Source: Pyrofollis japonicus (lineage in GTDB: Archaea; Thermoproteota; Thermoprotei_A; Sulfolobales; Pyrodictiaceae). Taken from it: a stretch of DNA of 64,000 bases. Location of the stretch: positions 124,001 to 188,000 of the forward strand of contig NZ_AP028634.1 in the NCBI RefSeq assembly GCF_033097485.1, read 5' to 3'. The notes under the pieces are model-generated. The model was not told the origin of the DNA. It did no database searches and worked only from the letters and a program-made list of their open reading frames with translations. Positions within the stretch are counted from its first letter, which is position 1. The number at the start of each line of letters is the position of its first letter. Made by a program: the position numbers and the translations under genes. Shown one piece after another: positions 1 through 64,000 of this stretch.

Positions 1-265
1 GATACCGGAGTCTAAGAGCATCGAAGTCGCGAAACTAGCAGTGCAGACAGGTATGTGGGTGCTCCTAGAAATAGAGAACGGTAAGCCCAAGGTAACAGTC
101 AAGATAAGGAAGAGGAAGCCCGTAAGAGAGTACCTGAAGATGCAGGGCAGATTCCGCCACCTAACAGAAGAAGACATCAAGAAGATACAGGAGATGGTAG
201 ACCAGTACGTAGCAGAGATAAACAAGTGGGTAGGCGAGGAAGCAATAGGCCCAGTAGAGGGATAA
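1..265 (+). CDS. 2-oxoacid (pyruvate-type):ferredoxin oxidoreductase beta subunit, C-terminal fragment
   Basis: The frame is open from base 2 to a stop at 263-265, so this is the 3' end of a gene that starts outside the window. The visible 87 residues have the tail typical of the thiamine-diphosphate-binding beta subunit of pyruvate-type ferredoxin oxidoreductases: an ARLAVETG-like helix (here KLAVQTG), a KPVREYLKMQGRF segment and a charged C-terminal helix. The family oxidatively decarboxylates 2-oxoacids to acyl-CoA and reduces ferredoxin. The catalytic part is not visible. The next gene is convergent and only 13 bases away. Pyruvate is the likeliest substrate, but substrate cannot be read from this tail. 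Confidence 0.75.
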   Translation, partial: IPESKSIEVAKLAVQTGMWVLLEIENGKPKVTVKIRKRKPVREYLKMQGRFRHLTEEDIKKIQEMVDQYVAEINKWVGEEAIGPVEG

Positions 266-278
266 TCCTCCGGCCCTC

Positions 279-713
279 TTACTTCTCCTTTTTCTCCCCA
301 GATGAATTGTTGCTTCTCTGTGCCTCGAGGATCTTCTTCAGCTCGAGCATCTTCCGCCTAGCCTTAGCAATAGCGTTTGCCTGGTCTCTCCACTTCCTGA
401 GCCTGCCGAGATGCGGGAATATGATTGCGTCTCTCGGGCACATCTTGGCACAGGTGTCGCATCCCACCATGCAGTTATAGGGCCTTGCGACCACGGGCCT
501 CATGCGCTCAAAGTCCCAGTCGTAGACGTTTCTCCCGCTGCATGTGAGGAGGCAGAGGCCGCAGCCAATGCAGCGCTCATAGTCTATCTCGGGGTACCAT
601 GGTATGTTTTCGCGCGGTATTCCCCACCAAGAGGTCTTTGAGTAATCGCGTATGGGTCTGCCGAGGATGTCTTTCCCTATTAGGGGAGGTTGCTGCGCCA
701 TCCTTCTCGCCAT
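279..713 (-). CDS. Dicluster 4Fe-4S ferredoxin-like protein
   Basis: A 144-residue protein with two four-cysteine motifs: Cys48, 51, 54 and 58 (CIGCGLC...C), then Cys81, 85, 88 and 92 (CMVGCDTCAKMCP). This is the spacing of a 2[4Fe-4S] ferredoxin domain with an extra residue in the second motif. A Trp/Pro-rich N-terminal 40 residues precede the domain and a basic, helical tail follows, so it is longer than a free ferredoxin and is more likely a bound electron-transfer subunit. It carries electrons between partners not visible here; the neighbouring oxidoreductase beta gene is a possible but unproven partner. The start at 713 has a TATA element about 27 bases upstream, implying a leaderless message. 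A second ATG lies at 701. Confidence 0.75.
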   Translation of the reverse strand: MARRMAQQPPLIGKDILGRPIRDYSKTSWWGIPRENIPWYPEIDYERCIGCGLCLLTCSGRNVYDWDFERMRPVVARPYNCMVGCDTCAKMCPRDAIIFPHLGRLRKWRDQANAIAKARRKMLELKKILEAQRSNNSSGEKKEK

Positions 714-727
714 GTATGGATGTTAGC

Positions 728-749
728 AGTATTTATGGTGTAAAATACT
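728..749 (-). promoter_or_regulatory. Palindromic operator overlapping the TATA box of the ferredoxin gene
   Basis: Perfect 7-base arms AGTATTT (728-734) and AAATACT (743-749) are separated by 8 bases. On the minus strand the right arm contains TATTTTA (747-741), placed about 27 bases before the predicted leaderless start at 713, as expected for a TATA box. A dyad on top of a TATA box is a common layout for archaeal repressor or Lrp-type sites. The dyad is seen directly; its function is inferred. Confidence 0.5.
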
Positions 750-868
750 TTACTAGGGAAAAATACGATGTAAGAGATAAAACAGCATAGTTACTACGGT
801 AAGCGCGTATTTTTCGCAAGAGGAATCTGCTCCCAGCCGGGCACCAGGGAAGTGTTAAGGACGCCCAC

Positions 869-2479
869 TTACTCCCCGCCATCCTCTCCACGTCTTCGCC
901 TAAGCTTCTTAGCAACATGCACATCTAGAGGGTGATGAGGTGGAAGCCCGATCCGCTTCGCAGCCTCATCTATAATCCTTCTCGCTTCTTTCTCGCTCAG
1001 CTTCTCGGCGACAACCAGTATGTCGACGTCGCCAGCCTTCTCCACCTCCCTACGAGCAATACTTCCCACAATCCTAATCTCGAGTTCAACACCCTTAGCG
1101 ATCTTCTTGGCTTCTTCAACTAGTTTCGGCAACCACTTCTCCCATTCACGTATCAGCTTCTCCCGCTCCCGGAGCCTCGGATCAATATATCGTGCAAGCT
1201 TTCTCCCAGTGATCCCTCTATAGGCGGCTTCCACGATAAACGAGCCCACGACGATGCCGATGAATACGAGTAATTGTCTCGGGTCAAGGCTCGCCATCCG
1301 GTACACAAGCGTGGCCAGGGCTACTATGGAGAGAGCCATGCCTGTAAGCGTTAGTGCGGGGTTTGCGCCCGTTTTATGCCGGAGCTTGTACGCAGCATAG
1401 TTTATCGCGGTAAATATCAGGAGGAACCCACCGCTACCTGCAGTCGATATAGCTTCCAGCCTTGCACCAAGGGCGAGCAGTAGGCTTAGGAAAGCTATGA
1501 TTAGTAGTCCCTCATACGCGTTCCCCCATACTCGTTTTCCGAGAACCCTTGGCGCTTCACCATACTTTGCAACTATGTATGACATCCTGGCTGTACCGTA
1601 GAGCGTCGCGTTTATCGCCGAACTCGTACTCGCCAAGGCGGCCGTGACGACCAAGTAGTATCCCGCCTTGCCGAGTACGGGCTCGGCGAGTACTGCTAAT
1701 ACATAGTCCCTTGCTTCTTCAACGATCTCCGGGCTAAGCGAGCCAGCCGCCACAAGGGCTATGAGGATGTAGACGCTGATGACTGTGACTACGCTTGCAT
1801 ATAGGGCTCTTCTCAGTACTGTGAGGCTAGAGGCGTCCATAGCAGCGTTTGAGACGAGCTCGAAGCCTTCATAGGCGAGGAATATTATCATTCCTCCTGC
1901 AACAATGTTTACAACTGATGGCCAATGGGCTGGGGAGAGGCGGCTCCAATCAACAAATAAGAAGCCTATAGCGCCGATGGATAGAAGGACTATTAGCTTA
2001 AAGGCGACGAGCCCTAGCTCTACCCTCCCGCTTAGCACGGCTCCCAGCATGTTTATCAGTGTAAGTAGAGCTATGATGAATACCACTAGCAATGTGTATG
2101 CTAGCCTGTAATTGCTCAGCGTGCTAGCAGCATAGCTTCCAAAGGCATGTGCGTATAGGGCTATCATCACGATGTACGATGCGAGGAGCATGATGTTTAA
2201 GCCGCCGCTGAGCACGCTGTCCCCGAAAGCCTGTACTATGAACTCTATTGTCCCGCCTTCGCTCGGAAACCTTGCCGAGAGCTTTGCGTAAGAGTATGAC
2301 GTCAGAAGCGCGACGAGGCCAGCTAAGAAGAACGCGAGAGGAGCTGCTCCATCAACTAGTTCGAGGCTGAGCCCTAGGACGGCGAAGATGCCGCCACCAA
2401 TCATGCCGCCAACTCCGATAGAGAATATCTCCCAGAAGCCGAGCCTCCCTCTCGCCAAAAACACAGCACCACGCATCAA
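869..2479 (-). CDS. APC-family amino-acid permease fused to a C-terminal nucleotidyltransferase-fold domain
   Basis: A 536-residue protein. Residues about 10-415 are a multi-helix permease of the APC superfamily: the N-terminal GVGGMIGGGIFAVLG segment is the signature of helix 1, and at least ten further hydrophobic segments follow. This part should import amino acids at the cytoplasmic membrane. After a charged helical linker (about 420-465) there is a polymerase-beta-type nucleotidyltransferase motif: Gly472-Ser473, Asp484-x-Asp486 and a third acidic residue, Asp519, in a LDVHV strand. Many APC proteins end in a Usp or other regulatory domain, but I do not know this combination. It is the last gene of a minus-strand operon, 9 bases after the Cys-rich protein. 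The frame is continuous, so this is not an assembly of two separate genes. Confidence 0.85.
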   Translation of the reverse strand: MMRGAVFLARGRLGFWEIFSIGVGGMIGGGIFAVLGLSLELVDGAAPLAFFLAGLVALLTSYSYAKLSARFPSEGGTIEFIVQAFGDSVLSGGLNIMLLASYIVMIALYAHAFGSYAASTLSNYRLAYTLLVVFIIALLTLINMLGAVLSGRVELGLVAFKLIVLLSIGAIGFLFVDWSRLSPAHWPSVVNIVAGGMIIFLAYEGFELVSNAAMDASSLTVLRRALYASVVTVISVYILIALVAAGSLSPEIVEEARDYVLAVLAEPVLGKAGYYLVVTAALASTSSAINATLYGTARMSYIVAKYGEAPRVLGKRVWGNAYEGLLIIAFLSLLLALGARLEAISTAGSGGFLLIFTAINYAAYKLRHKTGANPALTLTGMALSIVALATLVYRMASLDPRQLLVFIGIVVGSFIVEAAYRGITGRKLARYIDPRLREREKLIREWEKWLPKLVEEAKKIAKGVELEIRIVGSIARREVEKAGDVDILVVAEKLSEKEARRIIDEAAKRIGLPPHHPLDVHVAKKLRRRRGEDGGE

Positions 2480-2488
2480 AGCTAGGGG

Positions 2489-2851
2489 TCAAGTACTGTC
2501 CTTTTTCTCTACCCTGCTAAGCGCTACAGGGCCTACGTAGAGACGGCCACTACGCGTCACCATGACGTATACCCTGTTCTTGCAACGCAGCCTCGCGTTA
2601 GGGATGCATAGCTTTGCCTCGAGCCCCAGCCCAGCGTAGATTATCGTGACACATTCATTGTCGCTGCGGCAGCGGAGACTAGTGCCCCTCGGCCTAGCTA
2701 CGTCCCATAACCAGGTGCCCTTGGGGGGCTCTAGGTCTAGGTGGCTCTGTGAAGCATGCATGCATCCCGCGGGATGATAGTATCCCTTAAGCCTCTTCTC
2801 CTCCCCGTCAACGCGTAGCACGAGCTCTATGCCCATTTTACACAACGGCAA
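2489..2851 (-). CDS. Hypothetical Cys-rich small protein
   Basis: A 120-residue protein that I do not recognise. It has six cysteines (4, 30, 60, 67, 82, 89), a beta-rich pattern, no signal peptide and no membrane segment. The cysteines do not form a clear CxxC zinc ribbon. It lies between a phosphoesterase gene (37 bases upstream) and the permease-nucleotidyltransferase gene (9 bases downstream), all on the minus strand and presumably one transcript. The only clue to its role is that location. Confidence 0.6.
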   Translation of the reverse strand: MPLCKMGIELVLRVDGEEKRLKGYYHPAGCMHASQSHLDLEPPKGTWLWDVARPRGTSLRCRSDNECVTIIYAGLGLEAKLCIPNARLRCKNRVYVMVTRSGRLYVGPVALSRVEKKDST

Positions 2852-2888
2852 AAACCCTCGCAGCAGGGAGATAGGGGAGCGCGCCTCC

Positions 2889-3401
2889 TCATAGGCCTAT
2901 AATCTCTGCCCTCATGGACTCGGTGTCAAGTATTGCAACGGTCTTCTTGCCGGTTAAGCAACCACACGCCTCACCAGGATTAAGAACGAGGACATCGCCC
3001 ACAACCCTATTGTCCACTTCATGCGTGTGACCATAAAGTACCGCGTCGTAGAACCCGCTCCTCGCAAAGGCCTCCGCCATGTTCTTTGTCTTCTCACTGG
3101 GCCCAGTGCCGTGAATCATCAGCAGCTTCTTACCATCGAGCTCCACGAGGTGCGGCCACTCATGTATCTCGTAGCCGAGCCTCGCTGCAGTCTCCCTCAA
3201 CCCTATTCTTTCTCCACAATTATTACCGTAGACAGCTATGAGCCTCCCTATACCCGCCTCGTGGAAGGCTCTCAGAGTAAAGGGCGCCACTATGTCGCCG
3301 AGGTGAAGGACCAGGCCGACGCCTTTCTCGAGGAATATCTCTGCAGCCCTCTTCACAGCATCCAGGTTGTCGTGCGTATCGCTTATGACTCCGACCAGCA
3401 A
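2889..3401 (-). CDS. YfcE/MJ0936-type metallophosphoesterase
   Basis: A 170-residue protein, the full length of the small archaeal phosphodiesterase family. The calcineurin-like metal motifs are present in order: SDTHDN at the N-terminus, HLGD near residue 35, GNNC near 60, a single HG near 98 and GHTH near 125. Family members hydrolyse phosphodiesters with two divalent metals; MJ0936 is the characterised archaeal example. The physiological substrate is unknown. It is the first gene of a three-gene minus-strand operon ending in the permease with the nucleotidyltransferase tail. That puts a phosphodiesterase and a potential nucleotide-transfer domain in one transcript. Confidence 0.85.
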   Translation of the reverse strand: MLVGVISDTHDNLDAVKRAAEIFLEKGVGLVLHLGDIVAPFTLRAFHEAGIGRLIAVYGNNCGERIGLRETAARLGYEIHEWPHLVELDGKKLLMIHGTGPSEKTKNMAEAFARSGFYDAVLYGHTHEVDNRVVGDVLVLNPGEACGCLTGKKTVAILDTESMRAEIIGL

Positions 3402-3569
3402 GGTTCCTCCCTCGCCTACAGATGAGTAAGGCAGCGGGGCAGGGAAAACCTCTCTGCCCTCTCTTCTCCATGCTTATGCTTAAATAGCTGTCTAGACCGT
3501 AGTCTTCACGGTAAAGAGGGGAGACACGTTATACTGTTCTTGGCGAGGACAGGGAAGGGTGAGAAACAC

Positions 3570-4802
3570 ATGAGGAAGCCCAGCACTCTCATTCTCATTG
3601 TATTGCTGCTTGCAGTCATTGTAGCGGCTTCTTGGACGGCTGTTGCACAGTCTACGAGCATAAGCTACATCTACACGCTTGGCCCCTTGGGAGACGCCAC
3701 GGTTAAGATACGGGCCCACGATCCCAGCGGGATCCTCGTGCTCACGCTCCCCCTAGAGCCCGGCACGCTCAACGACACGATACTCGTCTACGACGCAGAG
3801 GGAGCACCCCTAGACTTCACCGTGGAGAACGGTACGCTGATAATAGATGCCGCCAACTCCACCACCGTCTGGGTAGAGTACAGCGCAATACTAGGTAATG
3901 CTACGGACACAGTGGTAACAGTCACGATACATCCACGCGGAGACGCCACCGTGTACTTGCCAAAAGGTGCTGCACTACTAGGATTCAACGGCACAGCCAC
4001 AGTAGACTATGTCTCCAACCGCATAGTCCTACGATACGCGTCGCCCGGAACCTACCAGATAACTTACTTGGTGCCACCACAGACAACCACAACGCAGACA
4101 ACAAGCACAACAACTACGACAACCACAGCTAAGACTACACCAAGCCCCACAACCACAACAACCACAACGACGACCACGCCTAGAACGACAAGTAAGACAA
4201 CAAGTACAACCACAGCAACACAGTCCACACCAGTAACGAGCAGCACACCACCCCAGTCAACAACCCCTGGAGCAACAACACTGCCCCAATCAACCACGAC
4301 TCACCGAACAACACCCAGCACATCCCCTGCCACAAGTACCTCCGCCACAACCACTAGCCAGGCGCAGCCACCATCATCAAGTACCACGTCGACGCCCCTG
4401 CGCAAGGAGGGAACAAACCCCGTACTCATTGGTCTCGCAGTACTCATAGTAATCGTTGTCCTAATTGCGCTGCTTTTCGCGCGCCGATCATCTCACGGCT
4501 CTGCCTCTCCTAGTCCTAGCAGCGTAGACGGGACATCACCTAGTGGTGGCTCGGGCCCGGCACCGGCCACTGGGACGGAGATATTGGTTGAAACTGGCCT
4601 CGATGATAGGGATAAAGCCATTATTGATCTCCTACGCAAAGAAGGTCCAATGGGTGTAAGCGAGGTCGCGAGGAGGCTCGGGATAAGCAAGTCTACTGCG
4701 TGGAGAAAGCTACAAAAACTAGTAGACATGGGGATATTGGAGAGAGTCATTATAGATGGGTCTCCCGTTTATCGCCTAAGGGAGTCCTCTCAGGCCAAGT
4801 GA
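3570..4802 (+). CDS. Membrane-anchored regulator: extracellular domain, Thr-rich stalk, TM helix, cytoplasmic winged helix
   Basis: I place the start at the ATG at 3570, with GGGTGAG 6 bases upstream; a TTG at 3540 would add ten residues before the signal sequence. The 410-residue product has a signal peptide (about 1-27), a beta-rich domain (about 30-165) with several N-glycosylation sites, a Thr/Ser/Pro stalk of over 100 residues, a transmembrane helix (about 290-312) and a C-terminal winged helix (about 350-410). The recognition region reads GVSEVARRLGISKSTAWRKL. The topology puts the DNA-binding domain inside the cell and the sensor outside, a one-component signal transducer. A TATA-like CTTAAATAG lies near 3479-3487. 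The ligand and target genes are unknown. Confidence 0.75.
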   Translation: MRKPSTLILIVLLLAVIVAASWTAVAQSTSISYIYTLGPLGDATVKIRAHDPSGILVLTLPLEPGTLNDTILVYDAEGAPLDFTVENGTLIIDAANSTTVWVEYSAILGNATDTVVTVTIHPRGDATVYLPKGAALLGFNGTATVDYVSNRIVLRYASPGTYQITYLVPPQTTTTQTTSTTTTTTTAKTTPSPTTTTTTTTTTPRTTSKTTSTTTATQSTPVTSSTPPQSTTPGATTLPQSTTTHRTTPSTSPATSTSATTTSQAQPPSSSTTSTPLRKEGTNPVLIGLAVLIVIVVLIALLFARRSSHGSASPSPSSVDGTSPSGGSGPAPATGTEILVETGLDDRDKAIIDLLRKEGPMGVSEVARRLGISKSTAWRKLQKLVDMGILERVIIDGSPVYRLRESSQAK

Positions 4803-4811
4803 GAGTAGGAG

Positions 4812-5450
4812 CTACTGGGCTAGGTAGAGGTAGCGCTCCTCTAGTAGCGCACACCTTAGGGTAATACTGTTTTCGAGGAGAACACTGCACACTCTCTTAT
4901 CGCTACACGCCTTGATTAATGCAGTGATTATTTCCTCTAGGATGCTTTTCGCCTCGCTATAGATCTGCCTGCTCACATAATCATCATTAATTGCTCGCTC
5001 AACTATGCCTAGCTTTCGCCTTGCCCGTTTATCAATAATGTATGAAGCTATAAGCATAACCACAACTAGTACACCGAACAAGAGGCCAACTATTCCCCCA
5101 ACAGCTATTATGGATCCGAGGAACCCTATGATTACTGAGAGGAGCAGGTTTACTAGGCTCCTCCCCTTCTCAGCCTTACTCTTAATCGCCGACCTCATGC
5201 ACTCGGAGGAGAGTAGCTCCGGGTCGCTAGGCACCGACGCCGTCTCAACCACGAGCTTGCCCCGCATTATTCGGAGCCGGCACCCCTTCACTGTACGGGC
5301 TATCCTGAGCCTCGCCTTACGCACCCTGCATATGCTTCTCAACAGCCCGTACAGAATCCTCCTCGCCGCCAAGACATCTCTATCGGGTATTATACTGGCT
5401 CCCCACGGGTATTGTGCCCCCGTGCCGCTTCTTAAGGACGCTTGCAGCAT
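4812..5450 (-). CDS. Hypothetical protein with two transmembrane helices
   Basis: A 212-residue unrecognised protein. Two adjacent hydrophobic segments at about residues 100-142 form a hairpin in the membrane. They are flanked by a basic N-terminal domain and a helical C-terminal domain with several cysteines. Its stop is 10 bases from the end of the convergent membrane-bound regulator gene, so the two transcripts meet tail to tail. It is divergent from the dipeptide epimerase gene, whose likely start is 63 bases away. No enzymatic motif is visible. Confidence 0.55.
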   Translation of the reverse strand: MLQASLRSGTGAQYPWGASIIPDRDVLAARRILYGLLRSICRVRKARLRIARTVKGCRLRIMRGKLVVETASVPSDPELLSSECMRSAIKSKAEKGRSLVNLLLSVIIGFLGSIIAVGGIVGLLFGVLVVVMLIASYIIDKRARRKLGIVERAINDDYVSRQIYSEAKSILEEIITALIKACSDKRVCSVLLENSITLRCALLEERYLYLAQ

Positions 5451-5513
5451 GCCTCGTTTCGCTTAATTACCTTGCATCATGGTCCCCAGTCTCGGAGAGG
5501 GGGCCAAGCAGAA

Positions 5514-6701
5514 TTGCCACGCATAGCCTCAGTCAACACTAAGGTCGTGGAAGCAAGTATTCGCGGTGTTTTCCGCATCGCATACTCCGCTGCAGCTACT
5601 ACTCGTAGCGTATTCGTGGAAATAGTGCTCGACGACGGCACTAGGGGCTGGGGCGAAGCCTCTCCTTCCCGGAGAGTCACGTGGGAGAACATAGAGGCTG
5701 TAAGAGCCTATGTCGAGGCAGTTGCGTCGAGGCTCAGGGGGCTAAGCCTTCCCGGAGAACTAGGTAAGGCTCTTAGGGCCATACATAGCGGAGGCCCCGG
5801 GTTTAGCTCGGCCCGTGCCGGGCTCGAATCAGCGATACTTGATGCTACTGCACGCGTGCTCGGAGAACCCGTCTATACTCTTCTCGGCGGCGCTGTCCAC
5901 GATCATCTTGTCACCGATTACACTGTCTCCATACCCGGTGAGGATGTGTTGAAAGAGATAAGGAGCGGGGAGGGGCCTCTCAGAGATGCATTCATAGAGT
6001 CGATTAGGTATCTTGTTGGGCTGAGAAGCGACAAGCCGGGCAACGCCCCAATACCGTTACCGGACATCAACGGCTTCTCGGTGCTAAAGGTCAAGCTCGG
6101 CACCGGAGACCCAGACCTAGACGTGATGCTCGCCGAGACCGTCTACTATGCCGCAGAGGGTAGGGCGAGGATACGGGTTGACGCTAACCAGGCCTGGACG
6201 AGGAAGCAAGCAGTAAGGGTGATAAGGAGGCTCGAGGACCTCATGGGCTCTGCGCTTGAGCTAGTAGAGCAGCCCGTGCCGGCGAATAGGCTTGAAGACT
6301 TGCGGGCGGTCCGGGAAGCAGTGGAGACTCCCGTGGCAGCGGACGAGTCGGCGAGGAGCCCGGCGGAGGCAGCACTTGTGGCTAAAATGGGGGCAGCCGA
6401 TGTCGTTAATATCAAGATAGCTAAGGCCGGGGGGCCACTGCAAGGCGCTAGGATAGCCTCACTGCTCGAGGCACACGGCTTGGAGGCCATGTGGGGCTGT
6501 ATGGCGGAGACCGGGCTCGGGATAGCCCAGGCCCTCCACGCCGCCTTGACGAGCGAGGCCACACGCTACGTTGATCTCGACTCGCCACTCTTCCCCGTCA
6601 AGGACCCGGTGAGGAATCCGCCTAGGTACGAGAAGGCCGGGGAAGGTATTGTGCTCCGCCACGGTGGAGGGCCAGGCCTGGGTCCTGAACCCTTAGAGTA
6701 G
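5514..6701 (+). CDS. Enolase-superfamily dipeptide (L-Ala-D/L-Glu type) epimerase
   Basis: I favour the TTG at 5514 (395 residues) because a purine-rich GGAGAGGGGG precedes it and the upstream in-frame codons run into the divergent gene. The capping domain is followed by the muconate-lactonising barrel signature: a KVKLG lysine motif, RVDANQAW (first metal Asp), a LVEQPV Glu, AADES (third metal Asp) and a NIKIAKAGG lysine on the opposite face. The late GCMAETG segment matches dipeptide epimerases better than o-succinylbenzoate synthases or muconate cycloisomerases. It would interconvert stereoisomers of dipeptides in the cytoplasm, consistent with peptide use by this organism. The exact dipeptide cannot be assigned by eye. 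Confidence 0.8.
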   Translation: MPRIASVNTKVVEASIRGVFRIAYSAAATTRSVFVEIVLDDGTRGWGEASPSRRVTWENIEAVRAYVEAVASRLRGLSLPGELGKALRAIHSGGPGFSSARAGLESAILDATARVLGEPVYTLLGGAVHDHLVTDYTVSIPGEDVLKEIRSGEGPLRDAFIESIRYLVGLRSDKPGNAPIPLPDINGFSVLKVKLGTGDPDLDVMLAETVYYAAEGRARIRVDANQAWTRKQAVRVIRRLEDLMGSALELVEQPVPANRLEDLRAVREAVETPVAADESARSPAEAALVAKMGAADVVNIKIAKAGGPLQGARIASLLEAHGLEAMWGCMAETGLGIAQALHAALTSEATRYVDLDSPLFPVKDPVRNPPRYEKAGEGIVLRHGGGPGLGPEPLE

Positions 6702-6730
6702 CGGAGTCATTGTACGTGTGGTGGAGAGCG

Positions 6731-6762
6731 TTTTTATACCAAGGTTTCCCTAAAATACCTTG
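6731..6762 (+). promoter_or_regulatory. Candidate promoter/operator upstream of the signalling cluster
   Basis: TTTTTATA (6731-6738) resembles an archaeal TATA box. It is followed at once by an inverted repeat, CAAGGT (6740-6745) and ACCTTG (6757-6762), which would lie between the TATA box and the expected transcription start near 6762. The first gene starts at 6850, leaving an untranslated leader of roughly 90 bases. The assignment rests only on position and symmetry. Confidence 0.3.
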
Positions 6763-6849
6763 TTGCGTGGAGAATGTCCCCGGGGAAGCACGCGTACTTA
6801 TCTTTTCAGTTTGCGCTGATTGGTTTCTAGGTTGGAGGTAAACTAGGAT

Positions 6850-8328
6850 ATGAGCCTCAAGCCGGCGATCAGCATCGAGAAGGGCGCCGCCAAGATAGTT
6901 GTGGCTCTCGACCCTGAGAGCGTAAGGAAGATGATAAACATAGTTGAGCTTCTGAAGGGCGCCGAGCCGCTAGAAGAGATAGGCTCAACGTACATGGTGC
7001 TACGCGTGCCGAGGCTCGCCAGGTTCATGGGGTATCGCCGCGCCCGCCTAGACTACAAGGTCTATGAGGCCGGCGACGCATCCATACTCGTCGCCAAGGG
7101 CGGCGTCGACTCTCTCATACTAGCCGTAGACATTATTGACACCGGGGAGGGCGCCCACATAGTTGTAAGTGGGGGAGGGGCTGGCGGCGCCGCTAAGGTA
7201 GTTGATTCCCTAGTCAAGCACGTCGCGGAGAAGCTTGCAGAGAGAATCGAGTCAGCAAGCCCGGTCGTGGAGCTCGTCCCCGAGGATAACAAGCTCGCAT
7301 CGCTCACAGCTGTCCTCCCAGGAACAGCTACCCTCTCATACTACGACAGCTTCACCCCCGTCCGCAACACTGTGCTCGAGGCTGCCCAGAGGGTACTGGC
7401 GATACTTGGGCCCGACGACTACCTCGTAGAAGTCAGCGATTACCGTGGAAGCTACCTGCTGAGGCTTGTTCTCCGCGGGAACCGCGTGACTGGCATCTAC
7501 GCCGAGGTGGAGGGCGAGAAGGCGGAAGGCAGTAGGGCTCTGAACATAGCTGCGAGGCCTCCGGGCTACCGTGTAAGGATAAAGGCTTGGAGCCTGACCG
7601 GGAGCGCCCAGGTCTTCCTCTTCGAGGCGGAGCCCCTCTATGTTGAGGAGAACCACAAGGTGTACTGGATCGGGGGCTCTGCGAAGCCGGACTACGGCGG
7701 CATAGTTTCGAACAGCTACATAGTCCTATCGGGCTACGAGGCTCTCGTCATGGATCCGAGCGGCGGCGAGTACTTTGTCAGAGGCCTCTGCAACGTCGTA
7801 CAAGACTTGGAGCAATTAAAGCATATTGTAATAAGCGCGGCGGAAGCAGATATCGGCATAACGCTGCAATTCCTAGTGGAGAAGGCGCCGCACGCAACGA
7901 TAAACGCCTCGCCGTACTGGGGCTCAGTGCTCGCCCCCATCCTGCCCAACCCGGGCCAGGTAAACATAGTCCCCGCTAAGACTACATCTCTCCGCGTAGG
8001 CGACGGAGAAGTAACCCTAATCCCCAACCGCGTCCGAGGAACCGTATCGCTAAGCCTCTACGACCCCAGGTCGAGGATACTCTTCGCGGGAGACGCGCTG
8101 GGAGCCGTATCTCCGCCAGGCCTATGGAACATATTCGCAGAGAACCTTGAAGAGTACACTGAGATGGTGAAGGCCTACCTCTGGTCAAGCGCTGACATAG
8201 ACGAGCTGCGAAGATGGCTCGAAGAAATACAGGGGCTTGACATAGCGGTGTTGGCTCCGCGCCACGGCCCCCTGCTTCGCGGAAAAGAAAAGGTAGCACA
8301 CCTCCTTGAAACAATCTCAAAGTGGTGA
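6850..8328 (+). CDS. Three-domain protein with a degenerate flavodiiron-type (ODP) beta-lactamase fold
   Basis: A 492-residue protein. Residues about 5-135 form an alpha/beta domain resembling small SRPBCC-like proteins. Residues about 145-255 form a beta-rich module similar in pattern to ones in two other proteins of this cluster. Residues about 270-490 follow the oxygen-binding diiron (ODP) domain of flavodiiron proteins: NSYIVL near 288, ILFAGDALGA (Asp415) and APRHGPL (His472). The usual HxExDH metal loop is SAAEADI (329-335): Glu332 and Asp334 remain but both histidines are lost, and the histidine expected before Asp415 is also absent. A diiron centre is therefore unlikely, and a sensing or scaffold role is more plausible. 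The next gene overlaps its stop by 7 bases. Confidence 0.65.
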   Translation: MSLKPAISIEKGAAKIVVALDPESVRKMINIVELLKGAEPLEEIGSTYMVLRVPRLARFMGYRRARLDYKVYEAGDASILVAKGGVDSLILAVDIIDTGEGAHIVVSGGGAGGAAKVVDSLVKHVAEKLAERIESASPVVELVPEDNKLASLTAVLPGTATLSYYDSFTPVRNTVLEAAQRVLAILGPDDYLVEVSDYRGSYLLRLVLRGNRVTGIYAEVEGEKAEGSRALNIAARPPGYRVRIKAWSLTGSAQVFLFEAEPLYVEENHKVYWIGGSAKPDYGGIVSNSYIVLSGYEALVMDPSGGEYFVRGLCNVVQDLEQLKHIVISAAEADIGITLQFLVEKAPHATINASPYWGSVLAPILPNPGQVNIVPAKTTSLRVGDGEVTLIPNRVRGTVSLSLYDPRSRILFAGDALGAVSPPGLWNIFAENLEEYTEMVKAYLWSSADIDELRRWLEEIQGLDIAVLAPRHGPLLRGKEKVAHLLETISKW

Positions 8329-8915
8329 GACGCGGCGTGTCCTCCGCAAGCGAGGCGATCCTAAACCTGCGAGGCATGGGCGCATTCATACCATATGCTA
8401 GAATAGAGGACCTTGTAAGGAAGACCGGTGAAGCAGTAATAGCTGTTGACGAGTCAGCGCTTAACCTCGTACGCTTATGGGCCAAGAAGAGAGGGTACGG
8501 CGTCACCCAGGTCTCTCCAGGTGTACTCCGCATCACGGCCTCAGCTATGCCGGCGACAGAGGAGGTTGCTGAGGAGCTACTGCTCGAAATAGCTGATAGG
8601 GAATGGGACAGCGAGCTCTCAAAGAAGCTCTCCGATATCTCTACAGTTGTAGAGATAGTGCTCAAGGCACCAATACTGTACCGTGGGAGAATCGATAAGG
8701 CAGAGATAGGCAGAATAGTTAGGAGGAAGGGCACCCTCCTGCTGAGATTCCACATAGGGGCTTCCGACTACTTCTTCGCGGTCAGAGGTGCCAGAGTGAT
8801 TGCAGCTGCAAGCGTAGGGGCACCGCTTAACCCCATGCAGGCGCGAAATGTTCTACAGACGGCGCTTAAGGATAAGAATGCATCGATCACGGTTTACGAC
8901 ATAAGCAGTATTTAA
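8322..8915 (+). CDS. Hypothetical signalling-cluster protein with a C-terminal PATAN/DUF2226-like domain
   Basis: The GTG at 8322 overlaps the end of the preceding gene (stop 8326-8328), implying translational coupling; GTGs at 8325 and 8337 are alternatives. Of 197 residues, the C-terminal 80 have the pattern of the small beta-rich domains found in PATAN or DUF2226 proteins: a G-I strand, then KGTLLLRF, a YFFAVRGARVIAAASVG hairpin and an ALKDKNASITVYDI end. The N-terminal half is alpha/beta and unrecognised. No catalytic residues are evident. Such domains usually mediate protein contacts in signalling. The domain name is from pattern memory and was not verified. Confidence 0.5.
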   Translation: MVRRGVSSASEAILNLRGMGAFIPYARIEDLVRKTGEAVIAVDESALNLVRLWAKKRGYGVTQVSPGVLRITASAMPATEEVAEELLLEIADREWDSELSKKLSDISTVVEIVLKAPILYRGRIDKAEIGRIVRRKGTLLLRFHIGASDYFFAVRGARVIAAASVGAPLNPMQARNVLQTALKDKNASITVYDISSI

Positions 8916-8936
8916 TCCCCTTAGAGCCTTTTAGGG

Positions 8937-9767
8937 CTAAGAGACATGATAGACTACGGCCACTGATGCGTCGTCCTCGAATCTGCCCATACGTGTCCTC
9001 ACTCTCCTCAGGAGCTCCGCGGCAAGGTTCTCGCCCGCCTCGGCGAGCTTGGGTATCTCTGGCGCTAGCTCGGTGAGCGACTCGGCGAGAGCGGCAGGAT
9101 CTACCCCATCTGTTGCCGCAACGTATACTCGGCCCGGCTCGCTGTCAGCTAGAAGCAGGACCGGGTGGCCCTTCGCGCCACCGCCTATCGCCACGTATCT
9201 CGAGACGCGTACTCCTTGGTAGAATTGCGGCAACGCGCCCCACGCAACCCATAGCTCTTCTTTGCTCGAGCCAACGCCCGTAGACGTGACTATTCCATCA
9301 CCGAGTAGCATGAACCCTACATTGGTTCCGCCGAACAAGATCACGAGCAGCGTAGAGGATGGCATGCCTTCTCCTTTCCTAGTTGGCTGGATGAAGCCTA
9401 TCTCAACAACATCGTGTACGGTCATCGGCTTAGTACAAGGTTCTCCATTCTTACTGCACTCAGCGTAATAGCGCCTCTTTATCTCGGCAACAACCGATGC
9501 ATCCTCTACGCTGCTCTCTGCTGCAACTTTCGACAACAAGTCTAGGCATCGCTTCATCGTGGTGAAGGAGAGGCCTTGGCTCAGGAACCGGCGACATGCA
9601 ATGCTCGCAGCGGATACTGCTAGGAACGATGCTCCTCCACCACCGGTTGTCGAGACGCCGTCAGCAACCATTGCTACGCCGTAGTCGTGTCCAGGGCTAA
9701 TCCACGCAGCAATATCGTCTTCGCCGTGTACCGTGTTTAGTGTCGCAACCCATGCTTCCCATGCCAC
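8937..9767 (-). CDS. PP2C-family protein phosphatase
   Basis: A 276-residue metal-dependent Ser/Thr phosphatase. The canonical metal and structural motifs are present: VADGVS (Asp36), a PSSTLLVILF strand, MLLGDG (Asp158), VAATDGVD (Asp221) and EDDASV (Asp266/Asp267). There is no membrane segment. It should remove phosphate from Ser/Thr, and the obvious partner is the kinase-like protein about 1.8 kb away. It is the only minus-strand gene in the cluster and is divergent from the gene starting at 9866, with 98 bases between. Three cysteines near residues 104-112 form a local CxxxxxxxC region of unknown meaning. Confidence 0.85.
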   Translation of the reverse strand: MAWEAWVATLNTVHGEDDIAAWISPGHDYGVAMVADGVSTTGGGGASFLAVSAASIACRRFLSQGLSFTTMKRCLDLLSKVAAESSVEDASVVAEIKRRYYAECSKNGEPCTKPMTVHDVVEIGFIQPTRKGEGMPSSTLLVILFGGTNVGFMLLGDGIVTSTGVGSSKEELWVAWGALPQFYQGVRVSRYVAIGGGAKGHPVLLLADSEPGRVYVAATDGVDPAALAESLTELAPEIPKLAEAGENLAAELLRRVRTRMGRFEDDASVAVVYHVS

Positions 9768-9865
9768 TCTAACGCACCTCTATTTGGTACGTGGAAACTT
9801 TTGTCCCGAACCTATGTGTTTAAAGCGTGGAGCTATAACTCTACACCCTCGTAGGGGAAATATAC

Positions 9866-10627
9866 GTGGCACGGACGCGGAGAGACGTCGTCATAGACGT
9901 TTACGCTGACTGTGACCAGGTATTGAAGCTCATAGAGTCACGTGAGCCGCCTTTCTTCTTCGAGAGCATGGGGAGGCTAATAGAGAAGGGAGAGAAGAAG
10001 GACTCGTATGTGCTCACGTTCGCGTTGCCCGGGAAGGGTAAGGCTCGCGTAGAGATAAGGCTGGGTAGGAAGGGGGACAGCCTCGTCTACGAGTTCAAGG
10101 GAGACGCCAGGGGTGAGACAGTCCTAACGGCTCTCCCCAGGGGACCCAGGTGCAGAGTCTACATAGAGGCCGAGGCGGAGGGCAAGCTGATAGACAAGTA
10201 TGGGGGAGAAGCGCTCAGCAGAGTGGTTAACAGATTCGCGTCAACAATAATCAGCATGTTCCCGGCCTCCCTGCAGCCCAAGGTGCCCAGCGGCAAGCTA
10301 GGCGACATAGTAGTGGAGACACTCAAGCTAATCAATATGGCGCATACGGGTCCAACGGGGGTGAAGGCGGCCAGCATAAAGTCTATTGCACTGAACCTTG
10401 AAGACGCGAAAATAATCAATGTGGATGGCATCGGGGAGGAAGAGGCTGAGAAAATAGCGCCCAAGCTCATAGAGCTATTACGGCAACTCGTAGACTCCAT
10501 GGGCCAGCTTGGTGCAGGAAGTATACGGGGCCTAGCAATAGCGGGAGACAATGCCACGATACATGTTAATATGGGCGGCGGCATAGCAATCATAACGATA
10601 CTCGGCAGAAAGGAAGAAGCGTCATAG
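9866..10627 (+). CDS. SRPBCC-like plus roadblock-like two-domain signalling-cluster protein
   Basis: A 253-residue protein starting at GTG 9866 after AGGGG. The first 135 residues look like an SRPBCC/START-type half barrel: a helix near 15-24, then a run of beta strands and a long C-terminal helix. Residues about 165-248 have the order strand-strand-long helix-strand-strand (SIALNLEDAKIINVDGI, the helix 191-215, RGLAIAGDNATIHVN, GIAIITILG). That pattern resembles the roadblock/LC7 fold, which often binds small GTPases or dimerises. There is no sequence motif to prove either fold. It is divergent from the PP2C gene and 87 bases upstream of the vWA gene. Confidence 0.45.
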   Translation: MARTRRDVVIDVYADCDQVLKLIESREPPFFFESMGRLIEKGEKKDSYVLTFALPGKGKARVEIRLGRKGDSLVYEFKGDARGETVLTALPRGPRCRVYIEAEAEGKLIDKYGGEALSRVVNRFASTIISMFPASLQPKVPSGKLGDIVVETLKLINMAHTGPTGVKAASIKSIALNLEDAKIINVDGIGEEEAEKIAPKLIELLRQLVDSMGQLGAGSIRGLAIAGDNATIHVNMGGGIAIITILGRKEEAS

Positions 10628-10714
10628 CGCCACGTAGTCGCGGTTATGATTCACCCCCTAGTCTTGCCTTGGTGGAGCCCTTTCGTAATGCTCTAGCCTA
10701 GTGGTGTGGCCGGC

Positions 10715-11506
10715 ATGGCGATTCCCTCGAGCATTCTCCGGGTGCTTAAGAGGAGGCCGCTAAGCTACACTGTCCTCATAGTCTTTGTCCTAGACCGTTC
10801 TCTCAGCATGAGCGAGCCCAAGACGTATGATCATCGCAGCAAGTGGGAGCACCTGGTAGAGCTTGTGGAAAGGCTTGTCCAGAGGCTTGCGAGGAGCAAC
10901 ATGGCCCCCGTCTTCCGTGTAGGCTATGTATGGTTTAGCGACGACGTGCAGACAGTGAGGAGTGGTAACAGCCTATACTACCCAGTTACAGAAGATAATC
11001 CCGCTCTGCAGATCTTCCGAGAAAGCCTAAAAGAGAACAAGCCCTACGGCATGACCGCTATGGCTGATGCCTTGGCCTCTGTCAGGGAGATCGTCGAGGA
11101 ATATATTAGGGATGAGACGCTTCCATCAGAGAAGTATGTGACTGTTTTCCTCTTCACCGATGGCAAAGAGACTAAGAGGACGCCGGAAGACGTTGTAGAG
11201 GAGGCCGAGAAGCTTACGAACGAGACAGCCGAGAAGCTTAGACAGCTCAATCCTCGCAACCGTCTGGGGCTAGCCACAATAGCGCTGGGACTGGATGCTG
11301 ACCGCGAGACGCTGAGAGCCATAGCCTCCTTCTTGCGGGATGCGCAGAGAAAGGTGCTCGAAGAGCGTGGATTACTAGAGATTGTTGACCCACCCTACCA
11401 CGAGAAGATGTTCATTGATGCACCCCGCGACGACAAGATAACCAAGGAGTGGGAGGAGGCTGTAAGGAGGTTCGTCGAGAGACTGAGCGAGACCGCCGTC
11501 TACTAG
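10715..11506 (+). CDS. von Willebrand factor A-domain protein (TerY-like)
   Basis: I prefer the ATG at 10715, preceded by GGTGTGG; a GTG at 10706 would add three residues. The 263-residue product is almost entirely one vWA domain with an intact metal-ion-dependent adhesion site: Asp27-x-Ser29-x-Ser31 (DRSLS), Thr114 (GMTAMADA) and Asp149 (FTDGKE). There is no signal peptide or transmembrane helix, so it acts in the cytoplasm, as TerY proteins do. vWA domains bind partners through the metal ion. With the PP2C gene upstream and the kinase-like gene downstream, it completes a vWA-phosphatase-kinase set. Confidence 0.85.
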   Translation: MAIPSSILRVLKRRPLSYTVLIVFVLDRSLSMSEPKTYDHRSKWEHLVELVERLVQRLARSNMAPVFRVGYVWFSDDVQTVRSGNSLYYPVTEDNPALQIFRESLKENKPYGMTAMADALASVREIVEEYIRDETLPSEKYVTVFLFTDGKETKRTPEDVVEEAEKLTNETAEKLRQLNPRNRLGLATIALGLDADRETLRAIASFLRDAQRKVLEERGLLEIVDPPYHEKMFIDAPRDDKITKEWEEAVRRFVERLSETAVY

Positions 11507-11563
11507 GCGAAGCGGGGGTGACCGGTCCTGAAGGTCGTCCTTGTTTTCCCGGATAGAGGAGTC

Positions 11564-12574
11564 GTGGAGACCGATACAAAGCAATGGGAGTTCCTGGACA
11601 GCGGCGGAGAGGCCGACATATATGAGGCAGTGATAAAAGGTAGAAGGTACATTGTCAAGGTGTTTACTGAGAAGCAGACAGCCCTAGCCAAGCCCGTTGA
11701 AAGAGTATCCGAGATGCTTGGCCGCCTTGTCCGACTCAGAGCCAGGTGCAGGGGGAGGCTTCCAAGGAGCCTTATTGGCCGGGGATTCCCTATAGCTGTC
11801 GGCTCGGTGGGAGATAAGGCTGTACTAGTATTCCGCTACGTGGACGGCTTCGAGACGCTCGCTGAGATAGCGAATAGCTTCGAGAAGCTTAGACAATACC
11901 TCTCCGAGCACGACGCGTCCTCGAGAAAGGATATGGCGCTTGACGTTCTCCTCGGAATAGCTTGCTTGGAGCTAGCCGACATAGTGCACGTTGACCTCAC
12001 CACGTCCAATACAGCCCATGGATCGATTGATGGGCTGAAATGGGTCTACCTCTTCGACGTAGAGACAGCAGCCGTAATGGGTCTCGAGGACTACCCCCTA
12101 TCCGTCATACCTGCTAGGGACGCCCACTATATGCTAGTTGACTCTCTTGAGCAGGCAGGCATTCCTCTCCGTGCACCAGAGCCGGCAGACCTTCCACTAG
12201 CGCTCATACCCTCTAAGATGCCGCCAGAGTACCTCTCATGGACCATGTGGACCCCGGTCTGGTACGGGTTACAGCTCGTGTCGTTCGTCTATCTCGGTAC
12301 CAGTCCCTTCCACGGCCTCCCAGCTATAACGATTGATTATTGGCTCGAGGTCGTGGAGCACGAGAAAGAGAGGGGATTCGACCCAGTGTGGCCGCCGCGC
12401 GCCTTGCACGAGCTAGGTATGCTCGAGGCGAGCGAGTACAGAGAGCTAAAGGAGCATTGGGACCTGCTTGGAGAAGGCTTTACAAGGGCCATGTACACGG
12501 TGTTCGTCGAAGACATTGCCGCGAAGCGGCGGACACCCTCCATCAGCGTATCGGCGATAGCTGGTATTAGGTAG
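11564..12574 (+). CDS. Protein-kinase-fold protein of the vWA/PP2C/kinase triad
   Basis: Numbered from GTG 11564 (336 residues): a glycine loop LDSGGEADIY (11-20), the ATP-binding lysine Lys32 (YIVKVF), a catalytic loop HVDLTTSN with His142, Asp144 and Asn149, and the metal-binding Asp165 in LFDVE. The usual DFG is DVE. The lysine, catalytic Asp, Asn and metal Asp are all kept, so activity is plausible. The C-terminal 130 residues are helical and specific to this protein. Translation may start earlier: the frame is open from 11522, and a CTG at 11528 sits 6 bases after GGGGGTGA and would add 12 residues including a beta strand. It should phosphorylate a cluster partner and be opposed by the PP2C protein. 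Confidence 0.7.
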   Translation: METDTKQWEFLDSGGEADIYEAVIKGRRYIVKVFTEKQTALAKPVERVSEMLGRLVRLRARCRGRLPRSLIGRGFPIAVGSVGDKAVLVFRYVDGFETLAEIANSFEKLRQYLSEHDASSRKDMALDVLLGIACLELADIVHVDLTTSNTAHGSIDGLKWVYLFDVETAAVMGLEDYPLSVIPARDAHYMLVDSLEQAGIPLRAPEPADLPLALIPSKMPPEYLSWTMWTPVWYGLQLVSFVYLGTSPFHGLPAITIDYWLEVVEHEKERGFDPVWPPRALHELGMLEASEYRELKEHWDLLGEGFTRAMYTVFVEDIAAKRRTPSISVSAIAGIR

Positions 12575-12717
12575 CACTAAGTGTCTTCTCAGCTACTCTT
12601 GGCCCACGGATGCACCCACGGGAATCGATTACCCGGCGATGGCGCTGCCGGAGCGGAGGCAGCGGCTGGAGAAGTTTTTCATTCCCTAGTTCTAACTATG
12701 TGTGGGAGGGGTTTGTA

Positions 12718-13482
12718 GTGGGAGTGGAGACCGTTCTTGAGTCAGCCGAGAACAAGCTAGCAGCAATAATGACCTTGGCCTCCTCTGTTGACGGCGTAGA
12801 CATCGTTGTGGGTGTTCACGAGGGCCTCATATATAGGGTTGAGTCGCCGAAGCCCGAGATGCAGGCATATGCTACCGAGCTGGCTCGGCTCGCAGACGTC
12901 TACCTCAAGGCGGCGTCAACAAGTGTTGCGGGAAAGGCCTCTGTCGTACTCACCAATCATAGGGAGAAATCGATTCTTGCAGCAGATGTTGGGGAGGGAT
13001 ACTCGGTACTAGTCCTCGGGGAACACGCAGCTATCGAGGGGCTTCTTGAACCAGTCGTAAGAATAGTTGAGGGGAGGCCTCTTCGCTGCCCCAAGTGTGG
13101 TGCACTCCTCGAAGTATTCACAATGACTTGCCCCAACTGTGGCCGAAGAGTCGCATTCGGGGCCCGGAGTTGCCCCTTCTGCGGAGCAGATCTCTCGGTA
13201 AAGAAGTGCCCAAATTGTGGCACAATGCTGCGCCTAGTTGAGAGGAGGCTGGAGCCTGTCGGCGAGGCTCGGGCAGAGGAGAGGGAAGAGGCAGCAGCCA
13301 TAGTTGAGACAAGTGTTGCCAGGGGCCAGCGTATCGGGGCATGGAGCGTAGTCTTGGCGACAATTGGTGCAGCGGCGTACTTCGCGCTGGTAGGCCTGCT
13401 GGGCCTCCCGCTCGGCAAGTCGATAATTGCGGGCATCGTGCCCATAGCTGCCAGCTACGTAATAAGCGCTATGAAGGGCTAG
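12718..13482 (+). CDS. Roadblock-like domain, double zinc ribbon and two transmembrane helices
   Basis: The GTG at 12718 is preceded by GGGAGGGG at 6 bases and begins right at the domain, so I use it rather than the in-frame ATG at 12610. In the 254-residue product, residues about 8-115 show a roadblock/LC7-like strand-helix order. Four CxxC pairs follow (124/127, 138/141, 152/155, 164/167), a double zinc ribbon. Two transmembrane helices (about 208-228 and 232-250) end the protein. It could anchor the otherwise soluble cluster proteins at the membrane. Zinc binding is a firm inference; the roadblock assignment is tentative. Confidence 0.6.
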   Translation: MGVETVLESAENKLAAIMTLASSVDGVDIVVGVHEGLIYRVESPKPEMQAYATELARLADVYLKAASTSVAGKASVVLTNHREKSILAADVGEGYSVLVLGEHAAIEGLLEPVVRIVEGRPLRCPKCGALLEVFTMTCPNCGRRVAFGARSCPFCGADLSVKKCPNCGTMLRLVERRLEPVGEARAEEREEAAAIVETSVARGQRIGAWSVVLATIGAAAYFALVGLLGLPLGKSIIAGIVPIAASYVISAMKG

Positions 13483-13555
13483 GGCTCTTTGTAAGGTCTG
13501 CTAACCCGTTTAAGCCGCCCACAAGGAGGACAATGTAATGGGTGGTGGCCGGTAA

Positions 13556-14314
13556 ATGGTGTATCCTTCTCGGGGCCGCCGTGTCTGGAGCGGAACAGTC
13601 CGCGACCTCTCCATTGTTAACGCGCTCCGCGAGCTAATAGGCCTAGGCAATGGGCGCCTCGTCTACCGCGCACCCGACGGAGCAGTATTCATGCTAGAGG
13701 TTTCAAGCGACGGCAGAGCAGGGTGCCTAGGCGAGACGGGGACAGCTAGTCTCCGGGGAGAAGAATGCCTAACTGAGTTCGCGAGGAGGGTGCTGAGCGG
13801 TGATGGGAGCGTAGAGATAGTTGAGCTTACCAGGGCCGAGACGGCGCTTGATTTCAGCGCTGAGCCAGCAACACTATTGTCGAAAGGTGTAGAAGCTTTA
13901 CGCGATCTCGTAGAGCTTCTGGGTGCTACACTCGGAGCCGAGAAGGGGGCTGCAGCTACAGTGCCAGCCACTGCTGTGGTAAATGTTGAGGAGAAGCTTC
14001 GCAGCCTCCGTAACATATCCGAGCTGTTCAACCCGCTTGCCGCGGCCGCCATTATTGCTCAGGGAGATAGGCTGTTCTTCGAGAAACCGGACTCTGTGTG
14101 CGCTGATATAGCTGCCGAGATACTCCAGGTACCCGATGTGCGGGCAGTAGTGCTCTGCGAACACGGGGAGGAGAAACTAACAGTGCTTATAGAGAAGGGT
14201 GTGGTGAAGCCGTTGCTTGAGCGTGGTGACGGGACTGTGCTGCTCGGACGCGAGGCCGCTGCACGTGCCGCCACGATACCGGCTACAAAGGCAACTGTCT
14301 ACATAGTGCACTAG
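13556..14314 (+). CDS. Hypothetical signalling-cluster protein, PATAN-like plus roadblock-like
   Basis: A 252-residue soluble protein starting at ATG 13556. Residues about 8-105 resemble the small beta-rich module also seen in the proteins at 6850-8328 and 8322-8915: a helix-rich start, GNGRLVYRA, a VFMLEVSSDGRAGCLG hairpin, a helix and a GSVEIVEL strand. Residues about 140-250 have a roadblock-like order of strands around one helix. There are no catalytic motifs. It is last in the plus-strand run of the cluster, and its stop overlaps the convergent peroxiredoxin stop by 4 bases, which fixes the 3' border of the cluster. Confidence 0.45.
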   Translation: MVYPSRGRRVWSGTVRDLSIVNALRELIGLGNGRLVYRAPDGAVFMLEVSSDGRAGCLGETGTASLRGEECLTEFARRVLSGDGSVEIVELTRAETALDFSAEPATLLSKGVEALRDLVELLGATLGAEKGAAATVPATAVVNVEEKLRSLRNISELFNPLAAAAIIAQGDRLFFEKPDSVCADIAAEILQVPDVRAVVLCEHGEEKLTVLIEKGVVKPLLERGDGTVLLGREAAARAATIPATKATVYIVH

Positions 14315-14781
14315 GAGCTGTTTGCTGCTAGGCGTTTAACAGCCTCGAGTGCCAGGTCGGCGTGCTTCTCAGCCGGCCTAATATTCTTCAGAACTTCCAC
14401 TATCTTGCCGTCACGGTTTATTATGAATGTTACTCTCTGGGCGCTCGGCCTCTTGGTTCCCTCCTTTAGTACGCCGTAGAGGCTCGCTATCTTGCCCTCG
14501 GGGTCGCTTATTAGCTTGAACCGGAGGCCGAGCTTCTCCGCGAACCTCTTGTTCCTCTCCGGAGGATCGGTCGAGGCTCCTAGGACTACTGCGCCAAGCT
14601 TCTCGAACTCTGGTAGGAGTTCGTTGAATCGCTGTGCTTCGCGCGTACAGCCACTCGTCATTGCTCTTGGGTAGAAGTAGAGAACCACTATCTTGCCTCG
14701 TAGGTCGCTGAGGCGAATCTTCTCCCCGGTGTGGAGTACTGCTTCAAAATCGGGTGCTTCTTGGCCGGGGCTCAGAACCAT
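14311..14781 (-). CDS. Peroxiredoxin, Bcp/PrxQ family
   Basis: A 156-residue protein with the AhpC/TSA thioredoxin fold. The peroxidatic Cys45 is in MTSGCTREA, where the family more often has TPGCT. There is no cysteine at position 50, so it lacks the usual PrxQ resolving cysteine and is probably a 1-Cys enzyme using an outside reductant. It reduces hydrogen peroxide and organic peroxides in the cytoplasm. It is transcribed towards the signalling cluster and overlaps the last gene there by 4 bases. That is tail-to-tail contact, not an operon. Confidence 0.9.
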   Translation of the reverse strand: MVLSPGQEAPDFEAVLHTGEKIRLSDLRGKIVVLYFYPRAMTSGCTREAQRFNELLPEFEKLGAVVLGASTDPPERNKRFAEKLGLRFKLISDPEGKIASLYGVLKEGTKRPSAQRVTFIINRDGKIVEVLKNIRPAEKHADLALEAVKRLAANSS

Positions 14782-14855
14782 TGTCCTTCCTGCCCTCCGC
14801 GCGTCCCTCGCGGAAGAGTATTTTCCTTTAACGCTTGTTTATAAGGTTTAGGAGC

Positions 14856-15575
14856 CTAGATTACGACAGGGAGGTCTACGCTATAGAGAACTATCCTTGC
14901 ACCCCGAGGATCAAAGCTCATCGCCACAGCCTTGACGACGACCCCCTTCTCAATAGCCTTCTTTACGAGGCCCGGCAGGACGGGGTCTGCTTCACGGTAA
15001 AGGGTAAGCCCCCGGGCACCAGGAATACCAGCAATGAAGACGAGGAAAGCTCTTTTACCAGACTCCGCCAGCCTCGTCAACTCCTCGACATGCCTCCTCC
15101 CCCTCATGCTCGCCGGGTCAGGATAGGCCGCAAGATCCCCGGGGAGACGAAGAGTAGCGCTCTTAACCTCCACGTACACATCTTCGTCACCACACCGAAG
15201 CAAGTAGTCTAGGAGCGAGCCACCTACCCTCGGATTGCGGGAAATAACCCTGCAGCCGCGAAGCCAAGGAATAACGCCCTTCTCAACGGCCTTCTCGAAG
15301 CCGCGCATCTGCAAACCAGTATCAATTAGCGCTGCCTCACGGTACCCCGGACACTCTACAGCAACCAAGCGGTACTGCGTCTTCCCACCACTCCTCGGCA
15401 GGCAGTACGCCCGCCTCCCCTCCTCCAAGAAGCCACGAAGCCTACTAGTATTATTGGTATGGGCGAGATACTCCACGCCACTCCTCCTAACGAGTATCAC
15501 GAAGCGGTTAAGCCTCCTAACAATACTGCACTCAACGACGCCCTCCAAGGAGAATAACTCGATGCTTCCCACCAC
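14856..15575 (-). CDS. sfsA: SfsA-family protein
   Basis: A 239-residue protein, the usual SfsA length. The family core is clear: an N-terminal OB-like half with RFVILVRRSGVEYLAHTNN, then SRNPRVGGSLLDYLL, the VEVKSATL motif of a restriction-endonuclease-like fold, and AAYPDPASMRGRRHVEEL. In E. coli SfsA affects maltose metabolism and binds nucleic acid; in archaea the role is not established. It is monocistronic, with the peroxiredoxin gene 74 bases downstream on the same strand. Confidence 0.85.
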   Translation of the reverse strand: MVGSIELFSLEGVVECSIVRRLNRFVILVRRSGVEYLAHTNNTSRLRGFLEEGRRAYCLPRSGGKTQYRLVAVECPGYREAALIDTGLQMRGFEKAVEKGVIPWLRGCRVISRNPRVGGSLLDYLLRCGDEDVYVEVKSATLRLPGDLAAYPDPASMRGRRHVEELTRLAESGKRAFLVFIAGIPGARGLTLYREADPVLPGLVKKAIEKGVVVKAVAMSFDPRGARIVLYSVDLPVVI

Positions 15576-15762
15576 CTACCTCCCGGGGCTAGAAAAAATC
15601 ATAGTACTTCGAAAAAATTGCTAGCTGATAGTTCCTACACTTGCTGCACACGGTAGTAAAAACGTTGAAAACTACCAGATATAAGTAGAACCAGTATAAA
15701 CAATTCCGGAACCCGTATTAGAGCAAGATAGTCTAATAAAAAGTGGAAGGAAGCGACCACAA

Positions 15763-15939
15763 ATGGTCGAACCCGGCATAGTCTATATGCTCATAATCTT
15801 CCCCATACCAGCCATAGCCCTCGGACTATTCCTTGCAGCACTCATCGACCAGCTCTACAAGGATCTCCATAACTGGGTCGTGGAGCATTACATAACGCAC
15901 GCTCATATAAGTGCAAGGAAACACCATATGGGCTCGTAG
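15763..15939 (+). CDS. 58-residue single-span membrane protein with a His-rich tail
   Basis: ATG 15763 to TAG 15937-15939. One transmembrane helix covers residues about 6-29 (IVYMLIIFPIPAIALGLFLA and on). An amphipathic cytoplasmic or extracellular segment follows, with six histidines among the last 24 residues. A GGAAGG lies about 12 bases upstream and a TATA-like GTATAAAC at 15694-15701. T-rich runs follow the stop at 15949-15953 and 15975-15979. The isolated gene with its own promoter and terminator signals and a coherent membrane topology argues that it is real. It could be a small subunit of a membrane complex, but no partner is nearby. Confidence 0.55.
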   Translation: MVEPGIVYMLIIFPIPAIALGLFLAALIDQLYKDLHNWVVEHYITHAHISARKHHMGS

Positions 15940-15948
15940 CAGCCACGC

Positions 15949-15979
15949 TTTTTCTGCACGCACCCCTCCACCTCTTTTT
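15949..15979 (+). terminator. T-rich terminator region after the small membrane protein
   Basis: Two runs of five T (15949-15953 and 15975-15979) lie within 40 bases of the stop codon. Archaeal termination commonly occurs at T-tracts without a hairpin. Confidence 0.4.
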
Positions 15980-16286
15980 ACTAGGCCAAAACAGTAATGG
16001 AGTCTAGCTGGGCCTGCTCCGCTGCTTCATCTAGCCGGCTCCTTTCATCCAGGAAGCCCATACGGTTCCACAAGGTTGCCGTTCTACGGGTTTGCTTTAT
16101 AGATATTGAGTACTCCTGGAACCTTCCCCGGGGTGCAGTGTTCTGAAGCGCCACGAGGTCTGCGCTCCTAGACCAGACTGGGGCAAGAGAACTAGGTTAG
16201 CAAGGGCTCTCCTCAGCCCATATGCTGGGAGGCTATCGTCCTATGTCTCGATAAGGGCTCGGGAGGTTGGCCTCGGCAGGAAATGG
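15980..16286. other. Gene-poor stretch before the DUF364 gene
   Basis: No RNA gene, repeat or convincing small gene is visible from 15980 to 16107. From 16110 onward the frame of the DUF364 gene is open, and its translation looks coding from about 16200, so the right-hand part is probably the 5' end of that gene. Confidence 0.4.
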
Positions 16287-16979
16287 GTGTATGTTGTTAC
16301 TGAGACAGGGCATGTTGGCTTCGCCTTTGCGGTGCCGGAGGCTCCTCTGCACGTGGAGGTTATTGAGGATGAGCATAGCCTGGGCGAGTTGATGGGGCTT
16401 GCGTGGCAGCATCCCTTGTTGACCTCTGTTGCTCTTGCCGCGGCTAATGCGGCTATGCAGGCCCTAGTAGATGACGAGGAAGACGTTGTCTGCTTCAGCT
16501 GCGACCTCTTAGAAATGCTTGGGCTCCGAAAAGGTGACCGGGTAGCCATTATCGGGTATGTTCACCGGGTTGCCGACATGATTGCCGACATTGTTGGCAG
16601 GGGCAACGTTGTTCTCTACGAGGATAACCCTATGCACCGCCTAGACGCTGCTGAGAAGGGGTTAGCGGCGAGGCCGGGGAACCAGTTCCTCATCGAGGCA
16701 GAAGATTATGATGTTGTACTGGCTACGGGAGCAAGCCTAGTAGATCCGAGGCTCATGGCTGCGCTCGAGAGACGTATGCCCAGGGTCTTCGCAATGGTGG
16801 GGCCTACTTCTAGCTTCCATCCCGGGACGGCGAGGCAGTTAGGCCTAACCGTCTACGGGGGGAGCCACGTACCTAGGGAGAACAGGGACCGGGTTCTGAG
16901 GAGGATAAAGGCTGGCTACGGATTCAAGGCGATAAGCAAGCTTGTCCGGAAATGGTCTGTTGCTTTGGAGAACAACTGA
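16287..16979 (+). CDS. DUF364 (with DUF4213-like N-terminus) Rossmann-type protein
   Basis: From GTG 16287 the product is 230 residues. A KGDRVAIIGYVHRVADMI nucleotide-like strand and turn, DYDVVLATGASLVDP and FAMVGPTSSFHPG are typical of DUF364, a Rossmann-like family linked to metal chelation or heavy-metal handling. The family normally has a longer N-terminus. The frame is open back to 16110, and the translation from about 16200 looks like the missing N-terminal domain, yet there is no ATG, GTG or TTG there. A CTG at 16143, 7 bases after GGGGTG, is the only decent candidate. Molybdenum or iron handling is a family guess only. Confidence 0.75.
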   Translation: MYVVTETGHVGFAFAVPEAPLHVEVIEDEHSLGELMGLAWQHPLLTSVALAAANAAMQALVDDEEDVVCFSCDLLEMLGLRKGDRVAIIGYVHRVADMIADIVGRGNVVLYEDNPMHRLDAAEKGLAARPGNQFLIEAEDYDVVLATGASLVDPRLMAALERRMPRVFAMVGPTSSFHPGTARQLGLTVYGGSHVPRENRDRVLRRIKAGYGFKAISKLVRKWSVALENN

Positions 16980-17088
16980 GCACTGGGTGTTCGTGTTGTA
17001 TTCTGCAGGTGTTGTTAATAAGGGATTACCTTATAAGAGGAATTCCCTAGTATTAGCTTGATAAGCTTGGACGCATAGGCGTTGTGCG

Positions 17089-17784
17089 GTGAGCCTGGCC
17101 GTGGATCTCTCCGTTTACCGTATCGACACGGATCTATTCGTGTCGGACTTCTTGAGGGCGCTGCCACTTGCTGTATGGGTTCTGTTCGCTGTTCACGGGA
17201 TAGCTAAGTGGAGCTACTACTGGGCCTCCCGTAGATGGGGCCATGGCGTCGGCCTCTACTTCTCACGGAAAGTGATCCACATGGCTGCGGGCGGCATCGT
17301 GGCGCTCCTTGTGCCATTCGTGTTCCAAGAGCCATGGGTGCCGTTCATACTCGGGCTCGCGCTGGCCGCCTACGTTTACTTGCCGCACCGCACTGGCAGG
17401 CTTATGGAGTGGTTCCAGGATCCCGACAACATTAGCGAGGTCTATTACTGTCTGAGCTGGGCATTGGCTGTACTGGTTGCCTGGCCGTTTAGTGTCTGGC
17501 TCGCAGTATTCCCGCTATTCCTTATGAGCTTCGGCGACGGGGTCACGGGTATAATCAGGGGGATTAGGCAGAGGAGGAGGGTCAAGAGCTGGGATGGCAC
17601 CCTAGGCTTCATGGCCGTCTCGATACCCGTTGGCGCGATCCTCTTCGGGGCAGTGGGGGCATTGACAGCCATAGTTGCTGCGCTCGTCGAGAAGCAAGGA
17701 GTTATAGACGATAACATCGGGGTGCCGCTCATCAGCCTATTGATACTGCTGGCTGCGCACCATCTTGGAGCCATAGCGCTCTAG
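17089..17784 (+). CDS. Dolichol/phytol-kinase-like CTP-dependent polyprenol kinase
   Basis: A 231-residue integral membrane protein with about seven hydrophobic segments. It carries RKVIHMAAGG, LFLMSFGDGVTGIIRG and KSWDGTLGF, which are the conserved pieces of the SEC59/VTE5/DGK-related family that phosphorylates polyprenols or related lipids using CTP. In an archaeon the substrate could be dolichol, geranylgeraniol or another isoprenoid lipid precursor. Its last 48 bases overlap the convergent P-loop kinase gene. It starts at GTG 17089 after a weak Shine-Dalgarno site. Confidence 0.75.
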   Translation: MSLAVDLSVYRIDTDLFVSDFLRALPLAVWVLFAVHGIAKWSYYWASRRWGHGVGLYFSRKVIHMAAGGIVALLVPFVFQEPWVPFILGLALAAYVYLPHRTGRLMEWFQDPDNISEVYYCLSWALAVLVAWPFSVWLAVFPLFLMSFGDGVTGIIRGIRQRRRVKSWDGTLGFMAVSIPVGAILFGAVGALTAIVAALVEKQGVIDDNIGVPLISLLILLAAHHLGAIAL

Positions 17785-18372
17785 AGCCCACAGTATTAGC
17801 TCGACTATTTTTTCGGCGCGCTGACTCGGCTCCTGCTTCTCGGGTATAGCAAAGGCCACGGCGCCGAGCCTTTCTACTAGGCTGAGGGCCCGCCTCACTA
17901 GTAGCCTTGAGTAGTGCTGTGCTCTCCTAACGTCCTCCCACCTCACCTCGTCGGTCGCGTAGGCCACCGGCCTCTCAAGCACGAAGACCGCTACCGGTGC
18001 GTCATCAAGAACGGCTTCGGCTAGGCTGTCCAGCTCACTGGGGTACTCTATGCCGTCGGCCTCCATGTAGGCGAGTGGCGCCTCCACACCGTAGTCTAGA
18101 ATCACTATGCTGGCGCCCGTTTCTCTACAAGCCTCTATGCCGTGGAGCTGGTGTCCGAGAATCATGTACTCTACGAGGTCTCGTGGAGCCCTCCACCACT
18201 CGCCATAGAGCCTGCCAAGTACTCTAGCAATACTGCGGCTCGAGTCACGGACAACACAGGTCTTCAGCCCACGCTGCTCCAGCAGCTCCCTGACAATCTC
18301 GCTGAGGGTTGACTTACCTACTCCCGGCCCGCCCTCGAGAACCACGTAGAGGCTTGGCCGCCCACCATGCAT
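17737..18372 (-). CDS. P-loop kinase-like ATPase
   Basis: A 211-residue protein with a clear Walker A, GGPGVGKST, near residue 15, and a SIVILDYGVEAPLAY segment in the Walker B position. The length and layout fit the thymidylate-kinase/AAA_28 group of nucleoside or cofactor kinases. A later Arg-rich helix (VRRAQHYSRLLVRRAL) could form the lid. The substrate cannot be assigned. The 3' end overlaps the dolichol-kinase-like gene tail by 48 bases on the opposite strand. Such an overlap is unusually long for two coding sequences, but both ends look genuine. Confidence 0.7.
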   Translation of the reverse strand: MHGGRPSLYVVLEGGPGVGKSTLSEIVRELLEQRGLKTCVVRDSSRSIARVLGRLYGEWWRAPRDLVEYMILGHQLHGIEACRETGASIVILDYGVEAPLAYMEADGIEYPSELDSLAEAVLDDAPVAVFVLERPVAYATDEVRWEDVRRAQHYSRLLVRRALSLVERLGAVAFAIPEKQEPSQRAEKIVELILWALERYGSKMVRSQQYQ

Positions 18373-18461
18373 TGAGAGCCCCCTCTTTACGCTATTTGCT
18401 AAGAGGTGCTACCTATTTTACCCTGAGCCTTTTCTAGTATTACCTTAGGAGGCGGTCTCCT

Positions 18462-19019
18462 GTGCCGACAGCCACTGCCCGCCAGCACCTCTGCAGCGGC
18501 CTCGAGACAGAAGCCATCATAGCGGGCAGGCTCATCAAGGTCCCCAAGCACAGCAACATAATAGAGGCTTACGGCGCCATAGAGGAAGCCGAAGCACTCA
18601 TAGCGCGGGCAAGGCTGAGCCTCTCCAACCGCGGCGAAAAAGACCTCGCCAAGAGGCTTGAAAAAATCCAGAAAGCCATCCGCCTACTACCCGCATTCCT
18701 CGCGGGAAGCATAGACGCAGGCACAATACTCCTCCTCGTAGAAGAAGCGTCCCAAGGCCTCCAAGAGCCCAGGGGATGGAGTCTAACAGGCTGCACCCCC
18801 GAAGACCCAGACATAGTGCTTGCATCCACAAAGCTTCGCGCAGCAGAGAGAAGCATAGCGAGAGCAACGTCAGAGGAATCAATAGTCCCAATCGAGCTTG
18901 CCCAAGCCTTCTCCGACCTCGTAACCAGGATGACATATACCCTCTACAAGATACACTGGAGCCTATGCCCCGAGGAGACAAAGGCAAGCTCCATCCACGA
19001 GTTCCTAGAGAAGAGCTAA
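18462..19019 (+). CDS. PduO-type cobalamin adenosyltransferase-like protein, N-terminal motif missing
   Basis: A 185-residue, mostly helical protein. Residues about 25-60 (KVPKHSNIIEAYGAIEEAEALIA) match the PduO-family helix, and a LRAAERSIARA helix matches the conserved RRAER segment. The N-terminal TxTGDxGxT nucleotide loop of active ATP:cob(I)alamin adenosyltransferases is not present in the 24 residues before this, which read instead TARQHLCSGLETEAIIAGR. Catalysis may therefore be lost or altered. The start at GTG 18462 follows GGAGGCGG. It is convergent with the membrane protein at 19261. Confidence 0.6.
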   Translation: MPTATARQHLCSGLETEAIIAGRLIKVPKHSNIIEAYGAIEEAEALIARARLSLSNRGEKDLAKRLEKIQKAIRLLPAFLAGSIDAGTILLLVEEASQGLQEPRGWSLTGCTPEDPDIVLASTKLRAAERSIARATSEESIVPIELAQAFSDLVTRMTYTLYKIHWSLCPEETKASSIHEFLEKS

Positions 19020-19094
19020 GGAGCCCAAACCATTCCATCCTCCACGGCTTCTCCGGGATCAGTCCCTCTGCAAGCGTATTTCGTAGCCAAGGAT

Positions 19095-19250
19095 CCGGCC
19101 GGTTTTCAACAACCCATGAGCAGTATGGGCTAGGCTCAAACTAAGCGAAGAATAGGGGCCTCGGCTCACGGCCGTGCCCGGTGGCACCTCACCACTGGGC
19201 TTCGGCCTGACGTGCAGACGTCACCGGCCCATAGGTATACGGTTACCTGT
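19095..19250. ncRNA. Hairpin-dense convergent intergenic region, possible structured RNA
   Basis: Several inverted repeats follow one another: CCCAT/ATGGG (19113-19117, 19125-19129); GCCCGGTGG/CCACTGGGC (19176-19184, 19192-19200, nine pairs including one G-U, 7-base loop); TGACGT/ACGTCA (19208-19213, 19218-19223) extended by GGCC/GGCC outside a 2-base bulge; and AGGTA/TACCT (19233-19237, 19244-19248). It lies between the ends of two convergent genes, so either strand could be transcribed. It does not match tRNA, 5S, SRP or RNase P signatures that I know. Confidence 0.35.
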
Positions 19251-19260
19251 CAACCTGGGG

Positions 19261-19899
19261 TTATTCCTTCTTCGCCTCCCGGCTCTCTGCAGCCATGCTC
19301 CTTTGGCCAAAGAAGTACCATGCTGTGAACACGGCTATTGATAAGCCTAGCCCTAGGCTAAGCCCCCATGCAAGCGCCTCTTTTACTACAGGGCTTAGCG
19401 CCGTTACATCAACTATCAGTATTAGCGATATATCGAATATAACTAGTGCCATGAATCCTTTCAGCCCCTTCTCCATGCGCAGCTTCTCCGTTACATAGTT
19501 CACGGCCACGTACGTCAACAATATCATTACGAAGACGCTTGCTATGCGAGCTGATATGATTATTGTCTGTGCGGCGATGTCGCCGTACTCGGGGAACCCC
19601 GCCACTATGGAGACGTAGATTGTTATGAGTACCAGGGCAAAGACAAGCAGGCCGTTAATGAGCGACGATAGCGTGAATGGTACGCCGTAGCGCGTGAACA
19701 ATGGGTCGAGAAGCTCGTCTATCTTTGAGGCGCGCAGCAGCCGGGCAACGAGGCGAACTATTAGAACTGATAGGAGAGCCATGACGGCGCCTGCTAGTAC
19801 TGAGGCCGCGAGCTTGGGCACGATGCTTGTAACGTCTCTAAGGGCTAGCCTTATAGCCTCCTCGACGCTAAGAGGCGCATCCTGCACCATTGCGACCAC
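19261..19899 (-). CDS. Small integral membrane protein resembling the TM helices of MscS-like channels
   Basis: A 212-residue protein with an amphipathic N-terminus and four or five transmembrane helices. The order of a long first helix, KIDELLDPLFTRYGVPFTLSSLI, and then paired helices resembles the conserved TM-helix module found in small-conductance mechanosensitive channel relatives. It lacks the soluble MscS beta domain. It could conduct ions or only resemble the module. The MFS gene ends its transcript immediately upstream of this gene (13 bases), so the two are probably co-transcribed. Confidence 0.55.
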   Translation of the reverse strand: MVAMVQDAPLSVEEAIRLALRDVTSIVPKLAASVLAGAVMALLSVLIVRLVARLLRASKIDELLDPLFTRYGVPFTLSSLINGLLVFALVLITIYVSIVAGFPEYGDIAAQTIIISARIASVFVMILLTYVAVNYVTEKLRMEKGLKGFMALVIFDISLILIVDVTALSPVVKEALAWGLSLGLGLSIAVFTAWYFFGQRSMAAESREAKKE

Positions 19900-19912
19900 C
19901 CCCCGGGCTAGT

Positions 19913-21307
19913 CTAGTGTGTTAGTATGACCAGGTAGTAGAGTACGCGATACGTGAAGACCAGTATGAAGAGGGCGAGGAGAAGGGCAAGCAAGCGAAGG
20001 GTCGCTATAACTGTCTTCCGGGAATAAACTACTACGAAGCCGAAGGCCGCGCTTGTTACAATGTAGAGGCGCCTTGCATGTATTAGTGCCTGCTCAGATG
20101 ATACAAGGGCTACCTCGGGTAGCGCAAGCAATGCTATCACAGCCGCTGATGCCGCGTAGGCAGCGGCTACTATGAAGGCGGCCCACGGCCCTAACCCCAT
20201 TATTGCAAGAGCTGTCCCAAGGCCCATTACCTGGGCTAGTGCACCTGCCTCGGCAGCGCGCAGCGATGAGTCGAACGCACCTAGGCTCTTAGCGAGCTGT
20301 GCATACGTGAATCCCACTAGGAGGTTTGCACCCGTCGCGGCAAACGCGTAGAGGATAGCTATCCCTATGTGGAGTAGAGGGTTAGCAGCGACGGCTACGA
20401 ATACCGGTATCAGTGGTAGAATTATGACTGCGCTCTTGTACACAGCGTAGGGTACTCTAGCCCAGTACATGCTTGCAGCTATGCTAGTAACCATCTGTAC
20501 AAGGCCCAGGCTCGCCGCTACATAGTCGGGTGCTCGAAGCCATTTCATCAAGTAGGGTGCCCAAGTGGTGGCCAAGACGGCTCCAGCAGCCATATACAGT
20601 ACTATGAAGAGGAACAGTGTGCTAGAGACAGCCTCTTCTGCGGCCAATTCTCTCTTCTTCTCTTGGAGCCTTGCCTCGCTCGGCAAGAGGTGCTGTGCTG
20701 CAGCAAGAACCGCTGTGGCTATGAGGCCTACCCCGGAGCCAAGTATGTAGAGATAAAGGAACTTCATGTACGTCTTGCTGGCGGCAAGAACTGCTACAGA
20801 TACGAGCTGGCCAACAATGTTCGAGGCCGCTGATACCGCAGAACGGCTGGCTATAATCCTCCTCGCCTCTCGGTCGTCAAAGCCGCTATAGATGACAGTG
20901 GTTATCATTAGTCCGGATAAGGAGGCCAGAGTGAGGGCTAGCGAGTATATAGGGATAACAAGGACGGCGCCAAGTGGGCTTACTAGTGGCAGGAGGCTCC
21001 ACACAACCCTCTCGGATCCATGGACTAGGAGGAGGCTTATACGTAGTCGCCGAATACCCTTCTCGGCGACAAGCCTTAGAGTGAGTAGTACGGCAACGTA
21101 TCCAAGCATAGTGATAAGCATTATCTCGCGTATGCTGAGACCAGCCGCAGCCATGACTATTGGTGCAAGACCCCTGGTTATTGCCAGGTAGAAGCCGGCA
21201 GTCGCTGATTCAGCTACAAGTACGAGTCTTAGGAGACTCGTCCCCCGGGTCTCGGCGCGTCTCCGCAGACCTATGGGGCCGAGCAACTGCTGTATGGGAT
21301 GCCTCAT
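19913..21307 (-). CDS. Major-facilitator-superfamily transporter
   Basis: A 464-residue protein with about twelve hydrophobic helices in two halves and a charged central loop near residue 215-230. The cytoplasmic GIRRLRIS motif after helix 2 corresponds to the MFS loop 2-3 position. It should be a secondary transporter at the plasma membrane, with unknown substrate. It is upstream of the 212-residue membrane protein on the same strand, with a 13-base gap. A minus-strand TATA-like GTTTATAAG lies near 21390. Confidence 0.7.
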   Translation of the reverse strand: MRHPIQQLLGPIGLRRRAETRGTSLLRLVLVAESATAGFYLAITRGLAPIVMAAAGLSIREIMLITMLGYVAVLLTLRLVAEKGIRRLRISLLLVHGSERVVWSLLPLVSPLGAVLVIPIYSLALTLASLSGLMITTVIYSGFDDREARRIIASRSAVSAASNIVGQLVSVAVLAASKTYMKFLYLYILGSGVGLIATAVLAAAQHLLPSEARLQEKKRELAAEEAVSSTLFLFIVLYMAAGAVLATTWAPYLMKWLRAPDYVAASLGLVQMVTSIAASMYWARVPYAVYKSAVIILPLIPVFVAVAANPLLHIGIAILYAFAATGANLLVGFTYAQLAKSLGAFDSSLRAAEAGALAQVMGLGTALAIMGLGPWAAFIVAAAYAASAAVIALLALPEVALVSSEQALIHARRLYIVTSAAFGFVVVYSRKTVIATLRLLALLLALFILVFTYRVLYYLVILTH

Positions 21308-21563
21308 GGCTGCTTGGCGCTACCCCGGTGCTCCTATAGTATTTTCCTCGCATCCACCTACATAGTGGGAGCCTTGGATTAAACTCCCCCTTATAAACTT
21401 ACGTATCAAGGGAGCTCTGCGGCAAGTCCAAGAGGAGCCGGCTATGGAGTTTTGCCAGCCGTCTACTAAACTATATCCCTCCGGAGCATATATAGATTTA
21501 AGAGCCTTCACGGATATACACAGCTAGTGGATTGCCGAAACAAGGCATCGGGGCCAATAGGTT

Positions 21564-22316
21564 ATGAGCACCAGGCGGGCCTTTATTGCAGGCCTCTTAG
21601 CCGGCATAGGCATATCGCTAGTAGTCGCCGGGGTACTCGCATCGCTCTACGCTAAGAAGCTCCAGGGCAGCATAAACGAAACCGAGGTAGCCAACTACTC
21701 CGAGACGCTAAGAGAATACGAGGAAGTGCTTCGCAAGATAAGGGAGAGCGGTCTCCTAGATGCTTATCGTAATCTGAGCGAGCAGCTCCCCCTGCTCGAG
21801 CAAGCACTCAACAACTATAGCGATATATACGCGGAGGCTATGAGGAACAAGGACCTCGTTCTCAGAGTCTACGAGTTAACCCATAGCGAGGCCTTCAACG
21901 AGACACTGGAACAGATAAGAATCATCGCCAGGGACAACAAAAGCATTGTAAGCATCCTCATAGGCCCCCTGCTCGAAGCCCTAGCCGACTACATGGTTGA
22001 GGCGCAGAAGGTTTCCGCTGAGGCAAAGAACCTCATAGCCCTCATAGAGAGGCTTCCACCCGACAAGCTCGCCGCGTACGTAGAGGCCTTCAAGAGGCTC
22101 GAGGAGGAGATGCCGCCGGACAGGCTCGGAGAAGCCCTTGACAACGCACAGCAAGCGCTTACGAGGGCTGAGGCGCTTCTAGCTAGGCTGAATACTAGCA
22201 ATGTAAGCAGCCTAGCCAATAGGCTTGAGACATACTCGCTGGGCATGGAGGCGGCAGGGACAATACTCATAGCCGTCTCGGCGGCTGCTCTCTACGCGGC
22301 GAGGCGTAGGCCTTGA
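21564..22316 (+). CDS. Membrane-anchored coiled-coil protein
   Basis: A 250-residue protein with a transmembrane helix at each end (about 7-29 and 228-245). A long, acidic, helical extracytoplasmic region with heptad-like spacing lies between them. The function is not recognised; the layout suits an envelope spacer or a sensor-type dimer. A TATATA element near 21487 precedes it. The next gene starts at TTG 22313, overlapping its stop by 4 bases, so the two are translationally coupled. Confidence 0.6.
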   Translation: MSTRRAFIAGLLAGIGISLVVAGVLASLYAKKLQGSINETEVANYSETLREYEEVLRKIRESGLLDAYRNLSEQLPLLEQALNNYSDIYAEAMRNKDLVLRVYELTHSEAFNETLEQIRIIARDNKSIVSILIGPLLEALADYMVEAQKVSAEAKNLIALIERLPPDKLAAYVEAFKRLEEEMPPDRLGEALDNAQQALTRAEALLARLNTSNVSSLANRLETYSLGMEAAGTILIAVSAAALYAARRRP

Positions 22317-22894
22317 AGCCTTTCCAGAAACTACTATTAGAGGAGATAGTACCGGAAAGCGTCTCTAATCGTGACACCCTAGCAGCCGCTGGGGAAGAGG
22401 CGGCGGAGAAGCTCGGCCACCGCGTCTCCGAGATAATTGTCTCCGAGCCCGGGATGCTTGACCTCTACGTATTCCTGCTAGACGCTGAGCAGACACCGCT
22501 ACTGGTCCGAGGAGGTCTCCCGATAAGGGAGCCCCTACGCCTCATAGACTTGGCGCAAGAGCCCCTGCTCGTGCTCGTCAGGAACGGGTTCTACGAGGAG
22601 TCTCGTAGCCTCAACAAGGCGTTCAGCATGGAGCCCTTCCTCGCGTACGACACGACAAGGCTCTTCGTGCTCCGAAGAATGAGCGACATAGAGGACATTG
22701 CTAAGAGGCATGGAGTCGAGCCTTGGACGCTTATGTACGTTGATGCTGTGCTGGCCTCTGCTCTCGGCCGCGGCCTTGGATCACTCCTAGAGGCTAGGGG
22801 TAAGGCGCTGAGACCAGTTAGCGGAGTATGCCCCGTGTGTGGCTGGGAGCTACGCGACGGGTGCTGCCCTCTTTGCAGTAAGTGCTACGAGTGA
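22313..22894 (+). CDS. Hypothetical protein with a C-terminal zinc ribbon
   Basis: A 193-residue soluble protein that I do not recognise. The last 22 residues hold CPVCGWELRDGCCPLCSKC, a zinc-ribbon-like cysteine set. The rest is alpha/beta with an EDIAKRHGVEPWTLMYVDAVL helix. It is translationally coupled to the coiled-coil membrane protein upstream and is likely its partner. It is convergent with the glycosyltransferase gene, 7 bases away. Confidence 0.55.
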   Translation: MKPFQKLLLEEIVPESVSNRDTLAAAGEEAAEKLGHRVSEIIVSEPGMLDLYVFLLDAEQTPLLVRGGLPIREPLRLIDLAQEPLLVLVRNGFYEESRSLNKAFSMEPFLAYDTTRLFVLRRMSDIEDIAKRHGVEPWTLMYVDAVLASALGRGLGSLLEARGKALRPVSGVCPVCGWELRDGCCPLCSKCYE

Positions 22895-22901
22895 TTGCTG
22901 C

Positions 22902-24086
22902 TTAGCCGCGTAGTATGCTCTCGTAGAGCTCTCTGTGCTTCTCTGCAACTCTTTCCCAGCTGGTTTGCTGCGCATAGCTCCAGAGCTTCTCTGCAATCCT
23001 CTCAGCGAACTCGTTGTCCCTTAGTAGGGCGAGGATCTTCTCAGCCACCTTGGTGTACTTCCCGGCGGGCACGCTTACCTCTGGCGCTAGCTCGTTGCAC
23101 TCAACAAGCTTCGCCACCCTTGTGCACACGCTCGGCCTCCTACTCCCCATGGCCATGTGTAGTGCGCCGCTAACGGCGTAGAACTTCTCGACAACGTAGG
23201 GAAACACAGCTATGTCTACAGCTGCTAGCAGGGCGAGCATCTCGTCGCGGCGCAGAAACCTGTTGAGGAACACTATTCCCTCGCTACTGCTCAGCAAGGG
23301 CTTAACCGCCTCCAAGTACCTTGTCCCAGCGCCCTGAGGAGACCCTATGAGTATGAGCCTCGTCCCCGGCTCCTCGTGCCACACTATCTGGAATGCCCGG
23401 AGAAGCGTAGTCAGCCCCTTGTTTGGCCGAATAAAGCCCGGAGTAGTTATGAGCCGGTGCTTCGCGAGGCCCTGGTCTAGGCCGAGCCTCTCCAGGAGCC
23501 TCTCCTTGCTCCTCCCTAGGAACCGGTTTAGGAGAGTACCGTGCGGTATCAAGTGTATCTTCTCAGCGTCGACACCCTGTACTATGAGCTCGTACTCCAT
23601 GAGCTTGCTGTGAACTATTACGGCATCGGCTAGGCGGCCCACTTCTAGCTGCAGCTCTACGCGGTCAGGGTGGATTATCGGGTGCGCAACAGTATGGAAG
23701 GTAACCACTATGCCGGCGCCCTTCTCGTCAGCTAGTCTGCGAAGCCTCTCAAGCATCTCTACGAACTCTTCTCCTTGGCGGAAAATGCTGTACTCGTGCT
23801 GAATATGTATAACCGTGTCGGGGCCAGGGTCGAGGAGCGCTACACAGCCAAGGATGCCCCGATAGCCTCCGTCCTCGTAGAAGCATTGCTTAACCTCGGC
23901 GCCGCTATAGGGCTCAGTATACTCGTCCACGCCCTCAACAACGTGTGTTGAGACGAAGACGCCCTCGAAACCATGCTTCTTCATAAGTGCTTCCAGCAGC
24001 ATGCTAGCGTACTCTGCTATCCCGCAGAAGGCTGGAGGCGCCCTCGAAACCATGATGATTCTCAAAACTCGGCACATCCCCGCCAT
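22902..24086 (-). CDS. GT4-family glycosyltransferase
   Basis: A 394-residue GT-B fold enzyme. The N-terminal domain begins with the MVSRAPPAFCGIAEYASML acceptor-side loop typical of GT4 enzymes. The C-terminal domain has GFIRPNKGLTTLLRAF and LILIGSPQG, then an EKFYAVSGALHMAMGSRRP segment replacing the usual E-x7-E motif. It transfers a sugar from a nucleotide donor, probably to a glycan, glycolipid or glycoprotein. It stands alone rather than in a sugar cluster. An ATG at 24086 is used, with alternatives a few codons in. Confidence 0.8.
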   Translation of the reverse strand: MAGMCRVLRIIMVSRAPPAFCGIAEYASMLLEALMKKHGFEGVFVSTHVVEGVDEYTEPYSGAEVKQCFYEDGGYRGILGCVALLDPGPDTVIHIQHEYSIFRQGEEFVEMLERLRRLADEKGAGIVVTFHTVAHPIIHPDRVELQLEVGRLADAVIVHSKLMEYELIVQGVDAEKIHLIPHGTLLNRFLGRSKERLLERLGLDQGLAKHRLITTPGFIRPNKGLTTLLRAFQIVWHEEPGTRLILIGSPQGAGTRYLEAVKPLLSSSEGIVFLNRFLRRDEMLALLAAVDIAVFPYVVEKFYAVSGALHMAMGSRRPSVCTRVAKLVECNELAPEVSVPAGKYTKVAEKILALLRDNEFAERIAEKLWSYAQQTSWERVAEKHRELYESILRG

Positions 24087-24219
24087 AGTGTAGTAGAGGG
24101 CTAAGAGTGTGATAAAGAATCCGTTACAGCCGTAGCGCGTCAGTGATGCCGTACAACCTCGTGGTAGACTTATTATGGTCTACGTGGAGGTATCTTACAT
24201 AGGCGCGGGTGCTGTAATT

Positions 24220-24453
24220 TTGTCAGTAGTTGTTAGCTTCAAGGTAAGAAAAGAAGTCAAGGAGCTTATGGATAAGTACCGCAACAAGATTAACTGGTCG
24301 GAGGAGCTAAGGAGGTTTGTCGAGGAGAGGATAAGACAGCTTGAAGCAGAGGAGAATCTTGAGAAAATAGTGAGCGAGCTACGCGAAGCAAGCTGGTCTG
24401 TCCCCCGGGGCTTCGGCGAGAAGAGCGTGAGGGAGGACCGTGATAGTCGCTGA
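24220..24453 (+). CDS. vapB: VapB-type antitoxin
   Basis: The product from TTG 24220 is 77 residues. I choose this start because the archaeal family begins near the strand SVVVSFKVRKEVKELMDKY and a GGGTG precedes it; an earlier GTG at 24184 or ATG at 24175 is possible. A ribbon-helix-helix-like N-terminus and a long acidic helix fit a VapB antitoxin, which would bind its toxin and repress the operon. It overlaps the toxin gene by 14 bases. Confidence 0.75.
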   Translation: MSVVVSFKVRKEVKELMDKYRNKINWSEELRRFVEERIRQLEAEENLEKIVSELREASWSVPRGFGEKSVREDRDSR

Positions 24454-24841
24454 CGCTTCGGCGCTGGCCACGTTCTTCCTCCGAGAGGAAGGGTGGGAGA
24501 GGCTCACGCCCTATATGCGCCTAGTAGTTACTCTCGACATGGCTGTCAAGGAGTTCTATAACGCTGTTTGGAAGGCTGTGAAGCTTCACAAGTTCATCGG
24601 CGTCAGTGAGGCGGAGAGGATCCTAAAGCTGTTTAGGAGATACTTGGCCAAGAACATTGTACTACGAAACGAGCTGGAATATGTTGACGAAGCTTTCCGG
24701 ATAGCTGTTGAGGAGAGCGTAACTGTTTACGATGCGCTCTACCTGGTCCTCGCGCTGAGAGAGAAGGCGGCGCTGCTGAGCCTCGATAAGCGGCAGAGGA
24801 GCATAGCATTAAGGCGTGGCATCGAGGTACTACCTCCCTGA
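24440..24841 (+). CDS. vapC: VapC-type PIN-domain toxin
   Basis: A 133-residue PIN domain with the four acidic active-site residues in place: Asp5 (VADASAL), Glu38 (VKEFYN), Asp98 (VYDALYL) and Asp116 (LSLDKRQ). The domain is a magnesium-dependent RNase that cleaves specific RNAs when freed from VapB. The gene overlaps the antitoxin gene, the usual order. The small membrane-anchored protein starts 12 bases downstream and may share the transcript. Confidence 0.88.
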   Translation: MIVADASALATFFLREEGWERLTPYMRLVVTLDMAVKEFYNAVWKAVKLHKFIGVSEAERILKLFRRYLAKNIVLRNELEYVDEAFRIAVEESVTVYDALYLVLALREKAALLSLDKRQRSIALRRGIEVLPP

Positions 24842-24853
24842 GGGAAAGGAGCT

Positions 24854-25384
24854 TTGGTCAATGTGTCTAGGCGTGTGCTCGCCGCGGGGCTACTAGTTGC
24901 CGCGGCCGTTGTTGTGGCCGTAATAATTGCTTCTACCCGTAGTAGCGGCGAGCGCATCGTGTATCCCTTATCGCTGCCAGGCGGCTACGGGGTAGCAGCT
25001 TCTATCAGTGGCGAGGAGGCTGTTAGGTCTGTCCAGGGCCTCCACTGGAACCCGGAGAAGATACACGTGAAAGATGCTGTTGTTGTACAGTACAGTGACG
25101 GGACCATCTTGTGGGCAGCCTATGTGGGCAAGAATGCGTGCAGGCTAGCCGACACCATGGCCGAGAAAATGGCTGTTCACGAAGCCGAGCTACCCTATAC
25201 CGCCCCGATAGTCCACAGTATTAAGGGGCACCGGGTCTACTTGTCCATGGATAAGCGTGATGGAGGTCTCCACGCCTTCTGGTGCCGCGACGGCCTCGTT
25301 GTATGGGTTAGGCTCGGGGCCTCCGCGAGCACTGATCCCGCACGGGTGCTGGGCTTGTTCATAGAGGGCGTGAAGACCGGGTAG
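24854..25384 (+). CDS. Hypothetical membrane-anchored extracytoplasmic protein
   Basis: A 176-residue protein with one N-terminal transmembrane or signal-anchor helix (about 8-27) and a beta-rich outer domain containing two cysteines that could form a disulfide. I do not recognise the family. It lies 12 bases after vapC and so may be transcribed with it, though nothing links it to toxin function. Starts at TTG 24854 and GTG 24863 are both possible. Confidence 0.55.
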   Translation: MVNVSRRVLAAGLLVAAAVVVAVIIASTRSSGERIVYPLSLPGGYGVAASISGEEAVRSVQGLHWNPEKIHVKDAVVVQYSDGTILWAAYVGKNACRLADTMAEKMAVHEAELPYTAPIVHSIKGHRVYLSMDKRDGGLHAFWCRDGLVVWVRLGASASTDPARVLGLFIEGVKTG

Positions 25385-25426
25385 CACCTCATAGCTATAC
25401 ACGTGGAAAGGAGGGAGGGCTTCGTC

Positions 25427-25987
25427 CTACCCCTTGCCCTGCTTCTCTAGCAAGAGCTCTAGGTACGATTTAGCTGTGCGCGGGTACCCTGCTGCACCTA
25501 TTGTCTCCAATGCCTTGTTTATCTCGTTGCTGGCCTCGTTTACTCCTCCTTCCCCACGGTATTCTGCCTCAAGGAAGCAGCCGAGGCCCTCGACATCGTC
25601 GAGCGAGAACACTATGTCTCCGAGCCTATAGTACCTTCTCTTCTTCTTCACGACAGCTACCGGGCGGAACCCGAGAGCCTCCAGGAGCCTAGCGGCCTCA
25701 CCGGGCTCGTCTACCCTGACGGTGTACTCTTCCCTCGCCTTGGAGCCGGCTATTACGCGCTTAGGCCCCTTATACGTGACCTCGTAGCGCATACTGCTTC
25801 GGGAACGAGTGGCTCGTAGGCGGAGAGCCTCATCGGTCTCGGCGAAGTCTCTGCATGGGTGCTGGTAATAGGTGTCCTCCTCCACCACCTCGTCTTCGAG
25901 GACGGCTTTTAGTGCTCGTAGCTTCTCCTCGAGCCGGGGAAGCTCCTCGCAGCTTGGGAGGATTATCTTGGCCTCTACCTCGACCAT
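25427..25987 (-). CDS. CYTH-domain protein (CyaB/triphosphatase type)
   Basis: A 186-residue protein that starts with the ExExK motif of the CYTH superfamily (Glu3, Glu5, Lys7). It continues with TDEALRLRATR, YEVTYKGPK, REEYTVRVDE, VVKKKRRYYR and a VFSLDDVEGLGCFLEAEY strand, all parts of the triphosphate tunnel. Members are class IV adenylate cyclases or, more often in archaea, inorganic or thiamine triphosphatases. Activity cannot be decided by sequence alone. It is monocistronic, with 187 bases to the divergent MATE gene. Confidence 0.85.
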   Translation of the reverse strand: MVEVEAKIILPSCEELPRLEEKLRALKAVLEDEVVEEDTYYQHPCRDFAETDEALRLRATRSRSSMRYEVTYKGPKRVIAGSKAREEYTVRVDEPGEAARLLEALGFRPVAVVKKKRRYYRLGDIVFSLDDVEGLGCFLEAEYRGEGGVNEASNEINKALETIGAAGYPRTAKSYLELLLEKQGKG

Positions 25988-26174
25988 CTCGGAGACCCAG
26001 TGTATGGGAAACGTGGGCGTGGAAGGATTTTTCGCTATGCCTAGCCAGCCCCGGGTCTCTGCTGGGCTAATTGTGTTCTCCGCATATCTTTTCAGTATCT
26101 ATTTGGCCTAGTTCTCATAAAGGGTGGCTGTGCTCTGTGCTGTGTGGCTAGGGTTTCCTCGGCGTGAAGGCGGT

Positions 26175-27506
26175 ATGGGGCTCCGAGGCCTAGTACTGCT
26201 AGTGGCTCGTGTGATGCGGAGCGCCTGGCCGCTCGTTGTAGCCGAGGCCTCTTTCAGCATCCTCAACGTTACCGACATGTTCTTCGTTTCTAGGCTCGGT
26301 GCTGCCGCAGTGGCAGGAGTAGGCGTCGGTGGCTATGTGCAGTGGCTCCTCGGGACAGTGTTTACGCTCTTCTATATCGGCGGCATGGTGCTCGTGAGCC
26401 AGGCATGGGGCGCTGGCAAGAAGGAGGAAGCATCGCGGGTACTCGCTGAAACCATTTCCTCGTCGCTCCTCTTCTCGCTGGGCTGGGGCGTCCTCGCCCT
26501 CCTGGCCGCGCCGCTCCTCGTAGGCTTCGTCTCCAGCGACCCGGTGACAGCGAGGCTCGGAACCACCTATCTAACAGTCTTCATACTGGGTTACCCGTTC
26601 AACGCCCTCATGATAGTCCTTGACGGTGTTCTCAGGGGCGTCGGCGCAAACATGGGCGTCTTGTGGGGCTCAATCGTGGCGGTAGTTGTGAACGCCGTCC
26701 TTGACCCGTTGCTCATATTCTATGCTGGCTTCGGGGTGGCAGGCGCAGCCCTGGCAAGTATAGCCGGGAACTTCGCTGGAGCAGTAGCGATGCTAGTCCT
26801 GCTCGAGCAGCTCACCGGGCTACGCCTAGCCATAGCGTGGCCGGGCAGGGCAGCCGCCCAGGTAATAAGGGTTGGCACACCAGCCATGGTTGAGAGAATG
26901 CTGTTTGCCGGAGGCAACTACTTCTACATAGGCTCTGTCAGCAGTTGTGGACGGGACGCACTCGCGGCCCACGCGCTAGGCGTGAGAGTAGAGTCCTTCG
27001 CCTACATGCCGGCCTTCGCGCTCCTAACCTATGCTAGCAGCGAGGTCGGGCAACTAGTTGGTGCAAACCGCTTAGAGGAGGCCAAGGAGAGGGGATGGGA
27101 GATAGCCAAGGCGAGCGCCGGCTTCATGGTATTGGCGGGGCTGGGGCTCATAGCGGTCTCGCCACTAGTAGCTATAGGGTTCGCGCCGACCAGGACGATA
27201 GGCAAGCTGGTCATTCTCTATCTCTTCCTCGCAGCCGTCTCAGAGCCCGCACTGGGCCTCGTGATGGGAATCGGCGGGGCGATAAGGGGTGCCGGAAACA
27301 CGGTCATCCCCACAATTATAAACCTCGTCGGCCTCTACGCGGTAAGAGTAGCACCATCCCTGCTACTCGTGGGGCGCCTAGGAGGAGGAACCCTATGCCC
27401 ACTAACGGCTTGGCTCATAATGGACCTAGACCTAGCCGTGAGAGCACTAGTCTTCACCTATGTATACAAGAAGTACTTCCACAGGCTTGCAAGGAAACTG
27501 GTCTGA
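26175..27506 (+). CDS. MATE-family efflux transporter
   Basis: From ATG 26175, the natural start of the first helix, the product is 443 residues; an upstream GTG at 26124 would add a short hydrophobic extension. Twelve helices are visible. VADASF-like segments (here VVAEASFSILNVTDMFFVSRLG) and GVLRGVGANMGVLWGSI correspond to the conserved first and central MATE motifs, and a similar repeat (GGAIRGAGNTVIPTI) occurs in the second half. It exports small molecules by cation antiport. No neighbour suggests the substrate. Confidence 0.85.
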   Translation: MGLRGLVLLVARVMRSAWPLVVAEASFSILNVTDMFFVSRLGAAAVAGVGVGGYVQWLLGTVFTLFYIGGMVLVSQAWGAGKKEEASRVLAETISSSLLFSLGWGVLALLAAPLLVGFVSSDPVTARLGTTYLTVFILGYPFNALMIVLDGVLRGVGANMGVLWGSIVAVVVNAVLDPLLIFYAGFGVAGAALASIAGNFAGAVAMLVLLEQLTGLRLAIAWPGRAAAQVIRVGTPAMVERMLFAGGNYFYIGSVSSCGRDALAAHALGVRVESFAYMPAFALLTYASSEVGQLVGANRLEEAKERGWEIAKASAGFMVLAGLGLIAVSPLVAIGFAPTRTIGKLVILYLFLAAVSEPALGLVMGIGGAIRGAGNTVIPTIINLVGLYAVRVAPSLLLVGRLGGGTLCPLTAWLIMDLDLAVRALVFTYVYKKYFHRLARKLV

Positions 27507-27548
27507 CCCTCAGCTTGCCATAATAATTTCTCTGAATGAAGGCGACAA

Positions 27549-27556
27549 TGCTTTAT
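27549..27556 (+). promoter_or_regulatory. TATA box for the small-protein/PaREP1 pair
   Basis: GCTTTATAG-like element about 40 bases before ATG 27595, in an AT-rich stretch. Its spacing would give a transcript start near 27580 and a short leader. Confidence 0.4.
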
Positions 27557-27594
27557 AGAGAGATTGTCTACGATTTATCATTTGGGTAGCTGCT

Positions 27595-27816
27595 ATGAGG
27601 ATTAATGATGCAGCAGAAGCCGTTAGGATTCTAAAAGGAAAATTATCCGAACTCAACATTAATCCGGAGTACATAACAGTATCAAACATAGAGCAGAAGG
27701 ACGGCAAATGGATCATAGAGTTTGAGTACTTGTTCCGAACCTATGTAGCAGAGCTTGATAGCGAAGGCCGGTTACTCTCATTGAAGAGCAAATTACCCGT
27801 ACTTATTAAGGGCTAA
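27595..27816 (+). CDS. Small hypothetical protein, PepSY-like pattern
   Basis: A 73-residue protein with a helix followed by three strands (YITVSNIEQKDGKW, IIEFEYLFRTYVAELD, GRLLSLKSK). This resembles half of a PepSY-type fold, but no conserved residue proves it. Base composition is visibly AT-richer than the flanking genes. It lies 19 bases before the PaREP1-like gene, so the two are probably a unit. The function is unknown. Confidence 0.55.
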   Translation: MRINDAAEAVRILKGKLSELNINPEYITVSNIEQKDGKWIIEFEYLFRTYVAELDSEGRLLSLKSKLPVLIKG

Positions 27817-27835
27817 GAACAAGAAGGGTTCATGT

Positions 27836-28234
27836 ATGGAGGAAGCTATCCAGATATATCAAGAAATAATTGAAAAGCGTTATCCTCAATATCGTGAGCT
27901 TTTGAGAAGAGGTGAGCTAGTTAAAGCTGGAGAAATCCTTTGGAGCATAATATTATTACTTTTAAGCATACTTTCCCTACTTGTCCTCAAGAAGCCTATT
28001 AGGAGGCATAGAGAGGTAAAAGCATTCGTAAAGAACTATGTTACGAAACTCTATAGGAATATTTATGGAGATGACCCCTCTAGAGTCTTAGTCCTCTTTG
28101 AGGAGGCTGAGAAGCTTCATGCAAACTTTTACCACGAGTTCTTAGACGAGGAAGAGATCTTGAGAGCTATCGGGGCTGGCGAGGAGCTAGCAAAAATTCT
28201 TAGAGGCATAGAAGAGGTACTGCTTAAGAAATAA
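27836..28234 (+). CDS. PaREP1/HEPN-like protein
   Basis: A 132-residue helical protein. A helix with LVKAGEILWSIILLLLSIL is followed by HREVKAFVKNYV and an EEAEKLHANFYHEFL helix, the arrangement of the archaeal PaREP1 family, which belongs to or resembles the HEPN superfamily. HEPN proteins often act as RNases with a nucleotidyltransferase-like partner. Here the partner is a 73-residue protein that is not a nucleotidyltransferase. The Rx4-6H catalytic motif is not clear. AT-rich codon use suggests recent acquisition. Confidence 0.6.
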   Translation: MEEAIQIYQEIIEKRYPQYRELLRRGELVKAGEILWSIILLLLSILSLLVLKKPIRRHREVKAFVKNYVTKLYRNIYGDDPSRVLVLFEEAEKLHANFYHEFLDEEEILRAIGAGEELAKILRGIEEVLLKK

Positions 28235-28249
28235 CGAATAACACTAGAG

Positions 28250-28660
28250 CTAGCACTGTACTTCGACCTCGATCTCGTCGTCGGGTAGTAGTGGTGCTAG
28301 CTTCTCGCACGCAACTATCTCTAGTACTTGTGGCTCGTGGGCGCTTAGGAGGGGCCTTATTACGAGTACGTCGCGTTTCCCGGCCCTCGTTCTTAGGCGG
28401 GCGCGCCAGACGTATACTGCACCGTAGCGCTTGTCGTCCTCCACGTGCTCTGGTATGACAAGGGGCTCGCAGAGGCCCGCGAGCTCTCTCCAGTCGGCTT
28501 TGCCGCGGAAGTTCAGTGTGCCCGGGTATGGGTCGCAGCCGAGTAGGCGGCGGAACCACGAGCTGTAGTAGGGCATGGAGACGTAGCGGCCTCCGACGCC
28601 TAGCCCCTGCACTCTCTTGCCCCGGAGCACTAGGGGCCCGCTACCCGTCATTGCGCTCAT
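28250..28660 (-). CDS. ribK: CTP-dependent riboflavin kinase
   Basis: A 136-residue single-domain protein of the archaeal DUF120 family. [14 protein letters not shown] near the N-terminus and PYPGTLN (Pro46-Asn50 and around) are the substrate- and CTP-binding signatures, with an RPLLSAHEP segment and a late VEV strand completing the barrel. It phosphorylates riboflavin to FMN using CTP. It starts 3 bases after the stop of the upstream HAD phosphatase, so both are in one minus-strand operon. It lacks the N-terminal HTH seen in some family members. Confidence 0.88.
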
Positions 28661-28663
28661 CCC

Positions 28664-29434
28664 TCATAGGTGGCTCTGGGCTATTAGCCCGTTCTCGACC
28701 AGAGTATCTACTAGGATTCTCACGGATTCGCCGCTCTCTCCTGGGAGGACGATGTGGGCCCTTCTCTTTAGCTCGTCTTCAGCGTTCCCTACTGCTGCCA
28801 GCACTACGCCCGCATCCATCATCTCGGCGTCCATCGCTGAGTCGCCTACTGCGACGACGCAGCCCGGGTCAAGGCCTAGGATCCGGAGAGCGTGGAGGAG
28901 CCCCTTGCCCTTGCTCGCATCAGGGGGCCTCACGTGTATCGCGTAGCCGCTGTGGCTTAGCTTGACCCGGGTTATGCCCCGGCTAGCCAAGAGGCCCTCT
29001 ATTGCCCTTATCGCCTCCTCTACGCGGCTCTTCTCCGCGATGAATGCGTAGTCGTGGAGCCTGCAACGGTTCTGCCAGCTAGGCGTGACGAGGCCTCCAA
29101 GCTCTTCCTCTATCAGCCTAGCAGCCGCCCTCACACTGTACCGGCACACGCTGTATAGCCTGCCCCTGCGGAACACTATGCATCCGTTCTCGCCCACATA
29201 TGGCCCCGAGGCGCCAAGGTAGCGCCCAACACCCGCGACGACGAAGGCCGAGTTACCCGTCACCAGCATGACTGGTACACCGTTGTCCTCAAGCATCCTT
29301 ATCGCTTCTATTGCGCCTAAGTGTATGCGGAAATGCCCTATCATTCTCTTCTCGGTAAGCGTTCCATCAATGTCAAGAGCTACTCCGCACACTGGGCCCC
29401 TTAGGGCTCTGCGGAGCCTCTCCGCCAAGTCCAA
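28664..29434 (-). CDS. HAD-family phosphatase (archaeal phosphoglycolate-phosphatase type)
   Basis: A 256-residue HAD enzyme. The nucleophile motif is DIDGTLTEK (Asp21, Asp23), motif II is VMLVTGNS, a lysine follows in the cap-to-core region, and motif IV is VAVGDSAMDAEMMD. The small C2-type cap and the length match archaeal phosphoglycolate phosphatases and the sucrose-phosphatase-like group. It shares an operon with ribK, 3 bases apart. It is therefore also a candidate for a dephosphorylation step in flavin biosynthesis, although the family assignment alone does not support that. Confidence 0.75.
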   Translation of the reverse strand: MDLAERLRRALRGPVCGVALDIDGTLTEKRMIGHFRIHLGAIEAIRMLEDNGVPVMLVTGNSAFVVAGVGRYLGASGPYVGENGCIVFRRGRLYSVCRYSVRAAARLIEEELGGLVTPSWQNRCRLHDYAFIAEKSRVEEAIRAIEGLLASRGITRVKLSHSGYAIHVRPPDASKGKGLLHALRILGLDPGCVVAVGDSAMDAEMMDAGVVLAAVGNAEDELKRRAHIVLPGESGESVRILVDTLVENGLIAQSHL

Positions 29435-29517
29435 GACGCTACCGCCTCCCCCGTGGCCACTGGGGTTGCCTCAGATAATAAAGAGAGAAGAGTGGCTGAG
29501 GCGGAAATGGGGAGGGC

Positions 29518-32049
29518 CTACTTGCTTCTAGCGAATAGCTGAAGCACTTGCAGCACGGTGACGAGGGCCGCCAGCAATATGAGTGCGACAAAATAGTTGC
29601 TACAGCTGCACACATTGGTGCTCTCGTTTGCCGTGCCCGCGGGTGTCGACTCTCCGCCCGCCACTATGATTGGAAGTAGCGGATTTGACTGGTTCATTGG
29701 AGGCGCTAGCGCAGGTGACAATGGTAGCGCGTGGTGCCTCATCGTAGCGTTCACGGTGTATAGTTTGGCCAGGATCCTCATAGCGTCCGCTATAGCCTTG
29801 CCGCCATAGATTAGGTCGTAGCGGTAAATGGGCTTAGCTGATACTGTGACGTAGCCGCTTGGGCCTCCGAGGACTGGTAGTGAGACATTGTAGTTAGTGG
29901 AGCCTCCTGGCACGAGGCTTCTAAGGGTATTGTTCACGGCAATGGCTATCGGCTCATCGCCTATCGTCTCGAGGACGTCCAAGCCCCTAAACACGACCGT
30001 GGCGCCATCCTTGTCCAGGTATGCCCCGCCAACAGCGAGGTAGTAGGCCGTAGCTGTATCGTTCCATATTGCTACTACCCTTAGCAGGCCCGGGGCGTCC
30101 AGCGGCACCTTCAGTGTGACGCGGCACTCGTTGCTACCCAGGGCTGTGGCGTTGGCTTCTAGGCTCTCTAGCCCTATGAGCACGTATCCCTCTATCCTCA
30201 CGAGCCCCTGGGCTTCGAGTATGCTCGGGCACCCCGACTCTATCGTGAAGCTCACCGTGGTGCTGGAGCCGGGATTGTAGGCAGTGATACTGCCCGTCAC
30301 GTATCTCGCGAGAGGCATCGCTGCTATAGCTGCGTCTACTTGTAGCGAGCCCAGCGGAGGAGTCATCAGCGGCTTCTCTGCCTCGGCACCCTTCGCCTCT
30401 TTCCACGGGTTAGGTATTGCCGGGTCTCCGAGGAACGCTAGCTCGTGGACAACTAGGCTCCCTATTTCCTCCTCGCCGCTCGTGAGGTAGACACGGTACA
30501 TGCTCTTAGGCGAGGACAGGTAGGCGTTCAGCGCCTTCCTCCAAGCCTCTCCGACGGTGCTGCTTCCCGGGAGCATCTTGAAGAAGAGCTGTAGGGGCGC
30601 ATCCGCCCCGGCGAGGCTGACCTCGGTTCCCTGCAGCCCGAAGTACGCCGCGTCTATCGCCTCTACAGCGACCCTCGTGGAGCCTATGAACGCTATCGCT
30701 GCGCCGCGCTCAAGCATCGCCACAGCTATGCTGGGAGGAGTAAAGGGTGGGTCGAAGAGATCGTAGTCCCAGTAGGCTACGCGGCACGCCGGGGTAACGA
30801 AGACGCCGGGCCTAGGAGTGTAGGGGACTTGGCGGGCGTTCAGCTTCTCCTGGAAATCATAGTTCCAGATGCCTCCCGGCACGTAGTCAAGCATCGCGCT
30901 CCCCGTTCCATGGGTCACGACGTAGTATAGGCCATAGTTGCCGAGGAAGGCTGCTAGGCTTGTGCCACTGTACCCTGGGAGGCTGAGGAGAAGCTCAGAC
31001 ACATTAAGGCCCAGTGACCCGATGTACGGTATGGTGCTTGTTACTGCCGCCTCGCCGACGAAGAGATCTGTTGCGAAAGGTGCTCCTCCAGCTAGCAGGG
31101 CCCTCTTCTGCCAATCTCCGCCCTTCACCCACCTCTCCAAGCTGTTTATGTAAGCCGCTACGCTGGCAACATCGCTGAACGGTATACGCCCCACAGCGAA
31201 GTCGATGCTACCGTCGCCGTCGGGGTCGGCGTAATAGTAGTCGCTTGGTACAATACCCTCGTCGGGGGAGACGAGTTCGCGAAGCGTCGGGCTACAATAA
31301 TAGATCGGCGGCACGTCGTGTGCGTCCCCTATCAGCAGTATGTAGTGAATGTTGCTTCCTTTCAAGCTCTTTATGAACGAGAGTATGCGTAGCGCGAGGC
31401 TCTCATTATAGTCCTTTGGCAGGTTCTTGCACATGGTTACGGGGCGGGGTGCCTCATGGTGCTCTCTGTATATCTCGTCAGTGGTGACTATTTTCACGCT
31501 GAGGCCCTGCCCTCTATGGATCTTCGCGATCCTCTCAGCGGCTGCTACTAGCAACGGGTCACTAGGCACTATTATGACCATATCGTCCCTAGCCGCGTCA
31601 GAGGTACCTGTATTACCAAGCTTCTCTAGAACCACTTTGACCTCTGAGCCCGGCTTAGCAGGTACCCACGCGTATAGCTCGACACCGCTGCTTGTCTCAA
31701 GCAGCCTCACAGTGGGCGAGGAAACTGTCACGGAGCTTACAGCAATGCTGCGGAGCCTTTCCCAGAGAGAGGGGTCCGGGAGAAAGCTTAGGAGAAGTGG
31801 CCGTGGAAGCGATAAATGCTTATTGACGCTACCCTTTATCGCTGCTACCTCGTACTTGCCGGGGGGAAGCACAGCATGCACAAGGGCCAGGCCGTCGGGA
31901 CCAGCATGCCCGGAGACGACTATTACTCCGCTAGCCTCTGCCGAGCCAACGAGAGGAGCTATAGACGGGACAAGGAAGAGCACTAACACAGCAATGATTA
32001 CTAGTGTTTTCTGGTCACCTATACCTAGTCTACCCAATACTATGTACAC
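29518..32049 (-). CDS. Secreted, membrane-anchored gingipain-like (C25) cysteine peptidase
   Basis: An 843-residue protein. A signal peptide (about 15-39) is followed by a beta domain, then a caspase-like peptidase domain from about 155 with IVPSDPLLVAAAERIAKIH, HYILLIGDAHDVPP, DYYYADPDGDGSIDFAVGRI, catalytic His380 (VVTHGTG) and catalytic Cys422 (VTPACR). Beta-sandwich repeats rich in N-glycosylation sites follow, and the protein ends in a transmembrane helix (about 820-838) and a basic tail. It would digest proteins outside the cell while tethered to the membrane. The calcium-binding-like DPDGDGSID loop is typical for the family. Confidence 0.85.
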   Translation of the reverse strand: MYIVLGRLGIGDQKTLVIIAVLVLFLVPSIAPLVGSAEASGVIVVSGHAGPDGLALVHAVLPPGKYEVAAIKGSVNKHLSLPRPLLLSFLPDPSLWERLRSIAVSSVTVSSPTVRLLETSSGVELYAWVPAKPGSEVKVVLEKLGNTGTSDAARDDMVIIVPSDPLLVAAAERIAKIHRGQGLSVKIVTTDEIYREHHEAPRPVTMCKNLPKDYNESLALRILSFIKSLKGSNIHYILLIGDAHDVPPIYYCSPTLRELVSPDEGIVPSDYYYADPDGDGSIDFAVGRIPFSDVASVAAYINSLERWVKGGDWQKRALLAGGAPFATDLFVGEAAVTSTIPYIGSLGLNVSELLLSLPGYSGTSLAAFLGNYGLYYVVTHGTGSAMLDYVPGGIWNYDFQEKLNARQVPYTPRPGVFVTPACRVAYWDYDLFDPPFTPPSIAVAMLERGAAIAFIGSTRVAVEAIDAAYFGLQGTEVSLAGADAPLQLFFKMLPGSSTVGEAWRKALNAYLSSPKSMYRVYLTSGEEEIGSLVVHELAFLGDPAIPNPWKEAKGAEAEKPLMTPPLGSLQVDAAIAAMPLARYVTGSITAYNPGSSTTVSFTIESGCPSILEAQGLVRIEGYVLIGLESLEANATALGSNECRVTLKVPLDAPGLLRVVAIWNDTATAYYLAVGGAYLDKDGATVVFRGLDVLETIGDEPIAIAVNNTLRSLVPGGSTNYNVSLPVLGGPSGYVTVSAKPIYRYDLIYGGKAIADAMRILAKLYTVNATMRHHALPLSPALAPPMNQSNPLLPIIVAGGESTPAGTANESTNVCSCSNYFVALILLAALVTVLQVLQLFARSK

Positions 32050-32178
32050 CTATGTCTGTAACCCGGCCATAGTATCCGAAAAAAGCTTCCCCGCACACAA
32101 TCCGGGGCAAAGCAGGACACAGAGAGCTGCAGTACAATAGTGCTGAGAGCCAGCGTCTAGGAAAAAGGGTAATCAGGG

Positions 32179-32571
32179 CTAGACGGGCTTTGTGAACACG
32201 GAGACACCGATAGGCGTGGGTGTCTCCTCTCCGGCCTTGCCGCGGCGCAGCCTCTTAGCAATCTCTTGTAGAAGCTCTGGCTCCAGCTCTATCGCCCCTA
32301 TCTCCGCTAGCTCGTGTAAGAGTGGAGCAGCAATCTCCTCGGTGTACTCATCGGCGCTTATTCCCCAACTGACCTCGTTATCGCTCTCCTTGATTATTTT
32401 CCTCGCCTCTTCGACGACGTTCTCCAGTGTTACTTCTTCTCCGCGTTCACGGAGCCTCTTCACCGCGACATAGGTTAGCTGTAGCTTCTTTCTTTCGCGA
32501 AGCCTAGGGTACTTTGCTATGAATCCCTCGAGTATCTCCTTTATCTTCCGGAGCCCTGGCATGTATACCAC
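32179..32571 (-). CDS. Hypothetical helical protein
   Basis: A 130-residue, highly charged, all-helical protein that I do not recognise. It has no cysteines, membrane segment or catalytic motif. The N-terminal half resembles a small winged or helical DNA/RNA-binding domain in charge pattern only. ATGs at 32571 and 32562 are possible starts. It is on the same strand as the C25 peptidase, 129 bases upstream of it, and divergent from the HTH regulator. Coding character is good: its shadow frames look random by comparison. Confidence 0.55.
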   Translation of the reverse strand: MVYMPGLRKIKEILEGFIAKYPRLRERKKLQLTYVAVKRLRERGEEVTLENVVEEARKIIKESDNEVSWGISADEYTEEIAAPLLHELAEIGAIELEPELLQEIAKRLRRGKAGEETPTPIGVSVFTKPV

Positions 32572-32873
32572 CCAGTACTTGTAATATTAGACAGAGTACT
32601 GCCCGCACCGGGATAAAAATCAACGCTCGTCCAGGTACGGCTAGATATAGTGAGGCGAAGAACAAGTATCCTTAATGTATTTCCGGAGGTGCTCAGCACC
32701 GAGCCCCGGGCCCGGATAAACCGTCTAGGGAAAAACACAACAAGCTCACACATGGACTAGTGGAAACTAGGGGACCCCTTCTAGCCGGGCGCCGTGGCTC
32801 CAGTAACGGCGCATATGGCGCGTGACCGACAAGTCATGAAGGTTGGGGTCCACGAGAGGAGTGTGGAGAAGAG
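32572..32873 (+). other. Divergent intergenic region with a nested inverted-repeat structure
   Basis: No gene is visible. At 32772-32778 GGACCCC can pair with GGGGTCC at 32845-32851. Inside it GCGCCGT (32789-32795) pairs perfectly with ACGGCGC (32806-32812), and TGAC (32823-32826) with GTCA (32833-32836). The structure ends 22 bases before the HTH regulator's ATG, so it could be its leader. A tRNA is excluded because there is no T-arm or TTCGA-type loop. Confidence 0.35.
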
Positions 32874-33878
32874 ATGTTGATAGGGCCTAGTGAGCGGAGG
32901 GTAGCAGAGCTGCTAGCCTGCTACGATTTCCGCCTAGAAGCCGATAGGATCGCGCGACGCCTCGGAGTCTCAGATACCTATGTTAGGCAGATACTCCGAA
33001 AGCTGAGAGAGAAAGGGATAAAACTATGGCCTCAACACGTTCGCGATATTCGCCCCCTTGGCCTAGTTACACTAGTGATTTATTCTAAGAAGCCGCTAGG
33101 AGAAGTAGCCACGCTTAATGACCTAGCGAACAAGGTTCCGCTTTACCGGTATTTCTACTCGTACCGGGTGACTCTCGATAACAAGCATATCTATAGCTAC
33201 GTTGTGCCCAGGGAGTTCGCTGAGGAAGCTGTCAGCGAGGTCTCAGAGCTAGGCGAGGTCGAGAAGGGAGTTGTTGCACCTGTTTACCCGTGCAGCGATA
33301 TCGCGGCCAAGTTGCCGGGGCTACCGGAGACCTATAGGCCGAGCCTCCTCGACCTGCTTATCTACGCCCTCCTGGACTTGAAGCCTTTGGCGACGATACA
33401 GGAGCTCACAGATATCAACATCATCTACGAGGAGAGACTTGAGGCTAGGATACCCGGGCACCGCCTCAGCTACGGGAAGCTGTTGCGCGCCTACCAGAGG
33501 CTGAGCAGCGCAGGCGTAGTAGGCAGGACGATGCTGCTCGCAGTACACCGTCTCGGCTCGCCTAGCATCATACCGCTCTACATCCAGGCGAGAAAGGAGT
33601 GCTATGCTGAGCTCTACCAGCTAGTAGCCGAAACCATGTCTGCTCCAAGCATATTCGTCGGCGAGGAGAGCGTCTCAACAGTAATGGTTCTAGGCGACGA
33701 CGAGACAGAGGAGGCTAGGAGGAAGCTAGGCGACTGCATAGTCTACAGCGGAGTAATAACGCATGGGCTTGGAACTACTCTCCCCGTCGAAATGTATGAC
33801 CCGTTTAGCAAGAAGTGGGTCCTTGAGCCAATGGATCTTCCCCGGCTGGTGGAGAAGCTGGGGTATCTGGCTCGTTAG
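32874..33878 (+). CDS. Crenarchaeal HTH transcriptional regulator
   Basis: A 334-residue protein. The first 60 residues form a winged-helix domain with ADRIARRLGVSDTYVRQILRKLREKG as the helix-turn-helix. An alpha/beta domain of Lrp/AsnC-like character (PLGLVTLVIYSKKPL) follows, and then a second segment that may be another winged helix (LLRAYQRLSSAGVV). The length is typical of a crenarchaeal regulator family with unknown ligand. It is preceded by the inverted-repeat region and faces the convergent gene at 33880 with a 1-base gap. Confidence 0.65.
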   Translation: MLIGPSERRVAELLACYDFRLEADRIARRLGVSDTYVRQILRKLREKGIKLWPQHVRDIRPLGLVTLVIYSKKPLGEVATLNDLANKVPLYRYFYSYRVTLDNKHIYSYVVPREFAEEAVSEVSELGEVEKGVVAPVYPCSDIAAKLPGLPETYRPSLLDLLIYALLDLKPLATIQELTDINIIYEERLEARIPGHRLSYGKLLRAYQRLSSAGVVGRTMLLAVHRLGSPSIIPLYIQARKECYAELYQLVAETMSAPSIFVGEESVSTVMVLGDDETEEARRKLGDCIVYSGVITHGLGTTLPVEMYDPFSKKWVLEPMDLPRLVEKLGYLAR

Positions 33879-33879
33879 C

Positions 33880-34428
33880 CTATTTTGGCGGCTCGGCTTT
33901 CATTAGTTCCTCGGGGCACTTGTAGCACGAAACTGGCATCACTAGGAGCTTTTTGAAATCAGTTGCCCTGGCGACGTTATATAGTATCCTTCTCCCTATG
34001 TCCTCGGCTATTCTCCTACTGCTCGCGAGGTAGACGACTATTCTCACATCCTGCCGGGGGAGACGAACAGCCCAGCCATCGTATATCTTGTAGGGCTTTA
34101 GTGTCGGTCTGCCACCCAATGGGTGGAGTACTATCAGTTCCCCCGCGTATACGAATCCCAGCCAGCAGTCATTGAACGTTATCTCCTCGTCCCCTATCCT
34201 GGCCTTCGATATGAATATCCACCGCACCCTAGGGTCAAGGGCGTTTATCAATGGCATGTTCTGCACAACAACTACTCCTTCGAACACAAAGGGTATTGTC
34301 AGGTTTATGAATTTCCACTTGTAGGCAAACCTCTTTACCGGGAACAGTCGCGAAACGCTGCCAAATACTACTCCATCAATACGTGTCTCAGTAGGGTCTA
34401 GTTCTTGAGTTATTTGTCCGCAGAGCAA
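33880..34428 (-). CDS. Hypothetical protein
   Basis: A 182-residue soluble protein with mostly beta strands and one C-terminal helix, ending in a CYKC pair that could bind metal with other cysteines or remain free. I do not recognise it. It is convergent with the HTH regulator (1-base gap). The upstream region 34429-34680 is AT-rich and holds the likely promoters for this gene and for the divergent EamA gene. Confidence 0.5.
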   Translation of the reverse strand: MLCGQITQELDPTETRIDGVVFGSVSRLFPVKRFAYKWKFINLTIPFVFEGVVVVQNMPLINALDPRVRWIFISKARIGDEEITFNDCWLGFVYAGELIVLHPLGGRPTLKPYKIYDGWAVRLPRQDVRIVVYLASSRRIAEDIGRRILYNVARATDFKKLLVMPVSCYKCPEELMKAEPPK

Positions 34429-34705
34429 CTTGGTAAAAACACCCCAAGACTCGTTAAAAGCTGTGGCTAACCCGCGCGTGGCACTGTATATACAGACTCC
34501 GTATTAAAGCTATGTTTAGCTATATATGGATGTAGAGTCTAAGAAGAGGCTCTCAGACCCTCCTAAGTACTAAGGTTCATAGTTGTGGTTGTCTCGTTCT
34601 ATGCTCCCACTAGGGTCCTACTGGTTATTTTGAGGCAGGGTAATCGCGTACACGCTGCTTATAAGCCGTGAATATTGCTTGGAGGTAGCTCGGAGAGTTC
34701 TAGGG

Positions 34706-35620
34706 ATGAGGAGCAGTGGCGTCGTCTACGTCTACCTGGCCGCTGTCGCGTGGTCAACCATAGCTGTGGCTACGAAGTATGGCTACCTAGCCGGGTGCAG
34801 TCCTAGCGGAGTGCTACTAGGTAGGCAGCTACTCGCCGCATTGCTCACAGTGCTCGGCGCACTAGGTGGTATCTATAAGTGGAGCGTAGTGCTTGATCGC
34901 CGCGTCGCATTCATAGGCGCAGTAGTGTTTGCTCCCTTCTATGCCTCCTTCTACTACGGGGTGGAGCTTCTCGGAGTCGCTAGGGAGGAGGTGCTCCTCT
35001 ATACTGCTCCCCTCTGGGTCCTAGTGTACGAGCTAGTATTGGAGGCGAGGCGGCCGAGCCCAGCAAGCATCACGGCATCGCTCCTCGTTCTAGCCGGCGC
35101 CGTGGCCATGGCATCAGAGGCCTGGGTTAACGGTGGCTTAGGCCTCGCTGGCTTCACTGTAGGGCTACTGAGTGGCGCCCTCTACGCAGCCTCCATCTAT
35201 TGCTCTGCCTGCCTCGCCAAGGGGCTCGACCCCTTGTCGCTTGCTGCTGGCGTCCAGTTCTGGCTACTCCTCGGCGCCCTCCCAATATCGCTCGCCATTG
35301 GCGCGCCCCGGGTGACTACTGGGTGCCTGCCTTCACTCGTATACTTGGCGGTAGTCATTAGCCACTTGTCCTACATAGCCTTCTACCGGGGGCTCAGCAA
35401 GGGAGTTGACGCGCATAGGGCGTCGATAGCCGCTACTATTGAGCTCGTGCTGGGCGTTGTCTGGGGCATAGTATTGTTCGGCGAACCGGTTACTACAAGC
35501 TTCCTCCTAGGCTCATCCCTGATAATACTCGCCCAGATAGTGCCCACGCTTCAGCGAGGAAGGAGTAAATTAAGGGTTGAGTGCACAGAGGGAACTCAAC
35601 GCGAGAACACTCCAGCGTAG
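34706..35620 (+). CDS. EamA/DMT-family transporter
   Basis: The ATG at 34706 gives 304 residues and begins right at the first helix; a TTG at 34679 is possible. Ten transmembrane helices are arranged as two five-helix repeats, with the typical AAVAWSTIAVATKYGYLAG opening and a GVVWGIVLFGEPVT segment near the end. It is a drug/metabolite-type exporter or importer of unknown substrate. A TTATAAG element lies near 34660. The downstream large gene starts within or just after its end, suggesting one transcript. Confidence 0.75.
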   Translation: MRSSGVVYVYLAAVAWSTIAVATKYGYLAGCSPSGVLLGRQLLAALLTVLGALGGIYKWSVVLDRRVAFIGAVVFAPFYASFYYGVELLGVAREEVLLYTAPLWVLVYELVLEARRPSPASITASLLVLAGAVAMASEAWVNGGLGLAGFTVGLLSGALYAASIYCSACLAKGLDPLSLAAGVQFWLLLGALPISLAIGAPRVTTGCLPSLVYLAVVISHLSYIAFYRGLSKGVDAHRASIAATIELVLGVVWGIVLFGEPVTTSFLLGSSLIILAQIVPTLQRGRSKLRVECTEGTQRENTPA

Positions 35621-35684
35621 AAGCACTAGATTGCCGATAAACGACAAGGAGCGGAGGCCAAGAGGGGCTTTGGAGAACAAGTTG

Positions 35685-38600
35685 ATGCTTGCACGCCTAG
35701 GCGCCCTCTTGCTGCTAGCGTTCCTGCTCCTCTCCGAGACTGGCGCAGCATTAGCCAGCAGAGAGGAGCAAAGCGTTGAGGAGGAGCTTGCTAAGAGTTT
35801 CCGCTCCCTCCTGGCAGAGTTCGCCCTCGGCTCTACTAGCTACGATGAAGCAGCCAGCATTCTTAGAGCACTGGCGAGCTGCTCCAAGGAGCCGGTCGCC
35901 CAAGCCGCATTGGGCGCCGCAGAAGCCCTGCAGTCGAACACAAGCTTGGCGGAGAAGAGGACTGCACTAGACCACTTGCTGGAATCGATGATAGAGAACG
36001 GGGTACCGTATACGTGTCCGAGCAGCCTCCTCTACCGCGCCTACCTAGTAGTAGCCATGGACCCAACGCCTCTAGGGATGGGCGTAGTCGATCCCGCGAA
36101 GAGTATCCAGAGGCTCTCGGCGATACTTGGTACAGTTCTGCGGATGACCGGGGCAGCGGGGACCAGGGTTGAGGAGATAGTTTTCACCTATTATCCCTCC
36201 AGCCTGGCCAAGGGCATGAACCCCTATGCGGCAATCCACGGAATGGCTATGACGGCTGCGCTCGCTGGCCGAGTAGACGATGCCTATTGGAGGAGGACGC
36301 TGCTTCTCGATAGGGCCGCGCTGCGCCTACTAGCCGCGCTGACTAATCCCGTGGTCCTGCAGTCTAATGTCGCGAAGAGGATGCTGATAATTGTGTTCCC
36401 CGAGTATTCTCCCTCCGAGCCTGAGCGCCTCCTAATGCTCTCGCAGAGAGCGTACAATGAGAGCGACACCGTGAGTCTCGCGGCTCTAGCAGGGCTAAGC
36501 GTCGCCGCGTACCCCGTGAGGGCGAAGCTCCTCGCACGGATAGTGCTCCCGCCCCACGAGAACTATGTCGTCGTCTACTCCGTTGGAGGCTTCACTCCTA
36601 GCCTCCTAGGGTCTAGAGCGGTGCCCGCGTTTCTCCGCACAGATAGCGGCGACTACGTCGTGCCCGCTGCTTACCCGCTGGCCATAGGTGCTCGGGCTCC
36701 GGCCAAGGGCTTGGCCAACCGCTACAAGGGGGGACTCATAGAGATCTTGATGAACGATATCCTGGAGGCTGGCTATGACCCGGTTAACTGGACAATAGTA
36801 GGCGGCGAGGCATCGATAATCGTTAGGAGCGAGCCAAGCGACATAAGCCTCGCAACAATAACAACCCTCATCGCTGACCCCTTCGCTCCGCTGGATCCCT
36901 GGCTCCTCTCCAAGGACGTGTATGTGCCGGGTGCCCAGGAGGCTTTGAAGAGGCTTGAAGAAGGCGGAGTAGACGCCCTCGTAGAGTACGCGTTAACAAC
37001 TGCTCATCCGTGGCCAGCTGTGCTCGCAATAGCTGCGCTCAACACATATGAGAGGGGACTATTGCAGCCCGTGTCGCTGGAGGACATCAAAGTATTCATG
37101 AGTTGGGCCAGGATCCCTAAGGGCACAAACCCGTTCAAGTATTGCAGCATAAGTATCGCCTCGAAGAAGGCTGCAGAGATAATAGCTAGTGCCAAGAGTC
37201 CGGAGGAGATTGTTAAGAGGATAGGCTACCTGGCACGCTACGCGTCTCTGCGATACCTTGAAGGAAAGCTTGTAGTAAATTATGGCGCTGTCCGGGGCCT
37301 CGTAGCGCTCCTCGAGAAAACCGTGCCAGGGCTCAACGAGGCATTCAACCGCGTCGCCGAGGAGAATCCCGTCCTCGTGTATTGGGCTCGGGGACTCATC
37401 GAGACACCTAGCCCGACCAATACCGTTATCCTCGTCAAGGAGGATGTGGGAGATCTTGCTAAGGCAGCGGCAAGGCTGAGAGAAGCGGCGGCGAGCCCGA
37501 GCAACATAAACGCCTCCTCCGTCCTCGGCAAGGCGGCTAAGCAGGTTGAACAGGTAGCGGCGAGCATCGAGTCCGGCAACATACCGGAGGCCGTGTTGCT
37601 CGCAAAGAGGATAAGGCAGAGCCTCGAAGCCGGGGGCAAGGAGGCGGAGGTGATCAAGAAGGCTCTCGGCGAGGAAGGAGTAGCTGACCTGGTTAAGGCA
37701 CTGGAGAGGGTTGAGACCCTCGGCGGCACAGATGCTGCAAAGATTGCTGGAGCTAAGCGCGTCCTCGAGGAACTCGCCAAGGAGGCAGAAAAGCAGGGGA
37801 AGAAGGGGCTCGCAGAGAAGCTCAGGAAGCTCGCAGAGGCATTGGGGGAGGGGCGCACAGAAGAGGCTAGGAGCCTAGCCAAAGAGGTGGCGAAGGAGGC
37901 CTCCAGCGCTGGCGGGGAGCTCTCAGCTCTCTCCGAGAGGCTTGGAAGGCTCTTCCAGGAAAAACCTCAGCCCACGCTGAGAGAGATAGCTGAGGCCATA
38001 ACGGGTTCACAGCCAGGCGGCCAAGGGGTAGTTGATGAATCGATCAGGGAGATAATTGAGTTGATAAGGAAGGGGAGGTTCGAGGAGGCTGCAAAGAGCC
38101 TCGAGGAGGTAGCGAAGGAGAACCCGGAGCAGGCTGCTAGGGCTATTGAGGAGCTTCAACAAGCTGGGCTAAACGTCTCAGAGATACTTAGTCACATGAA
38201 CCCTGAAGCTGTAAACAAGCTGGTTAAAGGGGTGCTGAAGACCAGGGCATCAAGAGCGATAACTATCAATACTAGCGGCGAGATACTCGTAGCAGAGAAC
38301 AATGCAAGCAATACTAGTCTTAAGCTGCCAGGGGCGCCGCAGATACCGAGGCCCAGGATAAGCAGCAACATGTCTACAGCACTGCTCCTAGCAACAGTAA
38401 CGCTCGCTGCTGCAGCACTGCTGCTGTGGCTCTCCAGCCCTGCGAGAATAGAGGCTCTGAGGAGCCTCGCTGAGCCAGTGGCTGCGAGAATGCCTTGGCG
38501 AAGGCAGGGAGCCCAGGGCGGGCTCGGCGACGCTAAGAGCAGGGTTGTCGCTGAGTTCTCGAAGCTGCTAAGCATTCTCTCCAAGACGTATGCGCCCAGG

Positions 38601-38780
38601 GAGCCGAGCGAGACTCATAGAGAGTATGCGAGAAAGCTCCCAGAGGAGCCCCGCCGCTTATACGAGGAGGCCGCCCTTGCCTACGAGGAGGCGAAGTTCA
38701 GCAACCACCCCGTCTCGGAGCACCACTTGGAGGTAGTTAGGAGGGCGCTCCGGGGACTGCTTCGGAGGAGAGGCACGTAG
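35685..38780 (+). CDS. Large envelope protein with C-terminal DUF4129 domain
   Basis: The ATG at 35685 starts at a signal sequence (about 1-25) and follows GGAG at 9 bases; earlier in-frame starts overlap the EamA gene. The roughly 1031-residue product has a long extracytoplasmic helical region, an alternating Lys/Glu/Ala coiled-coil segment (about residues 590-840), a transmembrane helix (about 900-920) and a cytoplasmic C-terminus with the DUF4129 pattern. DUF4129 is usually linked to transglutaminase/DUF58/MoxR loci. It is the first gene of a four-gene operon with DUF4350, DUF58 and a membrane protein. No catalytic domain is seen. Confidence 0.7.
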   Translation: MLARLGALLLLAFLLLSETGAALASREEQSVEEELAKSFRSLLAEFALGSTSYDEAASILRALASCSKEPVAQAALGAAEALQSNTSLAEKRTALDHLLESMIENGVPYTCPSSLLYRAYLVVAMDPTPLGMGVVDPAKSIQRLSAILGTVLRMTGAAGTRVEEIVFTYYPSSLAKGMNPYAAIHGMAMTAALAGRVDDAYWRRTLLLDRAALRLLAALTNPVVLQSNVAKRMLIIVFPEYSPSEPERLLMLSQRAYNESDTVSLAALAGLSVAAYPVRAKLLARIVLPPHENYVVVYSVGGFTPSLLGSRAVPAFLRTDSGDYVVPAAYPLAIGARAPAKGLANRYKGGLIEILMNDILEAGYDPVNWTIVGGEASIIVRSEPSDISLATITTLIADPFAPLDPWLLSKDVYVPGAQEALKRLEEGGVDALVEYALTTAHPWPAVLAIAALNTYERGLLQPVSLEDIKVFMSWARIPKGTNPFKYCSISIASKKAAEIIASAKSPEEIVKRIGYLARYASLRYLEGKLVVNYGAVRGLVALLEKTVPGLNEAFNRVAEENPVLVYWARGLIETPSPTNTVILVKEDVGDLAKAAARLREAAASPSNINASSVLGKAAKQVEQVAASIESGNIPEAVLLAKRIRQSLEAGGKEAEVIKKALGEEGVADLVKALERVETLGGTDAAKIAGAKRVLEELAKEAEKQGKKGLAEKLRKLAEALGEGRTEEARSLAKEVAKEASSAGGELSALSERLGRLFQEKPQPTLREIAEAITGSQPGGQGVVDESIREIIELIRKGRFEEAAKSLEEVAKENPEQAARAIEELQQAGLNVSEILSHMNPEAVNKLVKGVLKTRASRAITINTSGEILVAENNASNTSLKLPGAPQIPRPRISSNMSTALLLATVTLAAAALLLWLSSPARIEALRSLAEPVAARMPWRRQGAQGGLGDAKSRVVAEFSKLLSILSKTYAPREPSETHREYARKLPEEPRRLYEEAALAYEEAKFSNHPVSEHHLEVVRRALRGLLRRRGT

Positions 38781-38848
38781 ACGCCGTGTCGACGCACTGG
38801 TGCTCTGCACTCCTCGGTAATACGGCCGTGTCTGCTTGAAGGAGAGGT

Positions 38849-40153
38849 GTGTCTCAAGGAATGATGGGTGAGAAGCTCTTCGCTGTAGGCCTGCTCGTGA
38901 TAGCCCTCGTGGCCGCGCTGTACGCTGCCCCCAAGGCTGTGGAGCTCAGCATAGGCTACGGCACCCATATAGGCGGCCCCGACGACGACTCTGCTACCGG
39001 TACGTCCCTCCTCCCAGAGATCATTAGCAAGCTGGGCTACAAGGTCATACTGGAGAAGGAGCCCGGTGCGGCAAGAAACTATACTAGCATCGTATACTTC
39101 GTCGCAAACCCTACATCTTGCCGAGAAGAGTTCGTCACCGCGCTGGTCAACCACGTGTACAGCCTCGCCTCGCTGGGGTACCGGGTAGCCTTCATCGTCT
39201 CGGATGAGGGGCTCTGTGCCCCCTATCTCGCCTCGTTGCTCGGGGCACCACAGCCAGTCACCTACAGCGTGTCTCCGCGCGACTACCTGGTCTTCACCGA
39301 GCACGGGGTCATCTTCGCCCTCCACACGGTAATGGTTGTTGAGGCGCCGACTGGGTGGAGGGTGGCGGGCTACACGTTTCCCAATTCTCTTCCCGGGCTA
39401 CTCGTCCACCAGGGCCTCGTCACCATGGTCTATGTCCCGGACAGCGACGCCTTCACGAACGCCGTGCTGAAGGCTGAGAACCGTACAGGGCTAGACCCTT
39501 TGGCCGAGACAAGGTTCATTCTTAGCCTTGCAGGCGCTGAGCCCGGTACAACGGTCGTCGTTATTCCTCTCTATCTCTACGAGCAGGAATATACTGCACA
39601 GAAGCTTGCCACCCAGATACACCCAGGTATCCTCGTTATGCAGGCTATGAGCTACCTGAGTAGCGGGGAGCAACGCCTACTAGGGCTCTTGCAGGCAACG
39701 CCCGGCGCTATGGCTGTCGCATCCCTCCTAGCAGCTGCGCCAATGTACCTCGTGCTCAGAGAGGCCATGGGGACTGGTAGCGCTGTGCCGAGGGAGGAAG
39801 AAGAGGCTCCAAGGAGTATTGCGGCCTATGTTCCGAGCCTCCTCATAGAGGCCGAGACACTTCCAAGAATAGGTCCATCGCCGGGGAGGCTGCGCAGCCT
39901 CGCTGCGAGGCTGTACAGAGCGCTTGACCAGGGTTTCCGCGAAGCCTATGGCAGAGGGCTCGAAGAGGAGCTTGTAAGCCCCCGAGTCCTCTCTCCCTGG
40001 GAGCGCAGAGTCGTGCGCAGGCTACGGCGACTCGCCTCTTCGAGGCTACGAGCCCTCCTCGTGATCGCGCCCAGGAGGACCATAGAGGGCCTAGTGGAGG
40101 ATCTCTGGCCCATCATGGCGAGGATCTATGGCGCGCAAGGTGGGCGGCAATGA
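38849..40153 (+). CDS. DUF4350-domain membrane protein
   Basis: A 434-residue protein from GTG 38849 with GGAGAGG just upstream. After a transmembrane helix (about 9-28), an alpha/beta domain of DUF4350 type runs to about 190: a SLLPEIISKLGYKV helix, SIVYFVANP and VAFIVSDEGL strands. It resembles a glutamine-amidotransferase-like fold without its catalytic residues. A second transmembrane helix (about 288-305) and a basic cytoplasmic tail follow. It overlaps the DUF58 gene by 4 bases. The family is found with DUF58 and DUF4129 across bacteria and archaea, function unknown. Confidence 0.7.
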   Translation: MSQGMMGEKLFAVGLLVIALVAALYAAPKAVELSIGYGTHIGGPDDDSATGTSLLPEIISKLGYKVILEKEPGAARNYTSIVYFVANPTSCREEFVTALVNHVYSLASLGYRVAFIVSDEGLCAPYLASLLGAPQPVTYSVSPRDYLVFTEHGVIFALHTVMVVEAPTGWRVAGYTFPNSLPGLLVHQGLVTMVYVPDSDAFTNAVLKAENRTGLDPLAETRFILSLAGAEPGTTVVVIPLYLYEQEYTAQKLATQIHPGILVMQAMSYLSSGEQRLLGLLQATPGAMAVASLLAAAPMYLVLREAMGTGSAVPREEEEAPRSIAAYVPSLLIEAETLPRIGPSPGRLRSLAARLYRALDQGFREAYGRGLEEELVSPRVLSPWERRVVRRLRRLASSRLRALLVIAPRRTIEGLVEDLWPIMARIYGAQGGRQ

Positions 40154-41520
40154 GTTTTGGGCTCGGCGAGGCGGTTAGGCTTACCCACCGAGGGAGATTA
40201 TTCCTCGCAGTAGCTCTGACTATTGGTGCTGCGGGGATACTCTATCCTGAGGCGAGGCTCTCCAGCCTGCTACTGTCTTCCTCGCTGGGCCTCGTAGCCT
40301 ATGCCTTGCTCGCAGCCTACGTTGCCTCGACGAAGGCTAGTGCTGCTATGGGGCTACTAGTCGAGAGGAGAGTCCCAGGTATGCTCGTCGAGGGCGAGCC
40401 CTTTGAGACAGTGCTGCGTATACAGAACAATAGCCTCGTGGTCCTCGACGCCGCCGTCGTCGAGGATACGCCGCCCCCTCTCTTCAAGACCAGGGAGAGA
40501 CCCGTAGCTGTCACCACGATACCCGCGAAGGGCTCGGTTGAGATAAGGTACACGGTTACACCGGTTATCGGGAGGCATAGCTGGGGCCTCGTCAGGGTAA
40601 GAGTAGCGGACCCGCTTGGCCTCTTCGAGGCAGTCGTCCCCGCAGGGCATTCTACCGAGGCCTATGTGCAGCCAAGGGTTCCCCCTATCCCGAGAAAACG
40701 GGTACTAGCAACGACCGTGTATCAGCCGGGTGGCGCTCCCGCGACGAGGCGTAGGGGCGCCGGTGTAGAGTTTCTCGAGCTGCGCGAGTACCAGCCGGGC
40801 GACGACATTCGGCTCCTAGAGTGGAAGGCGTATGCGAGAACGGGGAGGCTCGCGGTAAAGGTTTTCGAGGAGGAGGGGCTGGTGAGGCTCCTCCTAGCAC
40901 TGGATTCCTCCCCCACTATGTTCCGCGGCAAGCCCGGGTACACTAGCTTCGAAGAGGGAGCTAGGCTCCTGGCCGGGCTCGCAGCCTATCTCTCCATCCG
41001 CGGCGACGCGGTACGAACTGTTCTCATCCCGCCCCGTGGCCGCAGGCTCTACTACACTGCGTGGGCTCGGGGGAGGCGCGTCCTTACCTATGCGAGGCGC
41101 TTGGTCGCGGAGAGAGCACTGTGGCCCAGCTCATATTATCCGAGACAGCTAGGCGAGTCACTAAGCACGTACTTTGAGGTGGTTAAGCTTGCCCCGAGGG
41201 GGCAGGCAGCGATCCTCCTCATAACGGATCTTGGGCTGAGCACTGAGGCTGCTAACGCCTTTGCAGAGAAGGTGGTAAGGTTTAGCAAGTACTGGGGGGT
41301 CTCAGTGCTCGTTGCAATCCCACGGCTCCTCCTGAGCCGCGACCCGTGGTGGGACGCCGAGGCCCTTGAGATTCTGCGCGCCCAGAGAATGGTCGCGGAG
41401 GCTCTTTCGTCCCTTGGCGTTCCCGTGGTCCACGGCTCCGCGGAAGAGGTTCTACGAGTCGTTGCATCCATGTCTGAGTACGTGAGGCTGACCGGGGTAT
41501 GGAGGTCGGTAAGGCGCTAG
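40150..41520 (+). CDS. DUF58-family protein
   Basis: A 456-residue protein with two N-terminal transmembrane helices (about 15-58) and a beta domain. The DUF58 signature follows: FLELREYQPGDDIRLLEWKAYART, then a vWA-like domain with LLLALDSSPTM (a partial metal-site motif) and ILLITDLGLS. DUF58 proteins normally work with a MoxR AAA ATPase, which is not found here. It overlaps the genes on both sides (4 bases upstream, 22 bases downstream), implying tight co-translation. It is likely membrane-bound with the vWA part in the cytoplasm. Confidence 0.85.
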   Translation: MSFGLGEAVRLTHRGRLFLAVALTIGAAGILYPEARLSSLLLSSSLGLVAYALLAAYVASTKASAAMGLLVERRVPGMLVEGEPFETVLRIQNNSLVVLDAAVVEDTPPPLFKTRERPVAVTTIPAKGSVEIRYTVTPVIGRHSWGLVRVRVADPLGLFEAVVPAGHSTEAYVQPRVPPIPRKRVLATTVYQPGGAPATRRRGAGVEFLELREYQPGDDIRLLEWKAYARTGRLAVKVFEEEGLVRLLLALDSSPTMFRGKPGYTSFEEGARLLAGLAAYLSIRGDAVRTVLIPPRGRRLYYTAWARGRRVLTYARRLVAERALWPSSYYPRQLGESLSTYFEVVKLAPRGQAAILLITDLGLSTEAANAFAEKVVRFSKYWGVSVLVAIPRLLLSRDPWWDAEALEILRAQRMVAEALSSLGVPVVHGSAEEVLRVVASMSEYVRLTGVWRSVRR

Positions 41521-42623
41521 TCTACGCGGAGAAGGCTTCGGCTATACTGCTCGGCGCCTATGCCGCAAAGGCCCTATTCCCGAGCTATACCATTATCTGG
41601 GCCCTCCTAGCCATTTTCGCCGCAGTTGCTGGGACTGTGAATACGAGGATGGGGCTCGGCGTAAGCATATTACTGGCTGCATTGGCGTCCGCCAACCAGC
41701 CCAGCGGTCTCAGCGTCTTCCTCGCGGCTATACTCGTCATCCTCGGACTAGATGCTGCGGCAGAGACAGTGGCGTCGCGGGGGGCTCGTGCGAGCAGAGC
41801 ATGTAGGGGTAGCTGTGTAGCCGCGAGCATTGGCAGCCTCGTAGCAGTCTATGGCGGCATCGCTGTGCTCTCCTATATGGGCTCTGTGTTCCTGCTACGC
41901 GCCTATAACGCCTTCCTCGAGGCCGCTCCTCCAGGCGTGCTTGCCGAGTTCTGGAGGCTGGCCTCCCGCAGCATAGCTGTGAGGCTCATCGTGTACTCGG
42001 GGCTCCTCGGGATAATATACTGGGTATCGTCCCGGCTCATAGCACCACTCCTTCAAGCCCTCGCTGCTCCGGGCTACGCTGTTCGCCGCCTTCTCAGAGA
42101 GGAGGCGCGGGCTGCGAAGCGTCGCGTGTTGGGTATGGGGGAGTGGTATCATCGCCTCCTGCTTCGCAGCGCGGCCGGCCTCGTCGGGTTCCTGGTCTCG
42201 CCCATATCTTATCCCATTGCGAGGCTCCTTCTGAGGGCCCTGCACGCGGAGAACGCGGGCACCGGGATAGAGGCTGCGATGACCGCTGCCGTGGCGTGGC
42301 TCTTCGGGATACTGGGCTATAGTGCAACCTACTCGCTGGCCGAGAAGATGCTCCAGAACACTATTCCTTGGCGCAAGCTGGTGGTAGCGGGTGCTGCCTC
42401 GCTTGTAGCACTGTTTCTAGCCGCCGTGCTCGCTGCGTCGCTTAGCGGCCACAGTGCAGCCATGTACGCGGAGCAGTTGCTGCTAAGCCTCGCTACGGGC
42501 AAGGGCTCCGTGCCCGACCCGCCACAGCTCGAAGCAATCTACCTTGAGGTCGAGAAGGCTGAGAAGCTCTATAGGCAGACAGAGGAGCTGCTAGAGTTCC
42601 TCGTTAAGCTGTTCTGGAGCTAA
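41499..42623 (+). CDS. Polytopic membrane protein of the DUF58 operon
   Basis: A 374-residue protein with about eight to ten hydrophobic segments and a short acidic, helical C-terminus. It overlaps the DUF58 gene by 22 bases and is the last of the four. I do not recognise its family. A conserved-looking hydrophilic loop rich in Arg (VRRLLREEARAAKRRV) separates two helical blocks. It could be the membrane core of the complex formed by this operon, a transporter-like or assembly role that is purely inferred. Confidence 0.6.
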   Translation: MEVGKALVYAEKASAILLGAYAAKALFPSYTIIWALLAIFAAVAGTVNTRMGLGVSILLAALASANQPSGLSVFLAAILVILGLDAAAETVASRGARASRACRGSCVAASIGSLVAVYGGIAVLSYMGSVFLLRAYNAFLEAAPPGVLAEFWRLASRSIAVRLIVYSGLLGIIYWVSSRLIAPLLQALAAPGYAVRRLLREEARAAKRRVLGMGEWYHRLLLRSAAGLVGFLVSPISYPIARLLLRALHAENAGTGIEAAMTAAVAWLFGILGYSATYSLAEKMLQNTIPWRKLVVAGAASLVALFLAAVLAASLSGHSAAMYAEQLLLSLATGKGSVPDPPQLEAIYLEVEKAEKLYRQTEELLEFLVKLFWS

Positions 42624-42653
42624 AAAAGGGCAGCAAAGAACAAGGAGCAGGGC

Positions 42654-42986
42654 CTAGGCGCTTGCCTTCTCGAGCTGCCTGAGTATTATCTTGACCTCCT
42701 CTTCTCCCCGAACCCTGCCGAACGGCCCAACTAGTACGGGCGTGGACGTGTCTGCGGCCTCCTTTACCTCTACGCTGAATCCGAGCTTCCTGAGCTTCTC
42801 GGCGAGGATCCTTGCAGAGTCCCTCTTATTGGCCGGCATGTATAGTATGAAGTCGCTCAAAGCGCTGTCCCAAGCAATATGTTTGGGATGTAATACGTTT
42901 TGAAACGCTCTGGCCAAGTAGTTCCTAACCGGGCTAACTATGTAAGTACTACTAGTTAGCCCGCTTCTAGATAACCAGTAAATCAT
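42654..42986 (-). CDS. Small protein with a SPOR-like domain
   Basis: The ATG at 42986 gives 110 residues and lies about 40 bases after the shared TATATA element; a longer start at 43052 would leave no room for a promoter. The C-terminal 60 residues have the SPOR pattern: helix SARILAEKLRKLGF, strand VEVKE, strand VLVGPFG and a final helix EEEVKIILRQL. SPOR domains bind stripped peptidoglycan in bacteria, a substrate that archaea lack, so the role must differ. It is convergent with the DUF58 operon and divergent from the subtilase. Confidence 0.5.
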   Translation of the reverse strand: MIYWLSRSGLTSSTYIVSPVRNYLARAFQNVLHPKHIAWDSALSDFILYMPANKRDSARILAEKLRKLGFSVEVKEAADTSTPVLVGPFGRVRGEEEVKIILRQLEKASA

Positions 42987-43021
42987 ATTACAAAGATATT
43001 CATTAAGTATTGCATGACAAA

Positions 43022-43031
43022 AACCATATAT
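43022..43031. promoter_or_regulatory. Shared, self-complementary TATA element between two divergent genes
   Basis: CATATATAAA lies about 58 bases before the subtilase ATG (plus strand). Read on the minus strand, TTTATATATG lies about 40 bases before the SPOR-like protein's ATG. TATATA is symmetrical, so one element could seat the transcription factors in either direction. Confidence 0.4.
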
Positions 43032-43084
43032 AAACGAGCCGTATTCACTCATATTAGTTAGCGGTATTAAAAGGGTGTGGGTTC

Positions 43085-46000
43085 ATGAGACCCCGTTTTC
43101 TGAGAACAATAATCGCTCTACTCGTCATAACCGTAATGATCCTACCATACGCCTCAATAGCAGCCGAGGCAGCAAGCACTTCGAGCAATAAGCCAAACTA
43201 TCACGTCACGACGTATATTCATCCAGCGTTCCGGAGCAAGGCCTTCTGGGAGAAAGGAGTACTAACCAGCCGGCACTTCCTCGACCCCGTCATAGAGTTT
43301 GCTCACAAATTCGCAGAGCACACACACGCGAAGCTACTATCGCCTAAACAGCCCTATGCTAGAGCGCTCCTCCTGGTGCCAAAGGATGTTAAGATGGACA
43401 GAATAAAGGAGCTATCAAAGTACATGGTTGTGACCGGTGTCTATCCGACACACCTCTATACCGTGGTCGCTGGCTGGGTGACGCCGAGCAGCATAGACAA
43501 GATAGCCAAGTTGGGCTTCGTGGCCGCAGTACTCCCAGACGTACGCCTAGACGAGATGATAGCCTCGACCAATGGCGGCTCACAACCACTCTACCAAGTA
43601 GACGAGAAGGCAGCTAAGAAGGCGCTTGAGCAGCTCCTGGAGAGAGGCGACCGCTCAGCGCTAGAGAAGCTCGCTGAGGGCAAGAAGCCGACAATAGACC
43701 TAGAGAAGGCCAAGGAGCTTGCAAAGAAGAAGCCCTCGCTGAGCCCGGAGAGCGGGGGCTTAGGCACCATACACTACACGGTCAACATAACCAAGGCTAT
43801 AGACGTCTGGTATAACTATGGTGACATGGGCCAGAACGCTACAATAGCTATAGTTGATACAGGTGTGGACTATGCTAGCCCAGGCCTAGGCCTAGAAGCA
43901 ATAGCTAGGGACGAGAACGGTATACCAATGATACTCGACTCCGATGGGTACGGCCTAGTACTAACACCGGTAACCGCGACAATAGTCAACAGCACAACCA
44001 TAAGCATCAATCTAAGCCAGCTCTACTTCTTCATGCCACCATACTACGTGTTCAAGTACAGCATGGGCTTTGCCTACATAGGAGGCTACTGGCTAGACTA
44101 CAATCTATCAACGATCTGGACTGTGCCAAGCACAGTGACACAGAACGCTGATGTCCCACCGAGATTCGGCCTCGTAGTAAGAATCCTATATACCCCAATA
44201 GGCACTGTAGCGTTCACAGTACCAGCAATAATCTATGATAGTGACGGCGATGGCTACTACGACAGCGTGCTCCTCGACATGACGACCGCCTACTACTACC
44301 TCTACGAGGCTGCAGAGGAGGCCGGCCTACTAGAGGACGTGTACCTTCCACCACCGCCTACAAGCAGCCCCGACTACAGCTTCGCTGACGAGCAGCCAAT
44401 AACCTATGGCAACGAGATAGCCGCAATGGATCTAAACGATGACAGCATCTACGACTTCAGCGTAGGAACCCTAGCAGGCCACGTCAACGACGCCTCTGGC
44501 TACATACTGCTACAAGAATGGGGCATCCTGCCCAAGTTCATGGCCGGGCTAGAGGAAGGCGAGGGCGTAGCTGCTGCACTCATGTGGGAGACGTGGACGT
44601 TTGAGGCGCTCGGCTACATCTGGCCAGGCATGGACATATGGAGCGGCATGTACTTCGACCTAGAGTACGACTTCTACAGCCACGGCACCTTCTGTGCAAC
44701 AACCGCTGCTGGCAGACCAGCCTACGCCTACACCAGCTACGGCGACATAGCTGACGGCTGGAGCATTGTAACCGGGCAGGCGCCCGAGGCAAAGATTGCA
44801 GCCGGGTCAGCACTCTGGCTGGGCAACGCACTCACCGCGATATACTTCTTCAGCGGCTTCGACGAGGAGATACCATATAGCGGCGACCTCTACGGGCTCA
44901 TCATAGAGCCTGTACCCGGGACACAGAACCCATGGACAGCTTTCGCCGGCGGTATCTGGTACTGGGAGTACACTGGCAACCACCAGGCCGACGAGACAAG
45001 CAACAGCTACGGTATAAGCGGCTGGGCGATCTGGGGATGGGCAAGCGGCATGGACCCAATAAGCATAGTCATGGACTATACCAGCGCTGTTAGCGGAACA
45101 GCCCACTTCGTCGCAGCAGGTAACGGCGGCCCAGGATGGGGCACCGTGACAGTACCAGGCGCGGCAAGCATGGTGATAACCGTTGGCGCGGCCACCGAGT
45201 TCACGTATAGGCCACTCTATTATTATCTGCCGGGCGGCAATAGGGAAGTAGTGTCTTGGAGCGACCGCGGCCCAGCAGAGACATTCATGTCGAAGCCCGA
45301 CATACTGGCAATCGGTAGCTTCGCCTTCGCCATGGGTAGGCCATGGGACGCTCTAGGCTGGGGCTACCTTAACGGCTTCTTTGCATTCGACCTATTCGGT
45401 GGAACGAGCCAGGCAACACCAATGGCTGCGGGTGTAGGCGCGCTAGTAGTAACAATGTACAAGGCAAGCCACGAAGGCGCAAGGATGCCTGCATGGCTGC
45501 TGAAGACCGTGCTCATGAGCAGTGCCTCTGACACCGGCTTCGACCCGTTCAGCCAGGGAGCAGGCTTCGTCGATGCACTCAAGGCTGTTAAGACGGTGCT
45601 CGGTGAAGGAACGCTAGTGTACAACAAGGACTTCATGAAGGTGTACCAGGCGATCTTCAACGACGATACTGCGACGTTCACGTACTACGCTGCCTCCTCG
45701 TACATGCTAAACTGGTATGAGCCAAAGCTAGTATTCGTGCCGGGCATCGGGCTCAACAAGGAGCAATTAGTGATCAAGGGCAGTGGGATCTACCGCGTCT
45801 ACGCAGTGAAGCCAACACTAGTATATCACCACAGCCTCTGCGGCGCAATGGGCGTCTCAGTTCTAGCGCCATGCAGCGGCGGCAAGGTACGCCTAGACCT
45901 CGGCTCCATGGGCTACTTCGGCATGGAGATACTGGCAGTGATTGATCCAACATACTATCAGCGCTACGACCTAGTAGAGATAAGTATGACATATCCATTC

Positions 46001-47473
46001 AAGTACTTTGACACGCAGGGCAGGCTTACCAGTCACACGGCTGGCATACTCTTCAACGGCATCGAGCTATGGGCATGGATAGACCTCAACGGCGACGGCC
46101 AGGTACAGCGCGGCGAGACCGCCAGGATACAGTACGACCTACGCGGAGCAAACAGCTTCCACCTACAAGTAGCAAAGCTAACTGAGCAGCTCAACGAGAT
46201 AAAGAAGCTCGTCAGCCTATATACTGGCATCGATGTAAGCAATTATCCAGTAAAGCTTCTACTAGTGTACAGGGCATTCTACAATGAATGGAGCGGCACC
46301 AGTAACTACACATATGCTGATGTAGCAGTAAAGGCATATAGGTTTACACGTTGGCTTAACGTAGTGCCTTCAATGCCGTACATTCACGTAAACGGTAAAA
46401 AGACTATCACAGTACATGCATTTATTCCGTCAGTAAAAGGGATCAATGCTGGCTATGTTGTAATAGAGAATATTAGGACTCGCGAAAAAATACTGATACC
46501 AACAACGCTAATCGGCGTATATACCCTAGTAAGCCCATTTACCAATGTCACTATGAGCCACGCATTTTACGACTGGACAGAATCTAGAAGCCTCTACAAG
46601 AACTACTATCTGCGTGGAGCTTTTGACTACACATGGAGATATGAGAGCGGCGACTGGAGGGTAATACCACTGATAGTAATCAATCCAAACATTAAATACA
46701 TACTCGTCGAGGTAACCTGGCCAGCAAGCGATAGCAACTATGCAAGCAACCTAGATGTGCAAGTATACGGACCATACACCTACTACATGGAGATCACATG
46801 GGCAGATCCATACATTGACAGCAACGGCGCAAAACTATACCCAGTAGCACCTATGAAAGTACACGGCCTACAGCTAGGAGCAGAGCTGACTAACGACTTC
46901 ACAATGTTCTTTGACGAACCGTCGCCAGGCCACTCTAGAATAATAGTGCCCATAGACGGGCCTGGCATATACCGTATAGTCATTAGGAACATACAGTTCA
47001 GTGGCACTAATGGAATCGAGGAACCCTTCACGGTAAAGATAAGTCCAATAACCGTGAAAATAGTACCACAGCCTGTAAGCCTACAGCCAAATAGCAGCAA
47101 AAAGATCAATATAGTAATGTATATACCGGCAAAACTAAGCAACCCAAGTCTAGATGTAGAGGCTACAGGCGAAATTCTGAAGAATATTGACGGCTCACTA
47201 TACTATGGTAACGACATAAGCAGCTACTTCTACACAAAGATGCTATCAGTTAACGCCTATACGACATGGCTCAACACGGTATTCCTTGCAAAGATATACA
47301 TCAAGGCACAGAGTACTGCAACACCAGGCGACTACATGATACCGTTCGCGGTAAGCATTAACGGCATACCTGTAACAAGCGTTGGCGACACGTGCTGTGG
47401 ACAGACAGACTACGTACTATACTGGTCAATACTACCACTAATGATTAACGCCAACGTGCATGCAGCAGACTAA
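43085..47473 (+). CDS. Very large subtilisin-like (pyrolysin-type) protease
   Basis: A 1462-residue secreted S8 protease. A signal peptide (about 1-29), a propeptide-like region to about 225, and a catalytic domain with Asp258 (IVDTGVD), His533 (SHGTFC), oxyanion Asn680 (AAGNGGPG) and Ser775 (GGTSQATPMA). The Asp-to-His spacing of 275 residues reflects a large insertion, as in pyrolysin and related archaeal enzymes. The 680 residues after the serine are beta-rich, with many aromatic residues and calcium-like DLNGDGQVQRGE loops. It would degrade proteins at the cell surface. GGGTGTGGG precedes the ATG. A T-tract follows at 47518-47529. Confidence 0.92.
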   Translation: MRPRFLRTIIALLVITVMILPYASIAAEAASTSSNKPNYHVTTYIHPAFRSKAFWEKGVLTSRHFLDPVIEFAHKFAEHTHAKLLSPKQPYARALLLVPKDVKMDRIKELSKYMVVTGVYPTHLYTVVAGWVTPSSIDKIAKLGFVAAVLPDVRLDEMIASTNGGSQPLYQVDEKAAKKALEQLLERGDRSALEKLAEGKKPTIDLEKAKELAKKKPSLSPESGGLGTIHYTVNITKAIDVWYNYGDMGQNATIAIVDTGVDYASPGLGLEAIARDENGIPMILDSDGYGLVLTPVTATIVNSTTISINLSQLYFFMPPYYVFKYSMGFAYIGGYWLDYNLSTIWTVPSTVTQNADVPPRFGLVVRILYTPIGTVAFTVPAIIYDSDGDGYYDSVLLDMTTAYYYLYEAAEEAGLLEDVYLPPPPTSSPDYSFADEQPITYGNEIAAMDLNDDSIYDFSVGTLAGHVNDASGYILLQEWGILPKFMAGLEEGEGVAAALMWETWTFEALGYIWPGMDIWSGMYFDLEYDFYSHGTFCATTAAGRPAYAYTSYGDIADGWSIVTGQAPEAKIAAGSALWLGNALTAIYFFSGFDEEIPYSGDLYGLIIEPVPGTQNPWTAFAGGIWYWEYTGNHQADETSNSYGISGWAIWGWASGMDPISIVMDYTSAVSGTAHFVAAGNGGPGWGTVTVPGAASMVITVGAATEFTYRPLYYYLPGGNREVVSWSDRGPAETFMSKPDILAIGSFAFAMGRPWDALGWGYLNGFFAFDLFGGTSQATPMAAGVGALVVTMYKASHEGARMPAWLLKTVLMSSASDTGFDPFSQGAGFVDALKAVKTVLGEGTLVYNKDFMKVYQAIFNDDTATFTYYAASSYMLNWYEPKLVFVPGIGLNKEQLVIKGSGIYRVYAVKPTLVYHHSLCGAMGVSVLAPCSGGKVRLDLGSMGYFGMEILAVIDPTYYQRYDLVEISMTYPFKYFDTQGRLTSHTAGILFNGIELWAWIDLNGDGQVQRGETARIQYDLRGANSFHLQVAKLTEQLNEIKKLVSLYTGIDVSNYPVKLLLVYRAFYNEWSGTSNYTYADVAVKAYRFTRWLNVVPSMPYIHVNGKKTITVHAFIPSVKGINAGYVVIENIRTREKILIPTTLIGVYTLVSPFTNVTMSHAFYDWTESRSLYKNYYLRGAFDYTWRYESGDWRVIPLIVINPNIKYILVEVTWPASDSNYASNLDVQVYGPYTYYMEITWADPYIDSNGAKLYPVAPMKVHGLQLGAELTNDFTMFFDEPSPGHSRIIVPIDGPGIYRIVIRNIQFSGTNGIEEPFTVKISPITVKIVPQPVSLQPNSSKKINIVMYIPAKLSNPSLDVEATGEILKNIDGSLYYGNDISSYFYTKMLSVNAYTTWLNTVFLAKIYIKAQSTATPGDYMIPFAVSINGIPVTSVGDTCCGQTDYVLYWSILPLMINANVHAAD

Positions 47474-47517
47474 GGAGACGAGCAATAGCAACGGCTAGCA
47501 GCCAATAGAGTCCAACA

Positions 47518-47529
47518 TTTTTCTTTTTT
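47518..47529 (+). terminator. T-rich terminator after the subtilase
   Basis: Five T, one C and six T within 55 bases of the stop codon, with no needed hairpin, as for archaeal termination. A further T-run follows at 47553-47557. Confidence 0.5.
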
Positions 47530-47638
47530 AGCAAAGACCTGCGGTGCAACACCCTTTTTGTTCTCCTCTGGGACTTCATAGCACGTTTCTTGGTCTGCGG
47601 CAACACCGATAAAATCCCATACAAGGGCTATAATAGGA

Positions 47639-48598
47639 GTGGATGACTCTGTACCCTCCGACCCGGTTTTACTCCTACGTGTTCTGCGCCGAGGTGTCTA
47701 TGTCTTGGCTTCTATCCGGAGCGTCACGGTCGAGTCTCCCACAGTTGTCTCCCTACCCGGCCTAGCAGCTGGCTCACTAGGCGTCGCACTTTCACGCACA
47801 GAGTCACGTATCACCGTTGAGCTGCTCCGCGAAGAGGGAATAAGAGCTGAGGTAGTCGGAGCCTCTGGCGCTGTCGCCAAGGCTGCTGTAACGGCTGCTA
47901 CTAGGCTCCTCGAAGACCTGGGAGAAGAGGCTGTGCTCCGCATAAGGCTCGAGCAGGCGGAGCCGCCTGTGAGCCCAGTGGCCTCCGCTGTGGCTGGCGT
48001 CGCTGCTGCGATTACCAAGCTCCTCGGTGTTGAGCCTGCCCCAATGGATCTCGCGAGGGTTCTCAACACCGTCGTAGCGGAGGTGGCTGGGGTGCCGCAG
48101 GCGCCCCTCGTCGCGGCTGCGATGTATGGTGGCGTTGCTGCGGGGAGCGAGAACCCGCCACTCTATACGTGGTTGACGACGAGCCCTTCGTGGAGGGTGT
48201 ACGTGGTTGAAGCGTTTATTCCTAGCAGCGAGGAAACCGTGATGATAACTATTGACCGGTATAGGCAAGTGGCAGCAGCAATAGCTGCACTCATATCGTA
48301 CACGGCCAGAGAGGGCTGGGAGGAGAGGCTGCGGCCCTTCCTCTCAGCCGAGTCCCCCTGGGACACGTTGCTCCCAGCGCCGCTGGCGAAGGCTCGCCAG
48401 CTGCTCTTGCGCGAGGAAGCAGTGCTCGGGGCAGGGATAGATCCTTACCAGCAAGTACTGGTAGCGGTTGCGAGCGACGAGGTAGAGGTTAGGCCTGCGG
48501 CAAAGATGCTAGTACAGCTCCTAGACCGTGAACCTTTCGTAGTGGAGTCCCAGATATCGCCTCAGGGAGCAATTGGGCCGAGGGAACAGGAGGAGTAA
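47639..48598 (+). CDS. Degenerate GHMP-kinase (homoserine-kinase-like) fold protein
   Basis: A 319-residue protein whose fold pattern matches GHMP kinases: an N-terminal SVTVESPTVVSL strand, a helix starting SPVASAVAGVAAAITKLLG in the position of motif 2, a VAEVAGVPQAPLVAAAMYGG stretch as in homoserine kinases, and a C-terminal GAGIDPYQQVLVAVA in the motif 3 position. Motif 2, normally Pro-x3-GLGSSA, is EPPVSPVASA and has lost the glycine/serine ATP loop. It may have lost kinase activity or bind a different ligand. A GATAAAAT element about 28 bases upstream suggests a leaderless GTG start. Confidence 0.55.
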   Translation: MDDSVPSDPVLLLRVLRRGVYVLASIRSVTVESPTVVSLPGLAAGSLGVALSRTESRITVELLREEGIRAEVVGASGAVAKAAVTAATRLLEDLGEEAVLRIRLEQAEPPVSPVASAVAGVAAAITKLLGVEPAPMDLARVLNTVVAEVAGVPQAPLVAAAMYGGVAAGSENPPLYTWLTTSPSWRVYVVEAFIPSSEETVMITIDRYRQVAAAIAALISYTAREGWEERLRPFLSAESPWDTLLPAPLAKARQLLLREEAVLGAGIDPYQQVLVAVASDEVEVRPAAKMLVQLLDREPFVVESQISPQGAIGPREQEE

Positions 48599-48703
48599 CA
48601 GCTCTCTACGCGTGCACAGAGCCATGTCTTGGCGCGTTCCTTCTTTATCCCTGCCCGCAGAAACACTAGGTATCACAGTAGGCCTCCGGGGAGCGTGGCA
48701 CAA

Positions 48704-49096
48704 GTGCCCCTAGCTCATGGAGTTAAAGCCGTTATCCACGCACCCTTCCACCAAGCAGTGGAAGCACTTGAGACAATAGACTACGCTTCTGGGATCTATT
48801 TGCGCGTACTGGGTACAGAGCCCCGTACGGCCGTAACGGTAGGGGAAAAGTACTTCATAAGGGCTGGCAACTCGTTAGCAGCTACAACAATAGTCGTTGA
48901 CCGAGGCAGCCACGTAGAAGTAACAGTTGTGGCCACTGGTTCACGGGAGAGCTTCCTAGACTTCTTCGACCTAGGCTCGTCAAAGGACTATGCAAGGATG
49001 ATAGTAAAGGAGCTTGCGAAAAGGCTCAGCACAGACTACGAGATCGTAGCCGAAGTTAGCCGCCTCTCAAGGGAGAAAGCTGATCTTCTCAGCTAG
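48704..49096 (+). CDS. Small SRPBCC-like/DUF6054-like protein
   Basis: I use GTG 48704, 10 bases after GGGGAG; an in-frame TTG at 48629 would extend the protein by 25 basic residues. In the 130-residue product, the core GEKYFIRAGNSLAATTIVV, then VEVTVVATG, and a DYARMIVKELAKRL helix resemble a small bacterial family that I recall as DUF6054. They also resemble the N-terminal domain of the protein at 6850-8328. The lineage match is from memory and unverified. It follows the GHMP-like gene by about 105 bases. Confidence 0.5.
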   Translation: MPLAHGVKAVIHAPFHQAVEALETIDYASGIYLRVLGTEPRTAVTVGEKYFIRAGNSLAATTIVVDRGSHVEVTVVATGSRESFLDFFDLGSSKDYARMIVKELAKRLSTDYEIVAEVSRLSREKADLLS

Positions 49097-49257
49097 AAGA
49101 GATATTCATAAACTTACACTAGTTACACTAGGATTCTTTTGATTATTTTTACTTCAAATGAACATAAACTCTAACAAAAGCCTAAGGACATAAGATAGAG
49201 ATACCAACACTATCAATAGGAATTATCATTTTATATGAAAATGTTTAATGGCTAACA

Positions 49258-50514
49258 TTATTGTTGACATATCGATGTATAGCCTAATACAATTGATTTT
49301 AATTCATTATTTAGAATACTTAAATATTTCTTTCTATTCTCGGGCACTATAGCCTCGTAAAGGCCTATCAGGGCCGCCCTATTACTTGGAGCAACTATAT
49401 CAAGCCCACCACAGAAACCACCGCCACCACAAGCATCATATATTGTTTCATTTGAGGTACACTCTTTGTTCCACTTAATAATTCCGACATATTCTCGGCA
49501 AGCATATTGAAGAATATTCTTTTCTACAAGGGAATCGATAACGTTTTTAACGCCCACTATCTCGCTGATTCCAACGTATCCTTTTCTAGCGATAGCTTCA
49601 AGAACTGAGATAGTTTTTTCATAAAGTTTTTTATCTTTTTCTTTTATCTCTTCTAGTTCGACTAGTATAAATTGCTCAATTTTCTTAACATTCCTACAAA
49701 TATATCTTGACGTTCGTCTACAAATCTCTCTAATTAGTTCAGGATGCCCGCCTACAACATCTAAAATAGTATCTTGAGACTTACTTGCTCGGAGACACAA
49801 CTTATTATAGAGAGCACTAGCATCACGCCTAGTCATTTCACCTAAATAAAACGTGTCTATGTAGTCTAAGCTGGGCGCGTTTTGCAACATTTTCTGCTGG
49901 AACATATAATCACTTGTAACAAGCAAGGTCTGAACATACGAGTCTTCCGGAGGATTTTCCTGAAGTTCTGCAAGAAGCTTAATAAAGCTCCAAAGATTAT
50001 CAATATTAAGCCCTTTTATCAAGTTTTGTGCTTCGTCTATGATCAAAATAACTCCTCTATAACCTTTCTCTTTCACATTACTCGCTATATTGATTATTAC
50101 GTCTGATATAAAGTCCAAGGGATCAGAGCTACTAACTTTTCTGAATATAGTTGAAAGTAAGGGAGCCCTTTTATCCCAGTTAGGACCAAGTGCTTTATCA
50201 AAGATACCTTTAATAATTGACACTATTAGTTCCCTAAGTGCTCTTCCTAGTGTATTAGGCACAGATTTTTGAAAGATGTCAATTAAATCCTTGCTTGTCG
50301 AGGGAGGCTTAATTACTCCGAGATATAATGGAACTATCTTTCGCCGGACTATCTCTTCTTGCAACTTCCTTGCAAGACTGGTCTTACCAATACCACTTGG
50401 GCCTACCATTACTGGGATAGATCTCGTTCCATAAGCTATTTCCTCTATTGGTACTAGCTCGTTGAGAAGCCTCGTCAGCTCTGCATGTCTGCCAACAAAG
50501 AGAAAGCTGCACAT
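49258..50514 (-). CDS. AT-rich AAA-type (archaeal ATPase) protein
   Basis: A 418-residue P-loop ATPase with GRHAELTRLLNEL just after the start, Walker A VGPSGIGKTSLA (residues 38-45 core) and Walker B VILIIDEAQNL near 157. The C-terminal half resembles the winged helix of archaeal ATPases, then carries a cysteine/glycine-rich stretch (NKECTSNETIYDAC and on). The gene and its flanks are clearly AT-richer than neighbours, which points to acquisition by transfer. Related STAND-like ATPases act in toxin, defence or stress roles, but no partner gene is adjacent to confirm one. Confidence 0.75.
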   Translation of the reverse strand: MCSFLFVGRHAELTRLLNELVPIEEIAYGTRSIPVMVGPSGIGKTSLARKLQEEIVRRKIVPLYLGVIKPPSTSKDLIDIFQKSVPNTLGRALRELIVSIIKGIFDKALGPNWDKRAPLLSTIFRKVSSSDPLDFISDVIINIASNVKEKGYRGVILIIDEAQNLIKGLNIDNLWSFIKLLAELQENPPEDSYVQTLLVTSDYMFQQKMLQNAPSLDYIDTFYLGEMTRRDASALYNKLCLRASKSQDTILDVVGGHPELIREICRRTSRYICRNVKKIEQFILVELEEIKEKDKKLYEKTISVLEAIARKGYVGISEIVGVKNVIDSLVEKNILQYACREYVGIIKWNKECTSNETIYDACGGGGFCGGLDIVAPSNRAALIGLYEAIVPENRKKYLSILNNELKSIVLGYTSICQQ

Positions 50515-50824
50515 AGCTAGTCCCTATCCCCTAGTACAGCAGTAAAACGTAGTGAAATATGTGCCTACTTGGATGCTAAGAATTTTGTTGATATTAGTCT
50601 ACTAAAGATATAAATGATTTTAATACCTTAACGCTAGTAAGAGGTTATTAGTGTCGGCCAGCAGCCCCTTTGTCCACATACTGTTTTTCGCGTTGCTTCG
50701 GCTCCGCGGTTTCTCGTCATCCACGTACCTTCTCGTTGCTTGTTGCCGGGATTTTCTGCGCTATGTTAATTAGCAGGGTATAGATAGATGGTCTTGGTTC
50801 CTTCTTGGAGGTGGCGATACGGGT
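50515..50824. other. Divergent intergenic region between the AAA ATPase and the cation exchanger
   Basis: About 310 bases without a supported gene. The left half is AT-rich and contains a minus-strand TATA-like TTTATATC near 50610, probably serving the ATPase gene. The right half is GC-richer and leads into the exchanger gene. A 40-codon reading frame from GTG 50651 has no Shine-Dalgarno site or recognisable content. Confidence 0.4.
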
Positions 50825-51862
50825 TTGAGGACCAGTGTTGTTGCTGGGCTTGTTGCGGTCGGCCTGGCTGCATACATTGCGGGCGTCGTTCTCGGTGCTC
50901 CACTGGCTTCTATGAGTGCTGCACTGCTCCTCGTCGCCGTGTTTGGCGAGCTAACTGTCTATGGTATTGAGGGCCTTGGTGCACGTTTCGGCTTGTCTCC
51001 CTACGCTTCAAGCGTGCTCGTGAACTCTGTCGCCGTGCTGCCTGAGCTCTTCTCTGCCCTCGCGCTGGGGCTTCGCGGCCTCTCCGCCGGCAACACGTGG
51101 CTCGCCGAGATTGCTCTTCTCTCCGTGCTCGTCAGCGCCCTGTTCAACTTCGTGGTGCTCGGCGCCGTGGGGCTACTCGCTAGGGGTGTAGGGGTTGAGG
51201 AGTCTACTCTGAGGCTCGAGGTCCCCTTGATGAGGGTGTCTGTTGCCTCTCTCGGCCTCCTAGCAGGGTTCGCGGTCATAGAGGCTAGTCTCGGCAAGCC
51301 CGGCGCCTCTATCCGAGAGCCGTTCGCAATCCTCTTGGCCCAGCTCATTTACTGGTTTTACTACATCTCCTCGGCCGTGAGGAGCGGCCTCGGCTACGGC
51401 AAACGTGCTCCCCCAAGGGGCTGGCTAGTCGCGCTCCTCGCCGGTATCCTTGGCATGATTCTCTCGGCGGAGGCGCTAGCAGGCAGCATAGAGGAGATGA
51501 TACACAGCCTCCACATCGAGCATATAGGCGAAGCCGCCCTAGCCGTCGGCGTGGCGAGCAGCGCACCAGAAGCCGTGCTCGCCCTACTGGCGGCGAAGAG
51601 AGGCATGGCTAAAGAGGCTGCCGGGGGCCTAGTAGCCGCCACAAGTACCTCCGTGCTGCTCGTCTACCCGCTCGTCTACCTACCCCTCGCCAAGAGCCTC
51701 CCCGTGGATGCCTTCACCGCCTACACGTTGGCGACACTAGCAGCAATGCTCTGGCTAACCAAGAGGAGCCTAGTACACGAGAACCTATTAGACACGAGCG
51801 AGTCACTATACCTCCTCGTCCTAGCAGCCTCCGCGCTCGCAACACTACCAGCAATAAAGTAA
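50825..51862 (+). CDS. Sodium/calcium-exchanger-family membrane protein
   Basis: A 345-residue protein from TTG 50825 with two sets of about five helices. Each half has an alpha-repeat-like stretch with VLVNSVAVLPELFSALALGLRG in the first and GVASSAPEAVLALLAAKRG in the second; the acidic residues (ELFSA, PEAVL) correspond to the ion-binding positions of Ca2+/cation antiporters. It exchanges calcium or another cation against sodium or protons at the membrane. The signature is slightly divergent, so cation specificity is uncertain. Confidence 0.75.
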   Translation: MRTSVVAGLVAVGLAAYIAGVVLGAPLASMSAALLLVAVFGELTVYGIEGLGARFGLSPYASSVLVNSVAVLPELFSALALGLRGLSAGNTWLAEIALLSVLVSALFNFVVLGAVGLLARGVGVEESTLRLEVPLMRVSVASLGLLAGFAVIEASLGKPGASIREPFAILLAQLIYWFYYISSAVRSGLGYGKRAPPRGWLVALLAGILGMILSAEALAGSIEEMIHSLHIEHIGEAALAVGVASSAPEAVLALLAAKRGMAKEAAGGLVAATSTSVLLVYPLVYLPLAKSLPVDAFTAYTLATLAAMLWLTKRSLVHENLLDTSESLYLLVLAASALATLPAIK

Positions 51863-51942
51863 CAGGGAATGGCGTAGCTGATTTCCTGGTTTACTAAATT
51901 AGTGCCAACCCAGTGCTCAACGTTCTCATTATAGTTTTCATA

Positions 51943-52740
51943 CTATCTACTCTTTGCCGTAGTATTTGTATGATTAGGAACAACAGATACCCTTTTCGGA
52001 GTATATGCGTATGCTTCAGTTACTTTCATGTTCTTTACATCTATCTTCATTAGTATTTCAGTATTGATTAACTTGCCTCCTGCCTTGGGAGCGGCAACTA
52101 CTACCGCAATATTATTAAATGCTCCATAGAATATGAGGTCAACGTCGTCCTCACCCAAGCCGTATTGTTTGCCTAAGAAGTTCTTTGCAGTACTTAGTAT
52201 TCTCTCTACGAGCTTTTTTGTCTCGGGGCTTATAGAGTTCGGCAGCTCCTTTGGCACATTTCTAGTGCTTAGCGATGGCCGTGCATCTACTATTTTCATT
52301 GAGCTAGTATTTACACATATAGTGAGCTGTTTGACCCACCCTATGTACTGCAAGTGCTTCCCGTCAAACACTTCGTTAATTTCTAGCCATGAAGGAGAAG
52401 AGAAGCTCACAATAGCGCATCCGCCGGCTAAGTTGCCTTCCCTATCCATTAGTGGGAGTATTCCACTAATATTGGGCTTCTTTGAGCCGAATATTTTCTT
52501 GAGCTTTGCATCACTCATGATTACATTAACTACTTCTTCGCGAAGCTCGGCCGGTACTGATGGAAGAGGAGCCCGTTGTTGTGTCATCGTTATCGTCTTG
52601 AGAGTCGTTGGTGCCACTAGCGGAGATTTTCGTGAAAGATCTATACTCTTCATTATATCGTCATAGCTATACACCAAAATCCCTGCAAGCGTGATAACAA
52701 TCACGATAAGCAGTGTATACCGTGTTTTAGATATGTGCAT
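51943..52740 (-). CDS. Hypothetical secreted or membrane-anchored protein
   Basis: A 265-residue protein with one N-terminal transmembrane segment (about 9-27) and a mixed alpha/beta outer domain. Two related segments (ending FNNIAVVVAAPKAGG and GGCAIVSFSSPSW) hint at an internal repeat. I do not recognise the family. Codon use is AT-richer than average, similar to the ATPase gene 1.4 kb away. It is convergent with the exchanger and divergent from the MFS gene, so it is probably transcribed alone. Confidence 0.55.
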   Translation of the reverse strand: MHISKTRYTLLIVIVITLAGILVYSYDDIMKSIDLSRKSPLVAPTTLKTITMTQQRAPLPSVPAELREEVVNVIMSDAKLKKIFGSKKPNISGILPLMDREGNLAGGCAIVSFSSPSWLEINEVFDGKHLQYIGWVKQLTICVNTSSMKIVDARPSLSTRNVPKELPNSISPETKKLVERILSTAKNFLGKQYGLGEDDVDLIFYGAFNNIAVVVAAPKAGGKLINTEILMKIDVKNMKVTEAYAYTPKRVSVVPNHTNTTAKSR

Positions 52741-52955
52741 AGTAGGTCAAGCCTTCTTTTCTAGGTACCATTTATTGCCGAAGTGCGCCTCTATATTTTC
52801 CGATACAAAGTTCTATAACGATATGATACAGATGTTAATATATCGATATGGCGCTTAAGGCTTTTATTGAAAACAAGCCATATCCTTGACAGTGCTGGCC
52901 AATATCCGGGAAAGGAACTAAACGATAACGTCCTTGGCTGGGCGGTGATTCAGAA

Positions 52956-54128
52956 GTGGTTAGCAGCTGGGTTTTGCTGGGCTCTGTTGGGCAGGCGCTG
53001 CTGCAGCTCCTTGGCGTTGTGCTTTACACTTATATCGTTTTCACTAGTGGTGCTTCTGGCCTAGTGCTTGGCCTGCTTGCTATGCTTTGGAGCCTTGTGT
53101 TCTTCCTAGCTAATAGGCTGTTCCTGCCCCTCTCCGCTGCTGCTCATAACAAGTTGCTTGCCTTCATAGCGTTTGCCTCTATGGGTGCTGGTACTGCTTC
53201 GTGGTTCCTTGTTGGCGGGTTCACGGGCTCTGCTATAGCGTTCCTTCTCCACTCTGTGTCTTCTGCCGCGCTTAGTGTCTCGCTTGGCCTTACTTCTATG
53301 GAGTATGTTGACTACGAGTACTGGGTGAGGATAGACGTTGTTGAGAGGATTATTGGGCTCTTGTTCGCGGGCGCCACGTTATTCGCTATGGGTCGTGGAC
53401 TGGTTTCTTTTACTCCGTGGGAGCTGCTGGTTGTGAGTAGCGCGGTGCTCTTAGCCTACTACTTGTTTGCGCCACCAGCAGTGCTTGACTTCGAGAGGCG
53501 CTACTATCGGCTAAACCGCCACGTTACATGTGTCCGTGCGTATAGCAGGGCCATATCCGTGTTATCGTACATAGGTACTCCGAGGCTGATGGAGATAGCT
53601 TATAGTAGGATAAGGGAGAGAATGCCTAGGTATCTTAGTCCGTGGAGGGTCTCCCTGGGCGCTATGCTGGCGACCGCCGTCGGGGAGTACATCTTCGCCG
53701 TGCTCCCTGTGAACCTGAGAGACACTGTTACGCTCTCAGTACTGTGGCAGGGCTATGGCCTAGCAGCACTAGCAACCGCGCTGGCGCTCGCACCCATAGC
53801 TGCTACGCAGAAGACTGAGCCAAGAATAGCTGGAGCACTCTCCCTGCTCCGGGGACTAGGCTTAGCGCTCTTCTTCTACTCGCTGAGAAGCGTCACAGAC
53901 ATAGCGATCTACGCAGCCTTCTCATCCATAGTCTACAACATAGTAGACACCATCCTCGCCAACTACTACGTTGACGCAGCCTATGCCAGGATGGGCCCCA
54001 TATACGGGGCCGTGAAACAGCTAGGAGCCATAATAGGCCCCCTGCTCGCAGCAATACTCTACGCGACACCACTATTCACTCCAACAGCAATAGCGCTGGC
54101 AATATTATCAATGATAGTCCTCCTATAA
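52956..54128 (+). CDS. MFS-like polytopic membrane protein
   Basis: A 390-residue protein from GTG 52956, preceded by a good GGCGGTGATT. Eleven or twelve transmembrane helices are spread over the full length, with a basic loop in the centre (about 190-215: RRYYRLNRHVTC and on). It resembles the MFS transporter at 19913-21307 in layout and length, but not in obvious sequence. The substrate is unknown. It is followed by 200 bases of non-coding sequence with a CCCCCGGGGG palindrome near 54160. Confidence 0.65.
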   Translation: MVSSWVLLGSVGQALLQLLGVVLYTYIVFTSGASGLVLGLLAMLWSLVFFLANRLFLPLSAAAHNKLLAFIAFASMGAGTASWFLVGGFTGSAIAFLLHSVSSAALSVSLGLTSMEYVDYEYWVRIDVVERIIGLLFAGATLFAMGRGLVSFTPWELLVVSSAVLLAYYLFAPPAVLDFERRYYRLNRHVTCVRAYSRAISVLSYIGTPRLMEIAYSRIRERMPRYLSPWRVSLGAMLATAVGEYIFAVLPVNLRDTVTLSVLWQGYGLAALATALALAPIAATQKTEPRIAGALSLLRGLGLALFFYSLRSVTDIAIYAAFSSIVYNIVDTILANYYVDAAYARMGPIYGAVKQLGAIIGPLLAAILYATPLFTPTAIALAILSMIVLL

Positions 54129-54328
54129 GGGAGCCTAATACGCCTAGGAACCCCCGGGGGCGGGAACGGGGAAGGGACTTCGAGCACGCTATTCTTCTCC
54201 CAGGCCTCCTCCTGCTATAGCCCCGCAGAGCAAGGATTGCAAATTGCAGGAAGGGAGCTATTAGAGAGGTATTGTGGGAGGAGGGGGAGAAAAACGCCTT
54301 AGGGGTTGTAAGAGCTTGTGCCCCCTTG

Positions 54329-54895
54329 CTAGAGCTTTATTTCGAGCCTTTCGAGGTTCTCCTTGGCGTACTCGTAGCCTGCGTCGAATGCTTTGAGGTT
54401 TAGTTCTACCCATTTCGGCCTTACGCTTGTCTTTATTATCTCCTTCATCGTATCGGGGTCTATTAGGCCGGTTACGTAGCTGAATACTCCTATCATGAAC
54501 ACGTTTGCGACTCGGTATGTCCCGACTTTCTCCTCTGCTAGCCTCGTGAACGGCACCATTAAGACCTTTGGCCAGGGCTTGGCCGGCTTGTCTATGAACG
54601 TGGAGTCCAGGATTACTAGCTGGGCGTCTGGCTTCACGTAGTCAGCATAGCTAATCATTTGGTCGCGGTACATGAATATTGCTATGTCTGCTTTTCTCAC
54701 CTTTATTATGTCCATTTCCGCCTCGCTGGGGAATACTATGAGGTCGCTGCGGGAGAAGCCTCCGCGCGTCTCGGCGCTATACATCTCGCTGTTGACCACA
54801 TAGTAGCCCTTCTTGACGAGCGCCTTGCCTAGCAGGTAGCCTGTGAGGAGTATTCCTTGGCCTCCACGCCCCGCTATGATTATCTCGAGGGTCAT
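54329..54895 (-). CDS. korC: 2-oxoacid:ferredoxin oxidoreductase gamma subunit
   Basis: The ATG at 54895 overlaps the beta gene's stop (ATGA) and gives 188 residues, starting at the IIIAGRGGQGILL nucleotide-like loop; an in-frame upstream start inside the beta gene is unlikely. The gamma subunit supports CoA binding and complex stability. It is the last gene of a four-gene operon (delta, alpha, beta, gamma order) that oxidatively decarboxylates a 2-oxoacid to acyl-CoA with ferredoxin as acceptor. 2-Oxoglutarate is the likely substrate because of the KorABCD-like layout, but other 2-oxoacids are possible. Confidence 0.85.
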   Translation of the reverse strand: MTLEIIIAGRGGQGILLTGYLLGKALVKKGYYVVNSEMYSAETRGGFSRSDLIVFPSEAEMDIIKVRKADIAIFMYRDQMISYADYVKPDAQLVILDSTFIDKPAKPWPKVLMVPFTRLAEEKVGTYRVANVFMIGVFSYVTGLIDPDTMKEIIKTSVRPKWVELNLKAFDAGYEYAKENLERLEIKL

Positions 54896-55779
54896 TTCCG
54901 GGCCCACCTCTTCTCGGGTAGTTCGTCGCACCAAGAGTAGTTGTAGCGCTCGCAAAGAGACTCCATGTATCCGGGCTCGTCCTTGTCGACGAACACGCCT
55001 AGGGTTATTTCCTCGTCCCAGTCGTACTTGATGTCCTCGAGGCTCTTCGGCTTCCTCACCTTCGATATCTTGCGTAGACGCTCATAGAGCTCGGCGGGGG
55101 TGCGGAACCCTATGTGGCGGCCGAATATCTCAGGGCAGATCGACAATACCTCTATGAATCTGAAGCCTCTCCTGGGGAGCGCCTTCTTTATCGACTCCTC
55201 TATGTGGACTGGGTAGTGTATGCTCCACCTGGCGACATAGTTTGCTCCGAGTGCTGCCACGAGCCTCGCGGCGTCCAGTGGGCGCTCAGGGTTACCCTTC
55301 GGGGTCGTGGTGCTGTATACTCCTCGCGGCGTCGTTGGGGCTAGCTGGCCGCCGGTCAGCGCATAGTTGAGGTTGTTCACCATTATTACTAGTAGGTCGA
55401 AGTTCCTGCGAGCAGCGTGCAGCAAGTGGTTGCCACCGATACCGGCTAGGTCTCCGTCGCCGCTGAAGACTACTGGCACTAGCTTGGGGTTTCCGAGCTT
55501 GACGCCGTAGGCGTAGGCTATTGGCCTGCCGTGGGGCGTGTGAGCCCCGTCTAGGCGCACATAGCCCGAGGCCCTGCCAGTGCACCCGATACCGGTCACG
55601 AATACGAGCTGGTTCCTATTGATCACGCCCTTTGCTTCGAGATCCTTGACTGCTCGGAGGAACGCTTGGAGCACTATGCCTATGCCGCACCCAGGGCACC
55701 ATACGTGGGGAAGCCTCTCGGTGCGGAGCAGATCCTCTACCCTATGGCTTAGAGCTGTCTTGGGGACTTGGATGGTCAT
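54892..55779 (-). CDS. korB: 2-oxoacid:ferredoxin oxidoreductase beta subunit (thiamine-diphosphate binding)
   Basis: A 295-residue subunit with WCPGCGIGI (Cys28, Cys31) near the start for cluster or cofactor binding, GDGDLAGIGGNHLLHAARRN as the thiamine-diphosphate/magnesium motif, and a VNNLNYALTGGQ strand. It carries the decarboxylation chemistry. Overlaps of 4 bases with alpha and gamma genes mean coupled translation. The fragment at the left edge of the window is another beta-type subunit, so the organism has at least two such enzymes. Confidence 0.9.
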   Translation of the reverse strand: MTIQVPKTALSHRVEDLLRTERLPHVWCPGCGIGIVLQAFLRAVKDLEAKGVINRNQLVFVTGIGCTGRASGYVRLDGAHTPHGRPIAYAYGVKLGNPKLVPVVFSGDGDLAGIGGNHLLHAARRNFDLLVIMVNNLNYALTGGQLAPTTPRGVYSTTTPKGNPERPLDAARLVAALGANYVARWSIHYPVHIEESIKKALPRRGFRFIEVLSICPEIFGRHIGFRTPAELYERLRKISKVRKPKSLEDIKYDWDEEITLGVFVDKDEPGYMESLCERYNYSWCDELPEKRWARK

Positions 55780-56921
55780 ATCCTTACACCTGCCTTCTCA
55801 AAGTAGTCTAGGAGCTCATCTGGGCCTGGGAGCTCGGGGGAAAGGACTGGGACTAGTTCCACCTTCTTGCCGAGCGGGGCCAGTATGCGCGCTACTTCGC
55901 GGTAGAGCTGGCCGAGGTTCATCTCAGCCACTATTACCCGGGACGCCTTCTCCGCGGCCTTGACGAGGCCCTCCTCGTCGAGAGGCCATATTGATACCGG
56001 CCTCCAGAGCCCCACCTTCTTGCCCTGCTTGCGGAGATCCTTGACGAGCGCCAGCGCTGAGCGCGCGAGGGTCCCGAACGCGACTATGAGTGTCTCCGCG
56101 TCCTCTGCCATACGGCTATCCGACTGGGCTACGAGGTGCTTATTCTTCATGACTTTCTCCTCTAGGCGGCGCACTAGGGCCTCGTAGACCTTCGGGTTGG
56201 TGGTGTAGTAGCCTCTCTCGTCGTGCGCAAGGCTCTCAACGAGGACCGCGTAGCCCTCGCCGTAGAACGCCATGGGTGGTACGAGGTCGTCGGGGTCGGG
56301 CTTGAATGGCTTGAACTGGCCCGGCGGCTCTCTGGGCGGCTTGCGGTCAGCGACCTTTACTTCTCCCGGCTCATACGCTACCACTAGCTCCCTCGTATGG
56401 GCGAGAATGGTGTCACCGAGGACTATTGTGGGTACTCTCAGCCTCCACGCGGTGTCAAACGCCTTTATTACCAGGTTGTACGCTTCCTGGACGCTCCAAG
56501 GAGCATAGACCACGTCCATGTAGTGGCCGTGGCTGGCCCACCTTGACTGCATTACGTCTCCCTGACCCGTCCCGGTCGCGATGCCGGTGCTCGGCCCAGT
56601 CCTCATATTGTAGACTATGACTATTGGCGCCTCAACCATTGCTGCTAGGCCGAGGCTCTCAGCCATGAGGCTGAAGCCGGGGCCGCTGGTAGCGGTCATT
56701 GCCTTGGCTCCGGCGTAGACTGCGCCGACGAGCGCGTTTATTGAGGCTATTTCGTCTTCTCCCTGGAAGACTATGCCTCCGTGCTCGGGCAGCTTCTCGG
56801 CGAGGTACTCGAAGAGGTCGCTTGCAGGAGTAATCGGGTAGCCGATGAAGACCTTGAGCCCGGCGGCTATAGCTGCCTCGGCCATCGCCTCGTTACCGGT
56901 TAGGAACTCTCGCCTAGCCAT
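55776..56921 (-). CDS. korA: 2-oxoacid:ferredoxin oxidoreductase alpha subunit
   Basis: A 381-residue alpha subunit. FIGYPITPASDLFEYLAEKL is the family hallmark near the N-terminus. GATSGPGFSLMAE-like (here ATSGPGFSLMAESLG) and NMRTGPSTGIATGTGQGD follow in the central domain, and a transketolase-like C-terminus ends the chain. It forms the active site with the beta subunit. It starts 23 bases after the delta ferredoxin gene and overlaps beta by 4 bases. Confidence 0.9.
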   Translation of the reverse strand: MARREFLTGNEAMAEAAIAAGLKVFIGYPITPASDLFEYLAEKLPEHGGIVFQGEDEIASINALVGAVYAGAKAMTATSGPGFSLMAESLGLAAMVEAPIVIVYNMRTGPSTGIATGTGQGDVMQSRWASHGHYMDVVYAPWSVQEAYNLVIKAFDTAWRLRVPTIVLGDTILAHTRELVVAYEPGEVKVADRKPPREPPGQFKPFKPDPDDLVPPMAFYGEGYAVLVESLAHDERGYYTTNPKVYEALVRRLEEKVMKNKHLVAQSDSRMAEDAETLIVAFGTLARSALALVKDLRKQGKKVGLWRPVSIWPLDEEGLVKAAEKASRVIVAEMNLGQLYREVARILAPLGKKVELVPVLSPELPGPDELLDYFEKAGVRI

Positions 56922-56943
56922 GAAGAACCACCTCCAAGAAGAC

Positions 56944-57261
56944 CTAACTCTGATCAGTTATGACTTCTACTTGGCCATCGCCCCAAACCATTAGGGCCTT
57001 GGCTACGCCGTCGCTGGATGGCTCTATTCTTAGAACGAAGTCGGGGCAGCTGAACTCGCAGAGCCGGCAGCCTATGCACAGAGAGGGCTTAGTGACGGTT
57101 GTGACCCTGTAGCCCTTCTTGTTCTGCTTGTCCCCGGTCACGAGGATCTTTTTGGGGCAAACATGTATGCAGAGGCCGCACTCCTTGCACCTATCGGCGA
57201 GAATAATTATATCAAACGCGCGTTTCGAAGACACTAACACACCACCATCCACAACACCCAT
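56944..57261 (-). CDS. korD: 2-oxoacid:ferredoxin oxidoreductase delta subunit (2[4Fe-4S] ferredoxin)
   Basis: A 105-residue ferredoxin with two motifs, CKECGLCIHVCP and CIGCRLCEFSCPD, which bind two [4Fe-4S] clusters and pass electrons to free ferredoxin. It is first in the operon. The start at 57261 leaves a short leader; a later in-frame start near 57231 would remove the first ten residues. The presence of a separate delta gene distinguishes this four-subunit enzyme from two-subunit crenarchaeal types. Confidence 0.85.
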   Translation of the reverse strand: MGVVDGGVLVSSKRAFDIIILADRCKECGLCIHVCPKKILVTGDKQNKKGYRVTTVTKPSLCIGCRLCEFSCPDFVLRIEPSSDGVAKALMVWGDGQVEVITDQS

Positions 57262-57460
57262 ATGGTTGTACCAAGCATGGTTATTCGCTATGGGCGACGC
57301 CTAGCTCCGCGAACTACGGTACGTTCCTCACGTAAAACCTACGACAAGTGGAAAGATTAAAACCTTCCACACAGCATACAGCCCAACGTAGCAAGCCTTT
57401 CCTCCAAGAAGCCTCGCATGACAGGATTATCCCCTGGATGGGAGGAGGGGCAAGGGTAGC

Positions 57461-57733
57461 GTGGCGAGCCCTGCTGTACGAGTCGCTTCTCGGCTTCAGA
57501 GAGATCTACAGAGAAGGGGCTTCTACGTGTCGAGACACGCTTCCAGCATGCTGGTGATGAAGAACAGGCGAGTAGTTGCAACCGTTCACGTATATGGCGA
57601 TGACTGTGTGCTTAGCGTTTATGAGCCCTGGATGAAAGAGAATCTGGAGCTTATCCCAATCATTAAACGCGTAGTTGGGAAGCATTGTAGGAGAATTGAT
57701 GAGAGAAGAGTACCTCCTCGGAAGCCGTTCTAG
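57461..57733 (+). CDS. Small hypothetical protein
   Basis: A 90-residue protein from GTG 57461, with GGAGGAGGGG about 10 bases upstream, a good site. The chain is a helix (ASRLQRDLQRRG) then three strands (FYVSRHASSMLVMK, RRVVATVHVYGDD, CVLSVYEPW) and a basic C-terminal helix. I do not recognise it. The strong Shine-Dalgarno and consistent pattern support coding. Bases 57675-57733 may also be the upstream extension of the next gene's frame, which I regard as non-coding. Confidence 0.5.
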   Translation: MASPAVRVASRLQRDLQRRGFYVSRHASSMLVMKNRRVVATVHVYGDDCVLSVYEPWMKENLELIPIIKRVVGKHCRRIDERRVPPRKPF

Positions 57734-57802
57734 ATTTCTGCTCGAAGCAGATATATGGTGTAAAGAGAGGGTTCCGAATCATATCATTGGTTTCCCGGAA
57801 AG

Positions 57803-57810
57803 TATTTATG
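57803..57810 (+). promoter_or_regulatory. TATA element for the Thr-rich surface protein
   Basis: TATTTATG, about 55 bases before the preferred GTG at 57864, would give transcription from about 57834. Its presence inside the upstream in-frame extension of the gene supports the later start. Confidence 0.35.
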
Positions 57811-57863
57811 TGGATAAAAGGCACACATCTAACTGTATACAAGGTTTTGGATGTGCAATAATA

Positions 57864-58970
57864 GTGCAAATCGGAATAGGAATAATCGTAGCCGTAATCG
57901 CCCTAGCAGTTGCTGGCGGAGCAGCATACTATATGTCAACGAAGCAGGGGGCCCCGGCGACAACAAGTAGCTCTCTCCCCGAGACGAGTCCAGCAACAAC
58001 ACCCATACCAACAACTCAGCCTACACATGCATCGCAAACGCCTACAAGCAGTGCAGTAAGCACTACCAGCGAAGCCACATCGTCACAGCCTTCTACAGCA
58101 ACAACCACGTCGACAGAGGCAACAAGTACTGTAACAACTACGTCCCAGGCACAGACAACAGCCACGTCAGCAACGAGTACCGCACCAGAAACAAGCACCG
58201 AGGCAACCACGAGCACGACAAGTACGACCACAACAACGTCTCAGCCAACGAGTACTACAGCGCAGGAAACAAGTACACAGACCAGCCAGACAACCACCAC
58301 AACGACATCAACGACGACATCCACAACAACTACTCCCCAGGAATCAGCTAAGGCCGAGACACTGATCTTCAACTCGTTCCGAGACCTAGCAACCAATCTG
58401 AGCCATGCGAAAGTATACTATAGGCATACCAATGGCAGCGAGGTTGATGAAATATACCTAGAGTACACCGTGAGCGAGACGAGTAATGGCTTCAAGGTGG
58501 TGCTCAACGTGACTAATGTTAACAACGGCGAACAAAACATTATGACCATCTACCTGGACAACGACATGGAAACAGTTACAAGGGTAGAGCTACCAGGCCA
58601 ACCACCACTAACGGGTCAGACAGCGCAAATGGTTGGACAACAGCTGCTAGGCTTCATAAACGCGATACTAGCACCCATAGCCTTCACAGCTAATATTGAG
58701 GTAGAGCTTTCCGAGGGAGCAGTCATTGCCGAGAACCATGGCTGGACCGTGGTCTCGACACAGAAAACCAGCGTAGAAGTGAGCGGGACAACGTACAACG
58801 CCTACAAGATAAACATTGAGAACAAGAACGATGTTTCAACAGACATGAAAAAGGCAGAGATAACGCTCATAGAGCTGCTGCCGAACACGTGGGTGTTGCA
58901 GCACAGCTACGCCGTAACCGACAAGGGAGAGACATTCGACTGGCAAATAGTAGAGCTAACGAAGGCCTAG
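57864..58970 (+). CDS. Surface protein with N-terminal anchor, Thr/Ser-rich stalk and a beta-rich domain
   Basis: The GTG at 57864 places the start directly at a hydrophobic helix (QIGIGIIVAVIALAVAGGAA) and follows the TATA element; upstream in-frame codons do not look like a secretory start. The 368-residue product has a signal-anchor helix (about 2-24), a stalk of over 130 Thr/Ser/Gln/Ala residues (about 30-165), and a C-terminal domain (about 170-368) with strands and glycosylation-like Asn sites. It should sit outside the membrane, extended by a glycosylated stalk. It resembles the regulator at 3570 in having such a stalk, but lacks the cytoplasmic helix-turn-helix. Confidence 0.65.
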   Translation: MQIGIGIIVAVIALAVAGGAAYYMSTKQGAPATTSSSLPETSPATTPIPTTQPTHASQTPTSSAVSTTSEATSSQPSTATTTSTEATSTVTTTSQAQTTATSATSTAPETSTEATTSTTSTTTTTSQPTSTTAQETSTQTSQTTTTTTSTTTSTTTTPQESAKAETLIFNSFRDLATNLSHAKVYYRHTNGSEVDEIYLEYTVSETSNGFKVVLNVTNVNNGEQNIMTIYLDNDMETVTRVELPGQPPLTGQTAQMVGQQLLGFINAILAPIAFTANIEVELSEGAVIAENHGWTVVSTQKTSVEVSGTTYNAYKINIENKNDVSTDMKKAEITLIELLPNTWVLQHSYAVTDKGETFDWQIVELTKA

Positions 58971-59080
58971 TGCAGCGATACACCGTCTAGGGCGGAGAAA
59001 ATAGCCAAGTTTTTGCTTAAGGAGGGCTATGCCCGGGGAAGCCCGGCAACCTCAAATACGTGTCTCCAGGCACGAGTCTG

Positions 59081-60838
59081 TCACGCCCTTTGTTTGCCCA
59101 GCTTGTCCTCCATTCTTGCGAGATAGTATATTGCTGGCCACAGTATCTTCAAAGCATCCTCCACGGTGTTCACCACGTGCCCCATGTCGGGCGCTATGTA
59201 GGCTTCGAACGTCTTGCCCTTCGCAGCGGCCTCGTCCATGAAGCGCAGCATGGGCTTTAGCGGCGTCCTGGTATCGTTTTGTGGATGAATAATCATCAGC
59301 GGCTCCTTCATGTTGTCCACGTGGCTTATTGGGCTCCTTTCTCTCCAGAGGTCTTTGCGCCCAGCGAACAAGTACTCTATGAAGCCCTTGAAGGCTGCGT
59401 CGCTTAGCTCGTACATTTGCTCCCAGTCAGCCACACTTGCCCCCGCGACTCCGGCGACAAAGACTCCGGGTTTCCTTGTCAGGGCGCAGAGGGTCATGTA
59501 GCCGCCATAGCTATACCCCATTATGTAGACGCGGCTAGCGAGGCCGCTCTCCTTCGCCCACTTGGCCGCAGACACTATGTCCTCTAGCTCCTTGCCACAG
59601 GGGTCTCCGAGTATCTTCATTCTCCACTCTTCGCCATACCCTGTACTCCCGCGATAATTTGGCATAACTACGTGGAAGCCAGCCAGTGCCAGCGCTGCTG
59701 CAAACGTGTGCCACATATCAGCGTCCTCGGAGAACGGGCCGCCGTGGACAAGCACCACTGTTGGACCGGGCTCGCTTGCCCGGCGGCTCCGGAGTATAAA
59801 GGTTGGCACCTTTTCCCCGTCAACGGAGTCTACGAGGACGAACTCGGAGCCACTGAGCGCCTCGTATACGTAGCTCGGCGCACTGCCGCGTAGAAGCTCC
59901 TTGACACCCTCCTCTCCGAGCCCTATGATCCTCGGGGGTGTTGAGAGACTGGTATGCGTCGTAACAATCATCCCTTTCCAGATGTAGGCTGCCCCGTGCA
60001 TCCCCTTAGGAGCCTCTACGCGCTTACCATCTACGAATATCTCGCTCCTACCATTCTTCCTAGCGACGGCTATGAGGCTGCCGCTCGGCGTGTAGCCGAT
60101 ATAGTTGAAGGAGACAGGGTGGTACTCGTCGAGGTCGCTGTGCGGTAGCCTGAGCTTCTCGGCCTCCATGCTGGAGGCGTTGAGCCTCATTAGCTGCGCC
60201 TCCCTGGCACCCGTGACGCTGAACACTATTTCCCCGCTAGGGCTTATCCTTACAGCGCCTATGCTGCCGAGCGGCGACTCGTATATCTTGAGACTCTTCT
60301 CCTCCAGGTTAGCTATGAAGAGCTTGTACTTGGGCTCCTGTATTGGTATGAGTACTCCCACTGCGAGTGGGTACCTCAGGTCGGTCACGAAGCCCATGCC
60401 GGGCATGCTTGTTATCTTCTCTACGCCGCCTCCGCGGGCCTCGAAGAGCGCTATCTCCGCCATAGTGGCGGCCGTGTATACTATCCTCTCGTCGTCGTAT
60501 GCTCCTCCCAGTATGCGTGCAGGCTCTACTCCTGGAACCTCCTCCTCGGCACCAGGATTGTCGGGATCTACCCGGTAGAGCTTGTACAGCTCGCGGCCAG
60601 CACCAACATCCCTTATGAATACTGCGTACCGTGAGCCATACTTTGCCTCTAGGACGCCGTTGATAGGCTTCTTGTTCAGCTTCACGAGGTTCTCGCCGTC
60701 AAACGCGTAGGCGTTAGCACTGCCTTCCCGCAGCGCTGAGACTAGGAGGCGATCACCGTGGAGAACACCGCTTACGCCATACTGCTCTATGCTTACGAGA
60801 CCTATTATCTCATCCAGTAATTTTGCATACTTGTGCAA
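59081..60838 (-). CDS. Acylaminoacyl-peptidase-like prolyl-oligopeptidase-family enzyme
   Basis: A 585-residue S9 enzyme of the same size as the Aeropyrum pernix acylaminoacyl peptidase. The N-terminal half has a beta-propeller pattern; the C-terminal alpha/beta-hydrolase has Ser443 (GYSYGGY), Asp522 (HPQNDTRTP) and His554 (PDMGHVVN). The HPQNDTRTPLKPM region is nearly that of the Aeropyrum enzyme as I remember it. It removes N-acylated amino acids from peptides or cleaves short peptides in the cytoplasm; there is no signal peptide. It fits the peptide-degrading metabolism seen elsewhere in the window. Confidence 0.9.
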   Translation of the reverse strand: MHKYAKLLDEIIGLVSIEQYGVSGVLHGDRLLVSALREGSANAYAFDGENLVKLNKKPINGVLEAKYGSRYAVFIRDVGAGRELYKLYRVDPDNPGAEEEVPGVEPARILGGAYDDERIVYTAATMAEIALFEARGGGVEKITSMPGMGFVTDLRYPLAVGVLIPIQEPKYKLFIANLEEKSLKIYESPLGSIGAVRISPSGEIVFSVTGAREAQLMRLNASSMEAEKLRLPHSDLDEYHPVSFNYIGYTPSGSLIAVARKNGRSEIFVDGKRVEAPKGMHGAAYIWKGMIVTTHTSLSTPPRIIGLGEEGVKELLRGSAPSYVYEALSGSEFVLVDSVDGEKVPTFILRSRRASEPGPTVVLVHGGPFSEDADMWHTFAAALALAGFHVVMPNYRGSTGYGEEWRMKILGDPCGKELEDIVSAAKWAKESGLASRVYIMGYSYGGYMTLCALTRKPGVFVAGVAGASVADWEQMYELSDAAFKGFIEYLFAGRKDLWRERSPISHVDNMKEPLMIIHPQNDTRTPLKPMLRFMDEAAAKGKTFEAYIAPDMGHVVNTVEDALKILWPAIYYLARMEDKLGKQRA

Positions 60839-60943
60839 AAACAGTACACCGGGTTAGCTAAGACTGTGTTCAACTATAAGGAGTTTACCATATAGCTGTG
60901 GCCAAGCAGTGTACAGGGCCTTGAGGGAAAAGGAGCTGAGAAG

Positions 60944-62185
60944 CTACTTGGCGAGAAGCTTCTCTGCGAGCGCGGCGTACGCCTTGGCTACCTTCCGCAG
61001 CTCTTCTAGCTCAACGTACTCGTCTACCTGGTGGGCGACCCCGCTAGGCCCTGGGCCATAAGTTATTGTCTCTATGCCCTTCTCGGTGTAGTACCTCATG
61101 TCTAGGCCTCCTAGGCAGACTGTGAGCCTAGGCTCCGCGCCGGTTACCTCCCTTACAGCCTCCTTTGCGAGCACTACTAGCTTCGACTCCTTCGGGGTTA
61201 TCGCTGGAGGCAGCTTGTTGACCGGCTTAGCCTCTATGCGGACCTCGGGATACCTCTCCCTAAGCCTCTGTATGAACCTATTTACTTCTTCCTCGACTTC
61301 CTCGATGCTCTCCTCTACTATGAGTCGACGGTCAACAGAGAAGGCATAGTAGCCCGGCAGGATGTTTATCTTCGTGCTCCCCTTCACCTCTCCGCCGAGC
61401 GTTATCGTGGGGCTCGCTCCCCGGGGGTCGTCGTACTCGTAGCGGCTCTTCTTCCTGGAGAGTAGCTCGCGGTACTCGGTCATGAAGTCGTGTGCGACCC
61501 TGACCATGTACTCGAAGGCGTTCACGCCGAGCCATGGGCTGGATCCGTGTGCCTGCTTACCGTAGACCTCTACGTAGAACCAGTAAGCGCCCCTATGCCC
61601 TATCCAGACCGTGCCGGAGCCGCTGGGCTCGGCTATCACGACGTAGTCCGGGCTGGACAGTTCTTTCTCGACAAGGTAGCCGGTACCAGTCTCGCCGCCT
61701 ATCTCCTCGTCAGGCACGAGGGCTATCTCGAACGTGCCCTTGAAGCCCGGGTTGGCGGTGAAGAAGGCCCGTGCAGCGAGGATCGCCGCCGCTATCCCGC
61801 CCTTCATGTCTACTGCTCCGCGGCCATAGAGCTTGCCTCCCTCGATCACCGGGTCGAAGGGGTCGTGTCTCCAACCCTGCCCCGGGGGCACTACGTCGTA
61901 GTGGCCGTTGAAGTGGAGGACTGGGTAGCCACTCCCCTTCCTTGCTATCAGTATGTAGCGGGGATACTTCCCGAGACCGGAATAGTGTTTCTCGACGACC
62001 TCGCGGGGAACGCGGTGTATCTCTATGTCCTCGAAGCCGGCCTCGCTGAGAAGCCTCGAGGCCGTCGCGACGAACTCGCCATAGTTTTCTCCAGGCGGGT
62101 TAACAGTGGGCACGCTTATAAGCTCCTTGAGAACCTCCACGCCCCAGTTAAAGAGCTCGTCCACGAGCCGGGCAGAATTAGGCAA
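60944..62185 (-). CDS. M20-family metallopeptidase (ArgE/DapE/ACY1 type)
   Basis: I choose the TTG at 62185, which follows a perfect GGAGGTG 8 bases upstream; longer in-frame starts reach to 62302. The 413-residue enzyme has the M20 metal motifs: NGHYDVVPPG, GRGAVDMKGG, PDEEIGGETG, AEPSG and a late TYGPGPSGVAHQVDEY with the final histidine. A lid domain with HRGAYWFYVEVYGKQAHGSSPW lies in the centre. It could be an aminoacylase, dipeptidase, acetylornithine or succinyl-diaminopimelate deacylase; given the peptide setting I favour an acylase or dipeptidase. Confidence 0.88.
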   Translation of the reverse strand: MPNSARLVDELFNWGVEVLKELISVPTVNPPGENYGEFVATASRLLSEAGFEDIEIHRVPREVVEKHYSGLGKYPRYILIARKGSGYPVLHFNGHYDVVPPGQGWRHDPFDPVIEGGKLYGRGAVDMKGGIAAAILAARAFFTANPGFKGTFEIALVPDEEIGGETGTGYLVEKELSSPDYVVIAEPSGSGTVWIGHRGAYWFYVEVYGKQAHGSSPWLGVNAFEYMVRVAHDFMTEYRELLSRKKSRYEYDDPRGASPTITLGGEVKGSTKINILPGYYAFSVDRRLIVEESIEEVEEEVNRFIQRLRERYPEVRIEAKPVNKLPPAITPKESKLVVLAKEAVREVTGAEPRLTVCLGGLDMRYYTEKGIETITYGPGPSGVAHQVDEYVELEELRKVAKAYAALAEKLLAK

Positions 62186-62423
62186 ACAGGGAGCACCTCC
62201 GAGCAGCTCGCCGTGTAGTAGCTGTGCTCTTAAGGGAGAATAATACTGTGTACCATCCTTGGCACAGCCCTCTCTTATATACTTGGCGTAACGCATCCAC
62301 AACCCATTCCTTACTAGGCTCTAATAAGGAGGCCAAGCTAGAACTATAAGGGTAAGAGGCGGGTGGGGCCATAGGCCCACCTCTTGCTCCGCAACCCCTC
62401 TTGTCTGGAAGAGTGTGTGAGGC

Positions 62424-63485
62424 TTGCTCCTAGACCCTGCCCCCAAGACCAAGAGGGAGGAACTTTATGGGAGGGATCGGGAGCTTTGGCAGCTGAGCCT
62501 CATAGATAGGGGTGCTGGTCCCCTCGTACTAGTTAGCGGTATTAGGAGGATAGGGAAGACTTCCCTCGTGAAGGTGTTCCTAGGCGAGCGGGGCGACGAC
62601 CACGTCTTCGTTGACGGCAGTACTGCTAGGAGGTGGACAGACCTCGCCAATGCTCTCCTAGAAAAAGGCCTCGTCGAGGACAGCGGGGTTGGCGGCAGCG
62701 ACTCGTCGCTCTTTGAACGCGTCGTGGAGATGGCTAGACGGCGCCGTGGTAAGCGCTTCCTACTGGTCGTTGACGAGGCCCACGAGATGAGTAGGAGCGG
62801 GCTACGCCTCCTAGAAGAGATCGCTAAGGCCGTGGTCTACGAGGGCGGCGGCGTACACCTGGTCCTGGTCAGCTCTGCGCCAGGCCTGCTCATGGACTAC
62901 CTGGGCGTAGATAAGCCTGGCCGGGCTCTCCGCACAACACACTTCTACGAGGTGAGGCTGGGGCCGCTGCCCCGCGATGCTGCCACGGAGCTTCTCCGCG
63001 ACGGGCTGAGAGAGCTCGGGGTGAGCCTGCCCGACACTGTTATCGAGAAGGCAGTGGACTTCTTCGGCGCTATTCCCGGCTGGCTGGTCTTCTTCGGCAG
63101 ACTCGTAGCGGAGGGCGCTAGCCCGGAGACGGCTTACCGGCTAGCAGTAGACGAGGCGCTGGAAGAGATAAGGAGGCTGGCGCCTAGGTCGCAGCTCCTC
63201 CTCCACGTCATAGCGAAGGGATATGATTACTGGAAGGCCGCTAAGCAGGCACTAGAAGAACTCGAGGGAAAGCCTATATCGAACAACGGGTTCCGGAAAG
63301 CGGTTCTCCACCTAGAGAGAAGGCTAATAATTATGAAGAAGAGGATGGGGGAGTACGTCATAACTGACCCCGTGTACGCGAGAGCAGCGCTGAAGCTGAA
63401 GCCCGAGGAGGTTCTCAGCCTTCTTTCCCGGAGGAGGCGTGGCGCAGGAGGAGTCGGCGGGTCTTCTCGAGCCCACAACTCCTAG
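62424..63485 (+). CDS. Archaeal AAA ATPase with C-terminal winged helix
   Basis: A 353-residue ATPase from TTG 62424. After FYGRDRE-like entry (YGRDRELWQL), Walker A is SGIRRIGKTS (residues 38-47) and Walker B is LLVVDEAHEM near 115; a VHLVLVSSAPG sensor-like strand follows. The C-terminal 110 residues have a winged-helix pattern (ALEELEGKPISNNGFRKAV and on). This is the archaeal ATPase/STAND-like family with a typical length. Unlike the ATPase at 49258 its base composition matches the genome, suggesting longer residence. Its last 71 bases overlap the convergent gene. Confidence 0.75.
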   Translation: MLLDPAPKTKREELYGRDRELWQLSLIDRGAGPLVLVSGIRRIGKTSLVKVFLGERGDDHVFVDGSTARRWTDLANALLEKGLVEDSGVGGSDSSLFERVVEMARRRRGKRFLLVVDEAHEMSRSGLRLLEEIAKAVVYEGGGVHLVLVSSAPGLLMDYLGVDKPGRALRTTHFYEVRLGPLPRDAATELLRDGLRELGVSLPDTVIEKAVDFFGAIPGWLVFFGRLVAEGASPETAYRLAVDEALEEIRRLAPRSQLLLHVIAKGYDYWKAAKQALEELEGKPISNNGFRKAVLHLERRLIIMKKRMGEYVITDPVYARAALKLKPEEVLSLLSRRRRGAGGVGGSSRAHNS

Positions 63486-63948
63486 CAGTATCTAGGCTGA
63501 CACAGCTACCAGTGAGGCAGCAGACATAGCTAATAGCGTCGAGAACCTCTCTCACCAGCTCCTCGTCGAGGATAATCCTCCCTCCTACGCGGTGGACACT
63601 GATACTAGGGTGGAGCCACTCTCCGAGACCTAGGTAGACGCGAAGAATCCACCGGCGCCGGGACCCGTGTACGCCGCGGAGCATCTTTATCATGGTTGCA
63701 GTAAAGCTTGCAGCCCCCTTGCTCCGCCTAGCTATCCGCTGTAGCGCCTCCTCCCAGCCAACGCCCTGGAGCACATAGTAGGCGTACTGGATCGCCGCCT
63801 CTAGGCCCAAGCGGAGCCAGGAGTAAGCACAGTAAGCGTCACCTAGGCTGCTTAACGCCCTCCCGGCCGAGCTGAGCGAATGGGGCACCAAGGCGGGGCA
63901 CTCTATGAGCTCGCCCGCCATTGCGGCTAGGCACTGGCTGCTCTCCAC
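63415..63948 (-). CDS. Hypothetical helical protein, HEPN-like in part
   Basis: A 177-residue, largely helical protein. The stretch DAYCAYSWLRLGLEAAIQYAYYVLQG resembles a HEPN helix, followed by RRKSKGAA-like basic and EWLHPSISVHR regions, but I cannot find an Rx4-6H motif. It has several cysteines. Its 3' end overlaps the ATPase gene tail by 71 bases on the opposite strand; I keep both because the ATPase start-to-stop structure is solid and this frame is long and coherent. It may continue in function with the ATPase, but that is a guess. Confidence 0.45.
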   Translation of the reverse strand: MESSQCLAAMAGELIECPALVPHSLSSAGRALSSLGDAYCAYSWLRLGLEAAIQYAYYVLQGVGWEEALQRIARRSKGAASFTATMIKMLRGVHGSRRRWILRVYLGLGEWLHPSISVHRVGGRIILDEELVREVLDAISYVCCLTGSCVSLDTARSCGLEKTRRLLLRHASSGKEG

Positions 63949-64000
63949 TACTACCAGGCACCACGTATACTGTATTCTTCTTACCGGGAGGAGGTAAGGA

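Follow-up and report, generated by a model that had tools for sequence, protein, structure and literature searches.

The run of hairpins at 19095-19250 of the window (the whole 64,000-nucleotide stretch of Pyrofollis japonicus DNA that was analysed) is very probably explained by a gene for a box C/D guide sRNA, encoded on the minus strand at about 19232-19154. The hairpins are real, yet they are a by-product of this gene. An initial annotation had taken them as a possible new structured RNA; a conserved structured RNA is indeed present, but it lies on the minus strand and belongs to a class that is already known. The gene adds a member to this RNA kind that falls outside Rfam coverage, and the middle of its P. 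japonicus copy is unusually rebuilt.

Anatomy of the probable sRNA

A covariance model (R2), which was built from sequences that include the P. japonicus copy itself, matches 19234-19153 with 75.2 bits and nothing else in the window at E up to 10. Read on the minus strand, the region can be divided into the following elements:

19154-19232, minus: box C/D sRNA gene, ends approximate, placed from the R2 match and the block at about 19154-19233 that is conserved in relatives
19226-19230, minus: 5' strand of the terminal stem, GGGCC, pairing with 19156-19160
19218-19224, minus: box C, GUGACGU, with two departures from the consensus RUGAUGA; UGANG is invariant in 13 members
19206-19217, minus: D' guide, CUGCACGUCAGG, with a core, UGCACGUCA, that is invariant in 13 members
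19202-19205, minus: box D', CCGA, placed from the alignment of 13 members and by segmentation
19194-19201, minus: D'-C' loop (k-loop), AGCCCAGU, from hand segmentation verified against the DNA
19186-19192, minus: candidate box C', GUGAGGU, from hand segmentation
19177-19185, minus: 9 additional nt, GCCACCGGG, separating box C' from the D guide, from hand segmentation
19165-19176, minus: D guide, CACGGCCGUGAG, with a core, ACGGCCGUGAG, that is invariant in 13 members
19161-19164, minus: box D, CCGA; C-Y-G-A in 13 of 13 members
19156-19160, minus: 3' strand of the terminal stem, GGCCC, pairing with 19226-19230
19176-19200, minus: alternative hairpin GCCC-A-GUGG / CCAC-C-GGGC, the nine-pair repeat of the initial annotation, which would compete with the C'/D' fold

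The box beside the 5' strand of the terminal stem, GUGACGU in P. japonicus, reads RUGAUGA in three relatives (G007, G012 and G022); box D is CCGA or CUGA in all 13 members, and the stem that closes on box C covaries. The internal boxes are clear in the compact relatives G007, G012, G022 and G032, in which terminal stem, C, D' guide, D', C', D guide and D follow one another with the boxes RUGAUGA or RUGAUGU (C), CYGA (D'), RUGAUGU or RUGAGGA (C') and CUGA (D), a D' guide of 12 nt and a C'-D spacer of 13 nt. The G007 copy, for example, runs from box C GUGAUGA through the D' guide, CCGA, C' GUGAUGU and the D guide to CUGA. The corresponding parts of the P. japonicus copy are D' CCGA and the candidate C' GUGAGGU, the latter followed by a spacer of 21 nt; the candidate resembles C' boxes in other sRNAs of the family, and a mechanical placement rule leaves it unplaced because the spacer is long.

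The GGGCC/GGCCC stem together with boxes C and D would form a kink-turn, the predicted site of L7Ae, on which Nop5 and fibrillarin would then assemble. Genes for the latter two are present and adjoin each other in the P. japonicus genome: fibrillarin at G000:C1:1471405-1472082 (E 8.6e-107) and Nop5 at G000:C1:1470527-1471204 (E 8.6e-77). An RNA from the plus strand would fold slightly better; the minus strand is preferred because the boxes, the direction of the kink-turn and the complementarity to rRNA all fit it. An H/ACA RNA was also considered and set aside, as inspection by eye gave no pocket-plus-ACA layout, and ARAGORN found no tRNA. A comparison with Rfam, which the initial annotation had proposed as a check, returned nothing for the gap: none of 4227 models matched the window at gathering score, and none matched 19000-19320 at E up to 5.

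Hairpins and folding stability

Both of the inverted repeats that had been singled out exist on the plus strand. The nine-pair repeat joins 19176-19184 to 19192-19200 and includes one G.U pair (19180.19196), which on the minus strand becomes an A.C mismatch; the six-plus-four repeat consists of TGACGT (19208-19213) with ACGTCA (19218-19223) and of GGCC at 19204-19207 with 19226-19229. The region is also GC-rich as described, with 61% in 19095-19250 against 55% in the window. It does not, as was claimed, end exactly at the stop of the neighbouring gene: its last letter is 19250 and its last named arm reaches 19229, both short of the end of the stop codon at 19261. The density of hairpins was considered unusual for ordinary spacer, and compared with dinucleotide shuffles the stability of 19095-19250 is indeed unusual on the plus strand (z -4.06, a value that none of 300 shuffles reached) and on the minus strand (z -2.73, reached by 4 of 300). 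It is not unique: of 205 windows of 156 nt sampled per strand with 30 shuffles each, including one that overlaps the element, two are as extreme as this on the plus strand and six on the minus strand.

The structure that is conserved differs from the hairpins named at the outset. UGACGU/ACGUCA pairs box C with the D' guide, is broken in part of the relatives and has no change on both sides at any of its six pairs in a 13-row alignment; the same alignment gives none for the four pairs of CGGC/GCCG. An RNAalifold consensus built of UGA/UCA and CGGC/GCCG hairpins was rejected, since these 13 rows show no two-sided change for any of its pairs. Covariance analysis of orthologues, which the initial annotation had recommended, thus supports a terminal stem, but none of the hairpins it had named.

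Conservation and covariation

A blastn search of 39 genomes with the gap (19020-19262) gave matches in eight of them, P. japonicus included, with the homologous block once per genome. All matches to other genomes start at or after 19154 and end at or before 19233, and at E up to 0.001 the stretch 19020-19153 matched no other genome. The block is 93% conserved in a congener, in which the remainder of the gap is unmatched. Read on the minus strand, they form a single RNA alignment in which UGCACGUCA and ACGGCCGUGAG are invariant, with GGCC stems framing them, and across 13 members the guides and boxes are the best-conserved parts of the sRNA.

A first covariance model (R1) gave matches in 11 of 20 family genomes, including P. 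japonicus and all six that are near-complete, and, at the level of the order, in 19 of 214 genomes; it found nothing in the other nine family genomes, among them three of four congeners (60-86% complete). R2 matched 26 of 229 genomes of the class. When these matches were read, apart from loci L101, L109 and L111, both guides were present in 15 of the 229 genomes, with one change in the D' guide of G214; the remaining inspected genomes share one guide or carry other C/D sRNAs. A scan of named genomes, from which records of P. japonicus or very near genomes were possibly left out, gave ten stretches with the both-guide pattern, nine of them in Pyrodictiaceae, Pyrolobus, Desulfurococcales or an unspecified Thermoproteota bin. 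The tenth (L032) is a bacterial coding region without boxes and was discarded as a chance match.

Four of the five pairs of the P. japonicus terminal stem entered the covariation count. Across 13 sequences, 83% of the cells of the stem are paired (reached by 0 of 500 shuffles) and its covariation is 0.299, a value that none of the 500 shuffles attains (they give 0.120) and that the stem slid by +1 column approaches at 0.282. A change on both sides occurs in four of six pairs, which 25 of 500 shuffles also reach. In the same 13 members, position 5 of box C and position 2 of box D form C.C (5), G-C (3), A-U (1) and U.U (4). A general covariation between these two positions was considered and rejected, as a wider set of 45 pattern matches also gives 10 G.U, 6 C.U and 1 A.C.

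These 45 matches come from a C/D-shaped pattern with GGCC stems, which hits 16 of 19 family genomes; three of the matches lie in the P. japonicus genome and seven represent the present RNA, and the reversed pattern, used as a control, gave none in the 19 genomes. C/D-shaped sequences with GGCC stems occur in P. japonicus outside the window at G000:C1:365874-365932 and 1525263-1525322 (minus). Within the window, a strict pattern found no other C/D sRNA; it also misses the present one, because of its spacer.

Predicted targets in 23S rRNA

Both guides are complementary to the 23S rRNA of P. japonicus (G000:C1:1436515-1439626, minus; numbered here from the start of the Rfam match), and target nucleotides were assigned by the N+5 rule. 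The D' guide forms 10 contiguous Watson-Crick pairs and one G.U pair with 914-924, where it would direct 2'-O-methylation of A918. The D guide forms 11 Watson-Crick pairs and one G.U pair with 718-729, which predicts C722, and 11 pairs with the near-identical 830-840, which could be used alternatively and predicts C833. The sequence UCACGGCCGUG occurs twice in this 23S rRNA, at 719-729 and 830-840, 111 nt apart; one D guide could therefore serve two sites.

Scored against the 16S and 23S rRNAs of P. japonicus, the D guide reaches 11.5. Of 3000 shuffles, 14 score as high; so do three of the 821 12-mers located before a CYGA in the window, one of the three being the D guide itself. The D' guide scores 10.5, which is reached by 82 of 3000 shuffles (about 3%) and by 30 of the 821 12-mers, the sRNA's guides among them. 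Taken alone, the complementarity of the D guide is strong and that of the D' guide modest; it is the two guides together, with their conservation, that carry the case for the predicted targets, which both fall in one 200-nt span of the 23S rRNA. From this complementarity A918 is, with good confidence, the predicted target of the D' guide, and C722 or C833 is the probable target of the D guide.

The core of the D' target, UGACGUGCAA, is found in all eight complete 23S rRNAs compared (P. japonicus, G007, G011, G014, G037, G144, G025 and G035). When each genome's own 23S locus was scored by a simple score that included 1500-nt flanks, A918 was the best D' site in P. japonicus, G011, G035 and G025, and the second in G014 and G144, where the better-scoring stretches sit in the flanks. 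It was not among the best two in G007, in which the D' guide mismatches at positions 1-2. The search for 23S rRNA itself returned nothing in 4 of 10 genomes and, in a further search, in 7 of 13, with fragments in several others; the 23S locus of G017 (L116) yielded no target sites. A C/D sRNA in G007 (G007:C1:526914-526973, L021) has a D guide, GCCACGGCCGUG, that overlaps the 23S site of the P. japonicus D guide in a shifted register, pointing to G724 in P. japonicus numbering.

Aligned to the 23S rRNA of Escherichia coli, A918 corresponds to about 745, C722 to about 592 and C833 to about 660, the alignment of loops being uncertain. The 23S stretch UCUGACGUGC matches the yeast letters, which would place A918 at the position of yeast A817; the distances to yeast G805 and A807 fit this equivalence, and A918 is apparently the same rRNA position as yeast Am817. 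The yeast snoRNA snR60 directs Am817 and Gm908 of 25S rRNA, and PMC8307265 and PMC9045821 give it as the guide for Am817; only the target would be common to snR60 and the D' guide, and no shared descent is claimed. By its predicted placement A918 lies in the helix-35 region, and helices 35 and 35a are described as hotspots of archaeal methylation in PMC4644070. A text search of the literature, supplements aside, with the letters of guides and targets gave 51 papers, of which the 15 listed had titles that seemed unconnected.

A remodelled C'/D' middle

The C'-D spacer measures 13 nt in 10 of the 13 members, 18 nt in G018 and 21 nt in P. japonicus and its congener G004. PMC8413462 gives 12 nt as the archaeal optimum; with 21 nt, methylation of C722 by the P. 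japonicus D guide may therefore be weak or lost. Of the internal layouts described in that source, the P. japonicus RNA reads as the archaeal k-loop, whereas five relatives (G011, G014, G005, G017 and G018) have a D'-C' linker of at least 9 nt that can form a GC hairpin, and thus a stem where an internal k-turn would have one. They depart from the k-turn C'/D' of PMC8413462 at position 4 of box C', where U or C replaces the A, which leaves them without the second sheared G.A pair; the C' boxes of stem-bearing copies read RUGUGG, RUGCGG or RUGCUG. With G004, which has U at this position and a 7-nt linker, U or C is found in 6 of 12 relatives. Position 2 of box D' can pair with position 5 of C', as A-U in G018, where D' is CAGA.

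Other C/D sRNAs (L066, L026, L025 and L027, in G018, G052, G084 and G082) likewise combine a long D'-C' linker, often with a GC hairpin, with RUGUGGA as their box C'. Long linker and altered C' position 4 occur together in the sRNAs of G018:C54, G052 and G084, and both are lacking in G007:1439576, a compact relative of the G018:C54 sRNA. Among 17 RNAs that were chosen and segmented by hand, and not blind, position 4 is U or C in 8 of 8 with a linker of at least 9 nt and A in 8 of 9 with a shorter one. A mechanical rule, which placed 31 of 37 distinct C/D-shaped sequences and left six unplaced (P. japonicus and G004 included), found the A missing in 13 of 15 long-linker and 2 of 16 short-linker sequences (Fisher p 5e-5), counts in which many orthologues are entered separately and are not independent.

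It is possible, though we hold it only tentatively, that Pyrodictiaceae and their relatives possess a subclass of C/D sRNAs in which a longer linker, often with a GC hairpin, replaces the k-loop and the A of box C' is changed to U or C. If true, the middle of these RNAs would either present L7Ae with a non-canonical internal site or act as an L7Ae-independent half-site, as PMC8413462 reports to have been argued for yeast C'/D' motifs.

Guide turnover, genomic context and predicted expression

In two further families, the D' guide is combined with other D guides. One of these is f7 (G035 and G133), where the different D guide fits 23S rRNA at P. japonicus G959, 41 nt from A918, and fits the 23S rRNA of G035 as well. 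The other, f3 (G139, G141, G143 and G144), retains the D' guide together with a D' box of ATGA or TTGA; for the D guide, the 23S rRNA of G144 offers no good partner, and guide-target covariation, looked for in that genome, was not found. This turnover is consistent with PMC4644070 and PMC7994747, in which the two guides of archaeal sRNAs are described as having separate histories.

The gap is flanked by a plus-strand gene ending at 19019 and a minus-strand gene with its stop at 19261. The former, a GTG-start ORF at 18462-19019, matches cobalamin adenosyltransferase (PF01923, Cob_adeno_trans, E 3.3e-11); the latter is weakly MscS-like, below the cut-off. Elsewhere the neighbours are a nitroreductase (G004), RNase HII (G018, G017), a CDP-alcohol transferase (G007, G012), GATase/CobT-like (g2), B3/4 (G022, G032) and AAA (G009) genes, a variation between genera that fits a free-standing sRNA gene. 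The G011 copy lies near a CobT-like gene (DBI_PRT).

The sRNA lies about 28 nt downstream of the stop of the 19261 gene and is convergent to the 18462 gene. This position agrees with the account in PMC7994747, according to which most archaeal C/D genes are without a promoter of their own, and the sRNA would probably be processed out of read-through from the 19261 gene. It is alike to the double-guide box C/D sRNAs of PMC4644070 (489 defined by RNA-Seq) in its boxes C, D' and D, its candidate C', its kink-turn stem and its guides with predicted 23S targets. It differs from the usual archaeal C/D sRNA of 50-70 nt, the range given in PMC7994747, in its length of about 79 nt and its 21-nt D spacer.

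Alternative explanations

The gene could be decaying in the genus, with a terminal kink-turn and D' guide that work and a D half that is dead. The 21-nt spacer shared with G004, against the cited optimum of 12 nt (PMC8413462), and a hairpin, GCCCAGUGG/CCACCGGGC, that would bury C' both point this way. We nevertheless regard decay as rather unlikely, since the core of the D guide and box D are identical in P. japonicus and G004 and the core is invariant across all 13 members.

Readings that dispense with a guide RNA fare considerably worse. The position just past the stop of the 19261 gene, facing the convergent 18462 gene, and the GC-rich hairpins would suit a cis-acting 3' structure, a terminator or a stabiliser of mRNA; such a role is very improbable, however, given that the neighbouring genes change between genera and that guides and boxes are conserved and hairpins are not. 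The adenosyltransferase-like gene and the DBI_PRT gene near the G011 copy could suggest a riboswitch or another k-turn RNA, perhaps linked to cobalamin. The cobalamin gene in P. japonicus is convergent to the RNA, however, and only one of 20 flanking ORFs scanned elsewhere (in G011) matches a cobalamin-type family, six of the 20 having no Pfam match; guides complementary to rRNA account for the invariant letters, Rfam offers no match, and this reading is likewise very improbable. That the hairpins arose by chance in GC-rich spacer scarcely deserves credence: although folding on the plus strand is as unusual in two of the 205 windows sampled, the block is highly conserved in a congener in which the rest of the gap is unmatched, and the covariance model matches across families. 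The box C/D sRNA thus remains the preferred identity.

Significance

For a family of extreme hyperthermophiles, the sRNA predicts two sites of 23S rRNA methylation, of which one is apparently methylated in yeast too. With its 21-nt spacer and rebuilt C'/D' middle, it would offer a natural test of how strict spacing and kink-turn requirements are in archaea.
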